In this document: piece after piece, positions 1-64,000 of the stretch
How the letters are laid out: every line of letters begins with the position of its first letter
Numbering within the stretch: the first letter of the stretch is position 1
Assembly (NCBI GenBank): GCA_021845905.1
Contig: JAJZVA010000001.1
Span: forward strand, 124,001 to 188,000
Length of the DNA stretch: 64,000 nt
DNA from: Pseudomonadota bacterium
GTDB taxonomy: Bacteria; Pseudomonadota; Alphaproteobacteria; Micavibrionales; UBA2020
Reading direction: 5' to 3'
The notes under the pieces: generated by a model
Databases searched by the model: none
What the model saw: only the letters and a program-made list of their open reading frames with translations
What the model was told of the DNA's origin: nothing
Program-made: the position numbers and the translations under genes

Positions 1-750
1 AAGGCCTGCCTGCCGCGCCTCTCGCAGCTCGCGCAGGGCGGCACCGCCGTCGGCACCGGCCTCAATTGCAAAAAAGGCTTTCCCGAGCTCTTCGCCAAAA
101 AAGTCGCGGAGATCACCGGCGTTCCTTTCACCACGGCGGAAAACAAGTTCGAGGCGCTCGCCGCGCACGACGCGATCGTCGAAGCCTCGGGAGTCGCCAA
201 CACCATCGCCTGCTCGCTGATGAAAATCGCCAACGATATCCGGCTTTTGGGTAGCGGTCCGCGTTGCGGCATCGGCGAGATCCACCTGCCGGAAAACGAG
301 CCCGGCTCCTCCATCATGCCCGGCAAGGTCAACCCGACGCAATCCGAAGCCATGACGATGGTCTGCGCGCAGGTGATGGGCAACCACACCACTGTTTCCG
401 TCGCCGGATCGAACGGGCATTTCGAACTCAACGTCTTCAAGCCGGTTTTGATCTTCAATCTGTTGCAATCCGTCCGCCTGCTCGCAGACGCGTCGCGCAG
501 CTTCACCGACAACTGCGTCGCCGGCATCGAGCCCAACACCGCGCGCATCGCGAAGCTTTTGAATGAAAGTTTAATGCTGGTCACCGCTCTCAATCCCGTC
601 ATCGGCTACGACAAGGCGGCCAAGATCGCCAAGAAAGCGCTCCATGACGGACAGACGCTGAAAGAAGCCGCGGTGGAGCTGAATTTCCTCAGCGCCAACG
701 ACTTCGACGCCGCCGTGCGTCCGGAAGCGATGATTGGCATGAAGGACTAG
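1..750 (+). CDS. fumC: Fumarate hydratase class II, C-terminal part (5' end outside window)
   Basis: Open frame from base 1; contains [27 protein letters not shown] signature of the class II fumarase/aspartase family. Confidence 0.96.
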
Positions 751-756
751 AGCCTC

Positions 757-969
757 ATGCCGGACAAGAATATCAAACGCTCCGTCACCGTCGCCGGTCA
801 CCGCACCAGCATAACCCTGGAATCGGCCTTCTGGGACGCCTTGAAAGAGATCGCTTCGGCGCAAGGCAAATCCGTCAACGCGCTGATCGCGGAGATCGAC
901 AGGCAACAACCGGAAAATCTTTCGGGCGCGATCCGGGTTTTTATCTTGAAATTCTACAAAACCACTTAA
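757..969 (+). CDS. Ribbon-helix-helix domain protein
   Basis: 70 aa; RSVTVAGHRTSITLESAFWDALKEIASAQGKSVNALIAEID pattern typical of alphaproteobacterial RHH proteins. Confidence 0.75.
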   Translation: MPDKNIKRSVTVAGHRTSITLESAFWDALKEIASAQGKSVNALIAEIDRQQPENLSGAIRVFILKFYKTT

Positions 970-1865
970 GGCCGCGCTTTTTCTTCAGCCGATATTTCAA
1001 CGGCTCTCAGCGCTTCCGCCATTTTGTTCTGCGCGGATCCGGGCCGGAGCGGCCTTTGCTGGCTTTCATCCGGCGCCCAGCCTATCGCATAGATGACGTG
1101 GAAGGTCGCGGGCACGGCACCGTCGGCATCGGCGAATTTGTCATGATAAATTTCCGCCGCCTTGAACAAAACGCCGCGGCGCGTGGGTTTCATCAGGCGC
1201 TTGAACGTCGCGTTGCTCGCGCCCATGCCGCGCAGGTCTTGCATCAACTTCAGCGGGTGCGCGTAACGCACGACGATTTTGTCGCTGTCCACGACCGGAA
1301 GCACAAACCCCGCCCGCTGCATGAGAGCGCCGATATCCTGAGCGTCCGCAAACGGCGACACGCGCGGACTCGCGCCGCCGGTCACGGCGAGCTCCGCTTC
1401 CATCAGGCACTGGCGCAGTTCATGAAGGCTTTCTCCGCCGAGCAAGGCTGCCATGAACATGCCGTCGCTTTTCAGCGCGTTGCGGATTTGCAGGAGCGCG
1501 CCCGGCAAGTCGTTGACCCAGTGCAAATTGAGGTTACTGACAATCGCATCGACGCTCGCCGCCTTTAGCGGCAGAAATTCCTCGTCAGCGACGACGTTCG
1601 GCCGCATGCCGAAAGCAGTATCCATGCGGATGATATGCTTCGTTCCTTCCCGGGGGGCAGGATGGGCGTCCGGCGCGCCGCCAAGGCTGACCATCAGCGG
1701 AAAAGTCCGTTTGACAAGATCGAGCCGCTCTTCCAGACGCCCTGCCGTTTCTTTATAGAGAAAATCATATTGCGCGATGTCGCGCGCGACGCGCTCGCGG
1801 CGGAGACGGAGCAGACGGCGGTCGAAGACTTCAATCGCGGATGCTGTTTGCGTCGCCTGTTTCAT
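966..1865 (-). CDS. SAM-dependent methyltransferase (BioC/NDUFAF5-like)
   Basis: 299 aa; VDAIVSNLNLHWVNDLPGALLQIRNALKSDGMFMAALLGGESLHELR. Confidence 0.8.
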   Translation of the reverse strand: MKQATQTASAIEVFDRRLLRLRRERVARDIAQYDFLYKETAGRLEERLDLVKRTFPLMVSLGGAPDAHPAPREGTKHIIRMDTAFGMRPNVVADEEFLPLKAASVDAIVSNLNLHWVNDLPGALLQIRNALKSDGMFMAALLGGESLHELRQCLMEAELAVTGGASPRVSPFADAQDIGALMQRAGFVLPVVDSDKIVVRYAHPLKLMQDLRGMGASNATFKRLMKPTRRGVLFKAAEIYHDKFADADGAVPATFHVIYAIGWAPDESQQRPLRPGSAQNKMAEALRAVEISAEEKARP

Positions 1866-1867
1866 CG

Positions 1868-4555
1868 TCAGCCTTTGGGCGGCAGTTCCGGCGCGGGAGG
1901 CTTGAGCTCCGGAACCGATATTTTTTTCTTGGGCAATGATTTTGCGATCTTGTCGATGTTTTTATCGACCTGCGCGAGCCCCGGCGTATCCTTGACCTGA
2001 ATTTTGGCCTGCGCATAGCTCTGACGCAAATGGCGCGCGGAGGCGGCGCGCTCCTGAACGGCGGCGGGGATAGGCGTCCCGACCGGCCCGCGCTGGCCCA
2101 GAATACGCGAAGGTATCGGCGGATAGCCCGCCGCGTGCGTGCTGTCGACCGCTATCTTTTCCGTGGAAAGGGAATAGCCCTGATATTTTTTGTGCGCGGC
2201 GTCCTTATGGAGGACCATGTCGTGCTGCGGATCGTTGAGCGTCCGCATGTGCATGGTTGCGACGGCTTTCAGCGTCGCCATGCCGAAACTGTAGCTTTTG
2301 TTGAACATGATGATCATGGTCATCACCTGGCTTTCCAGCATATAGGTGATGTTCCATTTGTCAGCATCCGCGACCGAGGAGACGGTGAATGGATAAATCC
2401 GCTGCGGCATCAGCCCGACGTGCGTGAAAAAGCTCGGCCCCAGAGGATGCACGTGTTCCTCGCCGACATGGAACTTCGCCGCGACGAAAGCGCGCGCCTC
2501 GTCCATCGTCCGCACGTCTTTGGGCATCGGAAAGCTCGGCGCGTTGAGCGTCGCGCCAGAGCCGCCCGTGCGGTTCGGCACGGGCATGATGCTCGGCTGA
2601 AGCGCGAGCAGAAGGTTGTTGTCCCAGTCGCGCGTGACCGGCAGGACGAGCGCTATATTTTCTATGCCGTCGTCCTTGACGACATATTCGACATCCTGCG
2701 CGGAGAGCGTACGTGTCTGATTGCCGACCTTTCCTTCCTCGATGAAAACCGCCTTGACCGGCTTGAGATGAACGGCTTTGCCTTTGCGCTCCTCCTCGAA
2801 TTCCGCTGGCACGGCCTTCTTCAGAACCGTTTCCGGATCGGCTGCCCTGACCGCCTGCCGCACCGTTTTCGGCATGGCCTCGCCGATCCATGCGGGCAAG
2901 GGGATCTTGCAACGGCGCATCAGATCCATGACATGCAGTTCCAGCCGCGGCTCGGGCAGAAGGCCGACCTGCGCGGCAAGAACGATGTCCGCCGCATCAA
3001 GCTCGGTGATGGTGCCAAGCTCGGTGAACAGCGCCTCTTTGTCGTTGCGGATCGGCCATGACGTTTGCGCCGGATTTTCAACTTCGATGAAAACGCCCTC
3101 GATCGCCTCGTCGACCTGGTCCGGCGCGGGAAAATAGGTCTCCCCGACGAACCAGTTGTCCTCCGCCTTCGGACGCAGGCCGGCATACCCCCGCACATGA
3201 TCGAAAATCATCTTGCGGTTGGCTTCGGCGTCGTCGGTGATGGCGCCCATCGCCATCGAGATCGGCTCGATCAGGTGACCGGACCATTTCTTTCCGTCGA
3301 TATTCTGCCAGCCTTGTTGTCCGGCATTGATGATCGGGCGCGGATAGCCGCTGCGCACGTAGACGATCAGCCTGTTGTCGGGCGTGATCCGGTATGGGAT
3401 GACGTCGCAATATTCGCCGCGGCGTCTGACAAGCTCGTGCAGAACGCCGGTTTTTTTGTCGCGCACCACCGTCACCTGCAAATCGCCGACCGGTGCGGGC
3501 GAAGGGCGGCGTTCTTCCAGCAACAGGCTTTGCCTGTCGGCCACTTTCTGCGCGACGATGAAGTGGTTGGTCGCGGGAATGCCGAGCGGCCTGCCTGCCG
3601 CGGTATATAACTGGAATTTTCCCTTGAAGCGGTTTTTGACCACCCACGGATTGGCATAAGGCGCGGAAAAAACCATCCGCATGCCGATTTTCGAGCATTC
3701 GCGTTCGTAGTCCTGCCACGTGAAGAAGGTATATTCCTCGCGCAGCGTCTTGTTCCAGTTGGCGCGGGAATCCTTGCGGTGGATGAACTCGAGCGCCCAT
3801 TTGTGCGGCAGACGGAACAGACGCGTATCGGGGCGCAGCGGCTTGATCTCCTCAAGCCTGAAGCCTTCCGCGCCGCCGCTCGGCAAAGGCCGCGCCGTGT
3901 GCGCGAAGCGTATCAGCAAGTCGGCATCGGACAGCTGCGCGACATCCTTGCCCTTGCTGCGCGCGTTCGGGAACTCCAGCAGGACGAATTCATCTTCCGG
4001 CGGCATCATGTAATCGCGGATCAGCATCGTGCCGCCGGTTTTCAGCTTGCGCGCCTGTTTTTCCAGGAGGCGGCCGATCTCGTCCGGGTTGTAGCCCGCG
4101 TCGGAATAAACGCCGTGCAAAATGTTGGAATTGACGATGCCGTCGACGGACTCGTCCGGAACGTCGGGAATGGAGATGTCGGATGTGATGAACGTCAGGT
4201 TCGGCAGACGGAAGGTCTTGCGCGCGAAAGCGACCACGGAAGGATCGCGGTCCGCGCCGATCACTTCCAGACGCGGATTGAGCCGCGCCAGAACGTAAGT
4301 CACCTCTCCCGTCGCGCTGCCCATGTCGACGATGCGTCCGCCCGCGGGCAAGAGGAAGTGCGCGGAAATGCGCGCCGCCTTGTCTTCGATGAAATCAGGC
4401 AGCTCGATATAATTTCGCGGACGTGCAGGATCGTCTTTCGCGCGCGCGGAAAAGTTCCGGATGCTCTCGGCGACTTGCCGGTCGATCTCGGCCTTGGCGG
4501 ACTCCGCTTTGCCCGCCTCGGTTTTTCCGGTCTCTGTTTTGTCGTCCTGTGACAC
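1868..4555 (-). CDS. Large protein: N-terminal class I methyltransferase domain plus long C-terminal region with possible Nudix-like segments
   Basis: 895 aa; LLPAGGRIVDMGSATGEVTYVLARLNPRLEVIGADRDPSVVAFARKTF is a SAM-binding motif; C-terminal assignment tentative. Confidence 0.65.
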   Translation of the reverse strand: MSQDDKTETGKTEAGKAESAKAEIDRQVAESIRNFSARAKDDPARPRNYIELPDFIEDKAARISAHFLLPAGGRIVDMGSATGEVTYVLARLNPRLEVIGADRDPSVVAFARKTFRLPNLTFITSDISIPDVPDESVDGIVNSNILHGVYSDAGYNPDEIGRLLEKQARKLKTGGTMLIRDYMMPPEDEFVLLEFPNARSKGKDVAQLSDADLLIRFAHTARPLPSGGAEGFRLEEIKPLRPDTRLFRLPHKWALEFIHRKDSRANWNKTLREEYTFFTWQDYERECSKIGMRMVFSAPYANPWVVKNRFKGKFQLYTAAGRPLGIPATNHFIVAQKVADRQSLLLEERRPSPAPVGDLQVTVVRDKKTGVLHELVRRRGEYCDVIPYRITPDNRLIVYVRSGYPRPIINAGQQGWQNIDGKKWSGHLIEPISMAMGAITDDAEANRKMIFDHVRGYAGLRPKAEDNWFVGETYFPAPDQVDEAIEGVFIEVENPAQTSWPIRNDKEALFTELGTITELDAADIVLAAQVGLLPEPRLELHVMDLMRRCKIPLPAWIGEAMPKTVRQAVRAADPETVLKKAVPAEFEEERKGKAVHLKPVKAVFIEEGKVGNQTRTLSAQDVEYVVKDDGIENIALVLPVTRDWDNNLLLALQPSIMPVPNRTGGSGATLNAPSFPMPKDVRTMDEARAFVAAKFHVGEEHVHPLGPSFFTHVGLMPQRIYPFTVSSVADADKWNITYMLESQVMTMIIMFNKSYSFGMATLKAVATMHMRTLNDPQHDMVLHKDAAHKKYQGYSLSTEKIAVDSTHAAGYPPIPSRILGQRGPVGTPIPAAVQERAASARHLRQSYAQAKIQVKDTPGLAQVDKNIDKIAKSLPKKKISVPELKPPAPELPPKG

Positions 4556-4759
4556 TGTCCTGCCTTTAACGTCCGCTTATAGGCTCCTTGTATAAGTCTA
4601 ATACGGAAAACTAATTTTTACAACAGGTTACAGCCCCCTTTTACACGAACAGGCAGAATTTTAAAAACGGCAACCAGCCGTACTTTACGGACAAAAAAGG
4701 CAGCATAGTCCGCCTGACAGCGCAAAAATACCTCACAGGCAGAGGTTAATCTATTATTT

Positions 4760-5434
4760 TCAAGGACCTTTTGGCGTATCCGGCTGTTTTTTCCGGGTTG
4801 AATAATCAAGAAGAATAGCCCTGACGTCCACATCATAGGTGGCAATAGAAGTAACATCATCCATGATCGATGTTATTTGTTCTTCCGTAACGGGGCGTCC
4901 CAGTCTTTGGGAGACGTTTTCCGCCGTCACAAACCCCATCTTATCGATCATCACTTCCAATACAGGCACCACTTCGGGGTTATCCGCAAGATACTGGTGG
5001 AATATGGAGGTTTTACGGCGGGAAATATCAGCGCGTTTTTTATCAATGCTTTTGAATTCTTCTTGCATCACAACGCCGGAGGCTTCATATGCCGCAAAAG
5101 CCAAATGCCTTAACAGGCTCCGCATCTTTGCATTCGCCGGCATAATGTCGCGTGCGTCGGCGGCAATCTGGTTCAGCTCAGCTAGGGTCAGCTCTTCCTT
5201 CTGTATCTTCCCAAGGACTTCAGCCACAAGCGCCGATGCCTCCGACAACGTCCGGTCGAATTCGTGTTTCGACTTTTGGGTCATGGGTTGAAAACGGCGG
5301 TTGGCGCTCTTGCTGTTGAAAACCTGATGAAGCCTTTGGCTCCAGGCATCCATTTTATCTACCGATTCCTGTGTTTCTTGCGCCACCTCATGCTGAAGCT
5401 CCGTAAGTCTCTCTTTCCATCCCTTGTTGTCCAT
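4760..5434 (-). CDS. Hypothetical protein
   Basis: 224 aa open frame. Confidence 0.55.
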   Translation of the reverse strand: MDNKGWKERLTELQHEVAQETQESVDKMDAWSQRLHQVFNSKSANRRFQPMTQKSKHEFDRTLSEASALVAEVLGKIQKEELTLAELNQIAADARDIMPANAKMRSLLRHLAFAAYEASGVVMQEEFKSIDKKRADISRRKTSIFHQYLADNPEVVPVLEVMIDKMGFVTAENVSQRLGRPVTEEQITSIMDDVTSIATYDVDVRAILLDYSTRKKQPDTPKGP

Positions 5435-5577
5435 TTTGATATCCTTTATTTGCCTTAATGAATTAAAGTTAACATAAATATAATTTCACGATATGTCAAT
5501 ATGCTTATATTTTACATAAAATATAAACAACTGCATGCAACAGCCCACATAACGGACAGACTTCTGATTTTCGCGGC

Positions 5578-6399
5578 TTATTTAGCGGACTTCGGTCTCG
5601 CAACTCTTTTTGCGGGCGAGGGTTTCATCAGACTTTCCAGCCCCTTGCCCGTCGCGATATCAACCGGCGCCTTGCCGCGTCTGAAAACCTTGGCCGGTTT
5701 TCCGCCCAAAAGCTCGACCTTTTTGCCACGGATCAACAGGGCCGAACCCTCGCGCAGGCCGACGACCGGCGTGGCGTTCTCTTCGTGATACTCGATAATC
5801 CTGTCGGTGCGCGTTTCGCCCGCATAAGGCACGCGCTTGCCGTCGGAATCGTCGTAGTAGAAATCGCCCTCGAAGTAATGCGCATTGATCTGAAACGGCA
5901 CGAGGCCCATGGCGTCGAAGGATTTCGGTGCGACGATGGGCATGTCGTTCGTCGTCATCATCGTCGGACAGGCGACGTTGGTGCCCGCGCTGCTACCCAT
6001 GTAAGGCATGCCCTTTTTGACTTTCTTCGCAATCGCCTTGCCAAGCCCGGTCTTTTGCAAGCGGTCGATCAGGCGGAACGTGTTGCCGCCGGAGATGAAC
6101 ACGCCGTCCACCTTGTCCAAGGCGGCAATGGGATCTTTGACACTATGGGCGGGAATGATTTTGATACCTATTGGCATCAGTCGCTCCGCCCAGCGCGCGG
6201 CGGCATCGGCTTCGTCCTTCAGGGCATAGGCGACGTAGAGTATGGTTTTTGGATGTTCGGGAGACGCGCCGTAGAGCGCCGATACTTTGTCCGCATACCC
6301 CTCAAAGCCTGTGCTGAGCAACAATAAATTCAAATTTCTCCCTCCTGCCGGGCTTTTTCTGCCGGATGCTTTTTTGAAGGCCAACTGCGTTTTTTGCAT
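5578..6399 (-). CDS. Peptidase E-like (S51 / type 1 glutamine amidotransferase-like)
   Basis: VDGVFISGGNTFRLIDRLQKTGLGKAIAKKVKKGMPYMGSSAGTNVACPTMMTTNDMPIV. Confidence 0.85.
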   Translation of the reverse strand: MQKTQLAFKKASGRKSPAGGRNLNLLLLSTGFEGYADKVSALYGASPEHPKTILYVAYALKDEADAAARWAERLMPIGIKIIPAHSVKDPIAALDKVDGVFISGGNTFRLIDRLQKTGLGKAIAKKVKKGMPYMGSSAGTNVACPTMMTTNDMPIVAPKSFDAMGLVPFQINAHYFEGDFYYDDSDGKRVPYAGETRTDRIIEYHEENATPVVGLREGSALLIRGKKVELLGGKPAKVFRRGKAPVDIATGKGLESLMKPSPAKRVARPKSAK

Positions 6400-6510
6400 T
6401 TTTTCCTCTTGCGTGATCCAGACCTTCTAAAAGGTTAAATCTTATGTCAAGGTTCGTCAAGCCCGTAAACCTCCCGTGACATGCCCGCGTATTCGGGATA
6501 ATCTGGCATC

Positions 6511-7275
6511 ATGCGATCCGTATTGAATAAAAATGGCGCTTTCGCCCGCGCGCTGGCGGCCGCCGTCGACATCGTTCTTCCGCCGCGCTGTCTTGCCAGC
6601 GGCGACATCGTCGATGCGCCGGGCATGGTGAGCGCTTCCGTCTGGGCGCAGCTACAATTCATAGAAGCGCCTTTTTGCAAAACCTGCGCCATGCCGTTCG
6701 GTTTCGAAATGACTCCCGGCAACGACATTCTCTGCGCCGCCTGCATGGAGCGCCCGCCGGTTTTCGACGCCGCGCGCGCCGCCGTGGTTTACAACGACGC
6801 GAGCCGCAAGATGATCCTCGCCTTCAAATACGGCGACAGGCTGCACGCCGTCAAAACCTTCGCGCCATGGATGATCCGCGCGGGAAGAAACCTGATAGAG
6901 GCCGCCGATTGCATCATCCCCGTGCCGCTGCACAACCGTCGCCTGCGCGAACGGCGCTTCAACCAGTCCGCCCTGCTGGCGCGGGAAATCGCGAGAAGCT
7001 GCGGCGGGATTTTCATTCCCGACATGCTGCTACGCGCCCGTCACACCGTTCCGCAACAAGGATTGACTTACAAAGAGCGCGGACAAAACGTCAAAGGCGC
7101 CTTCGCCGTCGGCAAAAAACACCTGAACGCGCTTCATGGTAAAAACATCCTGCTGGTCGACGACGTTTATACAAGCGGCGCGACGCTGAACGAATGCGCG
7201 CGGGTTCTTAAAAACGCCCGCGCCGCGAACGTCAGCGTCCTCACCATTGCCAAGGTGACGCGGGAAGAGTTTTAA
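6511..7275 (+). CDS. ComF family phosphoribosyltransferase-like protein
   Basis: Cys-rich N-terminus; IPVPLHNRRLRERRFNQSALLAREIA and LLVDDVYTSGATLNECARVLKNA. Confidence 0.93.
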   Translation: MRSVLNKNGAFARALAAAVDIVLPPRCLASGDIVDAPGMVSASVWAQLQFIEAPFCKTCAMPFGFEMTPGNDILCAACMERPPVFDAARAAVVYNDASRKMILAFKYGDRLHAVKTFAPWMIRAGRNLIEAADCIIPVPLHNRRLRERRFNQSALLAREIARSCGGIFIPDMLLRARHTVPQQGLTYKERGQNVKGAFAVGKKHLNALHGKNILLVDDVYTSGATLNECARVLKNARAANVSVLTIAKVTREEF

Positions 7276-7356
7276 GCCTCAGGATATTGCACTGCACAAA
7301 AATTTTCTTGCCGAGAATCAAAATATATGTTTAATTATAAGGAAAGAGGAACAGCC

Positions 7357-7428
7357 ATGATGCAACCGTGCTCATATATCGATCTTATGATGGCTACCGG
7401 CGCAACGCCGGTAACGCGGCACGGCTGA
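7357..7428 (+). CDS. Putative 23-aa small ORF (MMQPCSYIDLMMATGATPVTRHG)
   Basis: Purine-rich SD (aaggaaagagga) upstream of ATG; overlaps perfect hairpin 7395-7413. Confidence 0.3.
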   Translation: MMQPCSYIDLMMATGATPVTRHG

Positions 7429-7437
7429 CTCTTTCGA

Positions 7438-7466
7438 CTGTCAGCCCTTCAACCGGCGGCTGACAG
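7438..7466 (+). other. Perfect 9-bp stem-loop (CTGTCAGCC...GGCTGACAG)
   Basis: Inverted repeat read directly. Confidence 0.6.
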
Positions 7467-7539
7467 CATCTCCCCGAAAATTCCAAAAAGTTTTTGTGTG
7501 ATATCCTGCCAGCGGCCACAATAGACTGCGAGGCTCAAG

Positions 7540-8733
7540 ATGCGCATAAAAAGAAACCTGAGGCTGATAGACGCCTACACGCTCGGCACGAACATGATTT
7601 TCGTGCTGCCGGTGCTCGTGCCCTATTATCGCGACCAGATCGGCGTGGGCTTTCAGGCCTTCATGACAGGCGAAGCGGCCTTCGCCGCGACGATGGTTTT
7701 GTGCGACGTGCCCACCGGCTGGATTTCCGACGTCTGGCAGCGCAAGCATGTCGAGGCGCTGGGCATCTTCACCGAGGCCGCGGGATTCACCGCGTTGCTC
7801 TTCGCCCACAGCTTCATCATGGCGGTGATATCGCAGGCCATTATTGGCGTCGGCGTGAGCCTCTGTTCCGGCACCAACACCGCCATTCTTTATGAATCGC
7901 TCCTCACCGCCGACCGCCAGCGCGAATACCGCAAGCGCGAAGGGCGGCGTCTGGCGATGGGATTCTACACGATGGCCCTGTCGGGCGTGATCGGCGGGTT
8001 CGCCTACGCGTTCGACCGCCGCCTGCCGCTGATCCTCACCATCGCCGCTTTCACTTGCTCTGGCTGCGCCGCGCTGCTGCTCGACGAGCCGGAACGGCAC
8101 AGGCCCGCCCGCGCGCGGCACCCGGTCAAGGACATCGTCGCGACGATCGGATACGCGCTCCGCGGCAGCGCCGAGCTCGGCTTCGTCGTTATCGCGGCGG
8201 CGGCGCTGTTTTCGTCGACGAAGATCATCATGTGGTCGCAACAGCCTTACTATCTCCTGTTGCGCATCCCCGAAAGCTGGTACGGCGTGCTGATGGCGGT
8301 CGGCTTCCTGCTCGGCGGCGCGTCGAGCCACGTCTCGCACCTGACAGACGGAAAAATCGGGCCCGGACGCGCGCTGGCCGTCACGTGGCTTGTCTGCATC
8401 GCCATATGCCTGGGCGCGGCGTGGCATCCGGGCTGGCACGGCGTCGCCTTGCTGATGCTCGGCGGCTCGTGCATTTTCGGCATGGCGATGCCTTACGTGA
8501 ACGAGGTCATCAACAGGCACGTCGAATCGAGCCGCCGCGCGACCGCACTCTCGACCCAGAACCTGATGGTCAAGGCGCTGTTCATCCCCCTGAGCGCGGT
8601 GATGGGCGGCATCGCCAAACACGCTGGCGTCACCTCGATGCTGCTGTGGCTGGCGTTGTGGTTCGCCGTGACGGGCGTCCTGCTCGGTCTGGCGGCCTTG
8701 CGGCTCCGGCCGCCCATGGTGGCGAAACCTTAA
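7540..8733 (+). CDS. MFS transporter
   Basis: 397 aa polytopic; TGEAAFAATMVLCDVPTGWISDVWQRKHVEALG. Confidence 0.9.
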   Translation: MRIKRNLRLIDAYTLGTNMIFVLPVLVPYYRDQIGVGFQAFMTGEAAFAATMVLCDVPTGWISDVWQRKHVEALGIFTEAAGFTALLFAHSFIMAVISQAIIGVGVSLCSGTNTAILYESLLTADRQREYRKREGRRLAMGFYTMALSGVIGGFAYAFDRRLPLILTIAAFTCSGCAALLLDEPERHRPARARHPVKDIVATIGYALRGSAELGFVVIAAAALFSSTKIIMWSQQPYYLLLRIPESWYGVLMAVGFLLGGASSHVSHLTDGKIGPGRALAVTWLVCIAICLGAAWHPGWHGVALLMLGGSCIFGMAMPYVNEVINRHVESSRRATALSTQNLMVKALFIPLSAVMGGIAKHAGVTSMLLWLALWFAVTGVLLGLAALRLRPPMVAKP

Positions 8734-8735
8734 TA

Positions 8736-9527
8736 TCAGCCGCCGATGGCGGCGGAACCGTAACTCTGCACCAGCGAGCCCGCCATGAGATACCAGCCGT
8801 CGACCAGCACGAAAAAGATGATCTTGAACGGCAGGGAGATCATCACCGGCGGCAGCATCATCATACCCATCGACATGAGGATAGACGACGTCACCATGTC
8901 AATGATCAGGAAGGGCAGGAAGATGAGAAATCCGATCTCGAAGGCGCGGCGCAGTTCCGAAATCATGAACGCGGGAATGACGACCTGCAGCGGCACGGCC
9001 ATCGGGTCCTTGACCTTGGGCGTCTTGCTGAGGTTCATGAAGAGTTCGAGGTCTTTCTCGCGCACGTGGGAGAGCATGAATTTCTTGAACGGCTGGACGG
9101 CCTTCTGCATCGCGTCCATCTCGTTCATCGTGCCCGCCATCAACGGCTGTATGCCTTGGGTGTAGGAGGCCTGGAACGTCGGCGCCATGATGAAAAAGGT
9201 CAGAAACAGCGCGAGGCTCAGCAAAACGGTGTTGGGCGGCGTCGTCTGCGTGCCCATCGCCGTGCGCAGGAACGACAGGACGACGACGATGCGCGTGAAA
9301 GACGTCATCATCATCAGAATCGCCGGCGCGACGGAAAGGACGGTCAGCAGCAGAACCATCTGGATGACGCGCCCCGCGACGGAGGTCGCGCCGCCGCCGT
9401 CGCCTCCCCCGCCGTTGCCTCCAAGATTGAGCGTCAGGCTCTGCGCGAAAACGTGATGCGGGACAAGCAACAAGGTCGCGCCGAACAGCGCGGCCGCGGC
9501 GAGCGTGAAAACCCTAGATCTTGACAT
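8736..9527 (-). CDS. fliP: Flagellar export apparatus protein FliP
   Basis: MMTSFTRIVVVLSFLRTAMGTQTTPPNTVLLSLALFLTFFIMAP; start MSRSRVF with signal peptide. Confidence 0.97.
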   Translation of the reverse strand: MSRSRVFTLAAAALFGATLLLVPHHVFAQSLTLNLGGNGGGGDGGGATSVAGRVIQMVLLLTVLSVAPAILMMMTSFTRIVVVLSFLRTAMGTQTTPPNTVLLSLALFLTFFIMAPTFQASYTQGIQPLMAGTMNEMDAMQKAVQPFKKFMLSHVREKDLELFMNLSKTPKVKDPMAVPLQVVIPAFMISELRRAFEIGFLIFLPFLIIDMVTSSILMSMGMMMLPPVMISLPFKIIFFVLVDGWYLMAGSLVQSYGSAAIGG

Positions 9528-9840
9528 TGCGCGGATCCCTTGAAAATGACACGACACGTTCTTCCTCTTCTTCCGTCAGGGGGAGAATGCCGGTCTCGAC
9601 CACCGTTTCACCGTCATGCCCCAGCAGAAGCAAATGCTCGCGGTCGTCGCGCCGCACCAGCACGAGGCGGCGCTTGTGGTCGACGGGCAGAAACTCGACG
9701 ATTTTCAGGCGGCGTCTGGAAGCGCGCGCCGGCGCGGGGCCCGCAAGGCCGGACCGTTTGACGATGAACGCCAGAAACAGCATCAGGGAGATGACGAAGA
9801 CGAAAACGCTGAAAAATTTCAGGAGCAACAGCGTTCCCAC
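9514..9840 (-). CDS. fliO: FliO-like flagellar biosynthesis protein
   Basis: Single TM N-terminus plus LKIVEFLPVDHKRRLVLVRRDDREHLLLLG; adjacent to fliP. Confidence 0.85.
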   Translation of the reverse strand: MGTLLLLKFFSVFVFVISLMLFLAFIVKRSGLAGPAPARASRRRLKIVEFLPVDHKRRLVLVRRDDREHLLLLGHDGETVVETGILPLTEEEEERVVSFSRDPRNVKI

Positions 9841-9841
9841 C

Positions 9842-10123
9842 CTATTTTTCCTCCGTCAGGCCGAGTTTGTCCTGCTGTTCCTTCATCGCCTGCGCCAGTT
9901 CCTCGAGGGAGTCGATCAGGCCGCTCATCTGGCTTTCCAGCGCGCGGCCTTCGTTTTCCGGCAGTTTGGCGATGGCGTCGCAGATGCTGATGACGTTTTT
10001 GTCCAGCCCCTGCAGGTCCATGATCTCGCCTTTGCTGACGCGCATGCGGCAATCGCGCACATAGTCCACGATCATCCTGAGGCGTTTCGCCACATCCGCC
10101 GCCTGGCCTGGTTTATCCGTCAT
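9842..10123 (-). CDS. Small flagellar-locus protein, unknown
   Basis: 93 aa from MTDKPGQAADVAKRL. Confidence 0.5.
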   Translation of the reverse strand: MTDKPGQAADVAKRLRMIVDYVRDCRMRVSKGEIMDLQGLDKNVISICDAIAKLPENEGRALESQMSGLIDSLEELAQAMKEQQDKLGLTEEK

Positions 10124-10463
10124 TCTTTTCTTTCGCTGACTGATAGGTACTATTAGCTTTATAAACGTAGGAGAGGATTTCGGCAATGGCGACCAGCGCC
10201 TCCGAGGGAATTTCACTGTCCAGCTCGATAGCGGCGAGGATTTGCGCCAGATCCTTGTCCTCGCGCACTTTTACGCCGTTTTCGAAGGCCAAACGGACGA
10301 TTTCCTCCGCCAGTTTGCCGTAACCTGCGGCAACGACCTTGGGAATGGCGCTCTCGTCGATGCCGAACTTCTTCAGCGCGACAGCGGTCTGACGTCTGAT
10401 TTCAGCCTGCGCGGCAGGCTCTTTTTCGTCATTTTCCGGAGAATCGTCGAAAATATCAACCAT
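10113..10463 (-). CDS. FlhB C-terminal-domain-like small protein
   Basis: AAGYGKLAEEIVRLAFENGVKVREDKDLAQILAAIELDSEIPSEALVAIAEILSYVYK matches the FlhB cytoplasmic domain; no TM segments. Confidence 0.75.
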   Translation of the reverse strand: MVDIFDDSPENDEKEPAAQAEIRRQTAVALKKFGIDESAIPKVVAAGYGKLAEEIVRLAFENGVKVREDKDLAQILAAIELDSEIPSEALVAIAEILSYVYKANSTYQSAKEKNDG

Positions 10464-10565
10464 AACAGCCCTTTTTTGCCCCAAGTCTAGCAAAAGTTTA
10501 CGAGATGTTAACGGGAATAATGGCAAAATAATATTTGGAATATCTCTTTTGTGCTATAGTCTTAA

Positions 10566-11006
10566 GTGGGGAGTTTGGATATGACCACACAAGACATGAC
10601 AGTTCTGCAAGCTGCCATCATGAAGATGCAGTGGACGGAAGACCGCCAGCGCGTTCTTTCGCAGAACATCGCCAACGCGGATACGCCCGGCTACAAGGCG
10701 CGGGATATTTCACCGTTGAATTTCAAAAACTTGCTTAAAAATTCTTCCAGCACGCTTTCGCTTTCCGGCGGCGTCAGGCTCGCCACGACCAACGCGCGCG
10801 ATATCGGCGGAACGACCGGCGGCTCGGACGGCATGCCAGCCGCGCATGAAGAGCAGCATCCTTATTCCGTCTCGCCTTCGGGCAATTCCGTCGTTCTTGA
10901 AGAACAGATGCTGAAAATGAACGAAAACTACGAACAACACCGCATGGCCTCCGCCATCTACCAGAAGAATGTCGACATGCTGGCCGCGGCGGAAAAAGCG
11001 CCCTGA
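10566..11006 (+). CDS. flgB: Flagellar basal-body rod protein FlgB
   Basis: ENIANADTPGYKARDI motif; upstream of flgC. Confidence 0.95.
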   Translation: MGSLDMTTQDMTVLQAAIMKMQWTEDRQRVLSQNIANADTPGYKARDISPLNFKNLLKNSSSTLSLSGGVRLATTNARDIGGTTGGSDGMPAAHEEQHPYSVSPSGNSVVLEEQMLKMNENYEQHRMASAIYQKNVDMLAAAEKAP

Positions 11007-11044
11007 TAAAGTTAAGGTTTAGATTTAAAATAAAGAGGTAACTC

Positions 11045-11461
11045 ATGCAATTATTTGATTCAATGTCGGAAGCCGCTAAGGGCATGCGCGCGCAAAGCAC
11101 ACGGATGCGCGTCATCTCCGAAAACCTCGCCAACGCCGACACCACCGCGACGACGAAAGGCGGCATGCCCTATCAGCGCAAAATGGTCACCTTCAAGGAC
11201 GTCATGAACGGCAAGACGGACCAGAAAGAAGTCGAAGTCAGCGGCGTCGTAACCGACAAGTCGCCCTTCACGCTCAAATACGACCCGAGCAACCCCGCCG
11301 CGGACAAAAACGGCTATGTCAAAATGCCGAACGTCAATCCGCTGATCGAAATGATGGACATGCGCGAAGCGCAAAGATCCTACGAAGCCAACCTCGGCGT
11401 GATCGACATCGCCAAGGCGATGATGAACGACACCATCACCCAGATTTCCCAGGCCCCATAA
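11045..11461 (+). CDS. flgC: Flagellar basal-body rod protein FlgC
   Basis: SENLANADTT...NVNPLIEMMDMREAQRSYEANL. Confidence 0.96.
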   Translation: MQLFDSMSEAAKGMRAQSTRMRVISENLANADTTATTKGGMPYQRKMVTFKDVMNGKTDQKEVEVSGVVTDKSPFTLKYDPSNPAADKNGYVKMPNVNPLIEMMDMREAQRSYEANLGVIDIAKAMMNDTITQISQAP

Positions 11462-11483
11462 TAACCTTAAGGAGCATTAAAGC

Positions 11484-11789
11484 ATGACCAGTATTTCACA
11501 AGCCGCAGGCGCCGCTTCATCGGCAGTCAAAGGAGCGACGAGCGGTCTCTCCGGCAAAGCATCCTCCGGCGACGCCACGTTCGGCGATCTGGTCAAGCAA
11601 GGGCTCGAAGACGCGGTCAAACTGCAATATAAAAGCGAACATACCTCCGCCGCCGCGCTGGCGGGCAAAGCCAGCATGACCGACGTCCTGCAGGCCACGA
11701 CAGAGGCCCAGATGGCGTTGAACACAGTGCTTGCCGTGCGCGACAAAGTGGTGCAAGCTTACAACAGCATCATGAGCACACAAATGTAA
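11484..11789 (+). CDS. fliE: Flagellar hook-basal body protein FliE
   Basis: DVLQATTEAQMALNTVLAVRDKVVQAYNSIMSTQM. Confidence 0.95.
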   Translation: MTSISQAAGAASSAVKGATSGLSGKASSGDATFGDLVKQGLEDAVKLQYKSEHTSAAALAGKASMTDVLQATTEAQMALNTVLAVRDKVVQAYNSIMSTQM

Positions 11790-11805
11790 GGACTGCGCTT
11801 TCCTT

Positions 11806-12072
11806 ATGGATCAAGGCCAAATCATCGACTTCACCCGCCAGGCGATCATGCTGACGATCGAAATATCTACGCCCGTCATGGTGGTCGGGCTGGTCGTCGG
11901 CGTCGCTATTTCGCTTCTGCAGGCCTTGACGCAGGTGCAGGAAATGACGCTGACCTTCGTCCCGAAGATCATCGCCATTTTCGCCACCATGTTCGTGCTG
12001 TTTCCGGTGATGATCACCCTGCTCACGGAATTCATGGACAAGATCGCCAGCCAGATCGTCCATATCGGCTGA
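11806..12072 (+). CDS. fliQ: Flagellar export protein FliQ
   Basis: 88 aa; LVVGVAISLLQALTQVQEMTLTFVPKI. Confidence 0.96.
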   Translation: MDQGQIIDFTRQAIMLTIEISTPVMVVGLVVGVAISLLQALTQVQEMTLTFVPKIIAIFATMFVLFPVMITLLTEFMDKIASQIVHIG

Positions 12073-12074
12073 CA

Positions 12075-12956
12075 TTACCCTTTAACGGCTATTCCATCGG
12101 CTTTCCACGCGCCCGGCCAGACTTCGCCCTTGCCGCTGCGGCGCATGGCGCGGATCGCATTGAGAGGAACATCCCTCAGCAACAGAGGGCCCGCGCCGTC
12201 CGCTTGATAAGACGGCGGTAGCTCGGCCAGAATGCCGCTATGGCCGAATTGCTCTTCCGACGGAAGAAAGAAGCTCGCGCCCGAAATCTCCTGCTCGCAA
12301 CCCGGCGCGCCCGCGATGCATCCAACAACGGCGACGGCGGCGAGAAGCTCCACCGCCCGCGCCCGCGCGCAACTGAAAACGCGGTGATAGCCGGCAAGTT
12401 TCGAGGTCATGGATGGCACGAGCACCAGATCGATATCCAACCCCGCCATGCGCGCGCTCAAAGCGGGAAGCTCGATGTCGAGGCAGATGACGACCGCCAT
12501 CCGGTATCCCCGCCATTCAAAAACGCTGAATGTGTTCCCGGACGAAAGGTTCCATTCGCGCGGATCCTTCTCGAAAGGCGTCAGGCAAAGCTTGTCTTGC
12601 GTCACGACCCGCCCATCGGGAAAAAAGACATGCGCTCTGTTCAAAAGCGGCGGATTGAAACCGGAATGTTTCACGGGAAACGTTCCGGAGACTACCAGCA
12701 GGCCATGTCGCTCCGCCAGCACCGCCATATGGCTCGCCGCCTGCGTTGAAAACTCAGCCAGTTGCTCAAGTTGTTGCGGTCCGGACAACGCGCGCGGAAC
12801 GAAATGAAGCCAATGGGCCGCCGAATACTCAGGAAACAGAATGATTCCAGCATCTTGATTCTTTGCCGCAACAATTTGCGCCTCCGCCAAATCCGTCCAT
12901 TCCTTTATTGAGGCTACGGGATGCGCCAGATTTTCCGCCCATAACGCCACTTTCAT
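12075..12956 (-). CDS. Carbon-nitrogen hydrolase (nitrilase superfamily)
   Basis: IILFPEYSAAHW (Glu), KLCLTPFE (Lys), MAVVICLDIELP (Cys): catalytic-triad contexts. Confidence 0.85.
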   Translation of the reverse strand: MKVALWAENLAHPVASIKEWTDLAEAQIVAAKNQDAGIILFPEYSAAHWLHFVPRALSGPQQLEQLAEFSTQAASHMAVLAERHGLLVVSGTFPVKHSGFNPPLLNRAHVFFPDGRVVTQDKLCLTPFEKDPREWNLSSGNTFSVFEWRGYRMAVVICLDIELPALSARMAGLDIDLVLVPSMTSKLAGYHRVFSCARARAVELLAAVAVVGCIAGAPGCEQEISGASFFLPSEEQFGHSGILAELPPSYQADGAGPLLLRDVPLNAIRAMRRSGKGEVWPGAWKADGIAVKG

Positions 12957-13060
12957 TTTGCACCTCAACCAGAAGCAACTTTTATGTATTTTTATTGAAA
13001 TTACTAAAAATATACTATATAATTAACAATTATTCCAGAATTATCAAAGGTTTCATCGAG

Positions 13061-13909
13061 ATGAAACGATTGTTTCATAAAATATTTAACCAAAAGGCCT
13101 CCGAACGCCTGCGGATCAAGCAAATTGGCGGTCATGACACCCACGCCATCGAAGCCGGGAATCCGCGTTCTATCGCCCTGCTTGCCAAAGCTTACAAGGA
13201 GGTTTATGAAGCCGCCTTTCCGATCGATGAGGAAAGGGAATCCCTTGAAAGCTGGCTGGGCAGTCTGACCGGCAAAAACAAGGCATCAAAAATCGTGATC
13301 GTCATCGCAGGTGATAATCTGGATTCTCAGACGCCGACGCTGAAGGCCATATCGGTCGCCTATTATTACAATAGCACAGATGCAGGCCTGCTCGCCTACA
13401 ACGCCGTCGTGCCACAATTTCAAGGGCACGGCCTCGGGCGCACGATGGTGGACGCCCGCAAGGCAGCATTGCTCGATTTTGCCAAAGCGCACGGAAAACC
13501 ACTGGGCGGCGTTTTCATCGAATGCAACGATCCCGCAAAAATAACCCGCGAGCAGGATGTCATGGATCCCGCGGTGCGGATCAAAATGTTCGAAAAATGG
13601 GGCGCCGTCGCCTTGCCGATCGATTACGTCCAGCCTCCGCTCGAAGACGGCGGAAACAAATGCGATACGATGAAACTTCTGGCCTACCCACATCCGGAAA
13701 CAGGGAAATATCCGACGAAGGAAGAAATCAAAGGATATCTCACGGGCATCTACACGGAACTTGCCAAAAAATACGCTGTATACGTCGCGCCTGAAGAAAA
13801 TCCGGATTACGTCCGGTCCGTCGAACAGCTTGACAAGCTCGATCTGGAGACTTTCTACAAAACAGCAATCGCCAGCAGGCAGAAAAGCCAAAAACCGCCG
13901 CGTCCCTAA
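13061..13909 (+). CDS. GNAT-like acetyltransferase
   Basis: LLAYNAVVPQFQGHGLGRTMVDARKAALLDFA; in-frame ATG at 13061. Confidence 0.65.
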   Translation: MKRLFHKIFNQKASERLRIKQIGGHDTHAIEAGNPRSIALLAKAYKEVYEAAFPIDEERESLESWLGSLTGKNKASKIVIVIAGDNLDSQTPTLKAISVAYYYNSTDAGLLAYNAVVPQFQGHGLGRTMVDARKAALLDFAKAHGKPLGGVFIECNDPAKITREQDVMDPAVRIKMFEKWGAVALPIDYVQPPLEDGGNKCDTMKLLAYPHPETGKYPTKEEIKGYLTGIYTELAKKYAVYVAPEENPDYVRSVEQLDKLDLETFYKTAIASRQKSQKPPRP

Positions 13910-13991
13910 CAGGATTTGTGACTCGCAAATAACACATCCTGCCTATAGAATAAGAAGCACAATGGATGGGTGCGAACTGGTTTTCATATAG

Positions 13992-14768
13992 ATGCAAAAT
14001 CTCCTACAAGACATCATCGTCAACAATATCTTCGCGTTCCTGCTGATCTTCCTGCGCTTCGGCGTGGCGCTGATCATCATGCCGGGGATCGGCGACACGT
14101 TCGTCTCGCCGACGATCCGCCTGCTGTTCGGCATTGCCGTCAGCTTCGTGCTCACGCCCGTCCTGTCCGCGCACCTGCCCGCGATACCCTCCAACAACGT
14201 CGCGCTGATCATGCTGATGCTGTCCGAACTGATGATCGGCATCTTCATCGGCACGGTGATGCGCATCCTGATCTCGGCGCTCGACACGGCGGGAACGATC
14301 GTCTCGGTGCAGGCCGGGCTTTCCACGGCGACGATGTTCAACGCCACCACGGACTCGCAGGCGCCGGTGATGAGCGCGGTCTATTCCTCGCTCGGCGTGA
14401 CGCTGATCTTCGCAACCAACATGGACCACCAGATGCTCGCAGCGATCGTGAACAGCTATTCGCTCTTTCCCGCGGGCGGCGCGTTTCCCGATATCGGCTC
14501 GATGTCGGAAGTCATCACCCGTGTCACGTCCCTCGCCTTCCGCGTCGGCGTGCAAATCACCCTGCCGTTCCTCGTCGTCGGCACGTTGCTGCAGCTCGGC
14601 CTCGGCGTACTCGGCCGCCTGATGCCGCAACTGCAGATTTTCTTCGTCGCGTTGCCGGTGCAGATCCTGCTCAGCTTGCTGATTTTGGTGATGACCATGT
14701 CGGCGGGCGTCATGTACTGGCTGTCGACCTACGGCAACGTCCTTTCCAATTCACTGATACCGCAGTAG
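13992..14768 (+). CDS. fliR: Flagellar export protein FliR
   Basis: 258 aa polytopic; GIGDTFVSPTIRLLFGIAVSFVLTP; between fliQ and flhB. Confidence 0.93.
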   Translation: MQNLLQDIIVNNIFAFLLIFLRFGVALIIMPGIGDTFVSPTIRLLFGIAVSFVLTPVLSAHLPAIPSNNVALIMLMLSELMIGIFIGTVMRILISALDTAGTIVSVQAGLSTATMFNATTDSQAPVMSAVYSSLGVTLIFATNMDHQMLAAIVNSYSLFPAGGAFPDIGSMSEVITRVTSLAFRVGVQITLPFLVVGTLLQLGLGVLGRLMPQLQIFFVALPVQILLSLLILVMTMSAGVMYWLSTYGNVLSNSLIPQ

Positions 14769-14774
14769 GGCGCC

Positions 14775-15854
14775 ATGGCAGAAGACGACGATTCCACAGA
14801 CCAGTCGCAGAAGACGGAAGACCCGACCCCGCGAAGGCTTGAGGAAGCGCGCAAGCGCGGTCAGGTCGTCTACAGCCGCGAGGTCAACAACTGGGTGGTG
14901 CTCTTCGCAGCGACGATGCTCACGGCGCTCGCCATCCCGCACGTCATGTCCGACATCAAGAACACGATGGGCAACCTGATCGCGCAGTCCTACGACGTTC
15001 CGGCCGATCCCGCCGCGCTGCTCCACGTCCTGCACGTGATCAGTCTGCGCGCCGGAGAAGACATCCTTCTGCCGCTGCTGTTGCTGGCGCTCGCCGGCAT
15101 CCTCTCCGGCTTTTTGCAGACCGGGCCGATCTTCACGTTCGACCCCATCACGCCGGATCTCTCCAAAATATCCCTGACCAAGGGCTTCGAGCGCCTTTTC
15201 TCGGCGCGGTCGATGGTCGAGCTGCTCAAGGGCGTCGTCAAGATCATCCTCGTGTCCGCGGCCGCGCTCATCGTCCTCAAGCCTTATTTCGCAGGGATCG
15301 GGCACTTCGTCGGGCTCGACCTCTCGCAGGCGATGGCCGAGTTGCAGACGCTTTTCATCAAGATGATGATCGCCGTCCTCAGCGTGCAGTTCTTCCTCGC
15401 CATCATCGATTACGTCTTCCAGCGGCATGAGTTCATGCAAAACATGCGCATGAGCAAGCAGGACATCAAGGAAGAGTTCCGCCAGACGGAAGGCGACCCG
15501 TATGTCAAAGGGCGCCTGCGCCAGCTGCGCGAGCAGCGCGCCCGCCAGCGCATGATGCAGGCCGTACCGAAGGCGGACGTCGTCATCACCAACCCGACGC
15601 ACTACGCCGTCGCGCTCAAGTACGACACCGCGCAGATGGACGCGCCGGTGATGATCGCCAAGGGCGTCGACCTCGTCGCCGAGCGCATCAAGCAGGTCGC
15701 GAAGGAAAACGACGTGCCGGTGGTCGAAAATCCCACGCTGGCGCGCGCGCTCTACGACTCCATGAAAATCGACCAGATGATCCCGCAAGACCACTACAAG
15801 GCCGTCGCGGAAGTCATCTCCTACGTCTTCAAGCTGAAAGGAAAGAAGCTCTGA
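14775..15854 (+). CDS. flhB: Flagellar export switch protein FlhB
   Basis: EKTEDPTPRRLEEARKRGQV-type N-terminus and NPTHYAVALKYD autocleavage motif. Confidence 0.98.
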   Translation: MAEDDDSTDQSQKTEDPTPRRLEEARKRGQVVYSREVNNWVVLFAATMLTALAIPHVMSDIKNTMGNLIAQSYDVPADPAALLHVLHVISLRAGEDILLPLLLLALAGILSGFLQTGPIFTFDPITPDLSKISLTKGFERLFSARSMVELLKGVVKIILVSAAALIVLKPYFAGIGHFVGLDLSQAMAELQTLFIKMMIAVLSVQFFLAIIDYVFQRHEFMQNMRMSKQDIKEEFRQTEGDPYVKGRLRQLREQRARQRMMQAVPKADVVITNPTHYAVALKYDTAQMDAPVMIAKGVDLVAERIKQVAKENDVPVVENPTLARALYDSMKIDQMIPQDHYKAVAEVISYVFKLKGKKL

Positions 15855-18346
15855 TGAACAACGGCCCGCTTCATGAAAGCTTCTTCCGCGAAAAGCCGCG
15901 GGAAAACAAAAAAACCGCCCTGCGCGAGAAAAACGCCAAGGCGATCGTCCTTTTCACTTCCAGCGCGGCTTATGTTTTATTCTCGCTGTTCGTCATCCTG
16001 ATCGGGGCGCACGGCTATCACGGCGCGTCGGTCATCGCGCTCTACACCTACGGCGTGATCGGCGGCATCGTCTTCCTCCAGCTCAAGCAGCGCTATACCG
16101 ATACCGACCGCAGCCACAAGATCCTCACCGAAGTGCTCGAAAAAAGCGCCGAAGCCCGCGCCATCACCGATCCCGAAGGCGAAACCATATACAGCAACAA
16201 GCGTTTCGACACCCTCGTGGACGGCACAGCGCCGTCGCTGGTCGATTTTTGCAGGCTGTTTGAAAATCCGCAAAGGGTCGAGCGCGCGCTCAACGACCTG
16301 CGCATCAAATCCGCGCCGGACGGAAGCGCCGTGACCGCTTTCCAGACGCGCGTCAAAAACAAGCTCATGTGGTTCGAGGTCACCTGCCAGCACGTCGCCG
16401 GATGGGAAGGGTTCGTGCACTGGCGGTTCGACGACATCACGCCCCGCTACCACATGGAGGCGGCGATCCGCGAGGAGCGCGAGAAACTCCGCGATTTCAC
16501 CGACAACGCCCCGGTCGGATTTTTCTCGATCGGCGCGGACGGGCGTTTTCTCTTCGCCAACGACACGTTGCTGCATCTGCTCAACGTTGACAGGCAAACG
16601 CTGATGGAGAGCAAAAAGCTGCATGATTTTCTCGCCGCCCCGCCCCGCGGCGCACGGCCGTGCGATTTCTTCGAGGGCGGCGGTTTCCACCAGTACGACG
16701 AATTGCAGATGAAAACCGCCACGGGGCGCGTTTTCAAGGCCGCCGTCACCCATTCCATCACCACGTCGGAAGATCACGGCCTGATCTCGCGCTCCATCGT
16801 CTACGACCTCACCTCCGAACAGAACATGAAAGAGGCCTTGCGCGAATCCGAGGACAGGTTCCAGCGGCTGTTCGAGGAAGCGCCGGTCGGCATCTGCATG
16901 CTGAGCGCCGGCGGCATCATCAGCGACGCCAACGGCAGGCTCGCAGCGATCCTGCGCCAGCCAGCGGCGGCGCTGAACGGGCAGCGCCTGCTCGACCACA
17001 TCGCCCCCGACGCGCGAAGCCGCACCGACGCGTGGCTGAAACGCATCGCGGACGGAGACAGGTCTGTGCCTTTCATCGAAGTCGCCCTCAATGTCGGCGC
17101 GGACATCGTCACCCAGCTTTATGCGCGCCGCTTCAGCGGCGGAGACAGCTTCGTTTTGCACTTCATCGACCTGACGGAGAAGAAGAACCTCGAAAAGCAG
17201 TTCACCCAGTCGCAGAAAATGCAGGCCGTCGGCCAGCTCGCGGGCGGCATCGCGCACGATTTCAACAACCTCCTGACCGCCATGATCGGCTTCTGCGACC
17301 TTTTGCTTCTGCGCCATAAACCGGGCGATCCGTCGTTCGCTGACATCATGCAGATCAAGCAGAACGCCAACCGCGCCGCGAATCTCGTGCGTCAGCTGCT
17401 GGCCTTCTCGCGGCAGCAGACCCTGCAACCGCGCGTGCTCGACCTGACCGACGTGCTGACGGAACTCTCGCATCTGCTGCGCCGCCTGATCGGCGCGCAC
17501 ATCGACCTCAGCCTCGAACACGGCACGGATCTCGGGCTCGTCAGGGCGGATCAGGGGCAGATGGAACAGGTGCTGATCAACCTCGCCGTCAACGCGCGCG
17601 ACGCGATGCCGGGCGGCGGAAAGCTTTCCGTGCGCACCAACAACCTTCTCGCAGCGGAGCCCCTGCCGCTGATCGGCGAGGAAACCCTGCCTGCCGGTGA
17701 ATGGGTGACCGTCACCGTCAAGGACAACGGCACCGGCATTCCGCCGGAAGCGCTGCCGCGCATCTTCGAGCCGTTTTTCTCGACCAAGGACGTCGGCGCG
17801 GGCACAGGGCTCGGCCTCGCCACTGTCCACGGCATCGTCCACCAGACGGGCGGCTACATCTCGGTCAACACCGCGGTCGGCAAAGGCACGACCTTCACCA
17901 TCTACCTGCCGCGCCACAAAGAGGCCGCCAACGCGAAAACCCTTGCCGCTCCGGAAGAAAAACAGGTCATCCGCGACCTGACGGGCTCGGCCAAAATCCT
18001 GCTGGTCGAGGACGAGGACGCTGTGCGCGTCTTCAGCGCGCGGGCGCTCGGCAACAAGGGCTATCAGGTGGTCGACGCCGCCAGCGGAGCCAGCGCCCTG
18101 CAAATCCTCGAGGAAAAGAAGATCAATCCCGAAGTGCTCATCACCGACGTCATGATGCCCGAGATGGACGGCACGCAACTCGCCAAGATCGTCCGGGAGA
18201 AATACCCGCACGTGAAAATCATCTTCATTTCAGGATACGCGGAAGACCGCTTCAAGGAGCATCTCGGCGACAACGTCTACTTCCTGCCCAAGCCGTTCAC
18301 GCTGAAACAGCTCGCCACCAAGGTCAAGGAAGTGATGGAGGGCTAG
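15854..18346 (+). CDS. cckA: Hybrid sensor histidine kinase, CckA-like (PAS-HisKA-HATPase-REC)
   Basis: [34 protein letters not shown]; receiver domain [12 protein letters not shown]...[12 protein letters not shown]. Confidence 0.9.
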
Positions 18347-19298
18347 GATCTTCATCGACGATCGTGATGCGCGCGCCGTTGGTGACGATCCCGTAGTCCG
18401 CGAGCTTCGGCTAGGCGCGCGAGAGCGTTCCCGTTTCCATGCCCAGCCGCGCGGCGATCAGCGACTTCTTGTAGGGCAGCGTGAACCCCTGCGGATCGAG
18501 ACCGTAGGAAGCGCAAATCCGCCGCAAAAACGAGGAGAGAATTTCCGGCGCCGTCATGGTCGCCCGCTGCTCCATTTCAAGCTGCTTCAGCATATTGCGT
18601 TCGGCAAGCGAGGTCATCAGCCTCTCGGCGACCTTGTCATGCTTGCGCAAAACGCTTTTGAATGCGTCGACCGGCAGCTTGACGGCATAGACATCGTCGA
18701 TGGCGCGCGCGCCGGTGCGGTAAACGCCATCCGTCAGACAGGCGGCCGATTTGCAAAACACATCGCCCGCCTTGTGCAACTCGACCGTTATTTCCTCGTT
18801 GCCGGCAGTCGTGTTGAAATGCTGCACGTGGCCGCTGCACAGGATATAGAGGTGCGTGATGGGCTCGCCTTCCTGAAACAGGCACGATTTCTTGGGATAC
18901 AAAAAAGGTCCCTCGCCCGCGGGCAGTTTCATTTTTTCACGGGGAGAAAGATCGGCGAACAGCGGAATGTTCCGCACCACGCGGTTGGCGATCAGCCGCA
19001 TCATCTTGCCGCGCGCGGTTTCTGATTTCTGAATGTCCCGGCGCAGTTCGTGGCCCGGAATGCGCGTCAGGATCACCTGGCCGTTCGCGCGGGCATTGGC
19101 GCAACGCTTGCTGCCGAGAACGACTGCCATTTCGCCGATCACGTCGCCCGGGCCGACCTGCGCCAAAAGCAATTCGCTTCCGTCCGTCGTGCGCGCGAAA
19201 ATATCCAGCGTGCCGCTTTCCACTTTGTAGGCGTGGTCTTCCTGCATGCCCTGCTGCAATACAAGCGTACCGTCTTCTATGAGTTCCTTTTGAGCCAT
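18324..19298 (-). pseudogene. Crp/Fnr-family regulator interrupted by an in-frame amber codon (18411-18413)
   Basis: cNMP-binding-like domains; frame stays open past TAG with [28 protein letters not shown] ending at TGA 18324-18326. Confidence 0.7.
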
Positions 19299-19601
19299 GA
19301 GAGCACACTCTCCTTAATATTAATATTATAGAAAATAATATACAATTTTATTAATAATCACAAAATTTCACGGGTATTATATAAATTCCTTTTATTTTTA
19401 ATATGATACATGAAATATTGCAAGTGGATATTTTGCCGGCAATGCATACCCATATACCACAAATGGTTATTTCTTATGCTTCAGGCCTTCCGATTAAGGC
19501 TTTTTTGACGGTCATCAACTTATATTTGCACAGGAAAGAGCATATTACTTGTGCGTGCCGCACCAATTTTAACCGGCTTTGTTTTATTAAGGAGAAATGA
19601 C

Positions 19602-19850
19602 ATGAAACGCATAGCCTTTATCCCCCTCCTTGCCGCGCTGGCTCTCGCCGGGTGCGCGCAACATCTCAGCGATAAAGACCGCGCCCTGCTGATGGAAGCG
19701 CACGATCTCGCGCAACAGGCGCAGATCTCCTCCGCACAGGCCGTCACGACAGCACAAGCGGCAAAAGCGGAAGCGGACAAAGCCGAAGCCGACGCCGCTG
19801 CCGCCAATGAAAAAGCGCACCGGATGTTCCGCGCCAGTCAGAACAAATAA
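19602..19850 (+). CDS. Small Lpp-like alanine-zipper lipoprotein
   Basis: LALAGC lipobox; Ala/Glu heptad tail. Confidence 0.8.
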   Translation: MKRIAFIPLLAALALAGCAQHLSDKDRALLMEAHDLAQQAQISSAQAVTTAQAAKAEADKAEADAAAANEKAHRMFRASQNK

Positions 19851-19853
19851 AGT

Positions 19854-20829
19854 TTATTTTTCAGCTGTTCTTTTTTGCGGGGCGGACAGCGCGGAACCCT
19901 GACCGCGTGTCGCGACGACGACGGGAACACCGGAACGCCACATCACCGCTCTCCGCACCGCAGGCCAGTCGATCTTCGCGCCCCTGCTGGCCAGTTGATA
20001 AACGTCGCCATAGACATCGGGTATGTCGCGGATGACGAATTTTTCATGGCCGGCGATTTCATCCGCCTGTTCCTGCGATGGCGTGACTTGCAGCAAAAGC
20101 CTGTTTCCGTCCCAGCCGATCTTGTAAGCCCTGTCGATGACAGTGACTTGCGCGCCCGTCTTGATGGCCTTGAACAGGGCCTCTATATCTTCCGGATAAA
20201 GGCGCATGCACCCGTGGCTGGAGCGACGGCCTATGCCGTAGGGCATGTTCGTGCCGTGGATCAGATAGCTCGGCCAGCCCAGATGCAGCGCATATTGCCC
20301 GAGCGGATTGTCCGGCCCGGCGGGGAAAAACGGCTTGATGTCCGGCTTTTCCTTGCGGATGGAATCGGGAACGATCCAGACCGGGTGCGCCTCCTTGCGA
20401 ACGACCGTCGTCGTGCCTGTCGGCGTCTGCCAGCCTTTCATGCCGATGCCCATGGGAAACGTCATGACGGTTTGCGGATCGGGATAATAAAACAGCCGCA
20501 ACCCCGAAAGATCCGCCACAATGCCCTGGTGCGGCAAAGGCGGCAGGACATATTCGGTCGGGATGGTCAGAACCGTTCCCGCTTTCGGCAACCATGTGCT
20601 GACATCGGGATTGGCCGCCCTGATCTCGACGATGCCGATGTCGAAACGGCGGGCGATGCTGTAGAGCGTATCCCGCCTTTTAACGGTATAATGGACGACT
20701 TTCCCGACGACATTGCCCCCATCCAGAGGATAGGTCGCCGCGTGTGCGGCACCGTTGCAAAAAAGCAGTCCCGCGCACAATAGAACGACGGCCATCAAAG
20801 AAGCGAACAAACGGGAGACATGGGGCATT
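19854..20829 (-). CDS. L,D-transpeptidase with LysM domain (ORF extends to 21029; start likely near 20829)
   Basis: HYTVKRRDTLYSIARRF (LysM); YLIHGTNMPYGIGRRSSHGCMRLYPEDI (YkuD HGxx...SHGCxR). Confidence 0.95.
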
Positions 20830-21034
20830 GTAAATATCCTGAAAAGCCGCTTATTGTCATGCAGAGGCATACCTTTGTCAAACATGCAAGAAGCCTCGGT
20901 TTCCAGCACGCACGACGTTTTGGCGGGAATATTTTGCATTTTCATAACTAAAAAATTCGGTGACGATCCGTCTTGCTTTTTAAACCTATGGCAATTAGGA
21001 TCAAATATTATTTCGTCACACTCATGCAAGGGAC

Positions 21035-21961
21035 ATGCCTGTGGTAGAAGCAGTTACGCCGCAAAAACAAGAAGATAACACGCCAGCGGGAACGGCAAAC
21101 CCCCGCTATGCGCAACGCTTCGTGAAAGGTCTCGTCGGAGACAATAAATTCTGGTCGCGCTTCGGGGCCGTGTTCAGCGGGATTAACCTGCTCGGACAAG
21201 GCGTCGTGGGCGGGCTGTGCGTCTTTTCCCCGGGGCTGGCGACGCAGATCGCCCACGTTATCGGCATCACCGCGCTCAGCACCACCGGCCTTGCCGCCAT
21301 GCCGCTGATCGCGCAGGCGGGCCTTGTTGCCGGCTCCATCGCGCTCATCGGCATCGGACTCTCCGCCATTGGCCTCGGTTTTCCCGGAGCATGGCAGCGC
21401 CTGGAAAAACGTTGCGCGGATACTTTCCCGAAATTCAACCCGCTCAGAAAGATCAGAGAACCGTTTTTCCGCGGACGCCGCAAGAAGCAAGTAACGCAAC
21501 CGGAACGGAAAGGCCCGCTCTCCAGCCTGAAATCGAAATTCAAAGAGCACCATATGGACGTTTTCCTGTCCGGCGTCACGCTTGAAGGCTCCACCGTCGC
21601 GGCTTTGGCCTGGCCGACGGTCATCGTCGCCATTGCTTCGGCGCCGCTCAGCGTTCTCGGTTGCACCGTCATGGCCTGGGCCGCGTTCAATACCGTCCTT
21701 TGCACCTTCGACATCTTCAATTCATCTAAAACGCTGGTTCAGGCTTATAAAACCGGCAACCGCAAAAGACTGGCGAAAAGAAGCGAGAAACGCGAGCGCA
21801 AAGCGGTGCATATCGCTCCGCCGCCCGTAGAGAAAGCCAAGGCGTTGCCCGCCGCCGCCACTCAGGCCTTCAACGACAACGTCGCGCCAGTCAAATCCGA
21901 TGCGTCGCTCATCGTAGCGCCGGCGGAGAAAAAATTTTCCAATGGGATAAATCCCCGCTAA
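21035..21961 (+). CDS. Hypothetical membrane protein
   Basis: 308 aa with several hydrophobic segments. Confidence 0.6.
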   Translation: MPVVEAVTPQKQEDNTPAGTANPRYAQRFVKGLVGDNKFWSRFGAVFSGINLLGQGVVGGLCVFSPGLATQIAHVIGITALSTTGLAAMPLIAQAGLVAGSIALIGIGLSAIGLGFPGAWQRLEKRCADTFPKFNPLRKIREPFFRGRRKKQVTQPERKGPLSSLKSKFKEHHMDVFLSGVTLEGSTVAALAWPTVIVAIASAPLSVLGCTVMAWAAFNTVLCTFDIFNSSKTLVQAYKTGNRKRLAKRSEKRERKAVHIAPPPVEKAKALPAAATQAFNDNVAPVKSDASLIVAPAEKKFSNGINPR

Positions 21962-22050
21962 AAAAACCGGCGCCACGCGCCCGTGCCGATTTTTCCCGCA
22001 CGCGCGCGCCGATGTGATATCATTGAGCGGCCACGACCAAGGGGAATCAT

Positions 22051-23886
22051 GTGAGCGTTGTTGATATACTCGCCTGCTTTGAACGGATAACAGACCAGTT
22101 TCTCCCGAAAGAAGAATTCGCCGCCAGACTCAACGCAGGACGCCGATTGCGCGTGAAATACAGCCTGGATATAAAAACGCCGGCGTTGCATATCGGCCAC
22201 GCGGTCAATCTCTGGCTTCTGCGCGCGATGCAGGATGAAGGCCACAAGGCGGTGATCGTCTTCTCCGACTTCACCAACCGCAACGGCGACGACGACGGAC
22301 GGCTGGAGACGATCTGGAACATTCCCGCGGCGGAAGCCGACGAGCGCATCGCCGCACTCACCGAACAGCTGAAAATAATTCTCCGCTTCGACAGCCCGGA
22401 CCTGCTCGAAATCCGCAGGAGCTCCGAATGGTATGACGCCATGGGCGTTCAGGACATGCTCGATATTTTCTCGCTCGTCACGCACGCGCGGCTCATCTCG
22501 CGGGTTGATTTTCAGGCGCGCATCGCGGAGGGAACCGAAATACACTTTAACGAACTCGTCTACCCCATCCTGCAAGGCTACGATTCCTGCATGGTGCGGG
22601 CGGACATCGCCCTGCTCGGCTCGAACCGCCTGTTCAACGAGTCGCTCGGCCGCCTGTTGCAGGAGAAGCACAAGCAAAAGCCGCAAACCCTGCTCACCAC
22701 GATCATCACGCCCGGCATCGACGGACGCAAAAAACAATCGCCCCGCCGCCATAACGACATCTCCCTGCTGCACGCGCCGCGCGACAAGTTCGGCCGCGTC
22801 ATGCGCATCCCCGACGCGCTGATCGGCGAATATTTCAAGGTCTACACCGACGTTTCACCGGAAAAAATAGCCGCCGCGCTCAGGAAAAGCCCGCGCGACG
22901 CGAAAATCGACCTCGCCGTCGCCATCGTCGCCCGCTATCACGGCGCGGAAACGGCGCGCACGGAACGCGACTGGTTCGACAATACCATTTCAAAGGGTTA
23001 CATCCCCGACGATCTGCCGACACTCGTGCTCAACGCGAGCGATATGGAGGCGCTCGACCTCGTTGTTCTCGCGCGCCCGCGCAAAAGCCGCGGCGACTCG
23101 CGCCGCCTGATTCTGCAGCGCGGCGTTTCCCTCAACGGACGCAAGATCGCGCGTCCGGATCAGGAACTCTTTCTCAAGGACAACGACACCCTGCAAGTCG
23201 GACGGCTGAAATGGCTGCGCATCAGGGTCGAAGAGCCTCCAGTTTTCCACACGGAACGGCTGGAAATCCGTCCCGTTCAGGTGCGCGACATACAAAACAT
23301 CTCGAAGAACATCCCCATCGAGGACATCAACAAATACATCGTCCGTTTCAGCAACAAAAAGAAAAAGACCGAAACCGACATAAGGGACGCCTTCAAGAAA
23401 ATCATCCTGCAATCGGGTGAAAAGCATGAAGGCCTGTGGATGATCTCGCTGAAGGACAATCCCGGCACCCCGCTCGGGATAGCCTACCTGCGCAGCGACA
23501 GGTGGGACAAGCCGCAGAACATCTGGATATCTCCGGAAGTCGTCAATCCTGAAACGCTCGCCAAGCAGGCCATGGCCGAGCTCAGCGTGCAGGCCCTGCT
23601 CAGCCTCGATCCGCAAAGCGCGGCCTTCCAGAAAGCTTTCGCCATCGTGACAGCGCCGCGCGACTACGAAGCGCTCTACGACATCGTCAGGAACATCAAT
23701 CCCGAATTTCTCGACAGGGGCCTCGTGCCCGAGGGCATGCAGGGCTTTACCTACGAAGGCTGGGAAAAAATGCAGCAGTGGCGGCGCATCACGACGCCGT
23801 GGCTCTTCAAGGAGGATCCGCGCGCGATCTTCAATAAAAAATTCAACCCGGCGCAAACACCCGAACACAATCCGAAAGACAAATAA
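22051..23886 (+). CDS. Tyrosyl-tRNA synthetase-like / S4 / GNAT-like fusion protein
   Basis: LHIGHAVNLWLLRAMQDEGH (HIGH), YPILQGYD, KFGRVMRIPDALIGEYF, S4-like RRLILQRGVSLNGRKIARPDQEL, then ~200 aa beginning FHTERLEIRPVQVRDI; GTG start. Confidence 0.8.
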   Translation: MSVVDILACFERITDQFLPKEEFAARLNAGRRLRVKYSLDIKTPALHIGHAVNLWLLRAMQDEGHKAVIVFSDFTNRNGDDDGRLETIWNIPAAEADERIAALTEQLKIILRFDSPDLLEIRRSSEWYDAMGVQDMLDIFSLVTHARLISRVDFQARIAEGTEIHFNELVYPILQGYDSCMVRADIALLGSNRLFNESLGRLLQEKHKQKPQTLLTTIITPGIDGRKKQSPRRHNDISLLHAPRDKFGRVMRIPDALIGEYFKVYTDVSPEKIAAALRKSPRDAKIDLAVAIVARYHGAETARTERDWFDNTISKGYIPDDLPTLVLNASDMEALDLVVLARPRKSRGDSRRLILQRGVSLNGRKIARPDQELFLKDNDTLQVGRLKWLRIRVEEPPVFHTERLEIRPVQVRDIQNISKNIPIEDINKYIVRFSNKKKKTETDIRDAFKKIILQSGEKHEGLWMISLKDNPGTPLGIAYLRSDRWDKPQNIWISPEVVNPETLAKQAMAELSVQALLSLDPQSAAFQKAFAIVTAPRDYEALYDIVRNINPEFLDRGLVPEGMQGFTYEGWEKMQQWRRITTPWLFKEDPRAIFNKKFNPAQTPEHNPKDK

Positions 23887-23896
23887 GCGGGCGGCT

Positions 23897-24655
23897 TCAT
23901 CCGAAAATATTGTAGCCGTTATCGACGTAAATGACCTGCCCCGTAATATGCAGCGCCTTGTCGGACAGCAAAAAAGCCGCCGCCTCGCCCACCTGATCGA
24001 TGCCCACAAGCTGGTGCGTCGGCGCCGTGCGCGCGGCCTTTTCCATCAGAAGATCGAAATGCGCAAGCCCGGAGGCGGCGCGCGTCCTGACCGGCCCCGG
24101 CGACAGCGCATTGACGCGAACGCCGCGCGCGCCCTGCTCCGCCGCCAGATAGCGAACCGAGGCTTCCAGCGCGGCCTTGACCGGTCCCATGATGCCGTAG
24201 TTGGCGATCACTTTTTCCGAACCGTAATAGCTCATCGTCAGGATCGCCCCGCCGTCTTTCATCAAAGGCTCCGCCGCTTTCGTCAGCCGGATGAGCGAAT
24301 GGCACGAAACGTCCATCGCCACGCCGAAACCCGCCGCTGAAGAATCGGTCACGCGCCCCTGCAAATCGGCTTTGGGCGCGAAGGCGATCGAATGCAGGAG
24401 AAAGTCGAGCCTGCCCCATTGACGGCCGATCTCCGCGAACAAGGCTTCGGTTTGCGCGTCGTCCGTCACGTCGAGCGGCATGAAGAGCGGGGCTGAAATT
24501 TCCTGCGCGAGCGGCGCGACGTATGATTTGGTCTTTTCGTTTTGATACGTCATCGCGATCCCGGCGCCCGCGGCGTGAAAGACTCTGGCACAGCCCCAGG
24601 CGAGCGAATGTTCGTTGGCGATCCCGACAATAAGCCCTTTTTTACCGTGCATCAT
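23897..24655 (-). CDS. fabI: Enoyl-[acyl-carrier-protein] reductase (NADH)
   Basis: GKKGLIVGIANEHSLAWG; LTMSYYGSEKVIANYGIMGPVKAALEASVRYLA. Confidence 0.97.
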   Translation of the reverse strand: MMHGKKGLIVGIANEHSLAWGCARVFHAAGAGIAMTYQNEKTKSYVAPLAQEISAPLFMPLDVTDDAQTEALFAEIGRQWGRLDFLLHSIAFAPKADLQGRVTDSSAAGFGVAMDVSCHSLIRLTKAAEPLMKDGGAILTMSYYGSEKVIANYGIMGPVKAALEASVRYLAAEQGARGVRVNALSPGPVRTRAASGLAHFDLLMEKAARTAPTHQLVGIDQVGEAAAFLLSDKALHITGQVIYVDNGYNIFG

Positions 24656-25767
24656 GCGTTTTTCGCCTCCGTCAGCGGCTGCCTTGCAATATCCAGCGCG
24701 TGCATCGCCATGACGCGCTCCTCGTTGGCGGGAATGACATGCGTCTCGAAGGGCATCAGAAACGCGACGCGGCGGAGAATATTGTCCCGCACCGGCTCTG
24801 CGTTCTCGCCGATCCCTCCGGTGAAAACGACGCCGTCGACGCCGCCGAGCGCGACCGCCATCATGCCCATGAACTGCGCGACGCGCAAAGCGAAATAATC
24901 GAGCGCGAACGCAGCCCGCGGGTCATCGCTTTCCAGCAGCGCCTTGACGTCGTTGCTGACGCCGGAAAGTCCCTTGAGTCCGGAATCATGATAAAAAATA
25001 CGCTCCGTTTCCTCCGCCGTCAGACCCAAATCGCGGATCATATGAAGAACCACGCCCGGATCGAGCGCGCCGGTGCGCGTGCCCATCGGCAATCCGTCGA
25101 GCGCCGTCATGCCCATCGTCGTATCGACGCTTTTTCCGTCTTTCATGGCGCAGAGGCTCGCGCCATTGCCGAGATGCGCGACGATCACGCGCCCTTTGGC
25201 GAGCGCCGGATAATCCCGCCGCAAGACATGCGCGATCCATTCATAGGACAGGCCGTGGAAACCATAGCGCCGGATGCCCTTGTCCGTCAGGCTCAGCGGC
25301 AGCGCGTAAACGCCGAAGAGCGGATCGTGACCGGCATGAAAAGCCGTGTCGAAACAGGCGATTTGCGGCAAATCCGGCTTCAGTTTCGTCAGGATATCGA
25401 TCGCGGCGAGGTTGTGCGGCTGATGCAGGGGCGCAAGACTGCCAAGACCGCGCAACGTCTCCATGATCTCCGGCGTCAGCGCAACAGGGGCATGAAACAG
25501 CGTGCCGCCGTGCACCACGCGGTGCGCGGCGATGGCGATGTCGCCGTGCATTTTTTCCCCGATCCAGCGGAGTATGAAACGCAGCGCCTCTTCGTGCGTT
25601 CTGCCTGCAGGCAAAACCGCCTTGTCATTTCCGGCGGCAAAAACCGGCGCCGTGCCAATCCCCGAGACTTGCCCGCCCGCCTGCAACGCCAGATCCGCCC
25701 CGCCGTCGAACAGGCTGAACTTGATGCTGGAAGACCCGGCATTAAGGACAAGAACCGTTGCCGTCAT
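24652..25767 (-). CDS. ackA: Acetate kinase
   Basis: MTATVLVLNAGSSSIKFSLFD; IVAHLGNGASLCAMKDGKSVDTTMGMTALDGLPMGTRTGALDPG. Confidence 0.97.
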   Translation of the reverse strand: MTATVLVLNAGSSSIKFSLFDGGADLALQAGGQVSGIGTAPVFAAGNDKAVLPAGRTHEEALRFILRWIGEKMHGDIAIAAHRVVHGGTLFHAPVALTPEIMETLRGLGSLAPLHQPHNLAAIDILTKLKPDLPQIACFDTAFHAGHDPLFGVYALPLSLTDKGIRRYGFHGLSYEWIAHVLRRDYPALAKGRVIVAHLGNGASLCAMKDGKSVDTTMGMTALDGLPMGTRTGALDPGVVLHMIRDLGLTAEETERIFYHDSGLKGLSGVSNDVKALLESDDPRAAFALDYFALRVAQFMGMMAVALGGVDGVVFTGGIGENAEPVRDNILRRVAFLMPFETHVIPANEERVMAMHALDIARQPLTEAKNA

Positions 25768-26729
25768 TTTATTTTCCCCTTGCGCCGCGCGTCCGCCAGC
25801 TTCACGGCCAGCGCGCACGACATCAGCCGCGCGCGCAGGTTGTCCGCGCGGCTGGTGAGAATGACCGGCACGCGCGCGCCGAGAACGATGCCCGCCGCGT
25901 CCGCCCCGCCGAGAAACGTCAGCTGCTTGGCGAGAATATTGCCGGATTCGATCTCGGGCACGACGAGGATGTCGGCGTCGCCAGCAACGTCGGAAACGAT
26001 GCCTTTCTCTTTCGCCGCCGCGCTGCTGATGGCGTTGTCGAAGGCGAGCGGCCCGTCGAGAATGCCGTCGGTGATCTGCCCGCGCTCCGCCATTTTGCAC
26101 AAGGCCGCCGCGTCGATCGTCGCCTGCATCTTCGGGTTGACGGTTTCAACCGCTGCGAGAAGGGCGACTTTCGGCTTTCTGTCATGATCGAACAGCGTGC
26201 GCCAGAGGTTGATCGCGTTTTGAGCGATATCCGCCTTGACGCTCAAATCAGGCGCGATGTTGATTGCCGCGTCGGTCACGATCAGCGCCTTGTGATAGCT
26301 CGGCACGGACATGACGAAGGCGTGGCTGATGCGGCGCGCCGTGCGCAGGCCGGACGCCGAAGGCACGATCGCACCCAGCAGCTCGTCCGTATGGAGCGCG
26401 CCTTTCATGATCGCACCGACCTTGCCTGTCGCCGCCAGTTCCGCCGCCTTGGCCGCCGCGGCATGGCTGTGTTCCACGTCGATCAGCTCCCACGCGCCGA
26501 TGTCCGTTTTGGCTTCGCGCGCCGCCGCGGCGATCCGCTCTTTCGGACCGATCAGAACGGGGATAATCAGTTTTTCGCGCGTCGCGTCGAGAACCGCCTC
26601 GATCACTTCAGGCCGCACCGGATGCACGACGGCGGTGCGCACGGAATCCATGTTCTTGCAGGACTCTATGATGTCCTGATAATAATCGCGCGGACGCACG
26701 TCCGCGACGCTGATTCTGACTTCTTTCAT
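25764..26729 (-). CDS. Phosphate acetyl/butyryltransferase family protein
   Basis: AIMKGALHTDELLGAIV...RRISHAFVMSVPSYHKALIVTDAAINIAPDL; next to ackA. Confidence 0.92.
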   Translation of the reverse strand: MKEVRISVADVRPRDYYQDIIESCKNMDSVRTAVVHPVRPEVIEAVLDATREKLIIPVLIGPKERIAAAAREAKTDIGAWELIDVEHSHAAAAKAAELAATGKVGAIMKGALHTDELLGAIVPSASGLRTARRISHAFVMSVPSYHKALIVTDAAINIAPDLSVKADIAQNAINLWRTLFDHDRKPKVALLAAVETVNPKMQATIDAAALCKMAERGQITDGILDGPLAFDNAISSAAAKEKGIVSDVAGDADILVVPEIESGNILAKQLTFLGGADAAGIVLGARVPVILTSRADNLRARLMSCALAVKLADARRKGKIK

Positions 26730-26812
26730 GACGCACCCCTTGCTTGCAGCCCGATGATAGGCGCATGCCCCTGCATCGGCTTGACTTTCGTCAAGATACA
26801 GAAAAAATGCGC

Positions 26813-27739
26813 TTAATACCAGACGCTCCGCGTTCTGTGCGGTTTTCGTTCATATATATCGGGGTCATACCCGCGATGCCAGAGCATATGATCGATGTTG
26901 ACGGATGTTATGCCGCCTCCGAGCGCCTTCCGCATGCATTCGACAACATGGATTGCCGACGCGCGGAGCTCGATTTCTTTTTCAGAACCGTCGTGAATGG
27001 CTTCATCCGTTGTATATTCCAGTATGCCGTCGCAACGCAGCACATGCGGCACCATATTATCGGCGAAGCAGGTCAGCCTGTCCACATCGCGCAAGTCGCC
27101 AAGCGCAAGATTCATGTCGGCTCCCAAAATCTGCGCGCGCTTCAGAATGGGAACATCGCGCCCTTTGTAATGATGCACGTCACGGAAATGCGGCCACGCG
27201 CCGACCGTCTCGGCCAGCGCCGCCGCAGAATGACCGCAGGCGGAAAGCAGGTTCAAAACCTTGCCGCCGTATTCGGAGACGATTTTCTCTCCCGTCGCGC
27301 GCAGATGGCTGGCGAAGTTATGCAGCAGTTCATCGAGATGCGGATGCCGATCCAGGGAAATGGACAGCAACTCCGACAAATCTTTTGCCGTCACGCGCGT
27401 CCAATCCTGCGGCGTGACGAAATTGTCCTGTTCGAAGGCTTTTTTCAATCCGCGCGCGATCACGTCGTACTCAAGCTCAATGCCCGCTTCCTTTGCGATC
27501 ATGAAATATCCGGAGCCGAAATTGACGCTGTTGAGCGCGAGAATGTAAGCCGCCGTCTTTTCACGATCAGTGGAAACATAATGATGCTCCGCCTCCAATT
27601 CCGTCGTGACGGAATATTTCCCGACGATAAACCGCGCATAGGCGGGGATTTCATCATGATTGATTTTGACGTGAGACACCTGCGCGGCCACTTCCGCGCA
27701 CGCGGGGGCGATATCCGCAACGCGCATCATGCCACCCAT
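26813..27739 (-). CDS. Queuosine-salvage-family protein (DUF2419/Qng1-like)
   Basis: LALNSVNFGSGYF; LKRAQILGADMNLALGDLRDVDRLTCFADNMVPHVLRCDGILEY resembles the DUF2419 core; adjacent to tgt. Confidence 0.8.
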   Translation of the reverse strand: MGGMMRVADIAPACAEVAAQVSHVKINHDEIPAYARFIVGKYSVTTELEAEHHYVSTDREKTAAYILALNSVNFGSGYFMIAKEAGIELEYDVIARGLKKAFEQDNFVTPQDWTRVTAKDLSELLSISLDRHPHLDELLHNFASHLRATGEKIVSEYGGKVLNLLSACGHSAAALAETVGAWPHFRDVHHYKGRDVPILKRAQILGADMNLALGDLRDVDRLTCFADNMVPHVLRCDGILEYTTDEAIHDGSEKEIELRASAIHVVECMRKALGGGITSVNIDHMLWHRGYDPDIYERKPHRTRSVWY

Positions 27740-28893
27740 TCTTTTTCAACGGCGTCAAGCGTGCCGGAACCGATGGCGGCGCGGACGTCGCGCATCAGGC
27801 GGTTCATGGTGAAGACGTTGTGAACGGACAAAAGCTGCATGCCGAGAAGCTCGGAGACTTTGAACAAATGATGGATATAGCCGCGGCTATGGTTCCTGCA
27901 GGCATGGCAGCCGCATGTTTCATCGACCGGGCCCTGATCGTTGCGGTATTGCGCGTTGCGGATGTTGATGCGCTCTTTTTCCGCGCCCCTGACCATCGCC
28001 CAGCCGTGCCGCGCCATGCGCGTCGGCGATACGCAATCGAACGTGTCTATGCCCTGCCGCACGTTGGTGAAAACGTCGATGAACGACCCGATGCCGAGCA
28101 GATGCACCGGGCGTTCCGGATGCACCATCGCCATGGTCATGGCGACGACGTCGTACATCTGCTCCTTGCTCGCGCCGAGCGAGCCGCCCACAGCCGTGGC
28201 GAAAAACGGCCGGTCGCGCGTCCAGTCGCAGCTCGTTTTGCGCAAATCTTCATATACGCCGCCCTGCACGATGCCGTACATCGCCTGCTTGCCGTCGTCA
28301 TGCCGCGCATGTTCTGCCAGCGAACGGTCGCCCCAGCGCATGCTCATCTCCATCGAGCGCGCCGTATATTCTTTATCGACATGAAACGGCGTGCACTCGT
28401 CGAACTGGACGATCAGGTCGGCGCCCAGTTTCCGCTGGATGTCGATAGAGCCTTCGGGCGAAAGAAAAAATTTCTTCCCGTCGATATAGGAGCGAAATTC
28501 CGCGCCCTCCTCGGTAATTTTCAGGATGGTTTTCGGACGGTGCATCTGCCCGCGGCCCTTGATCTCGTCCGCCACCGCGCCGTGGCCGAGCGAGAAGATC
28601 TGGAATCCGCCGCTGTCGGTGAACATCGGGCCGTCCCAACCCATGAATTTGTGCAAGCCGCCCATCTCCGCGATCAGCTCCGCGCCCGGCGAGAGCATGA
28701 GATGGTAGGTATTGGAGAGAATGATGTCCGTTCCCGCGGCACGCATCTGCGCGGGCGAAAGCCCCTTCACAGCCGCCTTGGTGCCGCAGAAAATGAAATT
28801 GGGCGTATCGATCGTGCCATGCGGCGTGGTCAGCCGTCCGAGGCGCGCGCGGGTCTGCGGATCTTTATAGGTGATGTCGAAGTTGAAAGTCAT
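27727..28893 (-). CDS. tgt: tRNA-guanine transglycosylase
   Basis: DSGGFQIFSLG; ERPVHLLGIGSFIDVF; FDCVSPTRMARHGWAM; Zn-site CGCHAC...YIHHLF. Confidence 0.97.
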   Translation of the reverse strand: MTFNFDITYKDPQTRARLGRLTTPHGTIDTPNFIFCGTKAAVKGLSPAQMRAAGTDIILSNTYHLMLSPGAELIAEMGGLHKFMGWDGPMFTDSGGFQIFSLGHGAVADEIKGRGQMHRPKTILKITEEGAEFRSYIDGKKFFLSPEGSIDIQRKLGADLIVQFDECTPFHVDKEYTARSMEMSMRWGDRSLAEHARHDDGKQAMYGIVQGGVYEDLRKTSCDWTRDRPFFATAVGGSLGASKEQMYDVVAMTMAMVHPERPVHLLGIGSFIDVFTNVRQGIDTFDCVSPTRMARHGWAMVRGAEKERINIRNAQYRNDQGPVDETCGCHACRNHSRGYIHHLFKVSELLGMQLLSVHNVFTMNRLMRDVRAAIGSGTLDAVEKEWVA

Positions 28894-29042
28894 ATGGGAC
28901 TGTTTAGCTGAAAGCGGCAGTTTTTTCAATTATGTTTAAAGAAAAAGCGTCCGATTTCACCAAAAGGCAAAAAATATAAACAATTTCAATGACTTGTTTT
29001 TACTGGTCAAAAAAATCATTTGGCGTTATATTCTTGCCCAAT

Positions 29043-29082
29043 GCCCCTGTGGTGAAATCGGTAGACGCGCCTGACTCAAAAT
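29043..29082 (+). pseudogene. 5' half of tRNA-Leu(CAA), split in the anticodon loop
   Basis: GCCCCTGTGGTGAAATCGGTAGACGCGCCTGACTCAAAAT; joined to 51448-51492 it gives a complete class II tRNA with a 7-bp acceptor. Confidence 0.93.
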
Positions 29083-29157
29083 GCAGTTATGTTTACTAAA
29101 AAGTAAAAATTAGTATTTTAGATCAAATACTTGACTTTTTTAAATTTACCAGATAAA

Positions 29158-29176
29158 CTTACACATGTCTTACACA
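29158..29176 (+). repeat. Paired CTTACACA repeats, putative integrase arm-type sites (left)
   Basis: CTTACACA at 29158-29165 and 29169-29176. Confidence 0.6.
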
Positions 29177-29193
29177 ATCTCTGAGGAAAAGAC

Positions 29194-30459
29194 ATGGACG
29201 ATGAAGTTGTCAGAATGATGGATGGAAGGCTACACCTTTACCGTCGTGAAGGGAGCAAATACTGGCAATGCGCTGCCTATATGAATGGCCATAATTACCG
29301 CCAAACCACCAAGGAAAGCAACATTGCCCATGCCAAAGCCTTTGCCAAAGACTGGTACATGGAACTCTACGTCGAGGAGCGCCGCCGCAAGCGCGGCGGG
29401 GAATCGCTTCTTGTAGACAGTTTTATTGAAGTCACCGCCTCCTCGCCTGACCGCCGCCAGCGCCACCTCAAAGGCGGCGTGACCTTCCGGCAGGCTACGG
29501 ATATATTTTTTAAGGAATATGAAACCATAACCCATGGTGAGCGTAATGCTGAATACGTTGCTGGGAAAAGGCATCATATCAGAGTCCATTTATTACCCTT
29601 CTTTGGCGACAAGGCATTGAGCGAGATTACCGCGGGACTGGTGCAGGAATATCGCGCATATCGCCAAACCTCCCGTCTCGATCCAAAAACAAAAAAGCCA
29701 AAAAAACCTGCGCGCGCCACGCTGCATAGTGAAATTGTGACCCTCAGACAAATCCTGAAAATGGCCAACCGGAAAGGGTGGATTGTCGCCGTACCGGACT
29801 TGTCGACGGCCTATAGGTCATCCGGCAAGGTCGAGCATCGCGCATGGTTTTCTCCCACTGAGTATAAAATGCTCTATGAACATACCCGCAAACGCGCCCA
29901 AAACCCGCCCAATCCGCGCTGGAAAGACATTTGCGAGACATTCCATGACTATGTGCTGTTCATGGGGAATACGGGATTGAGGCCGGATGAATCTGCACGC
30001 CTTGAAATGCGTGACGTTACGATTGTACACGACGAAGCAACGAGCGAGAATATCCTCGAAATCGAAGTGCGCGGCAAGCGCGGCGTCGGTTATTGCAAAT
30101 CCATGCCAGGGGCCGTCCTGCCCTTTGAGCGTCTTTGCAAGCGCAAGAACCTTAATCCTACTGACAGGATATTCGGCAAAACACCGCGTGAATTGATGAA
30201 CACTGTTCTTGATGAACTCAATTTGAAATTCGACCGCGATGGACATGTACGCACATGTTATAGCCTCCGCCATACTTATATCTGCCTGAGATTGCTCGAA
30301 GGCGCGGACATCTATCAGGTGGCGAAAAACTGCCGTACCTCTGTTGAAATGATCGAAAAGCACTATGCACGGCATCTAAAGAACAATATCGATACAGCCG
30401 CCATAAACGTGATGAAACCTAAAAACAGGCCTAAAAACAAAGGCAAAAAAGATCATTAA
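29194..30459 (+). CDS. Tyrosine recombinase/integrase
   Basis: 421 aa; MGNTGLRPDESARLEM, CYSLRHTYICLRLLEGADIYQVAKNCRTSVEMIEKHYARH (R...HxxR...Y). Confidence 0.95.
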   Translation: MDDEVVRMMDGRLHLYRREGSKYWQCAAYMNGHNYRQTTKESNIAHAKAFAKDWYMELYVEERRRKRGGESLLVDSFIEVTASSPDRRQRHLKGGVTFRQATDIFFKEYETITHGERNAEYVAGKRHHIRVHLLPFFGDKALSEITAGLVQEYRAYRQTSRLDPKTKKPKKPARATLHSEIVTLRQILKMANRKGWIVAVPDLSTAYRSSGKVEHRAWFSPTEYKMLYEHTRKRAQNPPNPRWKDICETFHDYVLFMGNTGLRPDESARLEMRDVTIVHDEATSENILEIEVRGKRGVGYCKSMPGAVLPFERLCKRKNLNPTDRIFGKTPRELMNTVLDELNLKFDRDGHVRTCYSLRHTYICLRLLEGADIYQVAKNCRTSVEMIEKHYARHLKNNIDTAAINVMKPKNRPKNKGKKDH

Positions 30460-30524
30460 CCCCCTCATATAAAATACTTCTTGGGCTTGCCTTAAACCGG
30501 ATTCTAAGCTAAAAGCTATTCCGT

Positions 30525-30608
30525 GCCCCTGTGGCGGAATTGGCAGACGCGCTGGATTCAAAATCCTGTTCTGGCAACAGAGTGTCGGTTCGACCCCGAC
30601 CGGGGGCA
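30525..30608 (+). tRNA. tRNA-Leu(CAA), intact, inside the element
   Basis: Acceptor GCCCCTG/CGGGGGC, loop TTCAAAA, long variable arm, T-stem GTCGG/CCGAC, encoded CCA at 30609-30611. Confidence 0.95.
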
Positions 30609-30731
30609 CCACTTCCCTCCGAAATCCGTATCCCGAAACAGCCGAAGAACTTCGGCGCGAAATACGTTACCGTGGAGCACCAAGGTCGAACGACCGGCTG
30701 CGAGACGCGCGCAATGACAGGCGAGCGCCTG

Positions 30732-31046
30732 TTATGATGTCCGAAAGCGTCCTGAACAGGACGCGGACAGCGCATTCCTTATTTCTTCCCTGTCTCCACG
30801 CATCCCCACCATCAATTCCACGGCGACGCGCTCGATGGGGCAGCGGACGGCGACATGCATGATTTCCGGCGGCAGGTTTTCACGGTCTGTTTCGCGCATG
30901 TAATCCGTGAAACGGGTCTGCAACACCGACAAAATCCGTTGCACCTCAGCCGAGATAATATTCTCGCTGTGCAGTGCCTGCCAGACCTCGCTTTCTGTCA
31001 GGAAAATAAATTCCGGCTGTGCCGTCGTCGCGTATAAGCTTGCCAT
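30732..31046 (-). CDS. Hypothetical element-encoded protein
   Basis: SD GAGGAGGATGAA before ATG (31046). Confidence 0.5.
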   Translation of the reverse strand: MASLYATTAQPEFIFLTESEVWQALHSENIISAEVQRILSVLQTRFTDYMRETDRENLPPEIMHVAVRCPIERVAVELMVGMRGDREEIRNALSASCSGRFRTS

Positions 31047-31071
31047 TTCATCCTCCTCGGCCATAAGAAAA

Positions 31072-31346
31072 GATCACCAGAGGGGCACTCTGGTGATCGG
31101 GCAGTTAGTTGCCGTCGAGGACGGTGTAGCGTATTTACGCTCACGCGCTGTTTCATTCCGCCACCTGCCCGACCGTGAGGCCGAGAGGTGCATCGAATTG
31201 ACAAGCTGATGCAAAGCTTACCTCGAAGGGGCAACTACTCCCCGAAACGGCCTTTTTCGCCGTTCCACCTTCAGGATACAGGCTTTTTGCAGAAAGAAAA
31301 GCCCTCACTTTGAGCAGGAAAGCCAGCGCCTTGGCGGGCGCTGGCT
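31072..31346. other. Serial hairpin tract A
   Basis: Perfect stems at 31072-31098 (11 bp), 31189-31213 (6 bp), 31246-31264 (6 bp), 31321-31346 (10 bp). Confidence 0.7.
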
Positions 31347-31362
31347 CTTTGCTGCCGTACTG

Positions 31363-31548
31363 CTATAGCCACCGCATCTTGCGGCGAAGCAGTTCGTGGC
31401 GGACGGTAGCGATGTTTGCCAGCTTGATCGGGCACTTCGGCACGGAGCGGTGCAGCCGCGCCATGTCGTTGAGCAGGCGGATGTATTCGACATACAGTTC
31501 CGCGTCGGTGAAATGTTCCAGGTCTTCGTGCGTGATAAGCTTCGTCAT
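31363..31548 (-). CDS. Small hypothetical protein
   Basis: MTKLITHEDLEHFTDAELYVEYIRLLNDMARLHRSVPKCPIKLANIATVRHELLRRKMRWL, with AGGAGAA upstream. Confidence 0.55.
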   Translation of the reverse strand: MTKLITHEDLEHFTDAELYVEYIRLLNDMARLHRSVPKCPIKLANIATVRHELLRRKMRWL

Positions 31549-32135
31549 AGTAGTTCTCCTTTGTCTTCGAGCCCGCGACCGTCGCGGACTTTCTGACGCA
31601 GGATTTCGGCAAGCGCGTTTGACCAGCCGCACCCGATGAAACGCAGTGGAGAAGCCTTTTAAGGCTTGCGGCGCATGGACGAACCGCGGGCAGTGTCAGG
31701 ATAAAAGGCCGTGATGATCCCTCGGGGTCGTGACGGAGAACGTCTTCTCATGAGAAGCTTCCACGAAGGAAACTGTACCGGACGACAGGAACCGTCCTTG
31801 CTCCGCCTCAATGACCGGCGCGGCGCTGTAGAGCCGCCTTGCGCAACATCCGTACCGATAAAGCTTTCATGCCTGTTTGCAGGGTCGTGTTCTGTACCCG
31901 CAGGTCTGGCCATGTCTCTCCTTATAAAAATTTGCAATCACCCATGCGTGCAGTCTTCAGCCCCCTGCCATACGCGGGCGCTCGTCGAGTCAACGGGAAG
32001 CCTCGGTTCCTCCGCCGCCTGCTGCGCAGGCAAGGTAAACGGCGGCACCTCCAATTTTCCCGTATGACTCTGCGCCCTTGCGCATGGCTTTTAGGAGGCA
32101 TCGCCCGCAAGGGTAATTACAAAAGGAGACTGAAC

Positions 32136-32321
32136 ATGACCCCCACGACAGAAACCACGACCGCCAAAGAAAAACAGGCACCCGCCTTTTATATTTTCGC
32201 GCAATCGCAGGACGGCAAGAACAAGCGCATCGGCGCGGCCTTCCGGCATAGCAAGGGCAGCGGCTTCAACGTCCTGATCGGCAGCGCCCGCTACGTGGCG
32301 TTCCCGCCGAAGGCGAAGTGA
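32136..32321 (+). CDS. Small hypothetical protein
   Basis: MTPTTETTTAKEKQAPAFYIFAQSQDGKNKRIGAAFRHSKGSGFNVLIGSARYVAFPPKAK, with AAAGGAG upstream. Confidence 0.6.
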   Translation: MTPTTETTTAKEKQAPAFYIFAQSQDGKNKRIGAAFRHSKGSGFNVLIGSARYVAFPPKAK

Positions 32322-32333
32322 AGGAGAACCGCC

Positions 32334-32840
32334 ATGACAACGCTCTATGCACAGCCTTACGACATCTCCGCCACCGGATTTTACTTCGACAGCGCGGAAG
32401 ACTACGCGCAAAAAGCCGCCAAAAACTTGAATCCTTACGGCAGCCTTGTCGAGGAATACGAATTACAATTCATCGACGGAGAGAGCATCGATTCGAACCT
32501 GTTCCATGCGCTCGGCGTTGACCAGTGCAGCTTTTCTGCCTATCTGGAGGCTTGCGACACATGGGACGACCACCAGAAGCAGAAAGCTATTATCGCAGTC
32601 GGCGAATGCGGCTACAAATTCACCCTTGGCACCGACGATCCGGACGATCTCGATGTGGACATCTACCAAGTCGAAACCTTACGTGAACTGGCGGAGCAAT
32701 TCGTGGACGAAGGCCTGTTCGGTGAAATCCCTGCGTCAATCCAGCACTATCTGGATTACGATGCCATTGCCCGCGATCTCGGCATGGATTACACAGAAAC
32801 GCTTATCGCAGGTGAGAGGCTGGTGTATAGATGCTTATAA
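32334..32840 (+). CDS. ArdA-like antirestriction protein
   Basis: Acidic; VETLRELAEQFVDEGLFGEIPASIQHYLDYDAIARDLGMDYTETLIAGERLVYR resembles ArdA C-terminal region. Confidence 0.7.
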   Translation: MTTLYAQPYDISATGFYFDSAEDYAQKAAKNLNPYGSLVEEYELQFIDGESIDSNLFHALGVDQCSFSAYLEACDTWDDHQKQKAIIAVGECGYKFTLGTDDPDDLDVDIYQVETLRELAEQFVDEGLFGEIPASIQHYLDYDAIARDLGMDYTETLIAGERLVYRCL

Positions 32841-32846
32841 ATGTAT

Positions 32847-32883
32847 TAAAGCCTGCTACTGCGAAATTCAGTAACAGGCTTTA
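32847..32883. terminator. Probable bidirectional terminator hairpin
   Basis: AAAGCCTG-c-TACTG...CAGTA-a-CAGGCTTT between convergent genes. Confidence 0.7.
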
Positions 32884-32908
32884 AATTTATCTGGCAATAG
32901 TTTATCGA

Positions 32909-33214
32909 TCAGACTCTCAGTTCATCTTCAAGGCTAATACGAACGCGCTTTCCAACGGCGGCGGCAGCACGGTGGATGGTTTCAAGGGAAACCTTGTCGT
33001 TTTTAGGATCAAGCAGCCTGTCAACCTGGGTACGGCTGGTGTGCATCCGCACCGCCATTTTTTGTTTCGTGATTTTTTTAGCCTTCATCGCCTCTTGAAT
33101 TTGCCATGCCAGAACGCGCTTTTCCGCATAGGCGGTAACTTCTTCATAGATGCCATCCCCTTTGAGAAAATCCTCGAACGATGAACCGATTGTTCCTTTT
33201 TCTTTCTTTTTCAT
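32909..33214 (-). CDS. HigA-like XRE antitoxin
   Basis: QIQEAMKAKKITKQKMAVRMHTSRTQVDRLLDPKNDKVSLETIHRAAAAVGKRVRISL (HTH). Confidence 0.85.
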   Translation of the reverse strand: MKKKEKGTIGSSFEDFLKGDGIYEEVTAYAEKRVLAWQIQEAMKAKKITKQKMAVRMHTSRTQVDRLLDPKNDKVSLETIHRAAAAVGKRVRISLEDELRV

Positions 33215-33561
33215 GTTTCAATCTCCTTTTTACGGCTTGCAGCCAGTTTCAGTTCCTTTGCAGGCGTCTTCTGCGTTTTTTTGATAAATCCGTGCAGAAG
33301 GATAATCCGTCCCTTTACCACGCAGAAAATTACTCTGGCCTCGCGCTTGCTGGGCAAGGAACTGCGTATCTCCCAAAGCCCCGCGCCCAAAAATTTGCAG
33401 ACGGGCATTCCGATGGGCCAGCCATACTCGACGGTTGCAATATCCTTGCCGAGCACGGTCCTGTCCGTTTTTGGAAACGTCTGTAACCATTCCCGCACAG
33501 GCTCGAACCCATTGGGGGACTGATAAAATGCCGCCGGACATTTTTTAGGCTGACTTTGCAT
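33211..33561 (-). CDS. HigB/RelE-like toxin
   Basis: Gp49-like: GLWEIRSSLPSKREARVIFCVVKGRIILLHGFIKKTQKTPAKELKLA; overlaps antitoxin. Confidence 0.88.
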   Translation of the reverse strand: MQSQPKKCPAAFYQSPNGFEPVREWLQTFPKTDRTVLGKDIATVEYGWPIGMPVCKFLGAGLWEIRSSLPSKREARVIFCVVKGRIILLHGFIKKTQKTPAKELKLAASRKKEIET

Positions 33562-33675
33562 TTTATCACCCATGCTTTAATGTACCTTATAAGGTACATA
33601 CCGTCAAGGACAAATCTTTATTTTTAATATTTTTCAGCAGGATAGGTAATTACAAAGCCTTAATATACCAGAAAC

Positions 33676-34008
33676 TCATCTTTCTTCCAGCAGCGCTTTC
33701 CTCACATCTTCCTCAGACCAATGAAGCCGCTGCGGCGCGCCACTCAGGAGGGTGGCGCGCTTTTTGGTGATGACGGTGCCGACTTTATGCGGCAGGAGTT
33801 CTCTGGCGACGGTGTTTTCGAGGAGTTCGGATTTCAGGATGGTGAGTTTGATGAAGTCGCCGTCCATCTCAATGACTTGCGCGATGATCTTTTGCTTGCC
33901 GACGGGGCGGGGCTTGCTACGCCGTCTTGTTTTTCTGCGCGGCCAGATCGCCTCCGTCCATTCTATGACGTCGGAGGTAACAAAACTGTCTGATTGCTCC
34001 CACGTCAT
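33676..34008 (-). CDS. Hypothetical protein downstream of relaxase
   Basis: Overlapping operon with relaxase. Confidence 0.5.
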   Translation of the reverse strand: MTWEQSDSFVTSDVIEWTEAIWPRRKTRRRSKPRPVGKQKIIAQVIEMDGDFIKLTILKSELLENTVARELLPHKVGTVITKKRATLLSGAPQRLHWSEEDVRKALLEER

Positions 34009-35921
34009 TGTGGCCTCCGTTGTGCATTAAATTTTGCGGAGGCCTTGCGGGATTTCTCTGGCTTGACGGCGCGTGCATCATCGTCCGGACGCAGGCCCGC
34101 GCGGCGGAGGAGTTCTTTTGTTTCAAGGACACTGGAGCGCAGGTTGACCGTCGCCATAGGCGGATCGATTGGCGGGCGCGGACGGGGCGTAAACACGGTT
34201 TTCAGAAGCTCGCTGTTGCTCTGCTGACGCAAGGCATCGGTATAGGCACGCTCATCCAGCCGCTGTTCCGGCGGCGGGGACATGACGCTGATCTCCCATC
34301 GCGGGATGCCGTTCAAGGCATAGCTCATGTTCATGGCGATGTCGTAAAACTGCCTGTTCGCCGCAATTTTGCGGTTTTCCTCTTCCAGCTTCACTTGTAA
34401 TTCAGCGTATCGCCGGATGTATTCATTGTACTCTGCCTGCCGCTCGGCGTATTCGCGTTCTCTTTCCTGCGCCATTTCCTGACGCTTTTCTTGCGTGGCT
34501 TTGAGGTTCAGCGTTTCAAGCGTGACCTCGATCATGCGCCGCAGCGCGCCGCGCATATCGTCGGAGAGAAGGCTGCTCTCAAGTGCAGATTGCAACTGGG
34601 TAATATCGCCCGTCAGCAGGGCGATCTTGCTTTGCACCTCGGCCATTTCTGCCTTAATGGAAACGGCAGTGGAGGGTTTGACGGTTTGTAGCGGCTCCGT
34701 GGCCGTCGCAACATAGCCCGCGATCTCCCGCCGAATGCGCAAAGCCTCTGTTTTTTGCTCTTCCTTATAGACCTTGACGGTCTTTTGCAGTTCCTGCCGC
34801 TCCTGCAGGTGCGACCGCACAAGCTCGTGCAGCTCCTGCCTGTCGCGTTCCAGCGCGGCGCGGGTCTCGGCTTCGTTCTGGGCACGGACTTTTTTATATG
34901 CGCCTGTGGCCTTGTGCCAGATGCCGCGAAATCCCCTTGGTATCCGCGCCACGCGAACGCGGGTCTCTTCAACCCAGCGGGCTTGCTGTTTTTCAATGAG
35001 AGTCTGCCGTTCTTTGCGCTGCACCGCAACCATGGCGCGGATTTCGCGCACCAATGGCGCGCGCACGTCTTTCGACCGCCGTTTGGCTTCGGCGAGATAG
35101 TCCGTCAGGTTCTCGTCCATGCGGGCGGAGAGGAATTCCTTCGCCTGCCCGATAGCGGGCAGAGCTTCCGGTTTGCCGAGGCGGGCTTTGAGGTCGCGTG
35201 TGCCGATGTCGAGCCAGCGCGTCAGGGAATAGACGCCGCCCGTGATATCGAGCGCGACGAAGCCGCGCCGGTCGCCGCGGGCAAGCAAAAACCCGCGCTC
35301 CTGCAGGGCGCGGGCAAAGGTTTCCTTGCTGTCGGACTGCGCCCATGCACTTTTGAGCAGGGCTTTCAGCGCCTCCGGGTCTTGCGAGAAGCGCACGGCT
35401 TGCCGGTATTCGTGCCGCGTCAACTGCCACGGGCTGCGATCCGATGCACGCATCATGCCTTTCGGCAGTTTCCATCCATATTTAAGAAATAAAAAGCGCG
35501 ATATTTCCATGAGCTTCAGCTTGAAGTGGCTCATGCGGACGGCGATCATCCGCTGTGCATGCTCCGACCACTTGAGCCGCGACCAGACGCAATGACAGTG
35601 CCGCCGCCCGTTTTTCTCGTGAAATACGATAATGCGCGGCTGATCGACCAGACCCAGCTTTTTCTCGACATCTGTAATGGCAGATTCGAAGTCGCCGACA
35701 GGCACGTCGGCATATTCTGGCGGGCTTAAAGACAGCGAGAACATGAACTGGCGACAGCTTGTGCCGCGACTAATGGCTTCGATCTCCTGCAATGCCCCTG
35801 AGAGATCGTCGGCGACAAAGCCGCGTATCTCGTGGACTGTGATATGGTCGTTCTCGTCACCATTCAGCAGGTGTTTGGCCAGTTCCCCGGTTCCTCTGCG
35901 CTGACTGGCCTTGAGGATCAT
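34005..35921 (-). CDS. Relaxase/mobilization nuclease
   Basis: GTSCRQFMFSLSLSPPE and IIVFHEKNGRRHCHCVWSRL (HxH metal-binding motif), long coiled-coil C-terminus. Confidence 0.88.
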   Translation of the reverse strand: MILKASQRRGTGELAKHLLNGDENDHITVHEIRGFVADDLSGALQEIEAISRGTSCRQFMFSLSLSPPEYADVPVGDFESAITDVEKKLGLVDQPRIIVFHEKNGRRHCHCVWSRLKWSEHAQRMIAVRMSHFKLKLMEISRFLFLKYGWKLPKGMMRASDRSPWQLTRHEYRQAVRFSQDPEALKALLKSAWAQSDSKETFARALQERGFLLARGDRRGFVALDITGGVYSLTRWLDIGTRDLKARLGKPEALPAIGQAKEFLSARMDENLTDYLAEAKRRSKDVRAPLVREIRAMVAVQRKERQTLIEKQQARWVEETRVRVARIPRGFRGIWHKATGAYKKVRAQNEAETRAALERDRQELHELVRSHLQERQELQKTVKVYKEEQKTEALRIRREIAGYVATATEPLQTVKPSTAVSIKAEMAEVQSKIALLTGDITQLQSALESSLLSDDMRGALRRMIEVTLETLNLKATQEKRQEMAQEREREYAERQAEYNEYIRRYAELQVKLEEENRKIAANRQFYDIAMNMSYALNGIPRWEISVMSPPPEQRLDERAYTDALRQQSNSELLKTVFTPRPRPPIDPPMATVNLRSSVLETKELLRRAGLRPDDDARAVKPEKSRKASAKFNAQRRPQ

Positions 35922-36325
35922 GGCCTTGGCTCCGGCGGCGGGAAGCCAAGAGCTTGCGTAATATTATTGCGCATCGCTCTGATGTCCGTGCAGGCGGCCA
36001 GAATGGCGTTTTCCGCCTCCGGCGAGGCGGGATAGGAGCCGGAGTGAATGGCTTTGGCGATCTGGTTCAGGTTCGAGGACAGGCGCGACTGGCCGAGCTG
36101 GGACAACACGGCGCTTAAAGCCTGCTCGTCCTGCACCGGACGGCGGCGGCGTACGGTGCGTGGAGAGGGTGCGTCAAATAACTGTTCCCGGATGTAATCG
36201 CCGATGGTCTGCGGCCCCGCTGCCGCATCGAGCTTCTCCCGTTCCTCGGGCGTGAGGCGAAGGGTGAACGTCGGAGGGTAAGGCCTGCCCGACGGCGGAT
36301 CAACCTTGCGGTTTTCGTCCGTCAT
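35918..36325 (-). CDS. MobC-like relaxosome protein
   Basis: FTLRLTPEEREKLDAAAGPQTIGDYIREQLF...SRLSSNLNQIAKAIHSG; ATGA overlap with relaxase. Confidence 0.85.
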   Translation of the reverse strand: MTDENRKVDPPSGRPYPPTFTLRLTPEEREKLDAAAGPQTIGDYIREQLFDAPSPRTVRRRRPVQDEQALSAVLSQLGQSRLSSNLNQIAKAIHSGSYPASPEAENAILAACTDIRAMRNNITQALGFPPPEPRP

Positions 36326-36457
36326 ACGCCCTCCTTTCGCTTTTTTCCTATACTTCAAGCGTAGCGCGCGTTTATTAACTGAAGTTTAAAGAAACCCTTG
36401 CGGCATCGCACCATTGTTGCGTTGCGACATTGACGAATACACGTGGAACTGATACTC

Positions 36458-37190
36458 ATTCACACATTGTTAAGCATGTGAATCCAAAACCGGATTTTCG
36501 CTGAAACTTTAGGAAAACTGCGGCTTTCAGCCGCCCGCCAAAGGCGGGTAACATTGTTTCAAAGAATATTTTTCTGAAGAGCCGCGCTTCCGCGCGGAAT
36601 GGCAAGCTGTGCCTTGTAGTACAAAAGCCGAGTCGCTTTTGTACCCAAGACCGAGCTTGGCAAGGGCGGGGGTATCCCCCGCCCGTTGCATCCCGCCCCG
36701 GAGGGGAAGGGTAATGCCGCAAGCCAGAGGCTCGCCTGTTTACCCCTCACGATGCAACCCTGTTTCTGGGCTACATACCCACCCCGCATGCATCACGGAA
36801 TGAAGAAGGCCGTCTGTTCTCACGACAGGACGGCGTCATCCCGGGAAGCCCGAAAGGGTGTTCTGGGCCGCACCCTTTAAAACCCCAAGGCTGCCTTTGG
36901 GTACCAAAATGTCATTAAAATTTTGTTACCCGAGCAGGCACAACCGTTCTGCCGGTTAAGCATAGGTTAGGGAGATGTGTCTCTCCCTGACGACCCATAG
37001 CTTCAAAGGCGTTCCTGCCCTTGAAAATCCAGACCGACGGGAGAATTCCGTCCTCCCTCCAGACAACCTTCGACCCGCCTTTGCGCCTGTTGAAACGATT
37101 CGTCGCTCTTGTAACTTCTTTGGTGCATACGGACTTGAATACGTTTGTATGCATAGAACATCAGACCCTACGGATTCCGTAGATTCTCGG
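36458..37190. other. Serial hairpin tract B (oriT candidate region upstream of mobC)
   Basis: More than a dozen consecutive inverted repeats, e.g. 36619-36644 (10 bp), 36664-36684 (9 bp), 36853-36878 (8 bp), 36969-36988 (7 bp), 37168-37182 (6 bp). Confidence 0.75.
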
Positions 37191-37357
37191 CGAGAGTTTT
37201 ATTGACCAAAGTCAGTAGAACATCTGCATCTCTCACAATTTTTAATAAAATTTAAACATCTGCGGCGTAGTCTGGAAAGAACGGAGTTACATCATTTTGA
37301 CGGCGCGTTTCAGCGCCGTTGCTATATTGGGAATTTATGCTACGGAGGGATTTTTTA

Positions 37358-40300
37358 ATGGGCAAAATCTTATCTAGGATTCCTTCATTTTCCCGCCGCC
37401 TGCAGCGTGCAGGATTTATCGTTTTTATTGCAGCAACGACAATATCATCGCTTTTTACAAAACCGGCGTACGCTATCACAACCTCATCTTCAACAGCTTC
37501 CCAATACATTTTAGAGCAGGCAAATATTAAAACTTTGCCTCCCGCAAGGAGTACGGGTGTCCATCATTTTGTCAAGGCCCAAGCAGCGCTTGGCAAATTT
37601 TTCTACACCTTACCTGGCATACAACAGCCTTTTGAAGGGTGGGCTGCGTTTGACCAAAACTGCAACTATCTGGCACCCTTAAGTGCGCAAATCATCACGC
37701 CACCGTCTCATGGTACTATTAGTTTCAGTACATTCTATGGCACTTCTCTCTTTGGAAGCTGCGCGGGAGTATACGGGAATTACGATGTAGCTTCCTATAT
37801 CTGGACAGACCAAAACAGTTCCCCCAGCACGACAGACTCGTTCGTCCTGCGCTGGACGAACCCGGAAAACGGTCAATCATTCGACAGCGACTGGACTGTT
37901 ATTCTCTTGGCTCCACCGATTGACACATCTAAAGCTCTCGGCAAACAAGGAGGTCCTTGCGGGTGTAATGGTACAGCCCCCGGCACCAGCAATCCATCAA
38001 ATACCGGAGCTGTCAGTGGCGGAGAGCCTTTTAGCATAGGGATTGGCAACGTCTTTAACCAGGTGACGGACTATACGACGTCTGGTCGTAATCCATTGCG
38101 GTTTGTGCGGTATTACAACAGCATGTCAGTGCCGAGATACGCCATGAATCTAGGGTCTAACTGGCGTGACAACTATGATAGATACCTGAGTGTCTATACG
38201 GGGGCTGTGACGGCGTATCGCGCCGACGGACAAGTGCTGACCTTCTCACAGGACGCGAACGGCAACTGGACGAGCGACACGGATGTTGACGCGAAGCTGA
38301 CCAATCTCGGCACGTCGTGGTATCTGACCGACCACAACGACACGGTCGAGACCTATCAGCAGACCACAAGCGGCAGCGAGGCGCTTCTGCAAACCATTGT
38401 TTCGCGCGACGGCTACACGCGCACGCTCTATTATAATGGCTCCAATGTACTGCAGCGCGTCGCGGACTCCTACGGCCGGCAGCTGACTTTCACTTACAAT
38501 CAGGGGCTGCTCTCGCAAGTCGGCACGGCGGGGTCGCTGGTGCTGACTTATGATTATACGTCGAGCGGCGTGACGCCGGGACGGAACGACCAGCTCGCCT
38601 CTGTCACCTACAACACCACGCCTGCGACCAAACAGGTCTATGCCTACGTGAACAATTACGACCTTGCCTCGATCACCGACGAGAACGGCAACGTCTTCGC
38701 AAGCTGGACATATGACAGCCAGAACCGCGCCACATCGAGCCAGCACGCGGGCGGGGCAGATCTGACGCAGATCGCCTATAACGATACGGACGGCAGCCGC
38801 ACGGTCACGGGGCCGCTCGGACAGCAGACGGTTTACACTTTCCAGACCCTGCAGGGCGTGCCGAAGGTCGTGAAGATCGAGCGCACGGCTTCCGGGACGG
38901 TTCCGGCGGGCACGGAGACTTTCACCTATGATTCCAATGGCTACACGGCGAGCAAGACGGACTGGAACGGCATCGAGACAGACTATATAAATGATGCCCA
39001 CGGCGACCCGACCAGCATCACCGAGGCCGCCGGCACGCCGCAGACGCGCACAACCACCATCACCTATGACGCGACGCACGTGCATCTGCCAGACCAGATC
39101 GCCGCGCCCGGCCTGACCACGACCTTCACCTACGACGCCAACGGCAACCCGCTTACCCGCACCGGAACGGACACGACCGGCAATGGCGGCACGCGCACCT
39201 GGGCCTACACCTACGATGCCACCGGCCATATGCTGACCATGACCGACCCGCGCGGGAACAAGACCGTCTATACATATAATAATGACAGCGTCGCGACCGT
39301 CACCAACGCGCTTGCGCAAACCTCGAAGATCACGTCCACCAACCTCAGCGGCCTGCCGCTCGCAATGACAGATCCGAACGGCGTGACAACGACGTTCACC
39401 TATGATGTGCGCAATCGCCTTCTCAGCCGCACGATTGACGGCGCGGCCACCACCTTCACCTATGATCCGGCGGGCAATCTCACGTCCATCACCCTGCCCG
39501 ACGGCGCGATGCTCGATTATACCTATGACGCCGCCCACCGTGTGACGGGAGTCTCCAGCAACGCCGGCGACAGCATCCATTACACGCTCGATGCCAACGG
39601 CGACATCACGCAGCAGCAGGTCGAGGGGGGTAGCACCATCGCCAAAACCCAGTCCGCCGTGTTCGACAGCCTCGGCCGCATGCTCAGGCAGATCGGCGCC
39701 TATAACGAGACGACCTCCTATACTTACGACGCCAACGGCAACAACATCGGCATCACCGATGCCCTGAACAACACCACGGCGCAGAGCTTCGATGCCCTGA
39801 ACCGGCTGATCAAGTCGGTTGATCCGCTGAGCAACGCGACGTCCACTGCCTATGACGCGCAGGACAACCTCACCTCCGTCACCGACCCGCGCAATCTTAG
39901 CACCACTTATACATATGACGGCTTCGGCGACGTATTGACAGAAACCTCTCCCGATACCGGCACGACGTCCTTCACCTACGACGCCATGGGCAACCCCGTG
40001 ACGCAAAAGGACGCGCGCGGCGTGGAGACGGACCGCACGTTCGATGCCTTGAACCGCGTCACGGCCGAGACTTATCCTTCCAGTTCCGGCGACAACGTGA
40101 CCTACACTTACGATCAGGGCCAATACGGCATCGGCCGCCTGACCAGCTTCACGGACGCGAGCGGCGGCACTTCATATACCTATAACGCGCGGGGGGATAT
40201 CACCGGAGACACCCGCACTATCGGCAGAAACAGCTACACCACGTCCTATGCCTACGACCTTGCCGACCGGCTGGCCGCGATCACCTACCCCGACGGGCAA

Positions 40301-42043
40301 ACGGTCAATTACGCCCGCGACGCCTTCGGACGGATCTCCGGCGTCACGCTGGCGGCAGCGCAGGATCACGACCGCGACCATGACCGCGACGACTTCTGGC
40401 ATCACGACAAGCGCCGCGGCGCGCAGAGCCTGCAGCTGCTCTCCGGCGTCGGTTATGAACCCTTCGGCCCGGTTGACGGCTTCACCTGCGGCAACGGGAT
40501 CAAAGAAACCCTGACGTACGATCAGGACTACCGCCTGACCGGCATCCTCGCCAAAGGCGGCAGCACCATCCAGAACCTGACATATGCTTATGACGGCGTC
40601 TCCGACATCGCGTCGATCACCGACAACGCCGCGACAGGCGGCAAGAACCGGCGCGACCGCGACGGCGACAACGATGACAGGGACAACGGCTTCTCCTTAA
40701 GCCAGACCTTCACCTACGACGCGGACATGCGCCTGCTCACCGCCGCGGGCGCGTACGGCACGCAAACTTTCGCCTACGACGCCGACGGCAACAGGACAAG
40801 TTTCTCGGTCACGGGCGCAGGCCGCCCTGAATACCGCGACGGTCGCGACCATAGCGCACCGCTCGCCGGCGCTTACACCTACGACTCAGGCTCGAACCGC
40901 CTCCTCGGCGTCACCGGCGCGAAGAACGTGCAATACGGCTACACCGCGAACGGCGACCTGCAGCGCGAGAGCGACGGCTACGACGTCCGCCAGTTCGTCT
41001 ACGACGCCCGCAACCGCAACACGGCGATCGAAGCGGGCGGCGAAGGCGACGGCAGTGCGCGCTACGTCTACAACGCTCTCGGCGAGCGCGTGCGGAAATC
41101 CGGCGGCGGCCATGACGACTTCAGCGGCTTCGGCGGCAAGACCGACTTCATCTACGACGAACAAGGCCACCTGATCGCCGAAGCGAACGACGGCCGCGTG
41201 ACGAAGGAATACGTCTATCTCGGCAGCCTGCCCGTCGCGGAACTGGAGAACAATCAGGTCTATTACATCCACGATGACCACCTCGGCCAGCCGCAAACCA
41301 TCACCGACGCGAGCCAGCATGTGGTCTGGAGCCGCGCCGCCGATCCCTTCGGCAACACCACCGCCGTCAAGGGCGACCCCGATCTCACCAACCTCCGCTT
41401 CCCGGGCCAGTATCATGACGCCGAATCCGGCCTCGACTATAACATGTTCCGCTCTTACAACCCATCCATCGGACGCTACACGCAATCTGATCCCATCGGA
41501 CTATTGGGCGGCATTAATACCTATGCCTATGTCGTGGGGAATCCGGTTAACTTTGTTGACCCAAGTGGACTTGATACTCTGCAGATCGGTTTTGCTGGCG
41601 GGGGATCAATATTCGGTTTTGTTATTCCGCAAGGAGGATTCGGAATCACTATTGATACTCATGGCAATATAGGAACTTATACATACGGCGGACTTGGCGG
41701 TGGAATAGGCGCTGGCGGCAGCTTTGGAGGAAGCATACAATTCTCTAGTGCCCAAACAATCTATGATCTTCAAGGCTACTTCTATAATGCAGGTTTTCAT
41801 GGAGGCGCTGGCTATGGGGGATCGTTTGATGTCTTCAGCGGCAATAGTAATAATGGGCCAGTGATGGGCGGCGGGGTAACTCTTGGAGGCGGTGAAGGCG
41901 CATCTGGGACGCTTACAAAAACTTGGACACAAGTTTGCGGGGCGCAAGGTTGCACTCCTGCTATCCCCACTTCAGCACCTCAAACTCCTGCGCCTCAAAA
42001 ACCGAAGACAAATGAATGTCTCCCCAGCAGTCCAAATAGCTGA
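37358..42043 (+). CDS. RHS/YD-repeat protein with Gly-rich variable C-terminus
   Basis: N-terminal hydrophobic segment, GGEPFSIGIGNVFNQVTDYTTSGRNPLRFVRYYNS, many YD repeats, core DAESGLDYNMFRSYNPSIGRYTQSDPIGLLGGINTYAYVVGNPVNFVDPSGL. Confidence 0.95.
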   Translation: MGKILSRIPSFSRRLQRAGFIVFIAATTISSLFTKPAYAITTSSSTASQYILEQANIKTLPPARSTGVHHFVKAQAALGKFFYTLPGIQQPFEGWAAFDQNCNYLAPLSAQIITPPSHGTISFSTFYGTSLFGSCAGVYGNYDVASYIWTDQNSSPSTTDSFVLRWTNPENGQSFDSDWTVILLAPPIDTSKALGKQGGPCGCNGTAPGTSNPSNTGAVSGGEPFSIGIGNVFNQVTDYTTSGRNPLRFVRYYNSMSVPRYAMNLGSNWRDNYDRYLSVYTGAVTAYRADGQVLTFSQDANGNWTSDTDVDAKLTNLGTSWYLTDHNDTVETYQQTTSGSEALLQTIVSRDGYTRTLYYNGSNVLQRVADSYGRQLTFTYNQGLLSQVGTAGSLVLTYDYTSSGVTPGRNDQLASVTYNTTPATKQVYAYVNNYDLASITDENGNVFASWTYDSQNRATSSQHAGGADLTQIAYNDTDGSRTVTGPLGQQTVYTFQTLQGVPKVVKIERTASGTVPAGTETFTYDSNGYTASKTDWNGIETDYINDAHGDPTSITEAAGTPQTRTTTITYDATHVHLPDQIAAPGLTTTFTYDANGNPLTRTGTDTTGNGGTRTWAYTYDATGHMLTMTDPRGNKTVYTYNNDSVATVTNALAQTSKITSTNLSGLPLAMTDPNGVTTTFTYDVRNRLLSRTIDGAATTFTYDPAGNLTSITLPDGAMLDYTYDAAHRVTGVSSNAGDSIHYTLDANGDITQQQVEGGSTIAKTQSAVFDSLGRMLRQIGAYNETTSYTYDANGNNIGITDALNNTTAQSFDALNRLIKSVDPLSNATSTAYDAQDNLTSVTDPRNLSTTYTYDGFGDVLTETSPDTGTTSFTYDAMGNPVTQKDARGVETDRTFDALNRVTAETYPSSSGDNVTYTYDQGQYGIGRLTSFTDASGGTSYTYNARGDITGDTRTIGRNSYTTSYAYDLADRLAAITYPDGQTVNYARDAFGRISGVTLAAAQDHDRDHDRDDFWHHDKRRGAQSLQLLSGVGYEPFGPVDGFTCGNGIKETLTYDQDYRLTGILAKGGSTIQNLTYAYDGVSDIASITDNAATGGKNRRDRDGDNDDRDNGFSLSQTFTYDADMRLLTAAGAYGTQTFAYDADGNRTSFSVTGAGRPEYRDGRDHSAPLAGAYTYDSGSNRLLGVTGAKNVQYGYTANGDLQRESDGYDVRQFVYDARNRNTAIEAGGEGDGSARYVYNALGERVRKSGGGHDDFSGFGGKTDFIYDEQGHLIAEANDGRVTKEYVYLGSLPVAELENNQVYYIHDDHLGQPQTITDASQHVVWSRAADPFGNTTAVKGDPDLTNLRFPGQYHDAESGLDYNMFRSYNPSIGRYTQSDPIGLLGGINTYAYVVGNPVNFVDPSGLDTLQIGFAGGGSIFGFVIPQGGFGITIDTHGNIGTYTYGGLGGGIGAGGSFGGSIQFSSAQTIYDLQGYFYNAGFHGGAGYGGSFDVFSGNSNNGPVMGGGVTLGGGEGASGTLTKTWTQVCGAQGCTPAIPTSAPQTPAPQKPKTNECLPSSPNS

Positions 42044-42065
42044 CGGTAAATAAGGGGGGTCATTC

Positions 42066-42350
42066 TTGAATAATCTAAAAAAGTTTGTCGGCATCCCCGC
42101 AGGGATAATAGCTATAGCGACATGGTTTTATCAGGGCATGTTGGAGGATGCCTATTTTAATTATCCCAAAATTCCCAATAAAGTAGATGGCAGAATTGTG
42201 CCCTTTTATATCAAAGGCAGAACGGTCTATATAACCCACAGTCAGTATGAAGTTCTACATTATCTTTTCTGGACTACAATCATCTCGTTTGCGGTTGTTT
42301 TACTTGTGGTCGTAGTAAATAAAATATCTAAACCAAAAAAAGACGTTTAA
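42066..42350 (+). CDS. Small membrane protein, possible immunity partner of the RHS tip
   Basis: 94 aa, TTG start after GGGGGG; two hydrophobic segments; directly follows rhs. Confidence 0.45.
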   Translation: MNNLKKFVGIPAGIIAIATWFYQGMLEDAYFNYPKIPNKVDGRIVPFYIKGRTVYITHSQYEVLHYLFWTTIISFAVVLLVVVVNKISKPKKDV

Positions 42351-42648
42351 TTGCATCCTGTTCTGACCATCAAAATATCAAAACAGGAGTTCCGGGGACA
42401 CGTACCTAATTGAAATCAGGAGACGCAATACTTAATTGACGAACTGAACGAAGTGAAAAACAAAGGAGCGGCGTCATGAACGGGAACCGGCAGAGTGTCC
42501 GCGAATTTTCACGCGATGCGGGGGCCTGTCTTTCGTCGGAGAACAACAATCCCTGTTTTGAGGAGCAGCAAAGGCTGCTGAAGAACGCGCAATTCATCGA
42601 AAGCATGAGCGGGTCGAGCCCTGCCAGCGCGGCAAAGCCGATGATGTT

Positions 42649-43047
42649 GTGGCGGCGCTGGAGATGGCTATCAGGGAATACGGATGTCCAAAAACCATTC
42701 GCGTTGATAACGGCCCGGAGTTTATCTCAAAGGAACTTGATCTCTGGGCCTACATGCACGGCGTCACGCTCGACTTCTCGCGCCCCGGAAAACCTACCGA
42801 CAATGCCTTCATCGAAAGCTTCAACAGCCGCTTCCGGCAGGAGTGCCTGAACGCCAGCTGGTTTTTAAACCTGAATGATGCTAGAATAAAAATTGAGAGC
42901 TGGCGGTGCGAGTATAACACTGCCCGTCCTCATTCCGCGCTCGGCAATAAAACGCCCGCCGAATTTGCGGAAACCGCCTGCCCGGCTAGCCGGGCAGGCC
43001 AACAGAGGCTGGATTTTCTCTCAGCCGATGGTTCAACAAAGGGGTGA
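42649..43047 (+). pseudogene. IS3-family transposase OrfB remnant
   Basis: [52 protein letters not shown]...[10 protein letters not shown]; 5' part missing. Confidence 0.88.
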
Positions 43048-43395
43048 CCTTCAAACCACGGCATGACTCTACCATCTACTGGTACATAAGTTGGGAGGGG
43101 GTCAAGACAAACAACCTGTCAGTTTTTTTCTCGGCTTATATCTGGGTGGTTTTTTAGGTACGCTTATTTTTGGGTGGATATGTGTATACTTTTATTTGTC
43201 TATTTTTGGCGTGGTGCCGGGCCCTTAATAGATTTAGCTGAAATTAGAAATCCCCTCCCGAATACCAAGTAGGCTGACCTCTAATAAAATATCCTTGCTC
43301 TACATCCCCTGCTACGCCAAAATTATGGCACGCTGCGCGATGCGCTCGAAGCGACCGGTCTTGAAAAGGTCAGCGTCCGGCACAGGCCGCGTCTC

Positions 43396-43830
43396 TTGAG
43401 CGACAACGGCCCTTGCTACGTCTCGTCAGAACTCAAGGACTGGCTGAAGGACAACAACGTTCCGCACACGCGCGGCAAGCCTTATCATCCGCAGACGCAA
43501 GGCAAGATCGAGCGCTGGCACCGCACGCTCAAAAACCGCATCCTGCTCGAAAACCACTACTTGCCGGGTGACCTTGAACGGCAGCTCCGGGACTTCGTCA
43601 ACCACTACAACACAAGGAGGTACCATGAAAGCCTGAACAACCTCACGCCTGAGTGCGTCTTCACGGGACGGAACATCGCCGTCCTCAAAAAACGCAATCA
43701 GATCAAACGTGAACGCACCTTGGAGGGGCTGAAGGCGAAGCAGGGACAAGGAACGCCTCCTTGCGCTGCACCGGAACGCGTAGCGGCTGTTGCAATCTAT
43801 GCAGATTTCCATGAAAATTTGAGGGAATGC
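43396..43830 (+). pseudogene. DDE integrase-core transposase remnant (second IS)
   Basis: LLSDNGPCYVSSELKDWLKDNNVPHTRGKPYHPQTQGKIERWHRTLKNRILLENHYLPGDLERQLRDFVNHYNTRRYHESLNNLTP; truncated at 5' end; exact 3' limit uncertain. Confidence 0.85.
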
Positions 43831-43866
43831 AGAGAGGCCAGACCTTTTTATAAGTCTGGCCTCTCT
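43831..43866. terminator. Strong 13-bp stem hairpin at the 3' end of the autotransporter gene
   Basis: AGAGAGGCCAGAC / GTCTGGCCTCTCT perfect inverted repeat. Confidence 0.7.
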
Positions 43867-43905
43867 GGGAGTTTATTTATTCAGCTTTTTCCAAGTATTC
43901 CGGCC

Positions 43906-46900
43906 TTAGAAATGAAGCGTCGCACGCAGTTCTCCGGTGTGCGATGTATAGTCAGACTTGTACTGGAAGTCGTAATTCGCCGAAAAATCCCAGTTTGAAA
44001 CTGTCGCATAAACGACATTCGCACCAAGATCAAAGGTGTTGCGCGCAGGCGATGCGCCTGTCGTGGTAAAGAGCGTATTCGCCGGATCGCCCGTGAAGCT
44101 CGACGACGTCTGTACCTTATCGTCGATCGCACTATAGGTATAGCCCGCATGCACGCCCGGTTTCACGATATCGCCCTGATCGTCGGCTTTGATCTTCCAG
44201 CGCGCGTTGACGCCAAGCCCCAGATCCAGAACGTTCTGGTCGTTGCCCTTGACGGTCAGGTCGGAAGCGCCGGCGCCCGTTTCCGTGTAACCCGCCGTTT
44301 TCAGGTAGGTATAGTTAACGGAAGCGAGCGGCGTCAGCGTCATGCCACCCGACATGGCGTAGTTACGTCCCAAAGCGGCTCTGGCCGTGTACTGGTCGCT
44401 ATGGGTCTTCCCGACGGCAGTGTCACCGGCGAGGTCGGCATTGTGGCGGTCGCTGGTGAGCGTATTATAGGCGTAGCCCAACTGACCGTTGACGAAAGTA
44501 TTCTCCGGCATCTTGTATGTGCCGTAGAAGTTTCCGCCATAATTGTCCATGGTCGTCCTGGTCGTGTTCGCATTATGCGAATCGATCCACGACTGGCCAT
44601 AATTGAGGGCGAAACCGACGACGCTGCCGCCTGGCAGGTTCTGAGTGTCGATACCGACAGCGCCACCCGCCGTATTGCTGCTGAAACCGTCGACGCTGCT
44701 GCGCGTATCCTGATGCGCGTGCTGGCCATAGCCTTCAAACCATGTGTTGAGGCCCTGTGACGAATAGCCCGCCGCAACACCGCTGGTCGTATCGCCGGTG
44801 CGCAACGCCGCCAGACGGGTATCGATAATTCCCCCCGTCTCGTCGCCGACAGCCAAAGCGGCCTGCTCGGCGCCGCCATCAACCGTCGGCTGCAAGGACT
44901 GGAGGCTGGTGTGCAGGGCCGCAGTCGAGCCGCCGGAAGCGAGCAAGTTCTCGGCGGTGGCGAGGTTGCCCGTCGCGGTGGCCTTGATCGCGTCCAGAAC
45001 CGAACCGACGGCGAGGTCGTTGCTCGTCAAAGCCGATCCCAGCGACGAGGTGATCGCCTCGCGCGTCGCGTCGACTTCGAGCTGATGGCCCGAAACGACT
45101 TCCTGATACTGCATGAGGCCGACGGTGGATGCCGTCGTCGTCACTGTCTGGCCGTTGACCTTCAGCGTGGTGCCGAGGACGTTGGAAGCGTCGGTGCCGG
45201 ACACAAGTACGTAGTTATGCGTCGCACTGACGTTGTTCGTGAAGTTGACGGTCGAGCCGGTGGCCAGGGTGACAAGGTTCGCGCCCGCGGCCACGTTCCC
45301 GTATACAGTGGAGCTGTAAGACGTGGCGTTCAGGGTCTGGCCCGCACCGAGAGTGAAGGTTCCGCCATCCGTCAGGGTGTTGATCCCGAGATTGGTGGTG
45401 TCGGCGGCGGCCACGTTGCCGGACGTCGTCACGGTGATCGCCGTGCCAGCCGTCGGATTGTTCAGGGTCAGTGCTTTCAGGACGCCCGTGTTGCCGATCG
45501 TAGAGACCGAGGCGCTCGTCGCGTCGAGCGTGGCCGTGCCGACCCCAGAGCCGACCGCGCCGCCCGTGCCGTTGAGGGAGCCGGTGAAGGCACCGTCAAA
45601 CGTCGTCGAACCCGTCGCGGCCGCGCCGAAGACGAGGGCGCCGTTCGCCGTGCTTTCGAAGGTCGCCGCGTCTGCGCCGGTCACGTTGATCGTCGTCGCA
45701 GCGACGGCGTTGACGAACTTCGTTGCCACCGTCGAGCTAGCATTGACGGTCTTCAGCGAAGTTGTGCCGATCGCGCCGGTAATGGTTTGCGTGCCGGTGC
45801 CGTCCAGCGTCAGCGTGCCATTGCCGGCAGCGCCGCCGATGACGCCGCCGGTGAAGGTCGCCGCCGCGCCCTTGACATCGAGGGTGGCGTTTCCTGCCGC
45901 GCCGTCCGTCAGGTTGGTCGCGCCGGTGACCGTGTTGGTCGCGCCGTCGAGAGTCAGGGTCGCGTTCGCGCCCGCCGTCGCCGCGGCCGTAACGTTCAGA
46001 CTGCCCGCATCCGTGAAGGCGCCGGTGACCGTCGCGGATTCAGCCTGTGCGGTCGTTGCGCCTGCACTCGATACGCTCATGCCGGACGTGCCGGCCGACA
46101 AAGTGCTGCCGAAGGCCATGCTGCCGGCATTGGCCGCGTCCGTAGTGCCGCTAATGGCGACCGACCCCGCGTAGACCGCGCCGGAAACCGACGAGGCCGT
46201 GCCTTCCACGCCGGCTTTAAAAACCTTAGCCTCATCCGTTGACGAGCCGATCGTGCCGGTGATCGTCGAGGCGCCGTTCAGCGTGACCGTGCCTTGATTG
46301 GTTGTTGCCGTGGTGATGTTGCCTGTCAGGTTCGCACCCGCGCCGAGAGTAAGGGTGCCGTCATTCGTGCCGAAGGCGACGGTGCCGACGTTGTTCGTGC
46401 CCACGCCGTTCAGGGCGACGGCGTTCGTGCCGGTGAAATCCAGAGCCGTCGCGTTGACAAGGCCGCTGATGGAGGCGTTGCCGCCCGCCCCCGCGTTGAT
46501 CAGTTTCAGCAGTTTCGATGTCGTGCCGACCGTGCCGGTGACGGCGCCCGTGCCGTCAAACGTCAGGGTGCCGGTGTTGGTGGTCGCGGTGGTGATTGTG
46601 CTGGCCAGCGTGCCACCCGCGCCGATGTGGAGCGTGCCGTCTCCGTTGAAGGTCGTGTTGGTGACCGTGTCGGTGCCGGCGTCGTTCAGCGCGAGGGAGC
46701 CCGTGCTGGTGATGCTGAGGGTGGTCGCATTGACCGCGCCCGCGATGGAAGACGTCGTGCCGCTCGCGCCCGCGTCGACTTCATGCAGGAGAGTCCCCAC
46801 CGCGCCCCAAGCGCCCGCGCCCGTGATGGCATTGGACCCCTTCAAAATCACCGTGCCTTCGTCGGTCGCATTGGCAGCAATGCCCGCCGTCAACGTATCG

Positions 46901-47589
46901 GTCGTGTTGGCAGTGCCGAAAATCAGCTCGGCCTTGCCGCCCGTGCCGCCCGCGACGTCCTTCAGCGTGACGGCGCCGGTCAGCGTGTTGCTGGCATTGT
47001 TCAGGGTCAGGGTGGCGTCGGAGCCCGCGGCCGTGCCGGCCGTGATCGCCGTCGCGCCTGTGACCGCAGCCGCGCCAGTGACCGTCAGGTTGGTCGCGGC
47101 GGTCGAGGTCGTGCCAACGTTGTCGATGGTCAGCGCGCCGCCCAACGTCAGCGCGCCGGAGTCGGTCACGTTGACGGCCTTGTTCGCCGTGTTATTGTTG
47201 GTGATTGTCATCGCGTTGGCGCCAGTTCCCGAGTTCGTCACGGAGCCGATAGTGACGGAAAGAGGGTTGGTCGTCCCCGCGGCAGCCTGCGTAATGTTGA
47301 TCGCGCCCGCGCCCGCGACGCTGTTATCAATCGTGCCGAGAGAGAACGTATCCTTGTTCGCGCTTCCATCGTTCGCCGTCTGGTCATTGGTGACCGTCAG
47401 GGCAAACGTGGCAAGGTTGACGTTGTCGCCCTTCCCGGTGCCTACCGCAGGCAGACCGTTGGCGTTATAGCCCCATGTGCCGTTCGCGGTCAGCGTATCT
47501 GTCGCCGCCTGTGCTTGCGTTGAGAAAGCGGCGACCGCGACGAGAGCCGTCGTGGCGAGAAGAACTTTTCTAAGGCGAACGATGGGCAT
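43906..47589 (-). CDS. Type V autotransporter adhesin (repetitive passenger, C-terminal beta-barrel)
   Basis: Signal peptide, repetitive GTGA/TLT-rich passenger, barrel ending SHTGELRATLHF. Confidence 0.92.
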   Translation of the reverse strand: MPIVRLRKVLLATTALVAVAAFSTQAQAATDTLTANGTWGYNANGLPAVGTGKGDNVNLATFALTVTNDQTANDGSANKDTFSLGTIDNSVAGAGAINITQAAAGTTNPLSVTIGSVTNSGTGANAMTITNNNTANKAVNVTDSGALTLGGALTIDNVGTTSTAATNLTVTGAAAVTGATAITAGTAAGSDATLTLNNASNTLTGAVTLKDVAGGTGGKAELIFGTANTTDTLTAGIAANATDEGTVILKGSNAITGAGAWGAVGTLLHEVDAGASGTTSSIAGAVNATTLSITSTGSLALNDAGTDTVTNTTFNGDGTLHIGAGGTLASTITTATTNTGTLTFDGTGAVTGTVGTTSKLLKLINAGAGGNASISGLVNATALDFTGTNAVALNGVGTNNVGTVAFGTNDGTLTLGAGANLTGNITTATTNQGTVTLNGASTITGTIGSSTDEAKVFKAGVEGTASSVSGAVYAGSVAISGTTDAANAGSMAFGSTLSAGTSGMSVSSAGATTAQAESATVTGAFTDAGSLNVTAAATAGANATLTLDGATNTVTGATNLTDGAAGNATLDVKGAAATFTGGVIGGAAGNGTLTLDGTGTQTITGAIGTTSLKTVNASSTVATKFVNAVAATTINVTGADAATFESTANGALVFGAAATGSTTFDGAFTGSLNGTGGAVGSGVGTATLDATSASVSTIGNTGVLKALTLNNPTAGTAITVTTSGNVAAADTTNLGINTLTDGGTFTLGAGQTLNATSYSSTVYGNVAAGANLVTLATGSTVNFTNNVSATHNYVLVSGTDASNVLGTTLKVNGQTVTTTASTVGLMQYQEVVSGHQLEVDATREAITSSLGSALTSNDLAVGSVLDAIKATATGNLATAENLLASGGSTAALHTSLQSLQPTVDGGAEQAALAVGDETGGIIDTRLAALRTGDTTSGVAAGYSSQGLNTWFEGYGQHAHQDTRSSVDGFSSNTAGGAVGIDTQNLPGGSVVGFALNYGQSWIDSHNANTTRTTMDNYGGNFYGTYKMPENTFVNGQLGYAYNTLTSDRHNADLAGDTAVGKTHSDQYTARAALGRNYAMSGGMTLTPLASVNYTYLKTAGYTETGAGASDLTVKGNDQNVLDLGLGVNARWKIKADDQGDIVKPGVHAGYTYSAIDDKVQTSSSFTGDPANTLFTTTGASPARNTFDLGANVVYATVSNWDFSANYDFQYKSDYTSHTGELRATLHF

Positions 47590-47806
47590 GATTGACGATC
47601 CTTATGTTTGTCAGTTGATTTAAAAATTGAATTTCAGTCTGGCAGGATATGGGGCATGCGGACTAAAGTAGTCCGTGCAATATATGTAGCAGGATTAAGT
47701 GCTTTCACCAACCCCTGATGGGGATGATTCAATGAGTTTTATTAGCGCTGTGACATATTACTGCTACTTCCTTTTTGTTTTATGAAAGCGTTTAATAACA
47801 AATTAA

Positions 47807-48667
47807 TTATGGCACACTGTTGCAGAAAACCGGAATTCTCAATAAAGACGGCCACTTTCGAGCCCAGCCTTTTTCATGGCTATTCCCCACGACAACCGTT
47901 TCATGCATACAAAAATATGTTCCGGAAGCGCGTTTCCAGCCATCAAAGACGTCTTGTGGCACAACGGAATCTTTTCCACCGATAAAATGCCGCTGCGGAA
48001 TTCCCGCTATTTCAGAAGCGACACTGGTAGGATCTATGGAATCTTTCAATGGACTGACATTATGGATAGCGACGAAAGCGGCATAATCCGTGTTCCCCAC
48101 AACCGTACGAATGGACAAGACATCATGCCGCCGCGCTGCAACCAGCATCGCGATCGCCGCGCCGCCGGAATAGCCGACCAGATTGAAGCCCGTCACATTA
48201 TAATCTTTTCTGATGCCGTCTAGCGCCTGATTGTAGGCCGCGATAACTTCCGGCGCGGTGACTCCGCTCGTCCAGTAAATATCAAGACAAGGGCCAGACT
48301 CGTTCCAGCCCGTATATTGGCACGGACGCGCCATGTAAATTACGTTGGGCGCCGGATCTTCCGCCGCAAGACGCAATGCCACCGGGTCCGGCGGCGTCGG
48401 GTTAGGGGATTTCGTATACTTTCCGAGCCACGCCAGCCCGTCTCCTTCGATATACAAGTCAACGGGCGCAGACGATTTTTCAATACGTTGCCACGTCGTC
48501 AGATTGAAAATGCCCGCATGGACGACACGCTCGTGCATCCCCGCGCTTGCGGCAATACGTGCTGCCGTTTCGTGTCGGACAGACAGGGAAGACACAGTCG
48601 CGCAGCCTCCCAGCACGGTCAGTGCCAAAAACCCTGAAAACAAGCTGCTTTTAGAATTTACCTGCAA
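47807..48667 (-). CDS. Alpha/beta-hydrolase-like lipoprotein
   Basis: LTVLGGC lipobox; NLVGYSGGAA nucleophile elbow; similar to 55202-56092. Confidence 0.8.
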   Translation of the reverse strand: MQVNSKSSLFSGFLALTVLGGCATVSSLSVRHETAARIAASAGMHERVVHAGIFNLTTWQRIEKSSAPVDLYIEGDGLAWLGKYTKSPNPTPPDPVALRLAAEDPAPNVIYMARPCQYTGWNESGPCLDIYWTSGVTAPEVIAAYNQALDGIRKDYNVTGFNLVGYSGGAAIAMLVAARRHDVLSIRTVVGNTDYAAFVAIHNVSPLKDSIDPTSVASEIAGIPQRHFIGGKDSVVPQDVFDGWKRASGTYFCMHETVVVGNSHEKGWARKWPSLLRIPVFCNSVP

Positions 48668-49103
48668 TAGATGACAACTCCTTTAATGTCACCATTACTG
48701 ACCTAACTTCTATTGAACTCCGTCAGACGGCGGGTTTGACTAAGGTTGTATAATCACTTATTCAATCTCTATCACGCTCAGCTCCAGATAAATATTTCTG
48801 AATGGTTTCTTGAGCCTGTTCATCCAGTGTAGGAATTTCTCTCGGATAGAAATAGCCTCCGATTAATTTACCTTAACTATTTCAAGGAGTGAAGCATATA
48901 TCATTCATCAGCGCGCCCAACGCTTGGCCTGTTTCAAAAAGCAGGAGGGGTTTCCTCGTCATTAACTTCCCAAGATAAAAGTTTATAAATGCTGCCTTTT
49001 TTAATTGACGGGAATCAGAGAATGGGTATAAAAGCGAATCATATACGTTTAACAACTTGGAGGATCAAGACAGTGCCCGACGGTGATAGTAGTCATTTGC
49101 GTG

Positions 49104-49181
49104 AGTGTGAAAGACACACTTTCGTTCTCCGGCAAGTCTGATCTGTTAAGACTCTGCCAGACCGGAAGTCGAGTGGCAGAG
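49104..49181 (+). promoter_or_regulatory. Candidate structured leader upstream of NRAMP gene
   Basis: Hairpins AGTGTG-AAAGA-CACACT (49104-49120) and CTCTGCCA...TGGCAGAG (49152-49181). Confidence 0.4.
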
Positions 49182-49363
49182 GCTTTAATACAAAGTTTTC
49201 TTTCCAGCTTTTCACACCAAATCAACGCTTTATATCTGCTTTAATTAATCGGCGCTTCGACTGCCGCATATGCCGACTGCCGTATATACTGCATTCAAAG
49301 TACCCCTTATTGTCCTAAAGGCCCTGTTTCTGACTTGCAACAAGCAAAGGAAGAAGGTGAGCC

Positions 49364-50995
49364 ATGACAAAAAATGCAAGAGAAGATGCCGCGCTGGATG
49401 AAGCCCACGTCGGACACATCCGGGGTGCTTTAGGAACAATATTGCAGGACGACACAGGGCCGCGTTCCGGCTGGAAGGCAAAGTTGAAAACGCTGCTGGC
49501 CATCCTCGGCCCTGGCCTGATTGTCATGGTCGGCGATAACGATGCGGGGGCTTTTAGCACCTATACGCAAGCAGGACAGAATTACGGCACAACCCTGCTA
49601 TGGACGCTACTGCTGCTGGTTCCTGTCCTGTATGTTAATCAGGAAATGGTCTTGCGGTTGGGCGCAGTCTCCCGTGTCGGACATGCACGGCTCATTCTTG
49701 AGCGGTTCGGCAAGTTCTGGGGTGCTTTCAGCGTCATCGACCTGTTTTTGCTTAATGCCCTGACGATTGTCACGGAGTTTATCGGCATCAGCCTTGCCCT
49801 TAATTATCTCGGCCTGTCGAAAGAATGGGGTGTTGTCCTCTCGGCAGTGCTTATCATGGCGGCGGCAAGCACTGGAGATTTCCGCAAGTTTGAGCGTTTT
49901 TCTCTTATGTTGGTTGTTGGCAGCCTACTTCTGATCCCCGTCATTCTCAGCATCCACCCACCCATCGACCAGATCACCCATGATTTCTTTGTGCCACAAA
50001 TGCCGAAGGATGCCAAATTGAGTGATGTTATGCTGCTCATCATTGCCATTGTCGGAACAACTGTTGCGCCTTGGCAGCTTTTCTTCCAGCAAAGCTATGT
50101 CATCGACAAGCGCATCACCTCGCGCTTCATCCGCTATGAGCGCGTTGATCTCGCCATTGGTATCCTGCTGGTCATCATTGGCGGCGTTGCCATGATTGCC
50201 TTTGCAGCAGCTACCTATGCCGGACACACAGAGTTCGGCAATTTCACCGATGCAGGAGCTGTTGCTTTCGGATTGCAACAGTATGTCGGCCATATTCCTG
50301 CTGTGCTTTTTGCGCTTGCTCTGGTCGATGCCTGCATTATCGGCGCATCATCGGTCTCCCTCTCCACGGCCTATGCTCTCGGGGACGTGCTGTCTCTAAA
50401 ACATTCCCTGCACCGCAAGCCCAAGGAAGCAAAAGGCTTTTATGCTGTTTACTGTGGCTTGATCGCTCTGTCCGCTGCTTTGGTGCTGATCCCAGGTGTA
50501 CCGCTTGGCCTCCTGACCAATGCCGTCCAGACACTGGCAGGCGTTCTGCTGCCCAGTGCAACCGTCTTTTTGCTGCTGCTGTGCAATGACAAGGCTGTAT
50601 TAGGCCCTTGGGCTAATACACGTGGCCTCAATCTGTTTACAGGCGCAGTCATTGCCGTACTGGTCGTGCTGTCAATCATCCTGACAGCCTCCGTATTGTT
50701 CCCGGACATCAGTGAAAACCAGATCATTGGCATTCTTGTTGGCGGTGGGCTGCTTTCTCTGATTGTGACCCTCGGGGTCAAAATATTTGAACGCCGTTCC
50801 CGCAAGAAGAAGACAGATAAAGTCGATATTTCGGAGCGTAATACATGGCAAATGCCGCCACTCAAGCAGCTTGCACCCATGCAGCTAACCACGCTCAACC
50901 GTATCTGGCTTGCCGTCTTGCGGCTTTACCTGATCGTGGCAGGAGGTCTGGTTCTGGTGCGTATCGTTCAACTCGCTATGGGCGGTCAAGAATAA
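49364..50995 (+). CDS. NRAMP-family divalent metal transporter
   Basis: LGPGLIVMVGDNDAGAFSTYTQAGQNYGTTLLWTLLLLVPVLYVNQEMVLRLG. Confidence 0.93.
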   Translation: MTKNAREDAALDEAHVGHIRGALGTILQDDTGPRSGWKAKLKTLLAILGPGLIVMVGDNDAGAFSTYTQAGQNYGTTLLWTLLLLVPVLYVNQEMVLRLGAVSRVGHARLILERFGKFWGAFSVIDLFLLNALTIVTEFIGISLALNYLGLSKEWGVVLSAVLIMAAASTGDFRKFERFSLMLVVGSLLLIPVILSIHPPIDQITHDFFVPQMPKDAKLSDVMLLIIAIVGTTVAPWQLFFQQSYVIDKRITSRFIRYERVDLAIGILLVIIGGVAMIAFAAATYAGHTEFGNFTDAGAVAFGLQQYVGHIPAVLFALALVDACIIGASSVSLSTAYALGDVLSLKHSLHRKPKEAKGFYAVYCGLIALSAALVLIPGVPLGLLTNAVQTLAGVLLPSATVFLLLLCNDKAVLGPWANTRGLNLFTGAVIAVLVVLSIILTASVLFPDISENQIIGILVGGGLLSLIVTLGVKIFERRSRKKKTDKVDISERNTWQMPPLKQLAPMQLTTLNRIWLAVLRLYLIVAGGLVLVRIVQLAMGGQE

Positions 50996-51005
50996 GGAGG
51001 TAATC

Positions 51006-51086
51006 ATGAAAAAGACTCTGAAACTTCTCGGCATGGTTGTCTGTCTCATACCCTGCATGGCCTATGCAGAAGATAATCCCCAGTGA
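51006..51086 (+). pseudogene. Truncated secreted/membrane protein (signal peptide only)
   Basis: MKKTLKLLGMVVCLIPCMAYAEDNPQ*. Confidence 0.5.
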
Positions 51087-51245
51087 ACTCGATAGCGCAC
51101 TGCGTGCAGGTCATTCAGATGATAAGTATAGTCGTTCTGTATGCCGTTGGTGCCATAAACTTCCTGATTGCCCTTGACGGTTTCATTACCGCCTATCATG
51201 ACACTGGAAAGCGCACCGTTCTCGACAACGGATTTGGTCTTGATG

Positions 51246-51421
51246 TCTAGGCGGTATTAATACCCATGCCTATACTGGGAATAATGAACCGGTGCGAGCC
51301 ATTTTCGAGTTAGATTTTATAATTTTAGGAGCGATTTTATCACAAAGCCCTCTTGAAAACTTACACAATCTCTTACACAGTCAAAACAGAGACGCAATAT
51401 TATCATTATATATCAAATAGA
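51246..51421 (+). pseudogene. RHS core remnant with unrelated tail
   Basis: Frame reads LGGINTHAYTGNNEPVRAIFELDF..., cf. LGGINTYAYVVGNPV at the RHS core end; no start codon. Confidence 0.65.
51360..51379 (+). repeat. Paired CTTACACA repeats, putative integrase arm-type sites (right)
   Basis: CTTACACA at 51360-51367 and 51372-51379. Confidence 0.6.
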
Positions 51422-51438
51422 TAGGTTTTTTAGAGGGC

Positions 51439-51492
51439 ACTCAAAATCAGGTACCGCAAGGTGTGTTGGTTCGAGTCCGACCAGGGGCACCA
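51439..51492 (+). pseudogene. 3' half of split tRNA-Leu(CAA), including CCA
   Basis: ACTCAAAATCAGGTACCGCAAGGTGTGTTGGTTCGAGTCCGACCAGGGGCACCA. Confidence 0.93.
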
Positions 51493-51619
51493 TTTATTCA
51501 GGCGGGGTTCCGCTCTGCGCCTTCGGCGCAACCGCGATGCCCGCAAAGGCTATTTATCGACAGTCTCTCAACTGCACCATTTTGCGGATTTCTTTCTTTT
51601 AGTATATTTTTGGCTCAGC

Positions 51620-53104
51620 TTAATACCTGAGTTGCACGCGGGTCATAAGCAGGTCTTCATTTGGCCTGTCGCCGGTCGTCGCACCGCCTTTAAAAGTCTC
51701 GCGGGTGAAATCGGCATCCAGCTTGACCGCGGGATTGAAGTACCAGTTCATGCCCGCAGAGACTTCATATGCATGGCTTACGGAAGTTGACGGACTGGCA
51801 TAGAACGAAAACGCATTCGGATCGACATCCAGCTCGCTGTAACGTCCGACAAGTTCAAAAGCCCCCCATTGATTGGCCCGCGGATCGAAATCATGCTCCG
51901 GCCGCACGCCGCCATAACGCTCTTTCTCGCCCGTCAGCACATAGCCTGCGGTTGCTTCCCATGCCTTGTTGTGCAACATGGATTTATGGGCGCCATTTTG
52001 GACGCTTTGCCCCTCTTCGACATAGTCCGCCATCAGGCCGAAGGACTTGTAGTAATAGGTGAGTTGCGGATTAAGCCTCCAGACGTCGCCGTTGGCATAG
52101 GTGCCGGAGCCGTAGGAAAAAACGATCCGCTGCGCCTCCGACAGGAATCCGTTAGCAAGCTCGGATGTTGTGGAATTGCCTTCATGATTGCTCCCGTATG
52201 ATCCGGCAAGACCGGCGCCGAGAGCTTGCAAAGGCGCATCTCCGGTCAGGTAAAAGGGATGCGCAAAGATCCGCCCGTCGAAATCCTTGGCATTGCCGGC
52301 CTGGCCATTGCTGATAGTCAAATCCGGAGCGCCGTTAAAAATGCCTGCTTGATATTCAAGCGCATTGGGTATCGCCTGTCCGTAGAGCATCACGCCTTCA
52401 TCGCGTTGCGGCACAAGGTCGTTCGCATAGCTGCGCTCGATAAGAGGGAGTTCCTGCCCGGATTGCGCGCGTTCCAGTCCCAGAGGAGCCTTGAATTGCC
52501 CGAAGCGCGCATTCAGAAAGTTCGTCTCCGGCATGGGATGGAAATCGCCGTAGGCGTCAAAGAGACGCGCCTGCCCGGTGCCGAAATCCGTCATGATAAA
52601 GGCGTTGAAGTAATCCGTCATCTTGATATCGACAATCGGCCGCGCGCGGCGCACTTCGAAAGTATTCGTGCTTGTGCCAACGACTGATTTATGGTCGTTA
52701 AAAAACGTATGGCTGTCCAGTTGCGCATAGGCCGCGAAGCGCACGGCATACCGCCTGTCCGCCGAGGTGATGGCAAGCCCCTGGCTGGGATTGATTTCGA
52801 CTGACGGCGTTGCGGATTCCTTCTCTTCAATGGCGTCAAGGCGCTGACTGATCGTCTTGCTTTCGGCTGAAAAGCGATCACCGCCGGTCGCGGCCGGCGC
52901 CTGCGATCCGATGGCATCTTGCTCTTTCACCTTCCCGATCAATGCGTCAATCTGCTTCTGCTGGAGGGCGATCTGTTTCTGCTGGGCGGAGATTTGCGAT
53001 TGCAGCTTTTTAATGAGGATCATCTCATTGTCATCGGCATAGGCATGGCCCGACGCAAGCGTGACGATGGCCGTAGACGCAATGAACAAGGCCGCTCTTT
53101 TCAT
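51620..53104 (-). CDS. Phosphate-selective porin O/P-like outer membrane protein
   Basis: Signal peptide, coiled-coil LQSQISAQQKQIALQQKQIDAL, beta-rich body. Confidence 0.88.
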   Translation of the reverse strand: MKRAALFIASTAIVTLASGHAYADDNEMILIKKLQSQISAQQKQIALQQKQIDALIGKVKEQDAIGSQAPAATGGDRFSAESKTISQRLDAIEEKESATPSVEINPSQGLAITSADRRYAVRFAAYAQLDSHTFFNDHKSVVGTSTNTFEVRRARPIVDIKMTDYFNAFIMTDFGTGQARLFDAYGDFHPMPETNFLNARFGQFKAPLGLERAQSGQELPLIERSYANDLVPQRDEGVMLYGQAIPNALEYQAGIFNGAPDLTISNGQAGNAKDFDGRIFAHPFYLTGDAPLQALGAGLAGSYGSNHEGNSTTSELANGFLSEAQRIVFSYGSGTYANGDVWRLNPQLTYYYKSFGLMADYVEEGQSVQNGAHKSMLHNKAWEATAGYVLTGEKERYGGVRPEHDFDPRANQWGAFELVGRYSELDVDPNAFSFYASPSTSVSHAYEVSAGMNWYFNPAVKLDADFTRETFKGGATTGDRPNEDLLMTRVQLRY

Positions 53105-53286
53105 GACAACACTCCAGGACTGCCAGATGATCCGGTCAAAGGGGACGCGAGGAAATATTTCCGGTTTCAGGCAATAAAAAACCAGATCAGTTTAAACGGA
53201 TCATATAAAAATATCAAATTGAAAGCCGACAAGGGCAACCATCCCGCTTTTGCCTACACGGGCATGCCGCTTTTATGGCACAAAGG

Positions 53287-55039
53287 TTACCGCGCCGGAC
53301 GCGCAACCTTTTTGCCCGCAGCCGACCAGAGCGTGATTTGATTTCCCGAGTCCCTGTAGCCGTTATGCCCGCGCGGCGCGGCGGGGCTGGACGCCGCCTG
53401 AAACGCATGCGCCAGGCTCTCTGGCGTGGCCCCGCCCGTGCCGACGTTGAACGCCGTGATGTCGCCCGGATCGTTCGCCACGGCTTTTGCAAAGACTTCC
53501 GTCAGCTTTTTCCATTGCTGCCCGCTGACGTTTCCGCCCAGCGTCTCCAGAGAGTCGAACACCAGCTCGTCTTTTTCGCCGCGCCATGCCCATGTCTGAC
53601 CGATCACTTTTCCCTTCGCGTTTTCGACCACGTAAAAGCCACTGTCTTTGGAGGTGAATCCATGTTCCGCGCAGGCCGCACCCGCGCCGCCGATGGACTG
53701 GCAGCAGTCCGTCAGTTCGCCGAGAAACAATCCGCGCACGTCATCCTTGTCAAGGCGGCGGAACGCCGCGCCCGGCAGGTCGAAATCCTCGCCCTTGATC
53801 GCGATGTCCGGAATGTTTTTGACAGCTGGCGCGCGCTTCACGAGCGCCAGCGCTACTTCAAAATCTTTTTCTTCCACATCGTTTTCAAAGCACAAATCGG
53901 CCAGCACAGGATGCTCCGCCGCCCGCGCGTAGCAGAATTGCGATGCGATCTCGCGCGTTTTCACCATCGACCACGACTTTCCGTCGGCGGATTTCGCCGG
54001 CACGGGAATCCGGTCGGCGAACTTCACCAGCTTCGCCATCGACGGGCCGCATCTCAAAACGGCGTCGCCCCATGCCTTCAAATCCATCTCCGGCGTTTTC
54101 TTCTCCGGCAGCTTGATCATCTGAATGATGTCGTGCAGGGGTTGCCTGCCTGCAACGCCCCACTTCTCAAGATACTGCAAAACGCGGTCTTCCGTGCCGA
54201 ACAACCCGGAAGCGGGGAACGCATAAACGGCGGCTTCTTTCCCTGAATAGCCTTCCTGCTTGATCATCTCGCTTACCGCCGCAAACGCGACGGGACGGAA
54301 GTATGACGGATCATATACCGACAACTCGATGTCCGGAGGCTCTGCACGCGCCGCTTTTTTCCATGTATTATAATCACGCATAAATTTTTAAATTCTCTCT
54401 TTTCCTCTTTCGACATAACATTTATGTCCGCGCCAAGTTCCACGACCAGACAGCGCGCCACATGATAATCACCGTGAATGTACGCAGCTATCAGCGCCGC
54501 ATCATTATCCGCATGCACGTTCGCACCCTGTTTGACCAGATAGCGCACCACGTGGAGATGGCCATTTCCCGCAGCCCATCTCAGCGCCGCATCATTATCC
54601 GCGTGCACATCGGCACCCTGTTCTTCGATCAGATAGCGCACCACATCAAGATGGCCGTTTTGTGCAGCCCACATCAGCGCCTTATCATTATTCGCATGCA
54701 CGTCCGCGCCCTGTTTGACCAGATAGTGTACGACATCAAGATGACCGCAGACCGCTGCAAAGATCAACGCAAAATCTTCATGCGCATATATGTTTGCACC
54801 TGCCGCTACCAATTCCTTTAAACGCGCAAGGTCACCTTTTCGGATAGCATCGATAACCTGCTTCTCCCCATAAAGGATCAGCCTCTCTTCATCGCTTTCC
54901 CGCTTTGGCAACGCCGCCACGATGTCCTTATAGGTCTTCCGTTGTTGCGGCTTGGGCGCGGAAACGTCATCGAACGTTCCGGCGCGTCCGGCTTCCAGCA
55001 AGCGCCTTCAAGGCCTCCAGCGCCAGACGTACAGGTTGC
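53287..55039 (-). pseudogene. Ankyrin-repeat protein plus unknown C-terminal domain, apparently frameshifted twice
   Basis: MAKNEIPQPVRLALEALKALA frame, then ANK frame 54273-55001, then 53287-54381 frame (RDYNTWKKAARAEPPDIELS...). Confidence 0.65.
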
Positions 55040-55201
55040 GGTATTTCATTTTTTGCCATGGATCGAATCTTGAAGAAATTAATTTTCTATGATATATATT
55101 AATTCACATAATTATGCAACTAAAAATCACACGGATAAAAGCCGTCCGTTCTCCATGCCCCAAGCCTCAGATTTTATATATTTCTATTTAATATCAAAAA
55201 C

Positions 55202-56092
55202 TTAATGAGAAACGCCACATGCCGGCAGAGGCATTTTCAGCAACGACGGCCAGATATGCGCCCAGCCGCTGTTATGATGCGCTCCCGAGACAATCCGGCC
55301 CGCTACGCACGCGCCCTGCCCCGCCATCGCTTCATAGCCCTGATAGATGGCGGGCGTGATGACCGTGTCTTTTCCGCCGATAAAATGGATTTGCGGGATA
55401 CGGGCGATCGCGCGCGCGGCATCCTCCGGCGCAAGCGAGCCTGTCAGCGGGCTCAGGTCATGTATCCTTTGCATCGCCGCGCTGTCGATATCGCCAGCAA
55501 CAGTGCGCAGACTTGCGACGTCCGTCCGCCGCGCCGCCAGCAACACGGCGACCGCGCCTCCACCCGAATAACCGATCAGGTTTATCTTTGCAAAGCCGTA
55601 GCGCCGCTTCAGAACATTCAGCGCATGATTCATGGCATCGATGACGGTTGGAGAAAACCTCGCGAACGTCCAGTATTTCAAAGGACAGGGCGTCTGCGCC
55701 GCCATCCTGCTGTACTGGCAGGGCCGCGCGAGATATATGACGTTCGCGCCGTCGTCGCGCGCCGCGAGCTTCAGTCCGAGAGGATCGTCCGGCGTCGGAT
55801 CAAGCGACGGCGTATGCCGGTCGAGCCATGCATGGCCGTCACCCTCGATATAGACGTCGACAGGCCGCCCTTTTTGCGACAGGCGCAGGAAAGACGTGAG
55901 GACAAAAGGACGGGCGGTGATTTCAACATGCCGCAATCCTCCGCTGCGCGCGAGACGCGCGGCGATCTCCGCGCGTGGCGTAAAACTGCACCCGCCCGCC
56001 AAAAGAACAATCAGAAGAATATAAAAAGGATGCTGCGGCGTCCTGCCCGTGATATCGCGCGACAGACGTTTCATGACAACACGGGGCTCCAT
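55202..56092 (-). CDS. Alpha/beta-hydrolase-like lipoprotein (chromosomal paralog)
   Basis: LLAGGC lipobox; INLIGYSGGGAVAVLLAARRTDVASLRTVAGDID; similar to 47807-48667. Confidence 0.8.
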   Translation of the reverse strand: MEPRVVMKRLSRDITGRTPQHPFYILLIVLLAGGCSFTPRAEIAARLARSGGLRHVEITARPFVLTSFLRLSQKGRPVDVYIEGDGHAWLDRHTPSLDPTPDDPLGLKLAARDDGANVIYLARPCQYSRMAAQTPCPLKYWTFARFSPTVIDAMNHALNVLKRRYGFAKINLIGYSGGGAVAVLLAARRTDVASLRTVAGDIDSAAMQRIHDLSPLTGSLAPEDAARAIARIPQIHFIGGKDTVITPAIYQGYEAMAGQGACVAGRIVSGAHHNSGWAHIWPSLLKMPLPACGVSH

Positions 56093-56126
56093 CGGAAATT
56101 CCCCTGCCGAGGGGCTAGTTTAATGG

Positions 56127-56213
56127 CGGAAGGGGTGAGATTCGAACTCACGGTGAACTTGCGCCCACGCCAGTTTTCAAGACTGGAGCCATAAACCACT
56201 CGGCCACCCTTCC
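56127..56213 (-). tRNA. tRNA-Ser(UGA)
   Basis: GGAAGGGTGGCCGAGTGGTTTATGGCTCCAGTCTTGAAAACTGG...GGTTCGAATCTCACCCCTTCCG-type class II tRNA; encoded CCA at 56124-56126. Confidence 0.95.
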
Positions 56214-56234
56214 GGTCGCAAGCCCTTGAAAAAA

Positions 56235-56278
56235 TGGTGATCCCGGAGGGATTTGAACCCTCGACCCTCTGATTAAAA
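56235..56278 (-). pseudogene. 3' fragment of a tRNA-Lys(UUU)-like gene, probable att site
   Basis: TTTTAATCAGAGGGTCGAGGGTTCAAATCCCTCCGGGATCACCA; no D-arm or 5' acceptor adjacent. Confidence 0.8.
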
Positions 56279-56422
56279 GAAATTATAGGTCATTTCTCAG
56301 GATTTCGCCAAACTTTCATAAGCTTCTGTTTACAAACACTAATTTAGATCGTATATTACTCCATAGTTTCACAGAAACACTCTCTTCGCGCTACAATTTG
56401 GTCACTTATAGGTCACTTGAGA

Positions 56423-57718
56423 ATGGCTCAGAAACTTACAAAACGTAATATAGACGCCTTTCTTTACGAAGGCAATAACAGCACGGCATGGGATATTCGA
56501 TGGGATACGGTCATTCCGGGCTTCGGCGTGCGCGTTTATCCCTCCGGCAAAAAATCATACATTGTTCGCTATACCCATAAAAACAGAAAGCGTTTGCACA
56601 CCATCGGGCAGACCAGCAAAATTACGCTGAATGAAGCACGGGATTTGGCTGTTAAACACCTTGCCAAGATTGCAGACGACATAGACCCCGCCGCCGAAAA
56701 GCGCCGTATGCGCGGTGCCGAAACGGTATCCAAAGCTTTTGATACATTCATAGAGCGCTACGCCAAGGTGAAAAACAAGAACTGGGCAGAAACCAAACGT
56801 ATTTTTGACAATGACGTATTGCCCCATATCGGCAATCGGAGCGTGCCGGAAATTACGAAACAGGATATCTCCGGCCTCATAGATAAGATCGTTGATCGCG
56901 GCGCGGGCACCATGGCTAACCGCACTCTTGCAAATGTCAAAAAATTCTTTAGCTGGTGCGTCGAGCGCGATTATATCCAGTTTTCCCCCGCAGAAAAAAT
57001 TTCCAAACCTGCCCCCGTGGTATCCCGCGACCGCGTTCTGATTGCCGACGAAATCAGGGATATCTGGTATGCCTGCGAAGAAATCGGTTATCCCTACGGC
57101 GTAATCGTGCAACTGGCGTTTTTGACGGCGCAGCGACGCAACGAAATTGTCACGATGAAATGGGGCGATATAGATTTTAAAAACAAAATCTGGCACCTGC
57201 CCCGCGAAAATACCAAAACAGACAAGGCCAATGATATTCCGCTATCACCCCTTGCGCTGGAAATCCTGAAAAAAGCGCCCCGGCAGGAAGGCAGTGATTT
57301 AGTTTTTACCACAACCGGAAAAACGCCATATTCCGGCTTCACAAAGAGCAAAAACAACCTCGACAAGCGCGTGCAGAAAATCCGCACCCGCGAAAACCTT
57401 CCATCCGTGCCGGACTGGCGCTTTCACGATATCCGCCGCACCGCCGCCAGCCACATGGCTGGAATGGGCACCGCGCCGCATGTCGTCGAGAAAATCCTCA
57501 ATCACTCAAGCGGCATTATCAGCGGCGTTGCCGCCGTTTATAACAGGTACGAATACGGCGAAGAGAAGAAACAGGCGCTTTTGAAGTGGTCAAGATACCT
57601 TGAAGCGCTTCGGAAGCCGCTTCAAGCCGCTAGCGAAGCCGCTTCGAAGCGTGACGCTCAAACCGCTACAAGCGCTTCGGAAGCCGCTTCAAGCGGAAAA
57701 ACCCAAGCCGCTACATAG
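56423..57718 (+). CDS. Tyrosine recombinase (DUF4102-type integrase) with repetitive C-terminal tail
   Basis: NIDAFLYEGNNSTAWDIRWDTVIPGFGVRVYPSGKKSYIVRY; TAQRRNEIVTMKWGDI; FHDIRRTAASHMAGMGTAPHVVEKILNH. Confidence 0.96.
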   Translation: MAQKLTKRNIDAFLYEGNNSTAWDIRWDTVIPGFGVRVYPSGKKSYIVRYTHKNRKRLHTIGQTSKITLNEARDLAVKHLAKIADDIDPAAEKRRMRGAETVSKAFDTFIERYAKVKNKNWAETKRIFDNDVLPHIGNRSVPEITKQDISGLIDKIVDRGAGTMANRTLANVKKFFSWCVERDYIQFSPAEKISKPAPVVSRDRVLIADEIRDIWYACEEIGYPYGVIVQLAFLTAQRRNEIVTMKWGDIDFKNKIWHLPRENTKTDKANDIPLSPLALEILKKAPRQEGSDLVFTTTGKTPYSGFTKSKNNLDKRVQKIRTRENLPSVPDWRFHDIRRTAASHMAGMGTAPHVVEKILNHSSGIISGVAAVYNRYEYGEEKKQALLKWSRYLEALRKPLQAASEAASKRDAQTATSASEAASSGKTQAAT

Positions 57719-57860
57719 CCGCTTGTGGAAATTCTCAAGCGGCTTCAAATTCCGCTTCAAGCCGCTAGCGAAGCCGCTTCGCACGCTTCAAGCCGCTTGC
57801 CCCAAAGCCCCGAAATCCCGCTTCGGAAGCCGCTTCAACCGCTTCCGAAGCGGCTTCATG
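57601..57860. repeat. Dense AAGCCGCTTC-type repeat cluster
   Basis: 30-bp perfect direct repeat CCGCTTCAAGCCGCTAGCGAAGCCGCTTCG at 57617-57646 and 57752-57781, plus many short copies in both orientations. Confidence 0.85.
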
Positions 57861-57897
57861 GCGCTATTATGTCAGCATATGCCGTTATCAGGGCTTT

Positions 57898-57981
57898 GAT
57901 AGTACTATCGTATGCCGCCATATGGCGGCATACCGCATGAAAACCGTGATAATAATTGGATTATGGCAGGTTCTATGCCAT
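57898..57981. promoter_or_regulatory. Three palindromes upstream of hsdM
   Basis: GATAGTACTATC (57898-57909), GTATGCCGCCATATGGCGGCATAC (57910-57933), ATGGCA-N7-TGCCAT (57963-57981). Confidence 0.55.
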
Positions 57982-58021
57982 ACTTTGCCGCCAATATAGA
58001 TATTTTTTCAAAGAGTTAGTT

Positions 58022-59584
58022 ATGGTTGATCAAGAGCTAAAGAAAACCCTGTGGGCGGCGGCGGACAAGCTGCGCTCGAACATGGACGCGGCGGAATATA
58101 AGCACATTGTTCTCGGCCTGATCTTCCTGAAATACGTTTCCGACACCTTTGAAGAGCGCCGCGAAGACCTGAAAAAGAAATTTACCGACCCGAAAGACGA
58201 TTACTACCTCTCAAACCAGAAACAACTGGAAAGCGAACTCGAAGACCGCGACTACTACACCGAAGCCAACGTCTTTTGGGTGCCGGAAGACTCCCGCTGG
58301 GAAAATATCCGCAACAAGGCAAAACAGCCCAACCTTGGCAAGCTGATTGACGACGCGCTGGTCGCTATCGAAACGGAAAACCCCCGCCTTAAAAACATTC
58401 TCGACAAGCGCTTTGCGCGGACCCGCCTTGACCACGGCAAGCTGGGCGAACTGGTGGACCTGATTTCCACAATAGGCTTCTCCAAGAAGGAAACCGCCCG
58501 CGACGTGCTGGGCGAAGTATACGAATATTTCCTTGGCCAGTTTGCCAATGCCGAAGGCAAAAAGGGCGGACAATTCTATACCCCCGCCTCGGTCGTCCGC
58601 GTGATTGTCTCCATGATCGCCCCGCACAAGGGCAAGGTCTATGACCCCTGCTGCGGCTCCGGCGGAATGTTCGTCCAGTCGGAAAAATTCATTGAATCGC
58701 ACGGCGGAAAATTCGGCGATATCAGCATTTACGGACAGGAAGCCAACCCGACAACATGGCGTCTGGTCGCCATGAACCTTGCCATACGCGGCATGGACTT
58801 CAACCTCGGCAAGGAACCCGCCGACACCTTCACTCGCGACCAGCACCCCGATCTGCGGGCGGATTACGTCATGGCAAATCCGCCGTTCAATGTCTCCGAC
58901 TGGTGGAATGAAAAGCTGGCGGGCGATGCGCGGTGGGAATTCGGCACGCCACCGGCGGGCAACGCCAACTATGCGTGGCTGTCTCATATCCTTTATCACA
59001 TGAAGCCGTCCGGCATGGCGGGCGTGGTGCTGGCCAACGGTTCCATGTCATCAACGCAAAACAGCGAAGGCGCAATCCGCAAGGAAATGATCGAGCGCGA
59101 CGTAGTCGATTGCATGATCGCCCTGCCGCCGCAACTTTTCTTCAATACGCAAATTCCCGCCTGCCTCTGGTTTTTAACCAAGGACAAGCGCAAGAACGGG
59201 CGCAACCGCAATGGCGAGACCCTGTTTATCGACGCCCGCAAGCTGGGCCGCATGGAAACCCGCGTTAACCGCGTTTTCGACGAGGCGGATATCTCCAAAA
59301 TCGCCGATGCCTACCACGCATGGCGCGGCGAAGGCAAACCGAAGCAAAAATACGAAAACGAGCCGGGCTTCTGCTACGCCGCCAGTTTGGAGGAAATCGA
59401 AAAGAACGATTATATCCTGACTCCGGGCCGTTACGTCGGCGCGGAAGAACAGGAAGACGACGACGAAGCCTTCGACGAGAAAATGAAACGCCTGACCGCC
59501 CAACTGAAAGAACAGATGGAAGAAGGCAATAAGCTGGATAAAGAGATCAAAAAGCAGCTTGCGAAGGTGGGATATAGCCTATGA
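58022..59584 (+). CDS. hsdM: Type I restriction-modification methyltransferase subunit HsdM
   Basis: LKKTLWAAADKLRSNMDAAEYKHIVLGLIFLKYVSD; PCCGSGGMFVQS; ANPPFN. Confidence 0.97.
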   Translation: MVDQELKKTLWAAADKLRSNMDAAEYKHIVLGLIFLKYVSDTFEERREDLKKKFTDPKDDYYLSNQKQLESELEDRDYYTEANVFWVPEDSRWENIRNKAKQPNLGKLIDDALVAIETENPRLKNILDKRFARTRLDHGKLGELVDLISTIGFSKKETARDVLGEVYEYFLGQFANAEGKKGGQFYTPASVVRVIVSMIAPHKGKVYDPCCGSGGMFVQSEKFIESHGGKFGDISIYGQEANPTTWRLVAMNLAIRGMDFNLGKEPADTFTRDQHPDLRADYVMANPPFNVSDWWNEKLAGDARWEFGTPPAGNANYAWLSHILYHMKPSGMAGVVLANGSMSSTQNSEGAIRKEMIERDVVDCMIALPPQLFFNTQIPACLWFLTKDKRKNGRNRNGETLFIDARKLGRMETRVNRVFDEADISKIADAYHAWRGEGKPKQKYENEPGFCYAASLEEIEKNDYILTPGRYVGAEEQEDDDEAFDEKMKRLTAQLKEQMEEGNKLDKEIKKQLAKVGYSL

Positions 59585-60114
59585 CCATGAAAATCATTGT
59601 CCCGTCTCTGGAAGTCATCGAAAATCATATTTTCACGATACGTGGGCATCGGGTGATGCTGGATTCTCATTTGGCCGAACTGTACCAAGTGGAAACAAAA
59701 AATCTAAACCGTGCCGTCAAGCGCAATCCCCGGCGTTTTCCTGATGGTTTTATGTTCCAACTCACTGAAAAAGAAGCAGAATCTTTAAGGTTCCAATTTG
59801 GCACCTTAAAGCCGGAAGGTCGGGGACAGCACCGTAAGTACCTGCCCTACGCCTTCACCGAGCAGGGCGTGGCCATGCTGTCTAGCGTTTTGCGCAGCGA
59901 CCGCGCGGCGGATGTCAACGTCGCCATTATGCAGGCTTTTGTTAAAATGCGCGAGGCCATGATCGCCCACAAAGACCTCGCCCGCCGCCTGAACGACATG
60001 GAAAGAAAATACGACAAGCAATTCCGCGTCGTCTTCGACGCCCTGCGCGAACTCATGGAACCGCCGCCCGCGCCGTCCAAAAAGCCCATCGGATTTGTGC
60101 GCGAGAAAGAATAG
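59581..60114 (+). CDS. ORF6N-domain protein
   Basis: IFTIRGHRVMLDSHLAELYQVETKNLNRAVKRNPRRFPDGFMFQLT. Confidence 0.92.
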   Translation: MTMKIIVPSLEVIENHIFTIRGHRVMLDSHLAELYQVETKNLNRAVKRNPRRFPDGFMFQLTEKEAESLRFQFGTLKPEGRGQHRKYLPYAFTEQGVAMLSSVLRSDRAADVNVAIMQAFVKMREAMIAHKDLARRLNDMERKYDKQFRVVFDALRELMEPPPAPSKKPIGFVREKE

Positions 60115-60125
60115 AAAGGGAAAAC

Positions 60126-60533
60126 ATGCCCATAAACATTACCCCGTTAATCGACGCGATAAAGCAGCTTGAGGAAGGCTTGCGGCGCTGCGAAGCCGAC
60201 CGCAGCGACACCCTCGCCCGCGACGGCACGATTCAGCGGTTTGAATACACTTACGAACTGGCGCACAAGATGATGAAGCGCTATCTGGAAGCGACGGAAG
60301 CGAACCCCGACACGCTGGACAAAATGACATTCCCCGATATCGTGCGCCTCGCGTCGGAACGCGGGCTGGTGATGCGCGGCTGGGATGCGTGGTCGGATTA
60401 CCGCACGGCGCGGGGCACGACCAGCCATACATACGACGAGAAAAAGGCCGCGCAGGTCTTCTCCGCTATTCCGCAATTTCTGGAAGACGCGCAATTCCTG
60501 CGCGACGAGATACTGAAAAGACAAAAGAAATAA
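60126..60533 (+). CDS. HEPN-type nucleotidyltransferase substrate-binding protein (HepT/HI0074-like)
   Basis: RFEYTYELAHKMMKRYLEA; RGTTSHTY matches RX4HXY. Confidence 0.9.
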   Translation: MPINITPLIDAIKQLEEGLRRCEADRSDTLARDGTIQRFEYTYELAHKMMKRYLEATEANPDTLDKMTFPDIVRLASERGLVMRGWDAWSDYRTARGTTSHTYDEKKAAQVFSAIPQFLEDAQFLRDEILKRQKK

Positions 60534-62173
60534 TGAATATCGACCTGCGGCCAGATTATATCGAGCTTGTGCAAGATATCCTCCGTAAGCACCTGCCGGA
60601 GGATGCCAAGGTCTATGTTTTCGGCTCGCGGGCGAAATGGACGGCCAAAGAATTTTCCGACCTCGACCTTGCCATTGACGCGGGCGGAAAAAAGCTTGCA
60701 AAAAAAATCCTGAATGGCCTGAAAGAAGATTTCGGGGAATCCAAACTGCCCTACACCGTCGATGTGGTGGATTTAAACGATATCACGCCGGAGTTTAGGA
60801 AGATTGTTGAAACACAAAAAGTGACAATGCCTGAACCGGATATATCTGGATGGAAAAGCGATAAATTGATCAATTTTTGTGTTCAGAAAGATGGTGTACA
60901 AACGGGGCCATTCGGGAGTCAGCTTCATCAGGAAGACTATGTTGAAGAAGGAACCCCGATCATTACAGTTGAACATTTAGGGGACAATAGAATTCTACAC
61001 CAGAATTTACCCAAGGTTTCCCATGAGGATAAAGAGCGCCTAAAAAAATACTCACTTCAAACGGGTGATATCGTTTTTAGTAGGGTTGGCTCTGTTGATA
61101 GGCGATCACTTGTCAGATCAAACGAAGACGGATGGTTATTTTCTGGCCGTTGTTTAAGGGTGAGAATTGACCCCCAAAAAGCCGACCCAGCTTATGTATC
61201 GTATTATTTTGGGACAGAAAGTTTTAAGGAGTATATGAGATCAATCGCTGTAGGCGCTACCATGCCCAGCATTAATACAAAGATTTTAAGTGACATCCAG
61301 ATTAGCGTCCCGTCACTCTCACAGCAAAAAGTTGTCGGGCGGATATTTGCCACGCTAGATGGCAAAATCGAACTCAACCAGCGGATGAACGCGACGCTGG
61401 AGGTGACGGCGCAGGCGCTGTTCAAATCATGGTTTGTGGATTTCGACCCCGTGCGGGCAAAAGCCGAAGGCCGCCAGCCCGAAGGCATGGACGCCGCCAC
61501 CGCCGCCCTCTTCCCCGACCGCTTCACAGACTCCCCCCTCGGCGAAATCCCGCAGGGATGGAATAAACAACCTTTATCCGAACTTATCGACCTCATCGGC
61601 GGCGGCACGCCCAAAACATCCAAAGAAGAATACTGGAATGGGAATATTCCTTGGTTTTCGGTAGTGGACGCCCCCGCCGAAACAGACGTATTTGTAATAG
61701 ACACAGAAAAGAAAATAACACCCGCTGGCGTTGAAAATTCCTCAACAAAGATTTTACCCTACGGAACCACCATTATTTCAGCCCGAGGCACGGTTGGCCG
61801 CGTCGCATTGGTGGGTGTACCAATGGCCATGAATCAATCATGCTATGGCATACAAGGTAAAAACGGATGGTGCCCGTTCTTTACTTACCTTGTAATCCGG
61901 CGCGCGGTCGCCGAACTGCAAACACGCGCTCACGGCTCCGTCTTTGACACGATTACACGCGACACCTTTAAAACAATTAACTTTGTTAATCCTAATAGTG
62001 CAGTAATTGAAAAGTTTGAGAAAACCATAGCGCCGTTAATGGCACGTATTCTAAATAACCGCAAAGAAAACGTTTCTTTATCCCAAACCCGCGACCTTCT
62101 GCTGCCCCGCCTCATTTCCGGCAAGCTGCGCGTGCGCGATGCAGAACAAAAAATCAAGGAGGCCATAGGATGA
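60533..62173 (+). CDS. MNT nucleotidyltransferase fused to type I specificity subunit HsdS
   Basis: 546 aa; GSRAKWTAKEFSDLD = GSX10DXD in first ~100 aa; then two HsdS target-recognition regions (VQTGPFGSQL..., IGGGTPKTSKEEYWNGNIPWFS). Confidence 0.92.
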   Translation: MNIDLRPDYIELVQDILRKHLPEDAKVYVFGSRAKWTAKEFSDLDLAIDAGGKKLAKKILNGLKEDFGESKLPYTVDVVDLNDITPEFRKIVETQKVTMPEPDISGWKSDKLINFCVQKDGVQTGPFGSQLHQEDYVEEGTPIITVEHLGDNRILHQNLPKVSHEDKERLKKYSLQTGDIVFSRVGSVDRRSLVRSNEDGWLFSGRCLRVRIDPQKADPAYVSYYFGTESFKEYMRSIAVGATMPSINTKILSDIQISVPSLSQQKVVGRIFATLDGKIELNQRMNATLEVTAQALFKSWFVDFDPVRAKAEGRQPEGMDAATAALFPDRFTDSPLGEIPQGWNKQPLSELIDLIGGGTPKTSKEEYWNGNIPWFSVVDAPAETDVFVIDTEKKITPAGVENSSTKILPYGTTIISARGTVGRVALVGVPMAMNQSCYGIQGKNGWCPFFTYLVIRRAVAELQTRAHGSVFDTITRDTFKTINFVNPNSAVIEKFEKTIAPLMARILNNRKENVSLSQTRDLLLPRLISGKLRVRDAEQKIKEAIG

Positions 62174-63132
62174 GCGCTTCTTATCATTACCCTCCAGAAT
62201 TAATGACCATTCTTAAAGACGCCATACCAAAACTTTGTAAATCAAAAAGAGATTTACTGACTTTCTTCAAAGGGTGCGGCATCCAAAACGAAATTGTTCA
62301 ACCATTTGAGACGCTACTTAAAGAAGACAAAGAAAATTTTAACAAGTACCGCGTTACTGCTGAACTTTTAGAAAAAATAAATGAATTGGGCGATAACGGA
62401 ATACGCCTTCGCCGTGAACTTTTAAAAAGGGTCACGGAAATTGAAGACTTTTCTATTTGCTGGGAAAATGACCAAGCCGCTGCTAGGGGATTGGTTTCTC
62501 AAATTCGAGATATCGTTAACGTCAAAGACAGTTTTACGCGGATGCGTAATGAAAAAGAAGCAGAACAAAGAAAAAGGATTGAGGCTGAACAAGCCGCCAT
62601 TACAAAAAATAAAGAAAAGGCCGATAAAATAGAAAAAGCAAAATCGGCATTTTTTGCTCTTTTTGGAGAAGATAATCCCCATACACGCGGTAAACGTCTG
62701 GAAAAAGCATTGACAGATTTGTTTGATGCTTTTGAGATTACGGTGAAAGAAGCTTTCACCGTCAAGGCTCCTGATACGGACCAAGTCGTAGAACAGATTG
62801 ACGGTATGGTAGAACTTGAAGGCCATATTTACCTCACAGAAATGAAATGGTGGAAAAACAGTATCGGCGTTGCAGAAATATCTCCACACCTCGTCAGGGT
62901 TTTTAGTAGAGGTGGTCAAGCAAGGGCTTTCTTTATTTCGTATTCAAATTTCACAGAACCAGCCATTCAGCAATGCAGAGACGCCTTAGCGGGCGGGGCT
63001 ATTGTATGCCTTGTGCAAGTAGAAGAAATTGTAGACGCCCTTAATTCCGGGGCGGACTTGAAGAAGCTTTTGAAAAAGAAAGTACAAGCTGCAATTTCGC
63101 ACAAGAACCCCTTATTTAGGGATGTAGCATAA
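62170..63132 (+). CDS. Restriction endonuclease-like protein (Mrr/PD-(D/E)XK type)
   Basis: RGKRLEKALTDLFDAF...QIDGMVELEGHIYLTEMKWWKNSIGVAEI: D...ExK pattern; ATGA overlap with hsdS. Confidence 0.75.
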   Translation: MSASYHYPPELMTILKDAIPKLCKSKRDLLTFFKGCGIQNEIVQPFETLLKEDKENFNKYRVTAELLEKINELGDNGIRLRRELLKRVTEIEDFSICWENDQAAARGLVSQIRDIVNVKDSFTRMRNEKEAEQRKRIEAEQAAITKNKEKADKIEKAKSAFFALFGEDNPHTRGKRLEKALTDLFDAFEITVKEAFTVKAPDTDQVVEQIDGMVELEGHIYLTEMKWWKNSIGVAEISPHLVRVFSRGGQARAFFISYSNFTEPAIQQCRDALAGGAIVCLVQVEEIVDALNSGADLKKLLKKKVQAAISHKNPLFRDVA

Positions 63133-64000
63133 TGAAAATAACCGAAGACCATCTTGAACAAGCCGCGCTCGACTGGTTCCGGTCATTGGGATACGAGGCC
63201 GTTTTCGGGCCGGATATCGCGCCGGAGGATGACGTTTCCGCGCCGGAGCGCACAAACTACAAGGAAGTCATTCTGGCCGACCGTCTGCATGACAGACTCG
63301 CCGCAATCAATCCCGCCCTTCCCGCCGCCGCCATTGACGACGCCATAGGCCAGATACTCAAGCCAAACCTGCCGACACTTATTCAGATCAACCGCCAGTT
63401 TCACCGCTTTCTGCGTGATGGCGTGAAGGTCGAATATCAGCGCGGAAACGAAACGGTCGGCGATATCGTGAAGCTGGCGGATTTCACGCACCCTGAAAGA
63501 AACGACTGGCTGGTCGTCAACCAGTTTTCCATTCAGGGGCCGCACCATACGCGCCGCCCCGATATTATCGTTTTCCTCAACGGCCTGCCCATCGCGGTGC
63601 TGGAACTGAAAAATCCCGGCGACGAAAACGCCGATATCTGGAAGGCTTTCGACCAGTTCCAAACCTACAAAGAGCAAATCCCCGACCTGTTCAATACCAA
63701 TGAAATGCTGATTATCTCGGACGGCATAACGGCGCGGATGGGGTCGCTTACGTCCGATAAGGAAAGATTTTCGGCATGGCGCACAATCGACGGACGGGAA
63801 ACGGACCCTCTCGGCGAATTTCGAGAACTCGAAACCCTCATTAAAGGCGTTTTTGCAAAAGAATTCCTGCTGGACTACCTGCAAAATTTTATTTTATTCG
63901 AGGAAGACAAGGGCGATATCATTAAAAAGATTGCAGGCTATCACCAATTCCACGCCGTGCGGCTGGCTGTCGCCAAAACGCTGAAAGCGGCGGCGGCGGA
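63132..64000 (+). CDS. hsdR: Type I restriction endonuclease subunit HsdR, N-terminal part
   Basis: NDWLVVNQFSIQGPHHTRRPDIIVFLNGLPIAVLELKNPGDENADIWKAFDQFQTYKEQIPDLF; TAATG overlap; truncated by window end. Confidence 0.95.
   Translation, partial: MKITEDHLEQAALDWFRSLGYEAVFGPDIAPEDDVSAPERTNYKEVILADRLHDRLAAINPALPAAAIDDAIGQILKPNLPTLIQINRQFHRFLRDGVKVEYQRGNETVGDIVKLADFTHPERNDWLVVNQFSIQGPHHTRRPDIIVFLNGLPIAVLELKNPGDENADIWKAFDQFQTYKEQIPDLFNTNEMLIISDGITARMGSLTSDKERFSAWRTIDGRETDPLGEFRELETLIKGVFAKEFLLDYLQNFILFEEDKGDIIKKIAGYHQFHAVRLAVAKTLKAAAA

Follow-up and report, generated by a model that had tools for sequence, protein, structure and literature searches.

Why does a bacterial genome hold, beside its housekeeping enzyme, a second gene of the tyrosyl-tRNA synthetase (TyrRS) type that is altered in its active-site motifs and extended by an acetyltransferase-like domain? 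The gene, here TyrRS2, lies in the window, which means the whole stretch of 64,000 nucleotides that was analysed. The initial annotation had described a TyrRS-like protein with an S4 domain and a GNAT-like C-terminus, other than the housekeeping enzyme. It had taken the altered motifs as a sign of altered function, and had proposed as possibilities a role in amino-acid transfer or in resistance, or a small molecule as substrate.

Domain Parts and Paralogy of TyrRS2

The gene and its parts are listed in Table 1. A Shine-Dalgarno-like AAGGGG is found at 22039–22044, 6 nt 5' of the GTG. The protein has a class I catalytic fold in which HIGH is intact; its catalytic domain matches Pfam tRNA-synt_1b (E = 4e-34), and it scores 185 bits against TIGR00234 tyrS (cutoff 113.8). 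The motifs LHIGHAV, GSNR, and KKQSPR are present as first quoted, the last at residues 227–232, where relatives have xKQSKS. The YxxxQxxD tyrosine pocket is present in the window copy and carries Q175R in G002, and the loop at residues 72–85 is partly of low confidence in the predicted model. The S4 domain has a weak Pfam score (0.0016, below cutoff), and the stretch is covered by the T. thermophilus TyrRS alignment and by the predicted fold. The Pfam and TIGR00234 scores, this alignment, and the fold of the tail agree with the architecture first described.

Table 1. TyrRS2, its parts, and the gene upstream of it in the window.
Feature	Coordinates	Strand	Remarks
Gene of a 308-aa protein with hydrophobic stretches, no known family	21035..21961	+	89 bases upstream of the fusion gene
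TyrRS-like/GNAT-like fusion gene (TyrRS2)	22051..23886	+	611 aa, GTG start
HIGH motif LHIGHAV, residues 46–52	22186..22206	+	Intact
Degenerate loop SDFTNRNGDDDGRL, residues 72–85	22264..22305	+	GDFTTRIGDPDG in relatives; D80 kept
YPILQGYD tyrosine-pocket segment	22561..22584	+	Y171, Q175, D178 retained in the window
GSNR, residues 190–193	22618..22629	+	In place of GSDQ
KQSPRRHN, residues 228–235	22732..22755	+	In place of KQSKSxGN
Helical anticodon-binding region, residues 241–318	22771..23004	+	By homology to T. thermophilus TyrRS
S4-type RNA-binding domain, residues 319–395	23005..23235	+	T. thermophilus alignment, predicted fold
GNAT-like C-terminal domain, Acetyltransf_3 type, residues 397–585	23239..23805	+	Without Q/RxxGxG/A acetyl-CoA motif

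As an isolated domain, the window tail matches Pfam Acetyltransf_3 weakly (0.0016, below cutoff), and all of the 16 homologous tails match it as isolated domains (best 1.2e-13). Stand-alone GNATs of the Acetyltransf_3 type, related to the tails, adjoin the fusion in G009, G012, G014, G017, and G010; that of G009 is 38% identical to the tail of the neighboring fusion over 128 residues (E = 2e-27). A model of the window tail, built without the stand-alone GNATs (mean pLDDT 68), had GNAT structures in all 50 matches listed, including SpeG and RimL, with a best E of 1.7e-4. At the sequence level, a profile search of the PDB with the tail returned no significant match; significant PDB matches came from the fold comparison only. 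DUF2156 was not among the Pfam matches of the window protein or of the tails. The Q/RxxGxG/A acetyl-CoA motif is kept only in the fusion locus L066 (EHRGQGF), partial in L073, and missing elsewhere, including in the window. Judged by homologous tails and predicted fold, the C-terminus is of GNAT origin and fold, of the RimJ/RimL type, as first supposed.

The genome of the window encodes three PF00579 proteins, namely the window protein, a TrpRS-like protein that carries KMSKS, and a canonical TyrRS whose motifs read KMGKTEGG and GADQ. The canonical tyrS is on another contig (G000:C26), and the sole tRNA-Tyr matched by a pattern search of the genome is about 2.3 kb from it. A canonical-type TyrRS was matched in each of the eight genomes searched within the genus. 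Because canonical tyrS and the sole tRNA-Tyr found are close to each other on another contig, the window gene is a paralog and not the housekeeping TyrRS. It is thus neither the sole functional tyrS of its genome nor a gene whose C-terminus lacks an acetyltransferase fold. A second, orthogonal tRNA-Tyr was considered and set aside, as the one pattern search gave a single tRNA-Tyr, though a strongly divergent tRNA could escape it. No tRNA-Tyr was found near the fusion loci of relatives.

Distribution, Origin, and Neighborhood

Among 57 genomes searched, strong matches were found in the window's own genome and in 16 of the 18 relatives of the same family. Other families of the order, represented by 38 genomes, had no fusion and gave only matches of 21–29% identity, mostly to their canonical TyrRS. 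A class-wide sample of 296 genomes had a full-length match in the window's own genome only, and six others matched over the synthetase part alone. In 85,488 species genomes scanned, the fusion turned up at about 20 loci, without exception in Alphaproteobacteria-like MAGs, of which two bear the name Micavibrio. Micavibrio stands under Bdellovibrionota in the NCBI taxonomy, most records with fusion loci are titled Alphaproteobacteria, and the window's family consists of Micavibrio-like Alphaproteobacteria. The scan also yielded a divergent sister, L073, with a similar tail, common gene order, and 35% identity. Two genomes of the window's genus (93 and 77% complete) gave no match, and the gene is therefore probably not essential.

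The closest relatives outside the fusions are KQSKS TyrRSs of about 400 aa from Ktedonobacter, Nitrospina, Frankia, and Patescibacteria. Several KQSKS genomes have just two PF00579 proteins each, one of which must be TrpRS, so the KQSKS enzyme appears to be the sole TyrRS, hence functional, in Nitrospina, Frankia, and others. The three PF00579 proteins of Ktedonobacter suggest that its KQSKS TyrRS is one of two TyrRSs. KQ in the loop is normal in this subfamily and was rejected as a mark of new function.

In the maximum-likelihood tree, all fusions form one clade (100/99) within the KQSKS group (100/100), distant from the canonical TyrRS encoded in the window's genome, and the KQSKS group stands apart from the KMSKS and KMGKT types. 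The fusion clade is split into a supported paralog clade A (100/99), which includes the window copy, and B, which comprises the other fusions. The stem leading to the window's group has a length of 0.45, more than most branches within the fusion clade. The tree fits acquisition by transfer, followed by GNAT fusion and then duplication. The scattered KQSKS subfamily would be the parent, and the GNAT domain would have been gained early in the window's family. A phage origin was discarded, the single viral-contig match being distant and without the tail, and PADLOC anti-phage defense models gave no match to the window protein.

Homologues of the 308-aa protein are found directly upstream of the fusion gene in four of the five genomes with degenerate copies (window, G002, G004, and G005), with tandem copies in G004 and G005, and further off in G007. 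The family occurs in 9 of 14 genomes of the window's family and in none of four others of the order. Its link with the fusion gene is one of position, an association only. Clade B copies have as conserved neighbors the stand-alone GNAT and P0004, a hydrolase-like protein of no known family. The latter (L039 4245–5288) carries the motif FAYSAG, has no Pfam match, and is family-wide with one to four copies per genome, often beside a clade B copy. Functional links to both neighbors were considered and dropped as strict couplings, since the GNAT is missing from the window's genus and P0004 sits elsewhere in the window's genome. In genus g2 (L039 8744–10121), the two TyrRS2 copies are separated by a LysR regulator and a gene of the DOPA-dioxygenase family. 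At L073 1786–8268, the divergent fusion adjoins ORFs that are ATP-grasp-like, AstE/AspA-like, and of the GCS2 family.

Elsewhere in the window (29194–30611), a Phage-integrase-like ORF (Phage_int_SAM) lies directly upstream of tRNA-Leu(CAA) at 30525–30611, and G004 has a similar pair (L036 13353–14543 with tRNA-Leu at 14596). The 3' end of the tRNA-Leu (30591–30611) is repeated at 51472–51492 with 3 mismatches in 21 positions, where none is expected in shuffles. Between the repeats are a relaxase (34005–35921), an RHS-repeat protein (37319–42043), an autotransporter (43906–47589), and an Nramp transporter (49364–50995); the segment 30591–51492, about 21 kb long, may be an integrated island.

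Erosion of the Active Sites and Selection

Most fusion members retain GSDQ and KQSKS. The D and Q of G(S/T/A)DQ and the second lysine of the loop are invariant in the 35 table sequences outside the window's genus. Two copies are intermediate, G003 having GSDQ with KQSRS and G007 having GSDR with KQSQR, and four core copies (window, G002, G004, and G005) have GSNR with KQSPR. Residue 231, the second loop lysine, is accordingly proline in the core copies and glutamine or arginine in the intermediates. A parallel series in the genus runs from IGDPDG through LGDHDG to NGDxDG, with IGDP replaced by NGDD in the window. Both G(S/T/A)DQ and a KMSKS-type loop with its second lysine are thus missing from the window copy. 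Altered function cannot be read from the change of KMSKS to KQ alone, which is normal in a widespread subfamily.

Across intact relatives 104 positions are conserved; 18 of these have changed in every one of the four core copies, and all but one of the 18 belong to the catalytic fold. The anticodon-helical region has lost none of its 15 conserved positions, and S4 one of six (K to R). Because S4 has few conserved positions, this contrast between catalytic and RNA-binding parts is suggestive, not strong. With the D and Q of GSDQ, the second lysine, IGDP, and the GNAT acetyl-CoA motif all gone, the motif losses speak for lost catalysis rather than for a new catalytic function. Sequence is nevertheless not sufficient ground for calling an enzyme with a changed active site dead. 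The window copy may still bind some substrate or be active to some degree, since HIGH, K228, D80, Y171, Q175, and D178 are retained, and R232 or R233 could replace the lost lysine.

The fusion protein is under purifying selection. Among the five degenerate copies, dN/dS of the whole protein is about 0.06–0.33 (0.14–0.19 between the window copy and its relatives), and it is lowest in the S4 part in most pairs. Between the window's genome and G004, dN/dS is 0.16 for the fusion, 0.08 for the neighboring tgt, 0.15 for the gene at 26813–27739, and 0.20 for L,D-transpeptidase. These values were obtained by Nei-Gojobori simple counting, with moderate to high dS.

Candidate Roles and Known Systems

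Because both sites are eroded, the likeliest reading would be a double pseudo-enzyme, a tentative view with somewhat less than even confidence. A second, non-housekeeping TyrRS homologue of the KQSKS subfamily would have been fused early in the family to a GNAT of the RimJ/RimL type. Its synthetase site has eroded in steps within the genus, GSDQ becoming GSNR, KQSKS becoming KQSPR, and IGDP becoming NGDD; with the GNAT part devoid of its acetyl-CoA-binding motif, the chemistry of both domains would be lost. Selection apparently retains the protein mainly via its anticodon-binding and S4 parts, which makes RNA binding its most likely mode of action. The putative ligand would be tRNA-Tyr or a tRNA-like fold, and the role regulatory or scaffolding.

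That the protein is still active as an auxiliary TyrRS, its loop being unusual and its use confined to special conditions, is unlikely. Arg232 or Arg233 would stand in for the second lysine, and the tail would be an appendix. Human cytosolic TyrRS functions with KMSSS, and the purifying selection and the conservation of the catalytic residues listed above and of the tRNA-binding part are as such an enzyme would require. TyrZ of Bacillus subtilis, which is reported to serve under special conditions, is a precedent (PMC9437257). Against it stands the loss of all three residues that are invariant in the 35 outside sequences, namely both residues of GSDQ that differ in GSNR and the loop's second lysine, and in G002 the glutamine that contacts the tyrosine amine is gone as well (Q175R).

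A history in two stages is rather improbable; the fusion would be a new bifunctional enzyme that depends on tRNA and is still intact in most genera, and it would later have become a non-catalytic RNA-binding regulator in the window's genus. A neofunctionalised tRNA-dependent enzyme, above all in the intact relatives, whose synthetase part would activate or bind tyrosine or an analogue for transfer to an acceptor by the GNAT-type part, is more doubtful still. LysX and ErdS are precedents for joining synthetase and transferase (PMC9437257), an intact stand-alone GNAT adjoins the fusion in several relatives, and the sister locus L073 adjoins ATP-grasp-like, GCS2, and AstE genes. However, the tail is Acetyltransf_3 and not the DUF2156 of LysX/ErdS, hardly any member retains its cofactor motif, the window's genus has no stand-alone GNAT, and the window copy is without some adenylate-site residues. 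For this copy, nothing was found that points to the amino-acid transfer, resistance, or small-molecule substrate first proposed.

A pseudogene in decay is very unlikely. The stepwise motif decay along the genus and the two genomes without a copy are what gradual loss would leave, but the frame is open over 610–617 aa in five species, and the dN/dS range given above includes values for the window copy as low as those of neighboring functional genes. Least probable of all is a copy conferring resistance to a natural TyrRS inhibitor, after the manner of the LeuRS AgnB2 against agrocin 84, in whose self-immunity KQSKS was reported (PMC5059758) and which the suggested second copy in Ktedonobacter recalls. 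Resistance requires an activity whose catalytic residues the window copy has lost. KQSKS, apparently the sole TyrRS type in Nitrospina, Frankia, and others, is no resistance mark, and the surroundings of the window gene showed no recognisable genes for making an inhibitor.

Synthetase duplicates whose catalysis was lost or altered have more than once been turned into regulators, splicing factors, or biosynthetic enzymes. The fusion family offers within itself a graded series, from apparently intact TyrRS-GNAT to copies with both sites eroded, all under purifying selection, which makes it testable with few purified proteins why non-charging synthetases are kept. The transferase domain of LysX and ErdS has the GNAT fold. 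Synthetases fused to transferases are already known, as are paralogs that took on other roles (PMC9437257); a literature search limited to open-licence PMC papers turned up none that describes TyrRS joined to GNAT.

LysX (LysRS-MprF) and ErdS (AspRS-DUF2156) resemble the window protein as fusions of a synthetase with a transferase (PMC9437257), but belong to the other synthetase class and another GNAT family, and tRNA-dependent transfer is not indicated in the window protein. TyrZ of B. subtilis, like the window gene, accompanies a housekeeping TyrS as the second TyrRS of its genome (PMC9437257); unlike the window protein it is active and L-Tyr selective, and a GNAT tail is not reported for it. 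The KMSKS-type TyrRSs of T. thermophilus (1h3e/9sfb) and A. baumannii (6bqy) are similar to the window protein in fold over residues 5–395, including S4, and bacterial enzymes of this type have HIGH and the tyrosine-pocket residues in common with it. The window protein differs from them by KQSPR and GSNR for KMSKS and GTDQ, by the GNAT-like tail, and by not being the housekeeping enzyme. The KQSKS-type TyrRSs share the KQ loop and about 45% identity over residues 5–393, but are without a GNAT tail, have intact catalytic residues, and appear to be the sole TyrRS in some genomes. Among GNATs, those of the RimJ/RimL/SpeG type share family and fold with the window tail, which is set apart by its eroded acetyl-CoA motif and its fusion to a synthetase.

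Follow-up and report, generated by a model that had tools for sequence, protein, structure and literature searches.

A conserved two-hairpin element beside mobilization genes: a probable origin of transfer within a long hairpin array

The window analysed here, a stretch of DNA 64,000 nucleotides in length, carries a tract at 36458-37190, upstream of a mobC-like gene, in which hairpins of differing sequence follow one another. The question raised by this locus is what such a tract is for. All of the stems quoted in the original prediction were found in it, among them GTACAAAAGC/GCTTTTGTAC at 36619-36644, GGGCGGGGG-TAT-CCCCCGCCC at 36664-36684, and the CTACGG-ATT-CCGTAG hairpin at 37169..37183 (+) that forms the tract end. 

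The tract had been described as composed almost entirely of inverted repeats, which is an overstatement because simple near-perfect stems of at least 7 pairs fill about a third of it (~32% of 795 nt). It is nevertheless hairpin-rich and exceeds shuffled controls in both hairpin density and folding. Folded as RNA, the whole tract has z-scores of -7.5 (+) and -9.6 (-) against dinucleotide shuffles and, folded as DNA, of -5.5, with 0 shuffles equal in each case. Sliding 200-nt windows reach their lowest z at 36501-36700 (-5.0/-6.5, +/-) and stay mostly between -2.5 and -5 onward to ~37300, while the 154 windows elsewhere average -0.45 (sd 1.37); the segment 36701-36900 is unexceptional on the + strand alone (z -0.65). 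Two of the background windows also fold strongly on both strands, 57801-58000 (z about -6) and 62601-62800 (z about -4).

Within the tract lies a conserved core of ~120 nt at 36571..36694 (+), as described by a covariance model, R1. In an alignment of 12 cores it consists of two adjacent hairpins directly followed by an unpaired ATCCC. The first hairpin is built on an inverted repeat that reads CAAG[C/A/G]TGTG ... [G/T/C]CTTG across copies, with inner stems inside. In the window it lies at 36603..36659 (+), with CAAG[C]TGTG and [G]CTTG arms and covarying inner stems, and 12 of its 21 pairs are changed on both sides. The second, GCAAGGG...CCCGTTGC at 36660..36689 (+), is likewise seen in the alignment and covariation, its closing pair changing from GCAA/TTGC to GAAA/TTTC outside the window's family. 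Over the core as a whole, 15 of 31 pairs are altered on both sides, 91% of the alignment cells are paired (76% in shuffles), and the covariation score is 0.362, compared with 0.105 in shuffles and 0.05-0.13 in slid controls. The stems are thus kept across homologues with compensatory changes. The claim that there is far more here than one oriT hairpin is borne out, since the core alone has two and a long structured array extends beyond the putative nick. Shuffled GC-rich intergenic sequence does still give hairpins (6 stems, against 14 in the tract), as expected if the hairpins were chance composition or repetitive junk. The folding z-scores, the conservation and the covariation oppose that reading, which was ruled out and has a negligible probability.

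The genes beside the tract are those of a mobilization system. A MobA/VirD2-like relaxase of 638 aa is encoded at 34005..35921 (-) (PF03432, E 1.9e-7, above the gathering score), and its catalytic stretch includes HxxxxRHxHxV. The 'mobC' gene at 35918..36325 (-) encodes a NikA-like ribbon-helix-helix mobilization protein, for which the PF21983 match (E 2e-5) falls just below the gathering score; the Verrucomicrobial homologues exceed this threshold. On the other side the tract adjoins cargo, a Rhs/YD-repeat protein at 37358..42043 (+) with 11 PF05593 repeats. In one genome, two copies of the element precede a gene whose product begins MGKI(L/F): in the window this is the Rhs/YD-repeat gene (37358-42043), and the second such gene is in L022 (from about 8870). 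An integrase (29194-30459) sits on the 5' side of a tRNA-Leu (30525-30611), and no direct repeat matching the 3' end of this tRNA was found around the mob locus.

The core recurs with such genes. Six cores were found with R1 in the window's own 2.42 Mb genome, where partial copies of the tract have 71-88% identity, and more tract copies occur in relatives from the same family. Of 142 genomes of the order, 30 carry the core, and so do 5 of 299 from across the phylum; the window's own genome is part of both counts. The relaxase is present in 26 of the 30 genomes with a core and 16 of the 112 without (odds ratio 39, p 1.3e-13), a p value made optimistic by genome relatedness, with many of the comparisons resting on related copies. 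Nearly all full copies are directly upstream of a mobC-like gene and divergent from it, and the relaxase is 0.2-2 kb from every core checked (families f1 and f5).

No plasmid homologues were found by DNA similarity. Matches to the core are located upstream of mobC/relaxase genes in the Frigidibacter plasmid pcai42B (E 2.7e-8), the Sphingopyxis plasmid pSREG01 (E 1.8e-5), a Xanthomonas conjugative plasmid (E 9.6e-5) and, weakly, Sinorhizobium pSymB (E 0.0045). In two Verrucomicrobia (L088 and L090; E 1e-11 and 7e-10) the core is between an integrase/recombinase and the mobC (nikA)-relaxase genes. The relaxase and the RHH accessory gene are therefore found beside the core in elements of independent origin, and this position across plasmids and Verrucomicrobia is the one expected of an oriT. 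In pattern scans, the matches retained were from Micavibrio, Alphaproteobacteria and two Verrucomicrobia; most of those in genome contigs were chance, with the closing base unpaired or no GTTGC after, and two in viral contigs were put down to chance, in what looks like coding sequence.

Both its location and its co-occurrence thus link this conserved pair of hairpins to a NikA-like protein and a MobA/VirD2 relaxase. From its sequence and context, 36571-36694 is very probably the oriT of a NikA/MOBP relaxosome, and to this extent the oriT part of the original prediction is well supported. The tract as a whole is best read as the extended oriT region of an integrated mobilizable element with an array at its leading end, for which the probability is put at about 0.72. 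The suggestion of a leading region with ssDNA promoters finds no support in the window's cargo if the + strand is the T-strand. The Rhs gene is on the + strand and reads away from the putative nick, therefore an incoming + T-strand could not template it.

In RP4, the mob genes lie on the far side from the nick and are transferred last. The putative nick region here is CATCCC at 36689..36694 (+, the strand being presumed), at the unpaired conserved end of the core. The core terminus, GTTGCATCCC, is near the MOBP nick consensus, (C/T)ATCCTG(C/T) (PMC3772185). The CATCCC end, or CATCCT in Verrucomicrobia, matches 5-6 of the central bases of that consensus, the TG of ATCCTG being replaced by C or T, then C. 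The opposite strand bears CACA[G/T]CTTG^C, which is similar to the RYGCTTG|C nick class (PMC7755788). The candidate nick positions are CATCC on the + strand and CACAGCTTG on the - strand, and this rival motif makes the choice of nicked strand tentative. The + strand is favoured because the conserved unpaired stretch trails the hairpin and because the resulting layout matches RP4; in Verrucomicrobia and the plasmids the core faces the mob genes the other way round, which counts against the model.

On this basis, NikA-like dimers would bind the CAAG.TGTG/CTTG inverted repeat and the relaxase would nick the unpaired CATCC at the core end. The + strand would leave first, making the hairpin array the leading end, with the mob genes last as in RP4. 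The array itself may function as a folded single strand, and it is somewhat more probable than not that it acts in transfer in some single-stranded form. The simplest form of this would be ssDNA structure in the leading T-strand, on which proteins could bind or priming could start once in the recipient. The promoter conserved upstream of the tract suggests, in addition, a transcript that spans the oriT.

The array has both a pre-core and a post-nick part. The pre-core segment (36466..36597, +), with its conserved TAAGC..GTGAATCC, has hairpins at 36520-36534, 36534-36548 and 36582-36597 (+); its sequence is conserved and RNAalifold gave it no consensus fold. Beyond the putative nick, all on the + strand, are a hairpin module GAAGGGTAATGCCGC...CCTGTTTACCCCTC with a conserved internal loop (36706..36748), the hairpins GGAATGAAGAAGGCCGTC...GACGGCGTCATCC (36790..36846) and AAAGGGTG/CACCCTTT (36853..36878), and additional hairpins at 36899-36931, 36966-36991 and 37002-37025 (within 36899..37025). 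The window's block at 36790-36880 has a z of -4.1 against column shuffles (4 copies). One post-nick domain, compared among 9 copies that come from several genomes, has kept its sequence as well as its fold (z -5.5, column shuffles, 0/100 equal), and its unpaired bases are conserved too.

In the window's family, 700-1000 nt of hairpins surround the core, differing by copy and having modules in common, and in one related family the core is likewise, more weakly, in a modular array of 700-1000 nt. Across 21 tracts (18 of family f1 and 3 of f5), the mean z-scores (+/-) are -2.1/-1.9 before the core, -3.8/-4.6 in the core, -3.5/-3.8 over the 200 nt that follow it and -1.5/-1.8 farther on. Post-core structure is weaker in other lineages (mean z -2.1 in f3, none in Verrucomicrobia), and is also present in two plasmids and some f3 copies. 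Some tails (for example L030, L029, L021 and L020) have repeated hairpin-plus-TGCAT units resembling a degraded second oriT hairpin and nick region, which suggests growth by duplication. Pairing of the core with the mobC leader via GAGTCG was considered and dropped, the loop being missing from several copies. Nothing credible was matched in Rfam by the window at E up to 10 or by a second copy at E up to 1.

A promoter-like pair, TTGACG-N17-TACTCA at 36430..36458 (+), reads into the tract. In the window's family, TTGAC(N)-N17/18-TA stands in this place in all but one of 18 copies (17 of 18), with an identity between copies of 0.94 in the -35 and 0.35 in the spacer. The -10 is weak in the window's copy and degenerate among copies, because of which a strict sigma-70 scan does not call the pair. 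No convincing terminator was found at the tract end. On the mobC side, 53-68 bp from the pair in the family copies, is a TTAA-N7-TTAA box (36375..36389, no strand assigned), also in 17 of 18 copies. This is the CtrA motif in alphaproteobacteria, so the box is a putative CtrA site. The only other one in the 64-kb window, at 47792, is about 200 bp upstream of a large autotransporter-like gene (43906-47589).

The stem mismatches give an indication of which strand folds. Among single mismatches in the stems of the tracts, 57 are of the A.C type and 17 of the G.T type, the shuffled expectation being about 33:19 (p 0.004-0.016, by stem length). Often an A next to a G-run of the 5' arm is opposite a C on the 3' arm, in differing hairpins of the 21 copies. 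The A.C excess is more easily explained if the minus strand folds than if the plus strand does, and so conflicts with the promoter-like pair and the favoured nick, which are on the plus strand. The raw folding energy is lower for the minus strand in nearly all copies; this was not used as proof because the composition-corrected z-scores are near equal.

These observations bear on what the array might be other than a leading-end structure. It could be mainly a promoter-driven, structured noncoding RNA of ~700-1000 nt that spans the oriT, with the oriT hairpins as its middle. The TTGAC-N17/18-TA pair kept in 17 of 18 copies despite a diverged spacer, the post-nick domain with its conserved fold and unpaired bases, and the precedent of sgm-sRNA, which is made next to an oriT and is essential for mobilization (PMC9299015), speak for this. 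The mismatch asymmetry opposes an RNA from the + strand, the strict promoter scan was empty and the tract end has no convincing terminator. There is also no Rfam match, the pre-core segment lacks a consensus fold, and around the cores of other lineages there is little structure, nor was a promoter of this type seen. The multi-stem RNA of the original prediction thus has a promoter-like pair and a post-nick fold in its favour, with the mismatches speaking against one from the + strand, and as the main role of the array it is unlikely, if the strongest of the alternatives. A bolder version, in which a family of chromosomal elements makes a large, modular structured RNA by transcription across its oriT, with cell-cycle (CtrA) control, and needs this RNA for mobilization, is doubtful. 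If true, RNA-dependent transfer would have a second example, unrelated to SGI1 and with a classical relaxase.

The mismatches would be better explained by a minus-strand structured RNA or leader that lies upstream of mobC, runs in its direction and regulates the mob operon, for they resemble minus-strand G.U wobbles, and the folding z of the core is on average slightly stronger on that strand. This is improbable given that the right end of the tract showed no recognisable conserved promoter, that a promoter-like box for mobC (36345-36390) is between the tract and mobC, and that composition-corrected folding is almost equal on both strands. Rather less improbable, and still unlikely, is an array that is either a set of protein sites at the DNA level or the leftovers of repeated oriT duplication, accumulated without a function of their own. 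The recurrent hairpin-plus-nick-like units in the tails and the differences between tails of copies within one genome are in its favour. However, relics would not be expected to keep the sequence and fold of the post-nick domain, as seen in 9 copies from several genomes.

For a widespread family of relaxases, the R1 model locates the probable transfer origin in chromosomes of more than one phylum, and also finds site-only elements relying on relaxases elsewhere. In related genomes, divergent pairs of cores sandwich cargo (L148 6460-7164, L149 4666-5260, L150 5349-6154, L151 4961-5884, L152 5539-9255, L157 4935-6410 and L160 5054-6653), which includes a DUF4262 protein, a pentapeptide-repeat protein, a trypsin-like protein (weak defence-family matches) and unknowns. 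On their nick side these loci often carry a gene for a large serine recombinase together with a small conserved ORF (MKPDxxKYL..). The distance to the nearest relaxase of this relaxase family is in most cases tens to hundreds of kb, so that they are apparently elements with an oriT only, mobilized in trans. As many as 14 cores were found in one 2.4-Mb genome. With ~20 natural variants keeping a long hairpin array around the oriT, the role of the leading-end structure or RNA is testable.

Comparison with known systems places the window's element among integrative mobilizable elements (IMEs) in having chromosomal copies, mob genes without adjacent conjugation apparatus, and an integrase or recombinase beside some copies, although its boundaries were not found when a tRNA-Leu-matching direct repeat was sought around the mob locus. 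Hairpin DNA at the leading end is shared with Frpo/ssi sequences. Frpo-type ssDNA promoters need leading genes templated by the T-strand (PMC11541004), whereas the Rhs gene is oppositely oriented if + is the T-strand, and there is no leading-region gene set. The sgm-sRNA/oriT module of SGI1 is alike in belonging to a mobilizable island and in having a TTGAC-type promoter across a ~700-nt noncoding region adjacent to oriT; the sgm-sRNA is 650-700 nt, has the promoter ttgacg-16-taatat and is essential for mobilization (PMC9299015). SGI1 differs in using the tyrosine-recombinase-like MpsA rather than a PF03432 relaxase, no sequence relation was seen, and the RNA is demonstrated for SGI1 and suggested here.

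The closest likeness is to the MOBP oriT of RP4 and R64, with their NikA/TraJ-type accessory proteins. In these too an inverted repeat adjoins an unpaired, conserved nick region of the CATCC type, and the genes for a NikA-like RHH protein and a PF03432 relaxase are divergent from the oriT; the layout is RP4-like, the putative nick and the relaxase genes being on opposite sides. The elements described here differ in the nick hexamer, CATCCC/CATCCT and not ATCCTG, in a core of two adjacent hairpins, in having several copies per chromosome and, in the window's family, in the 700-1000 nt of modular hairpins around the core. The oriT proposed here would thus belong to the NikA/MOBP kind, with its nick sequence and long array as the variant features.
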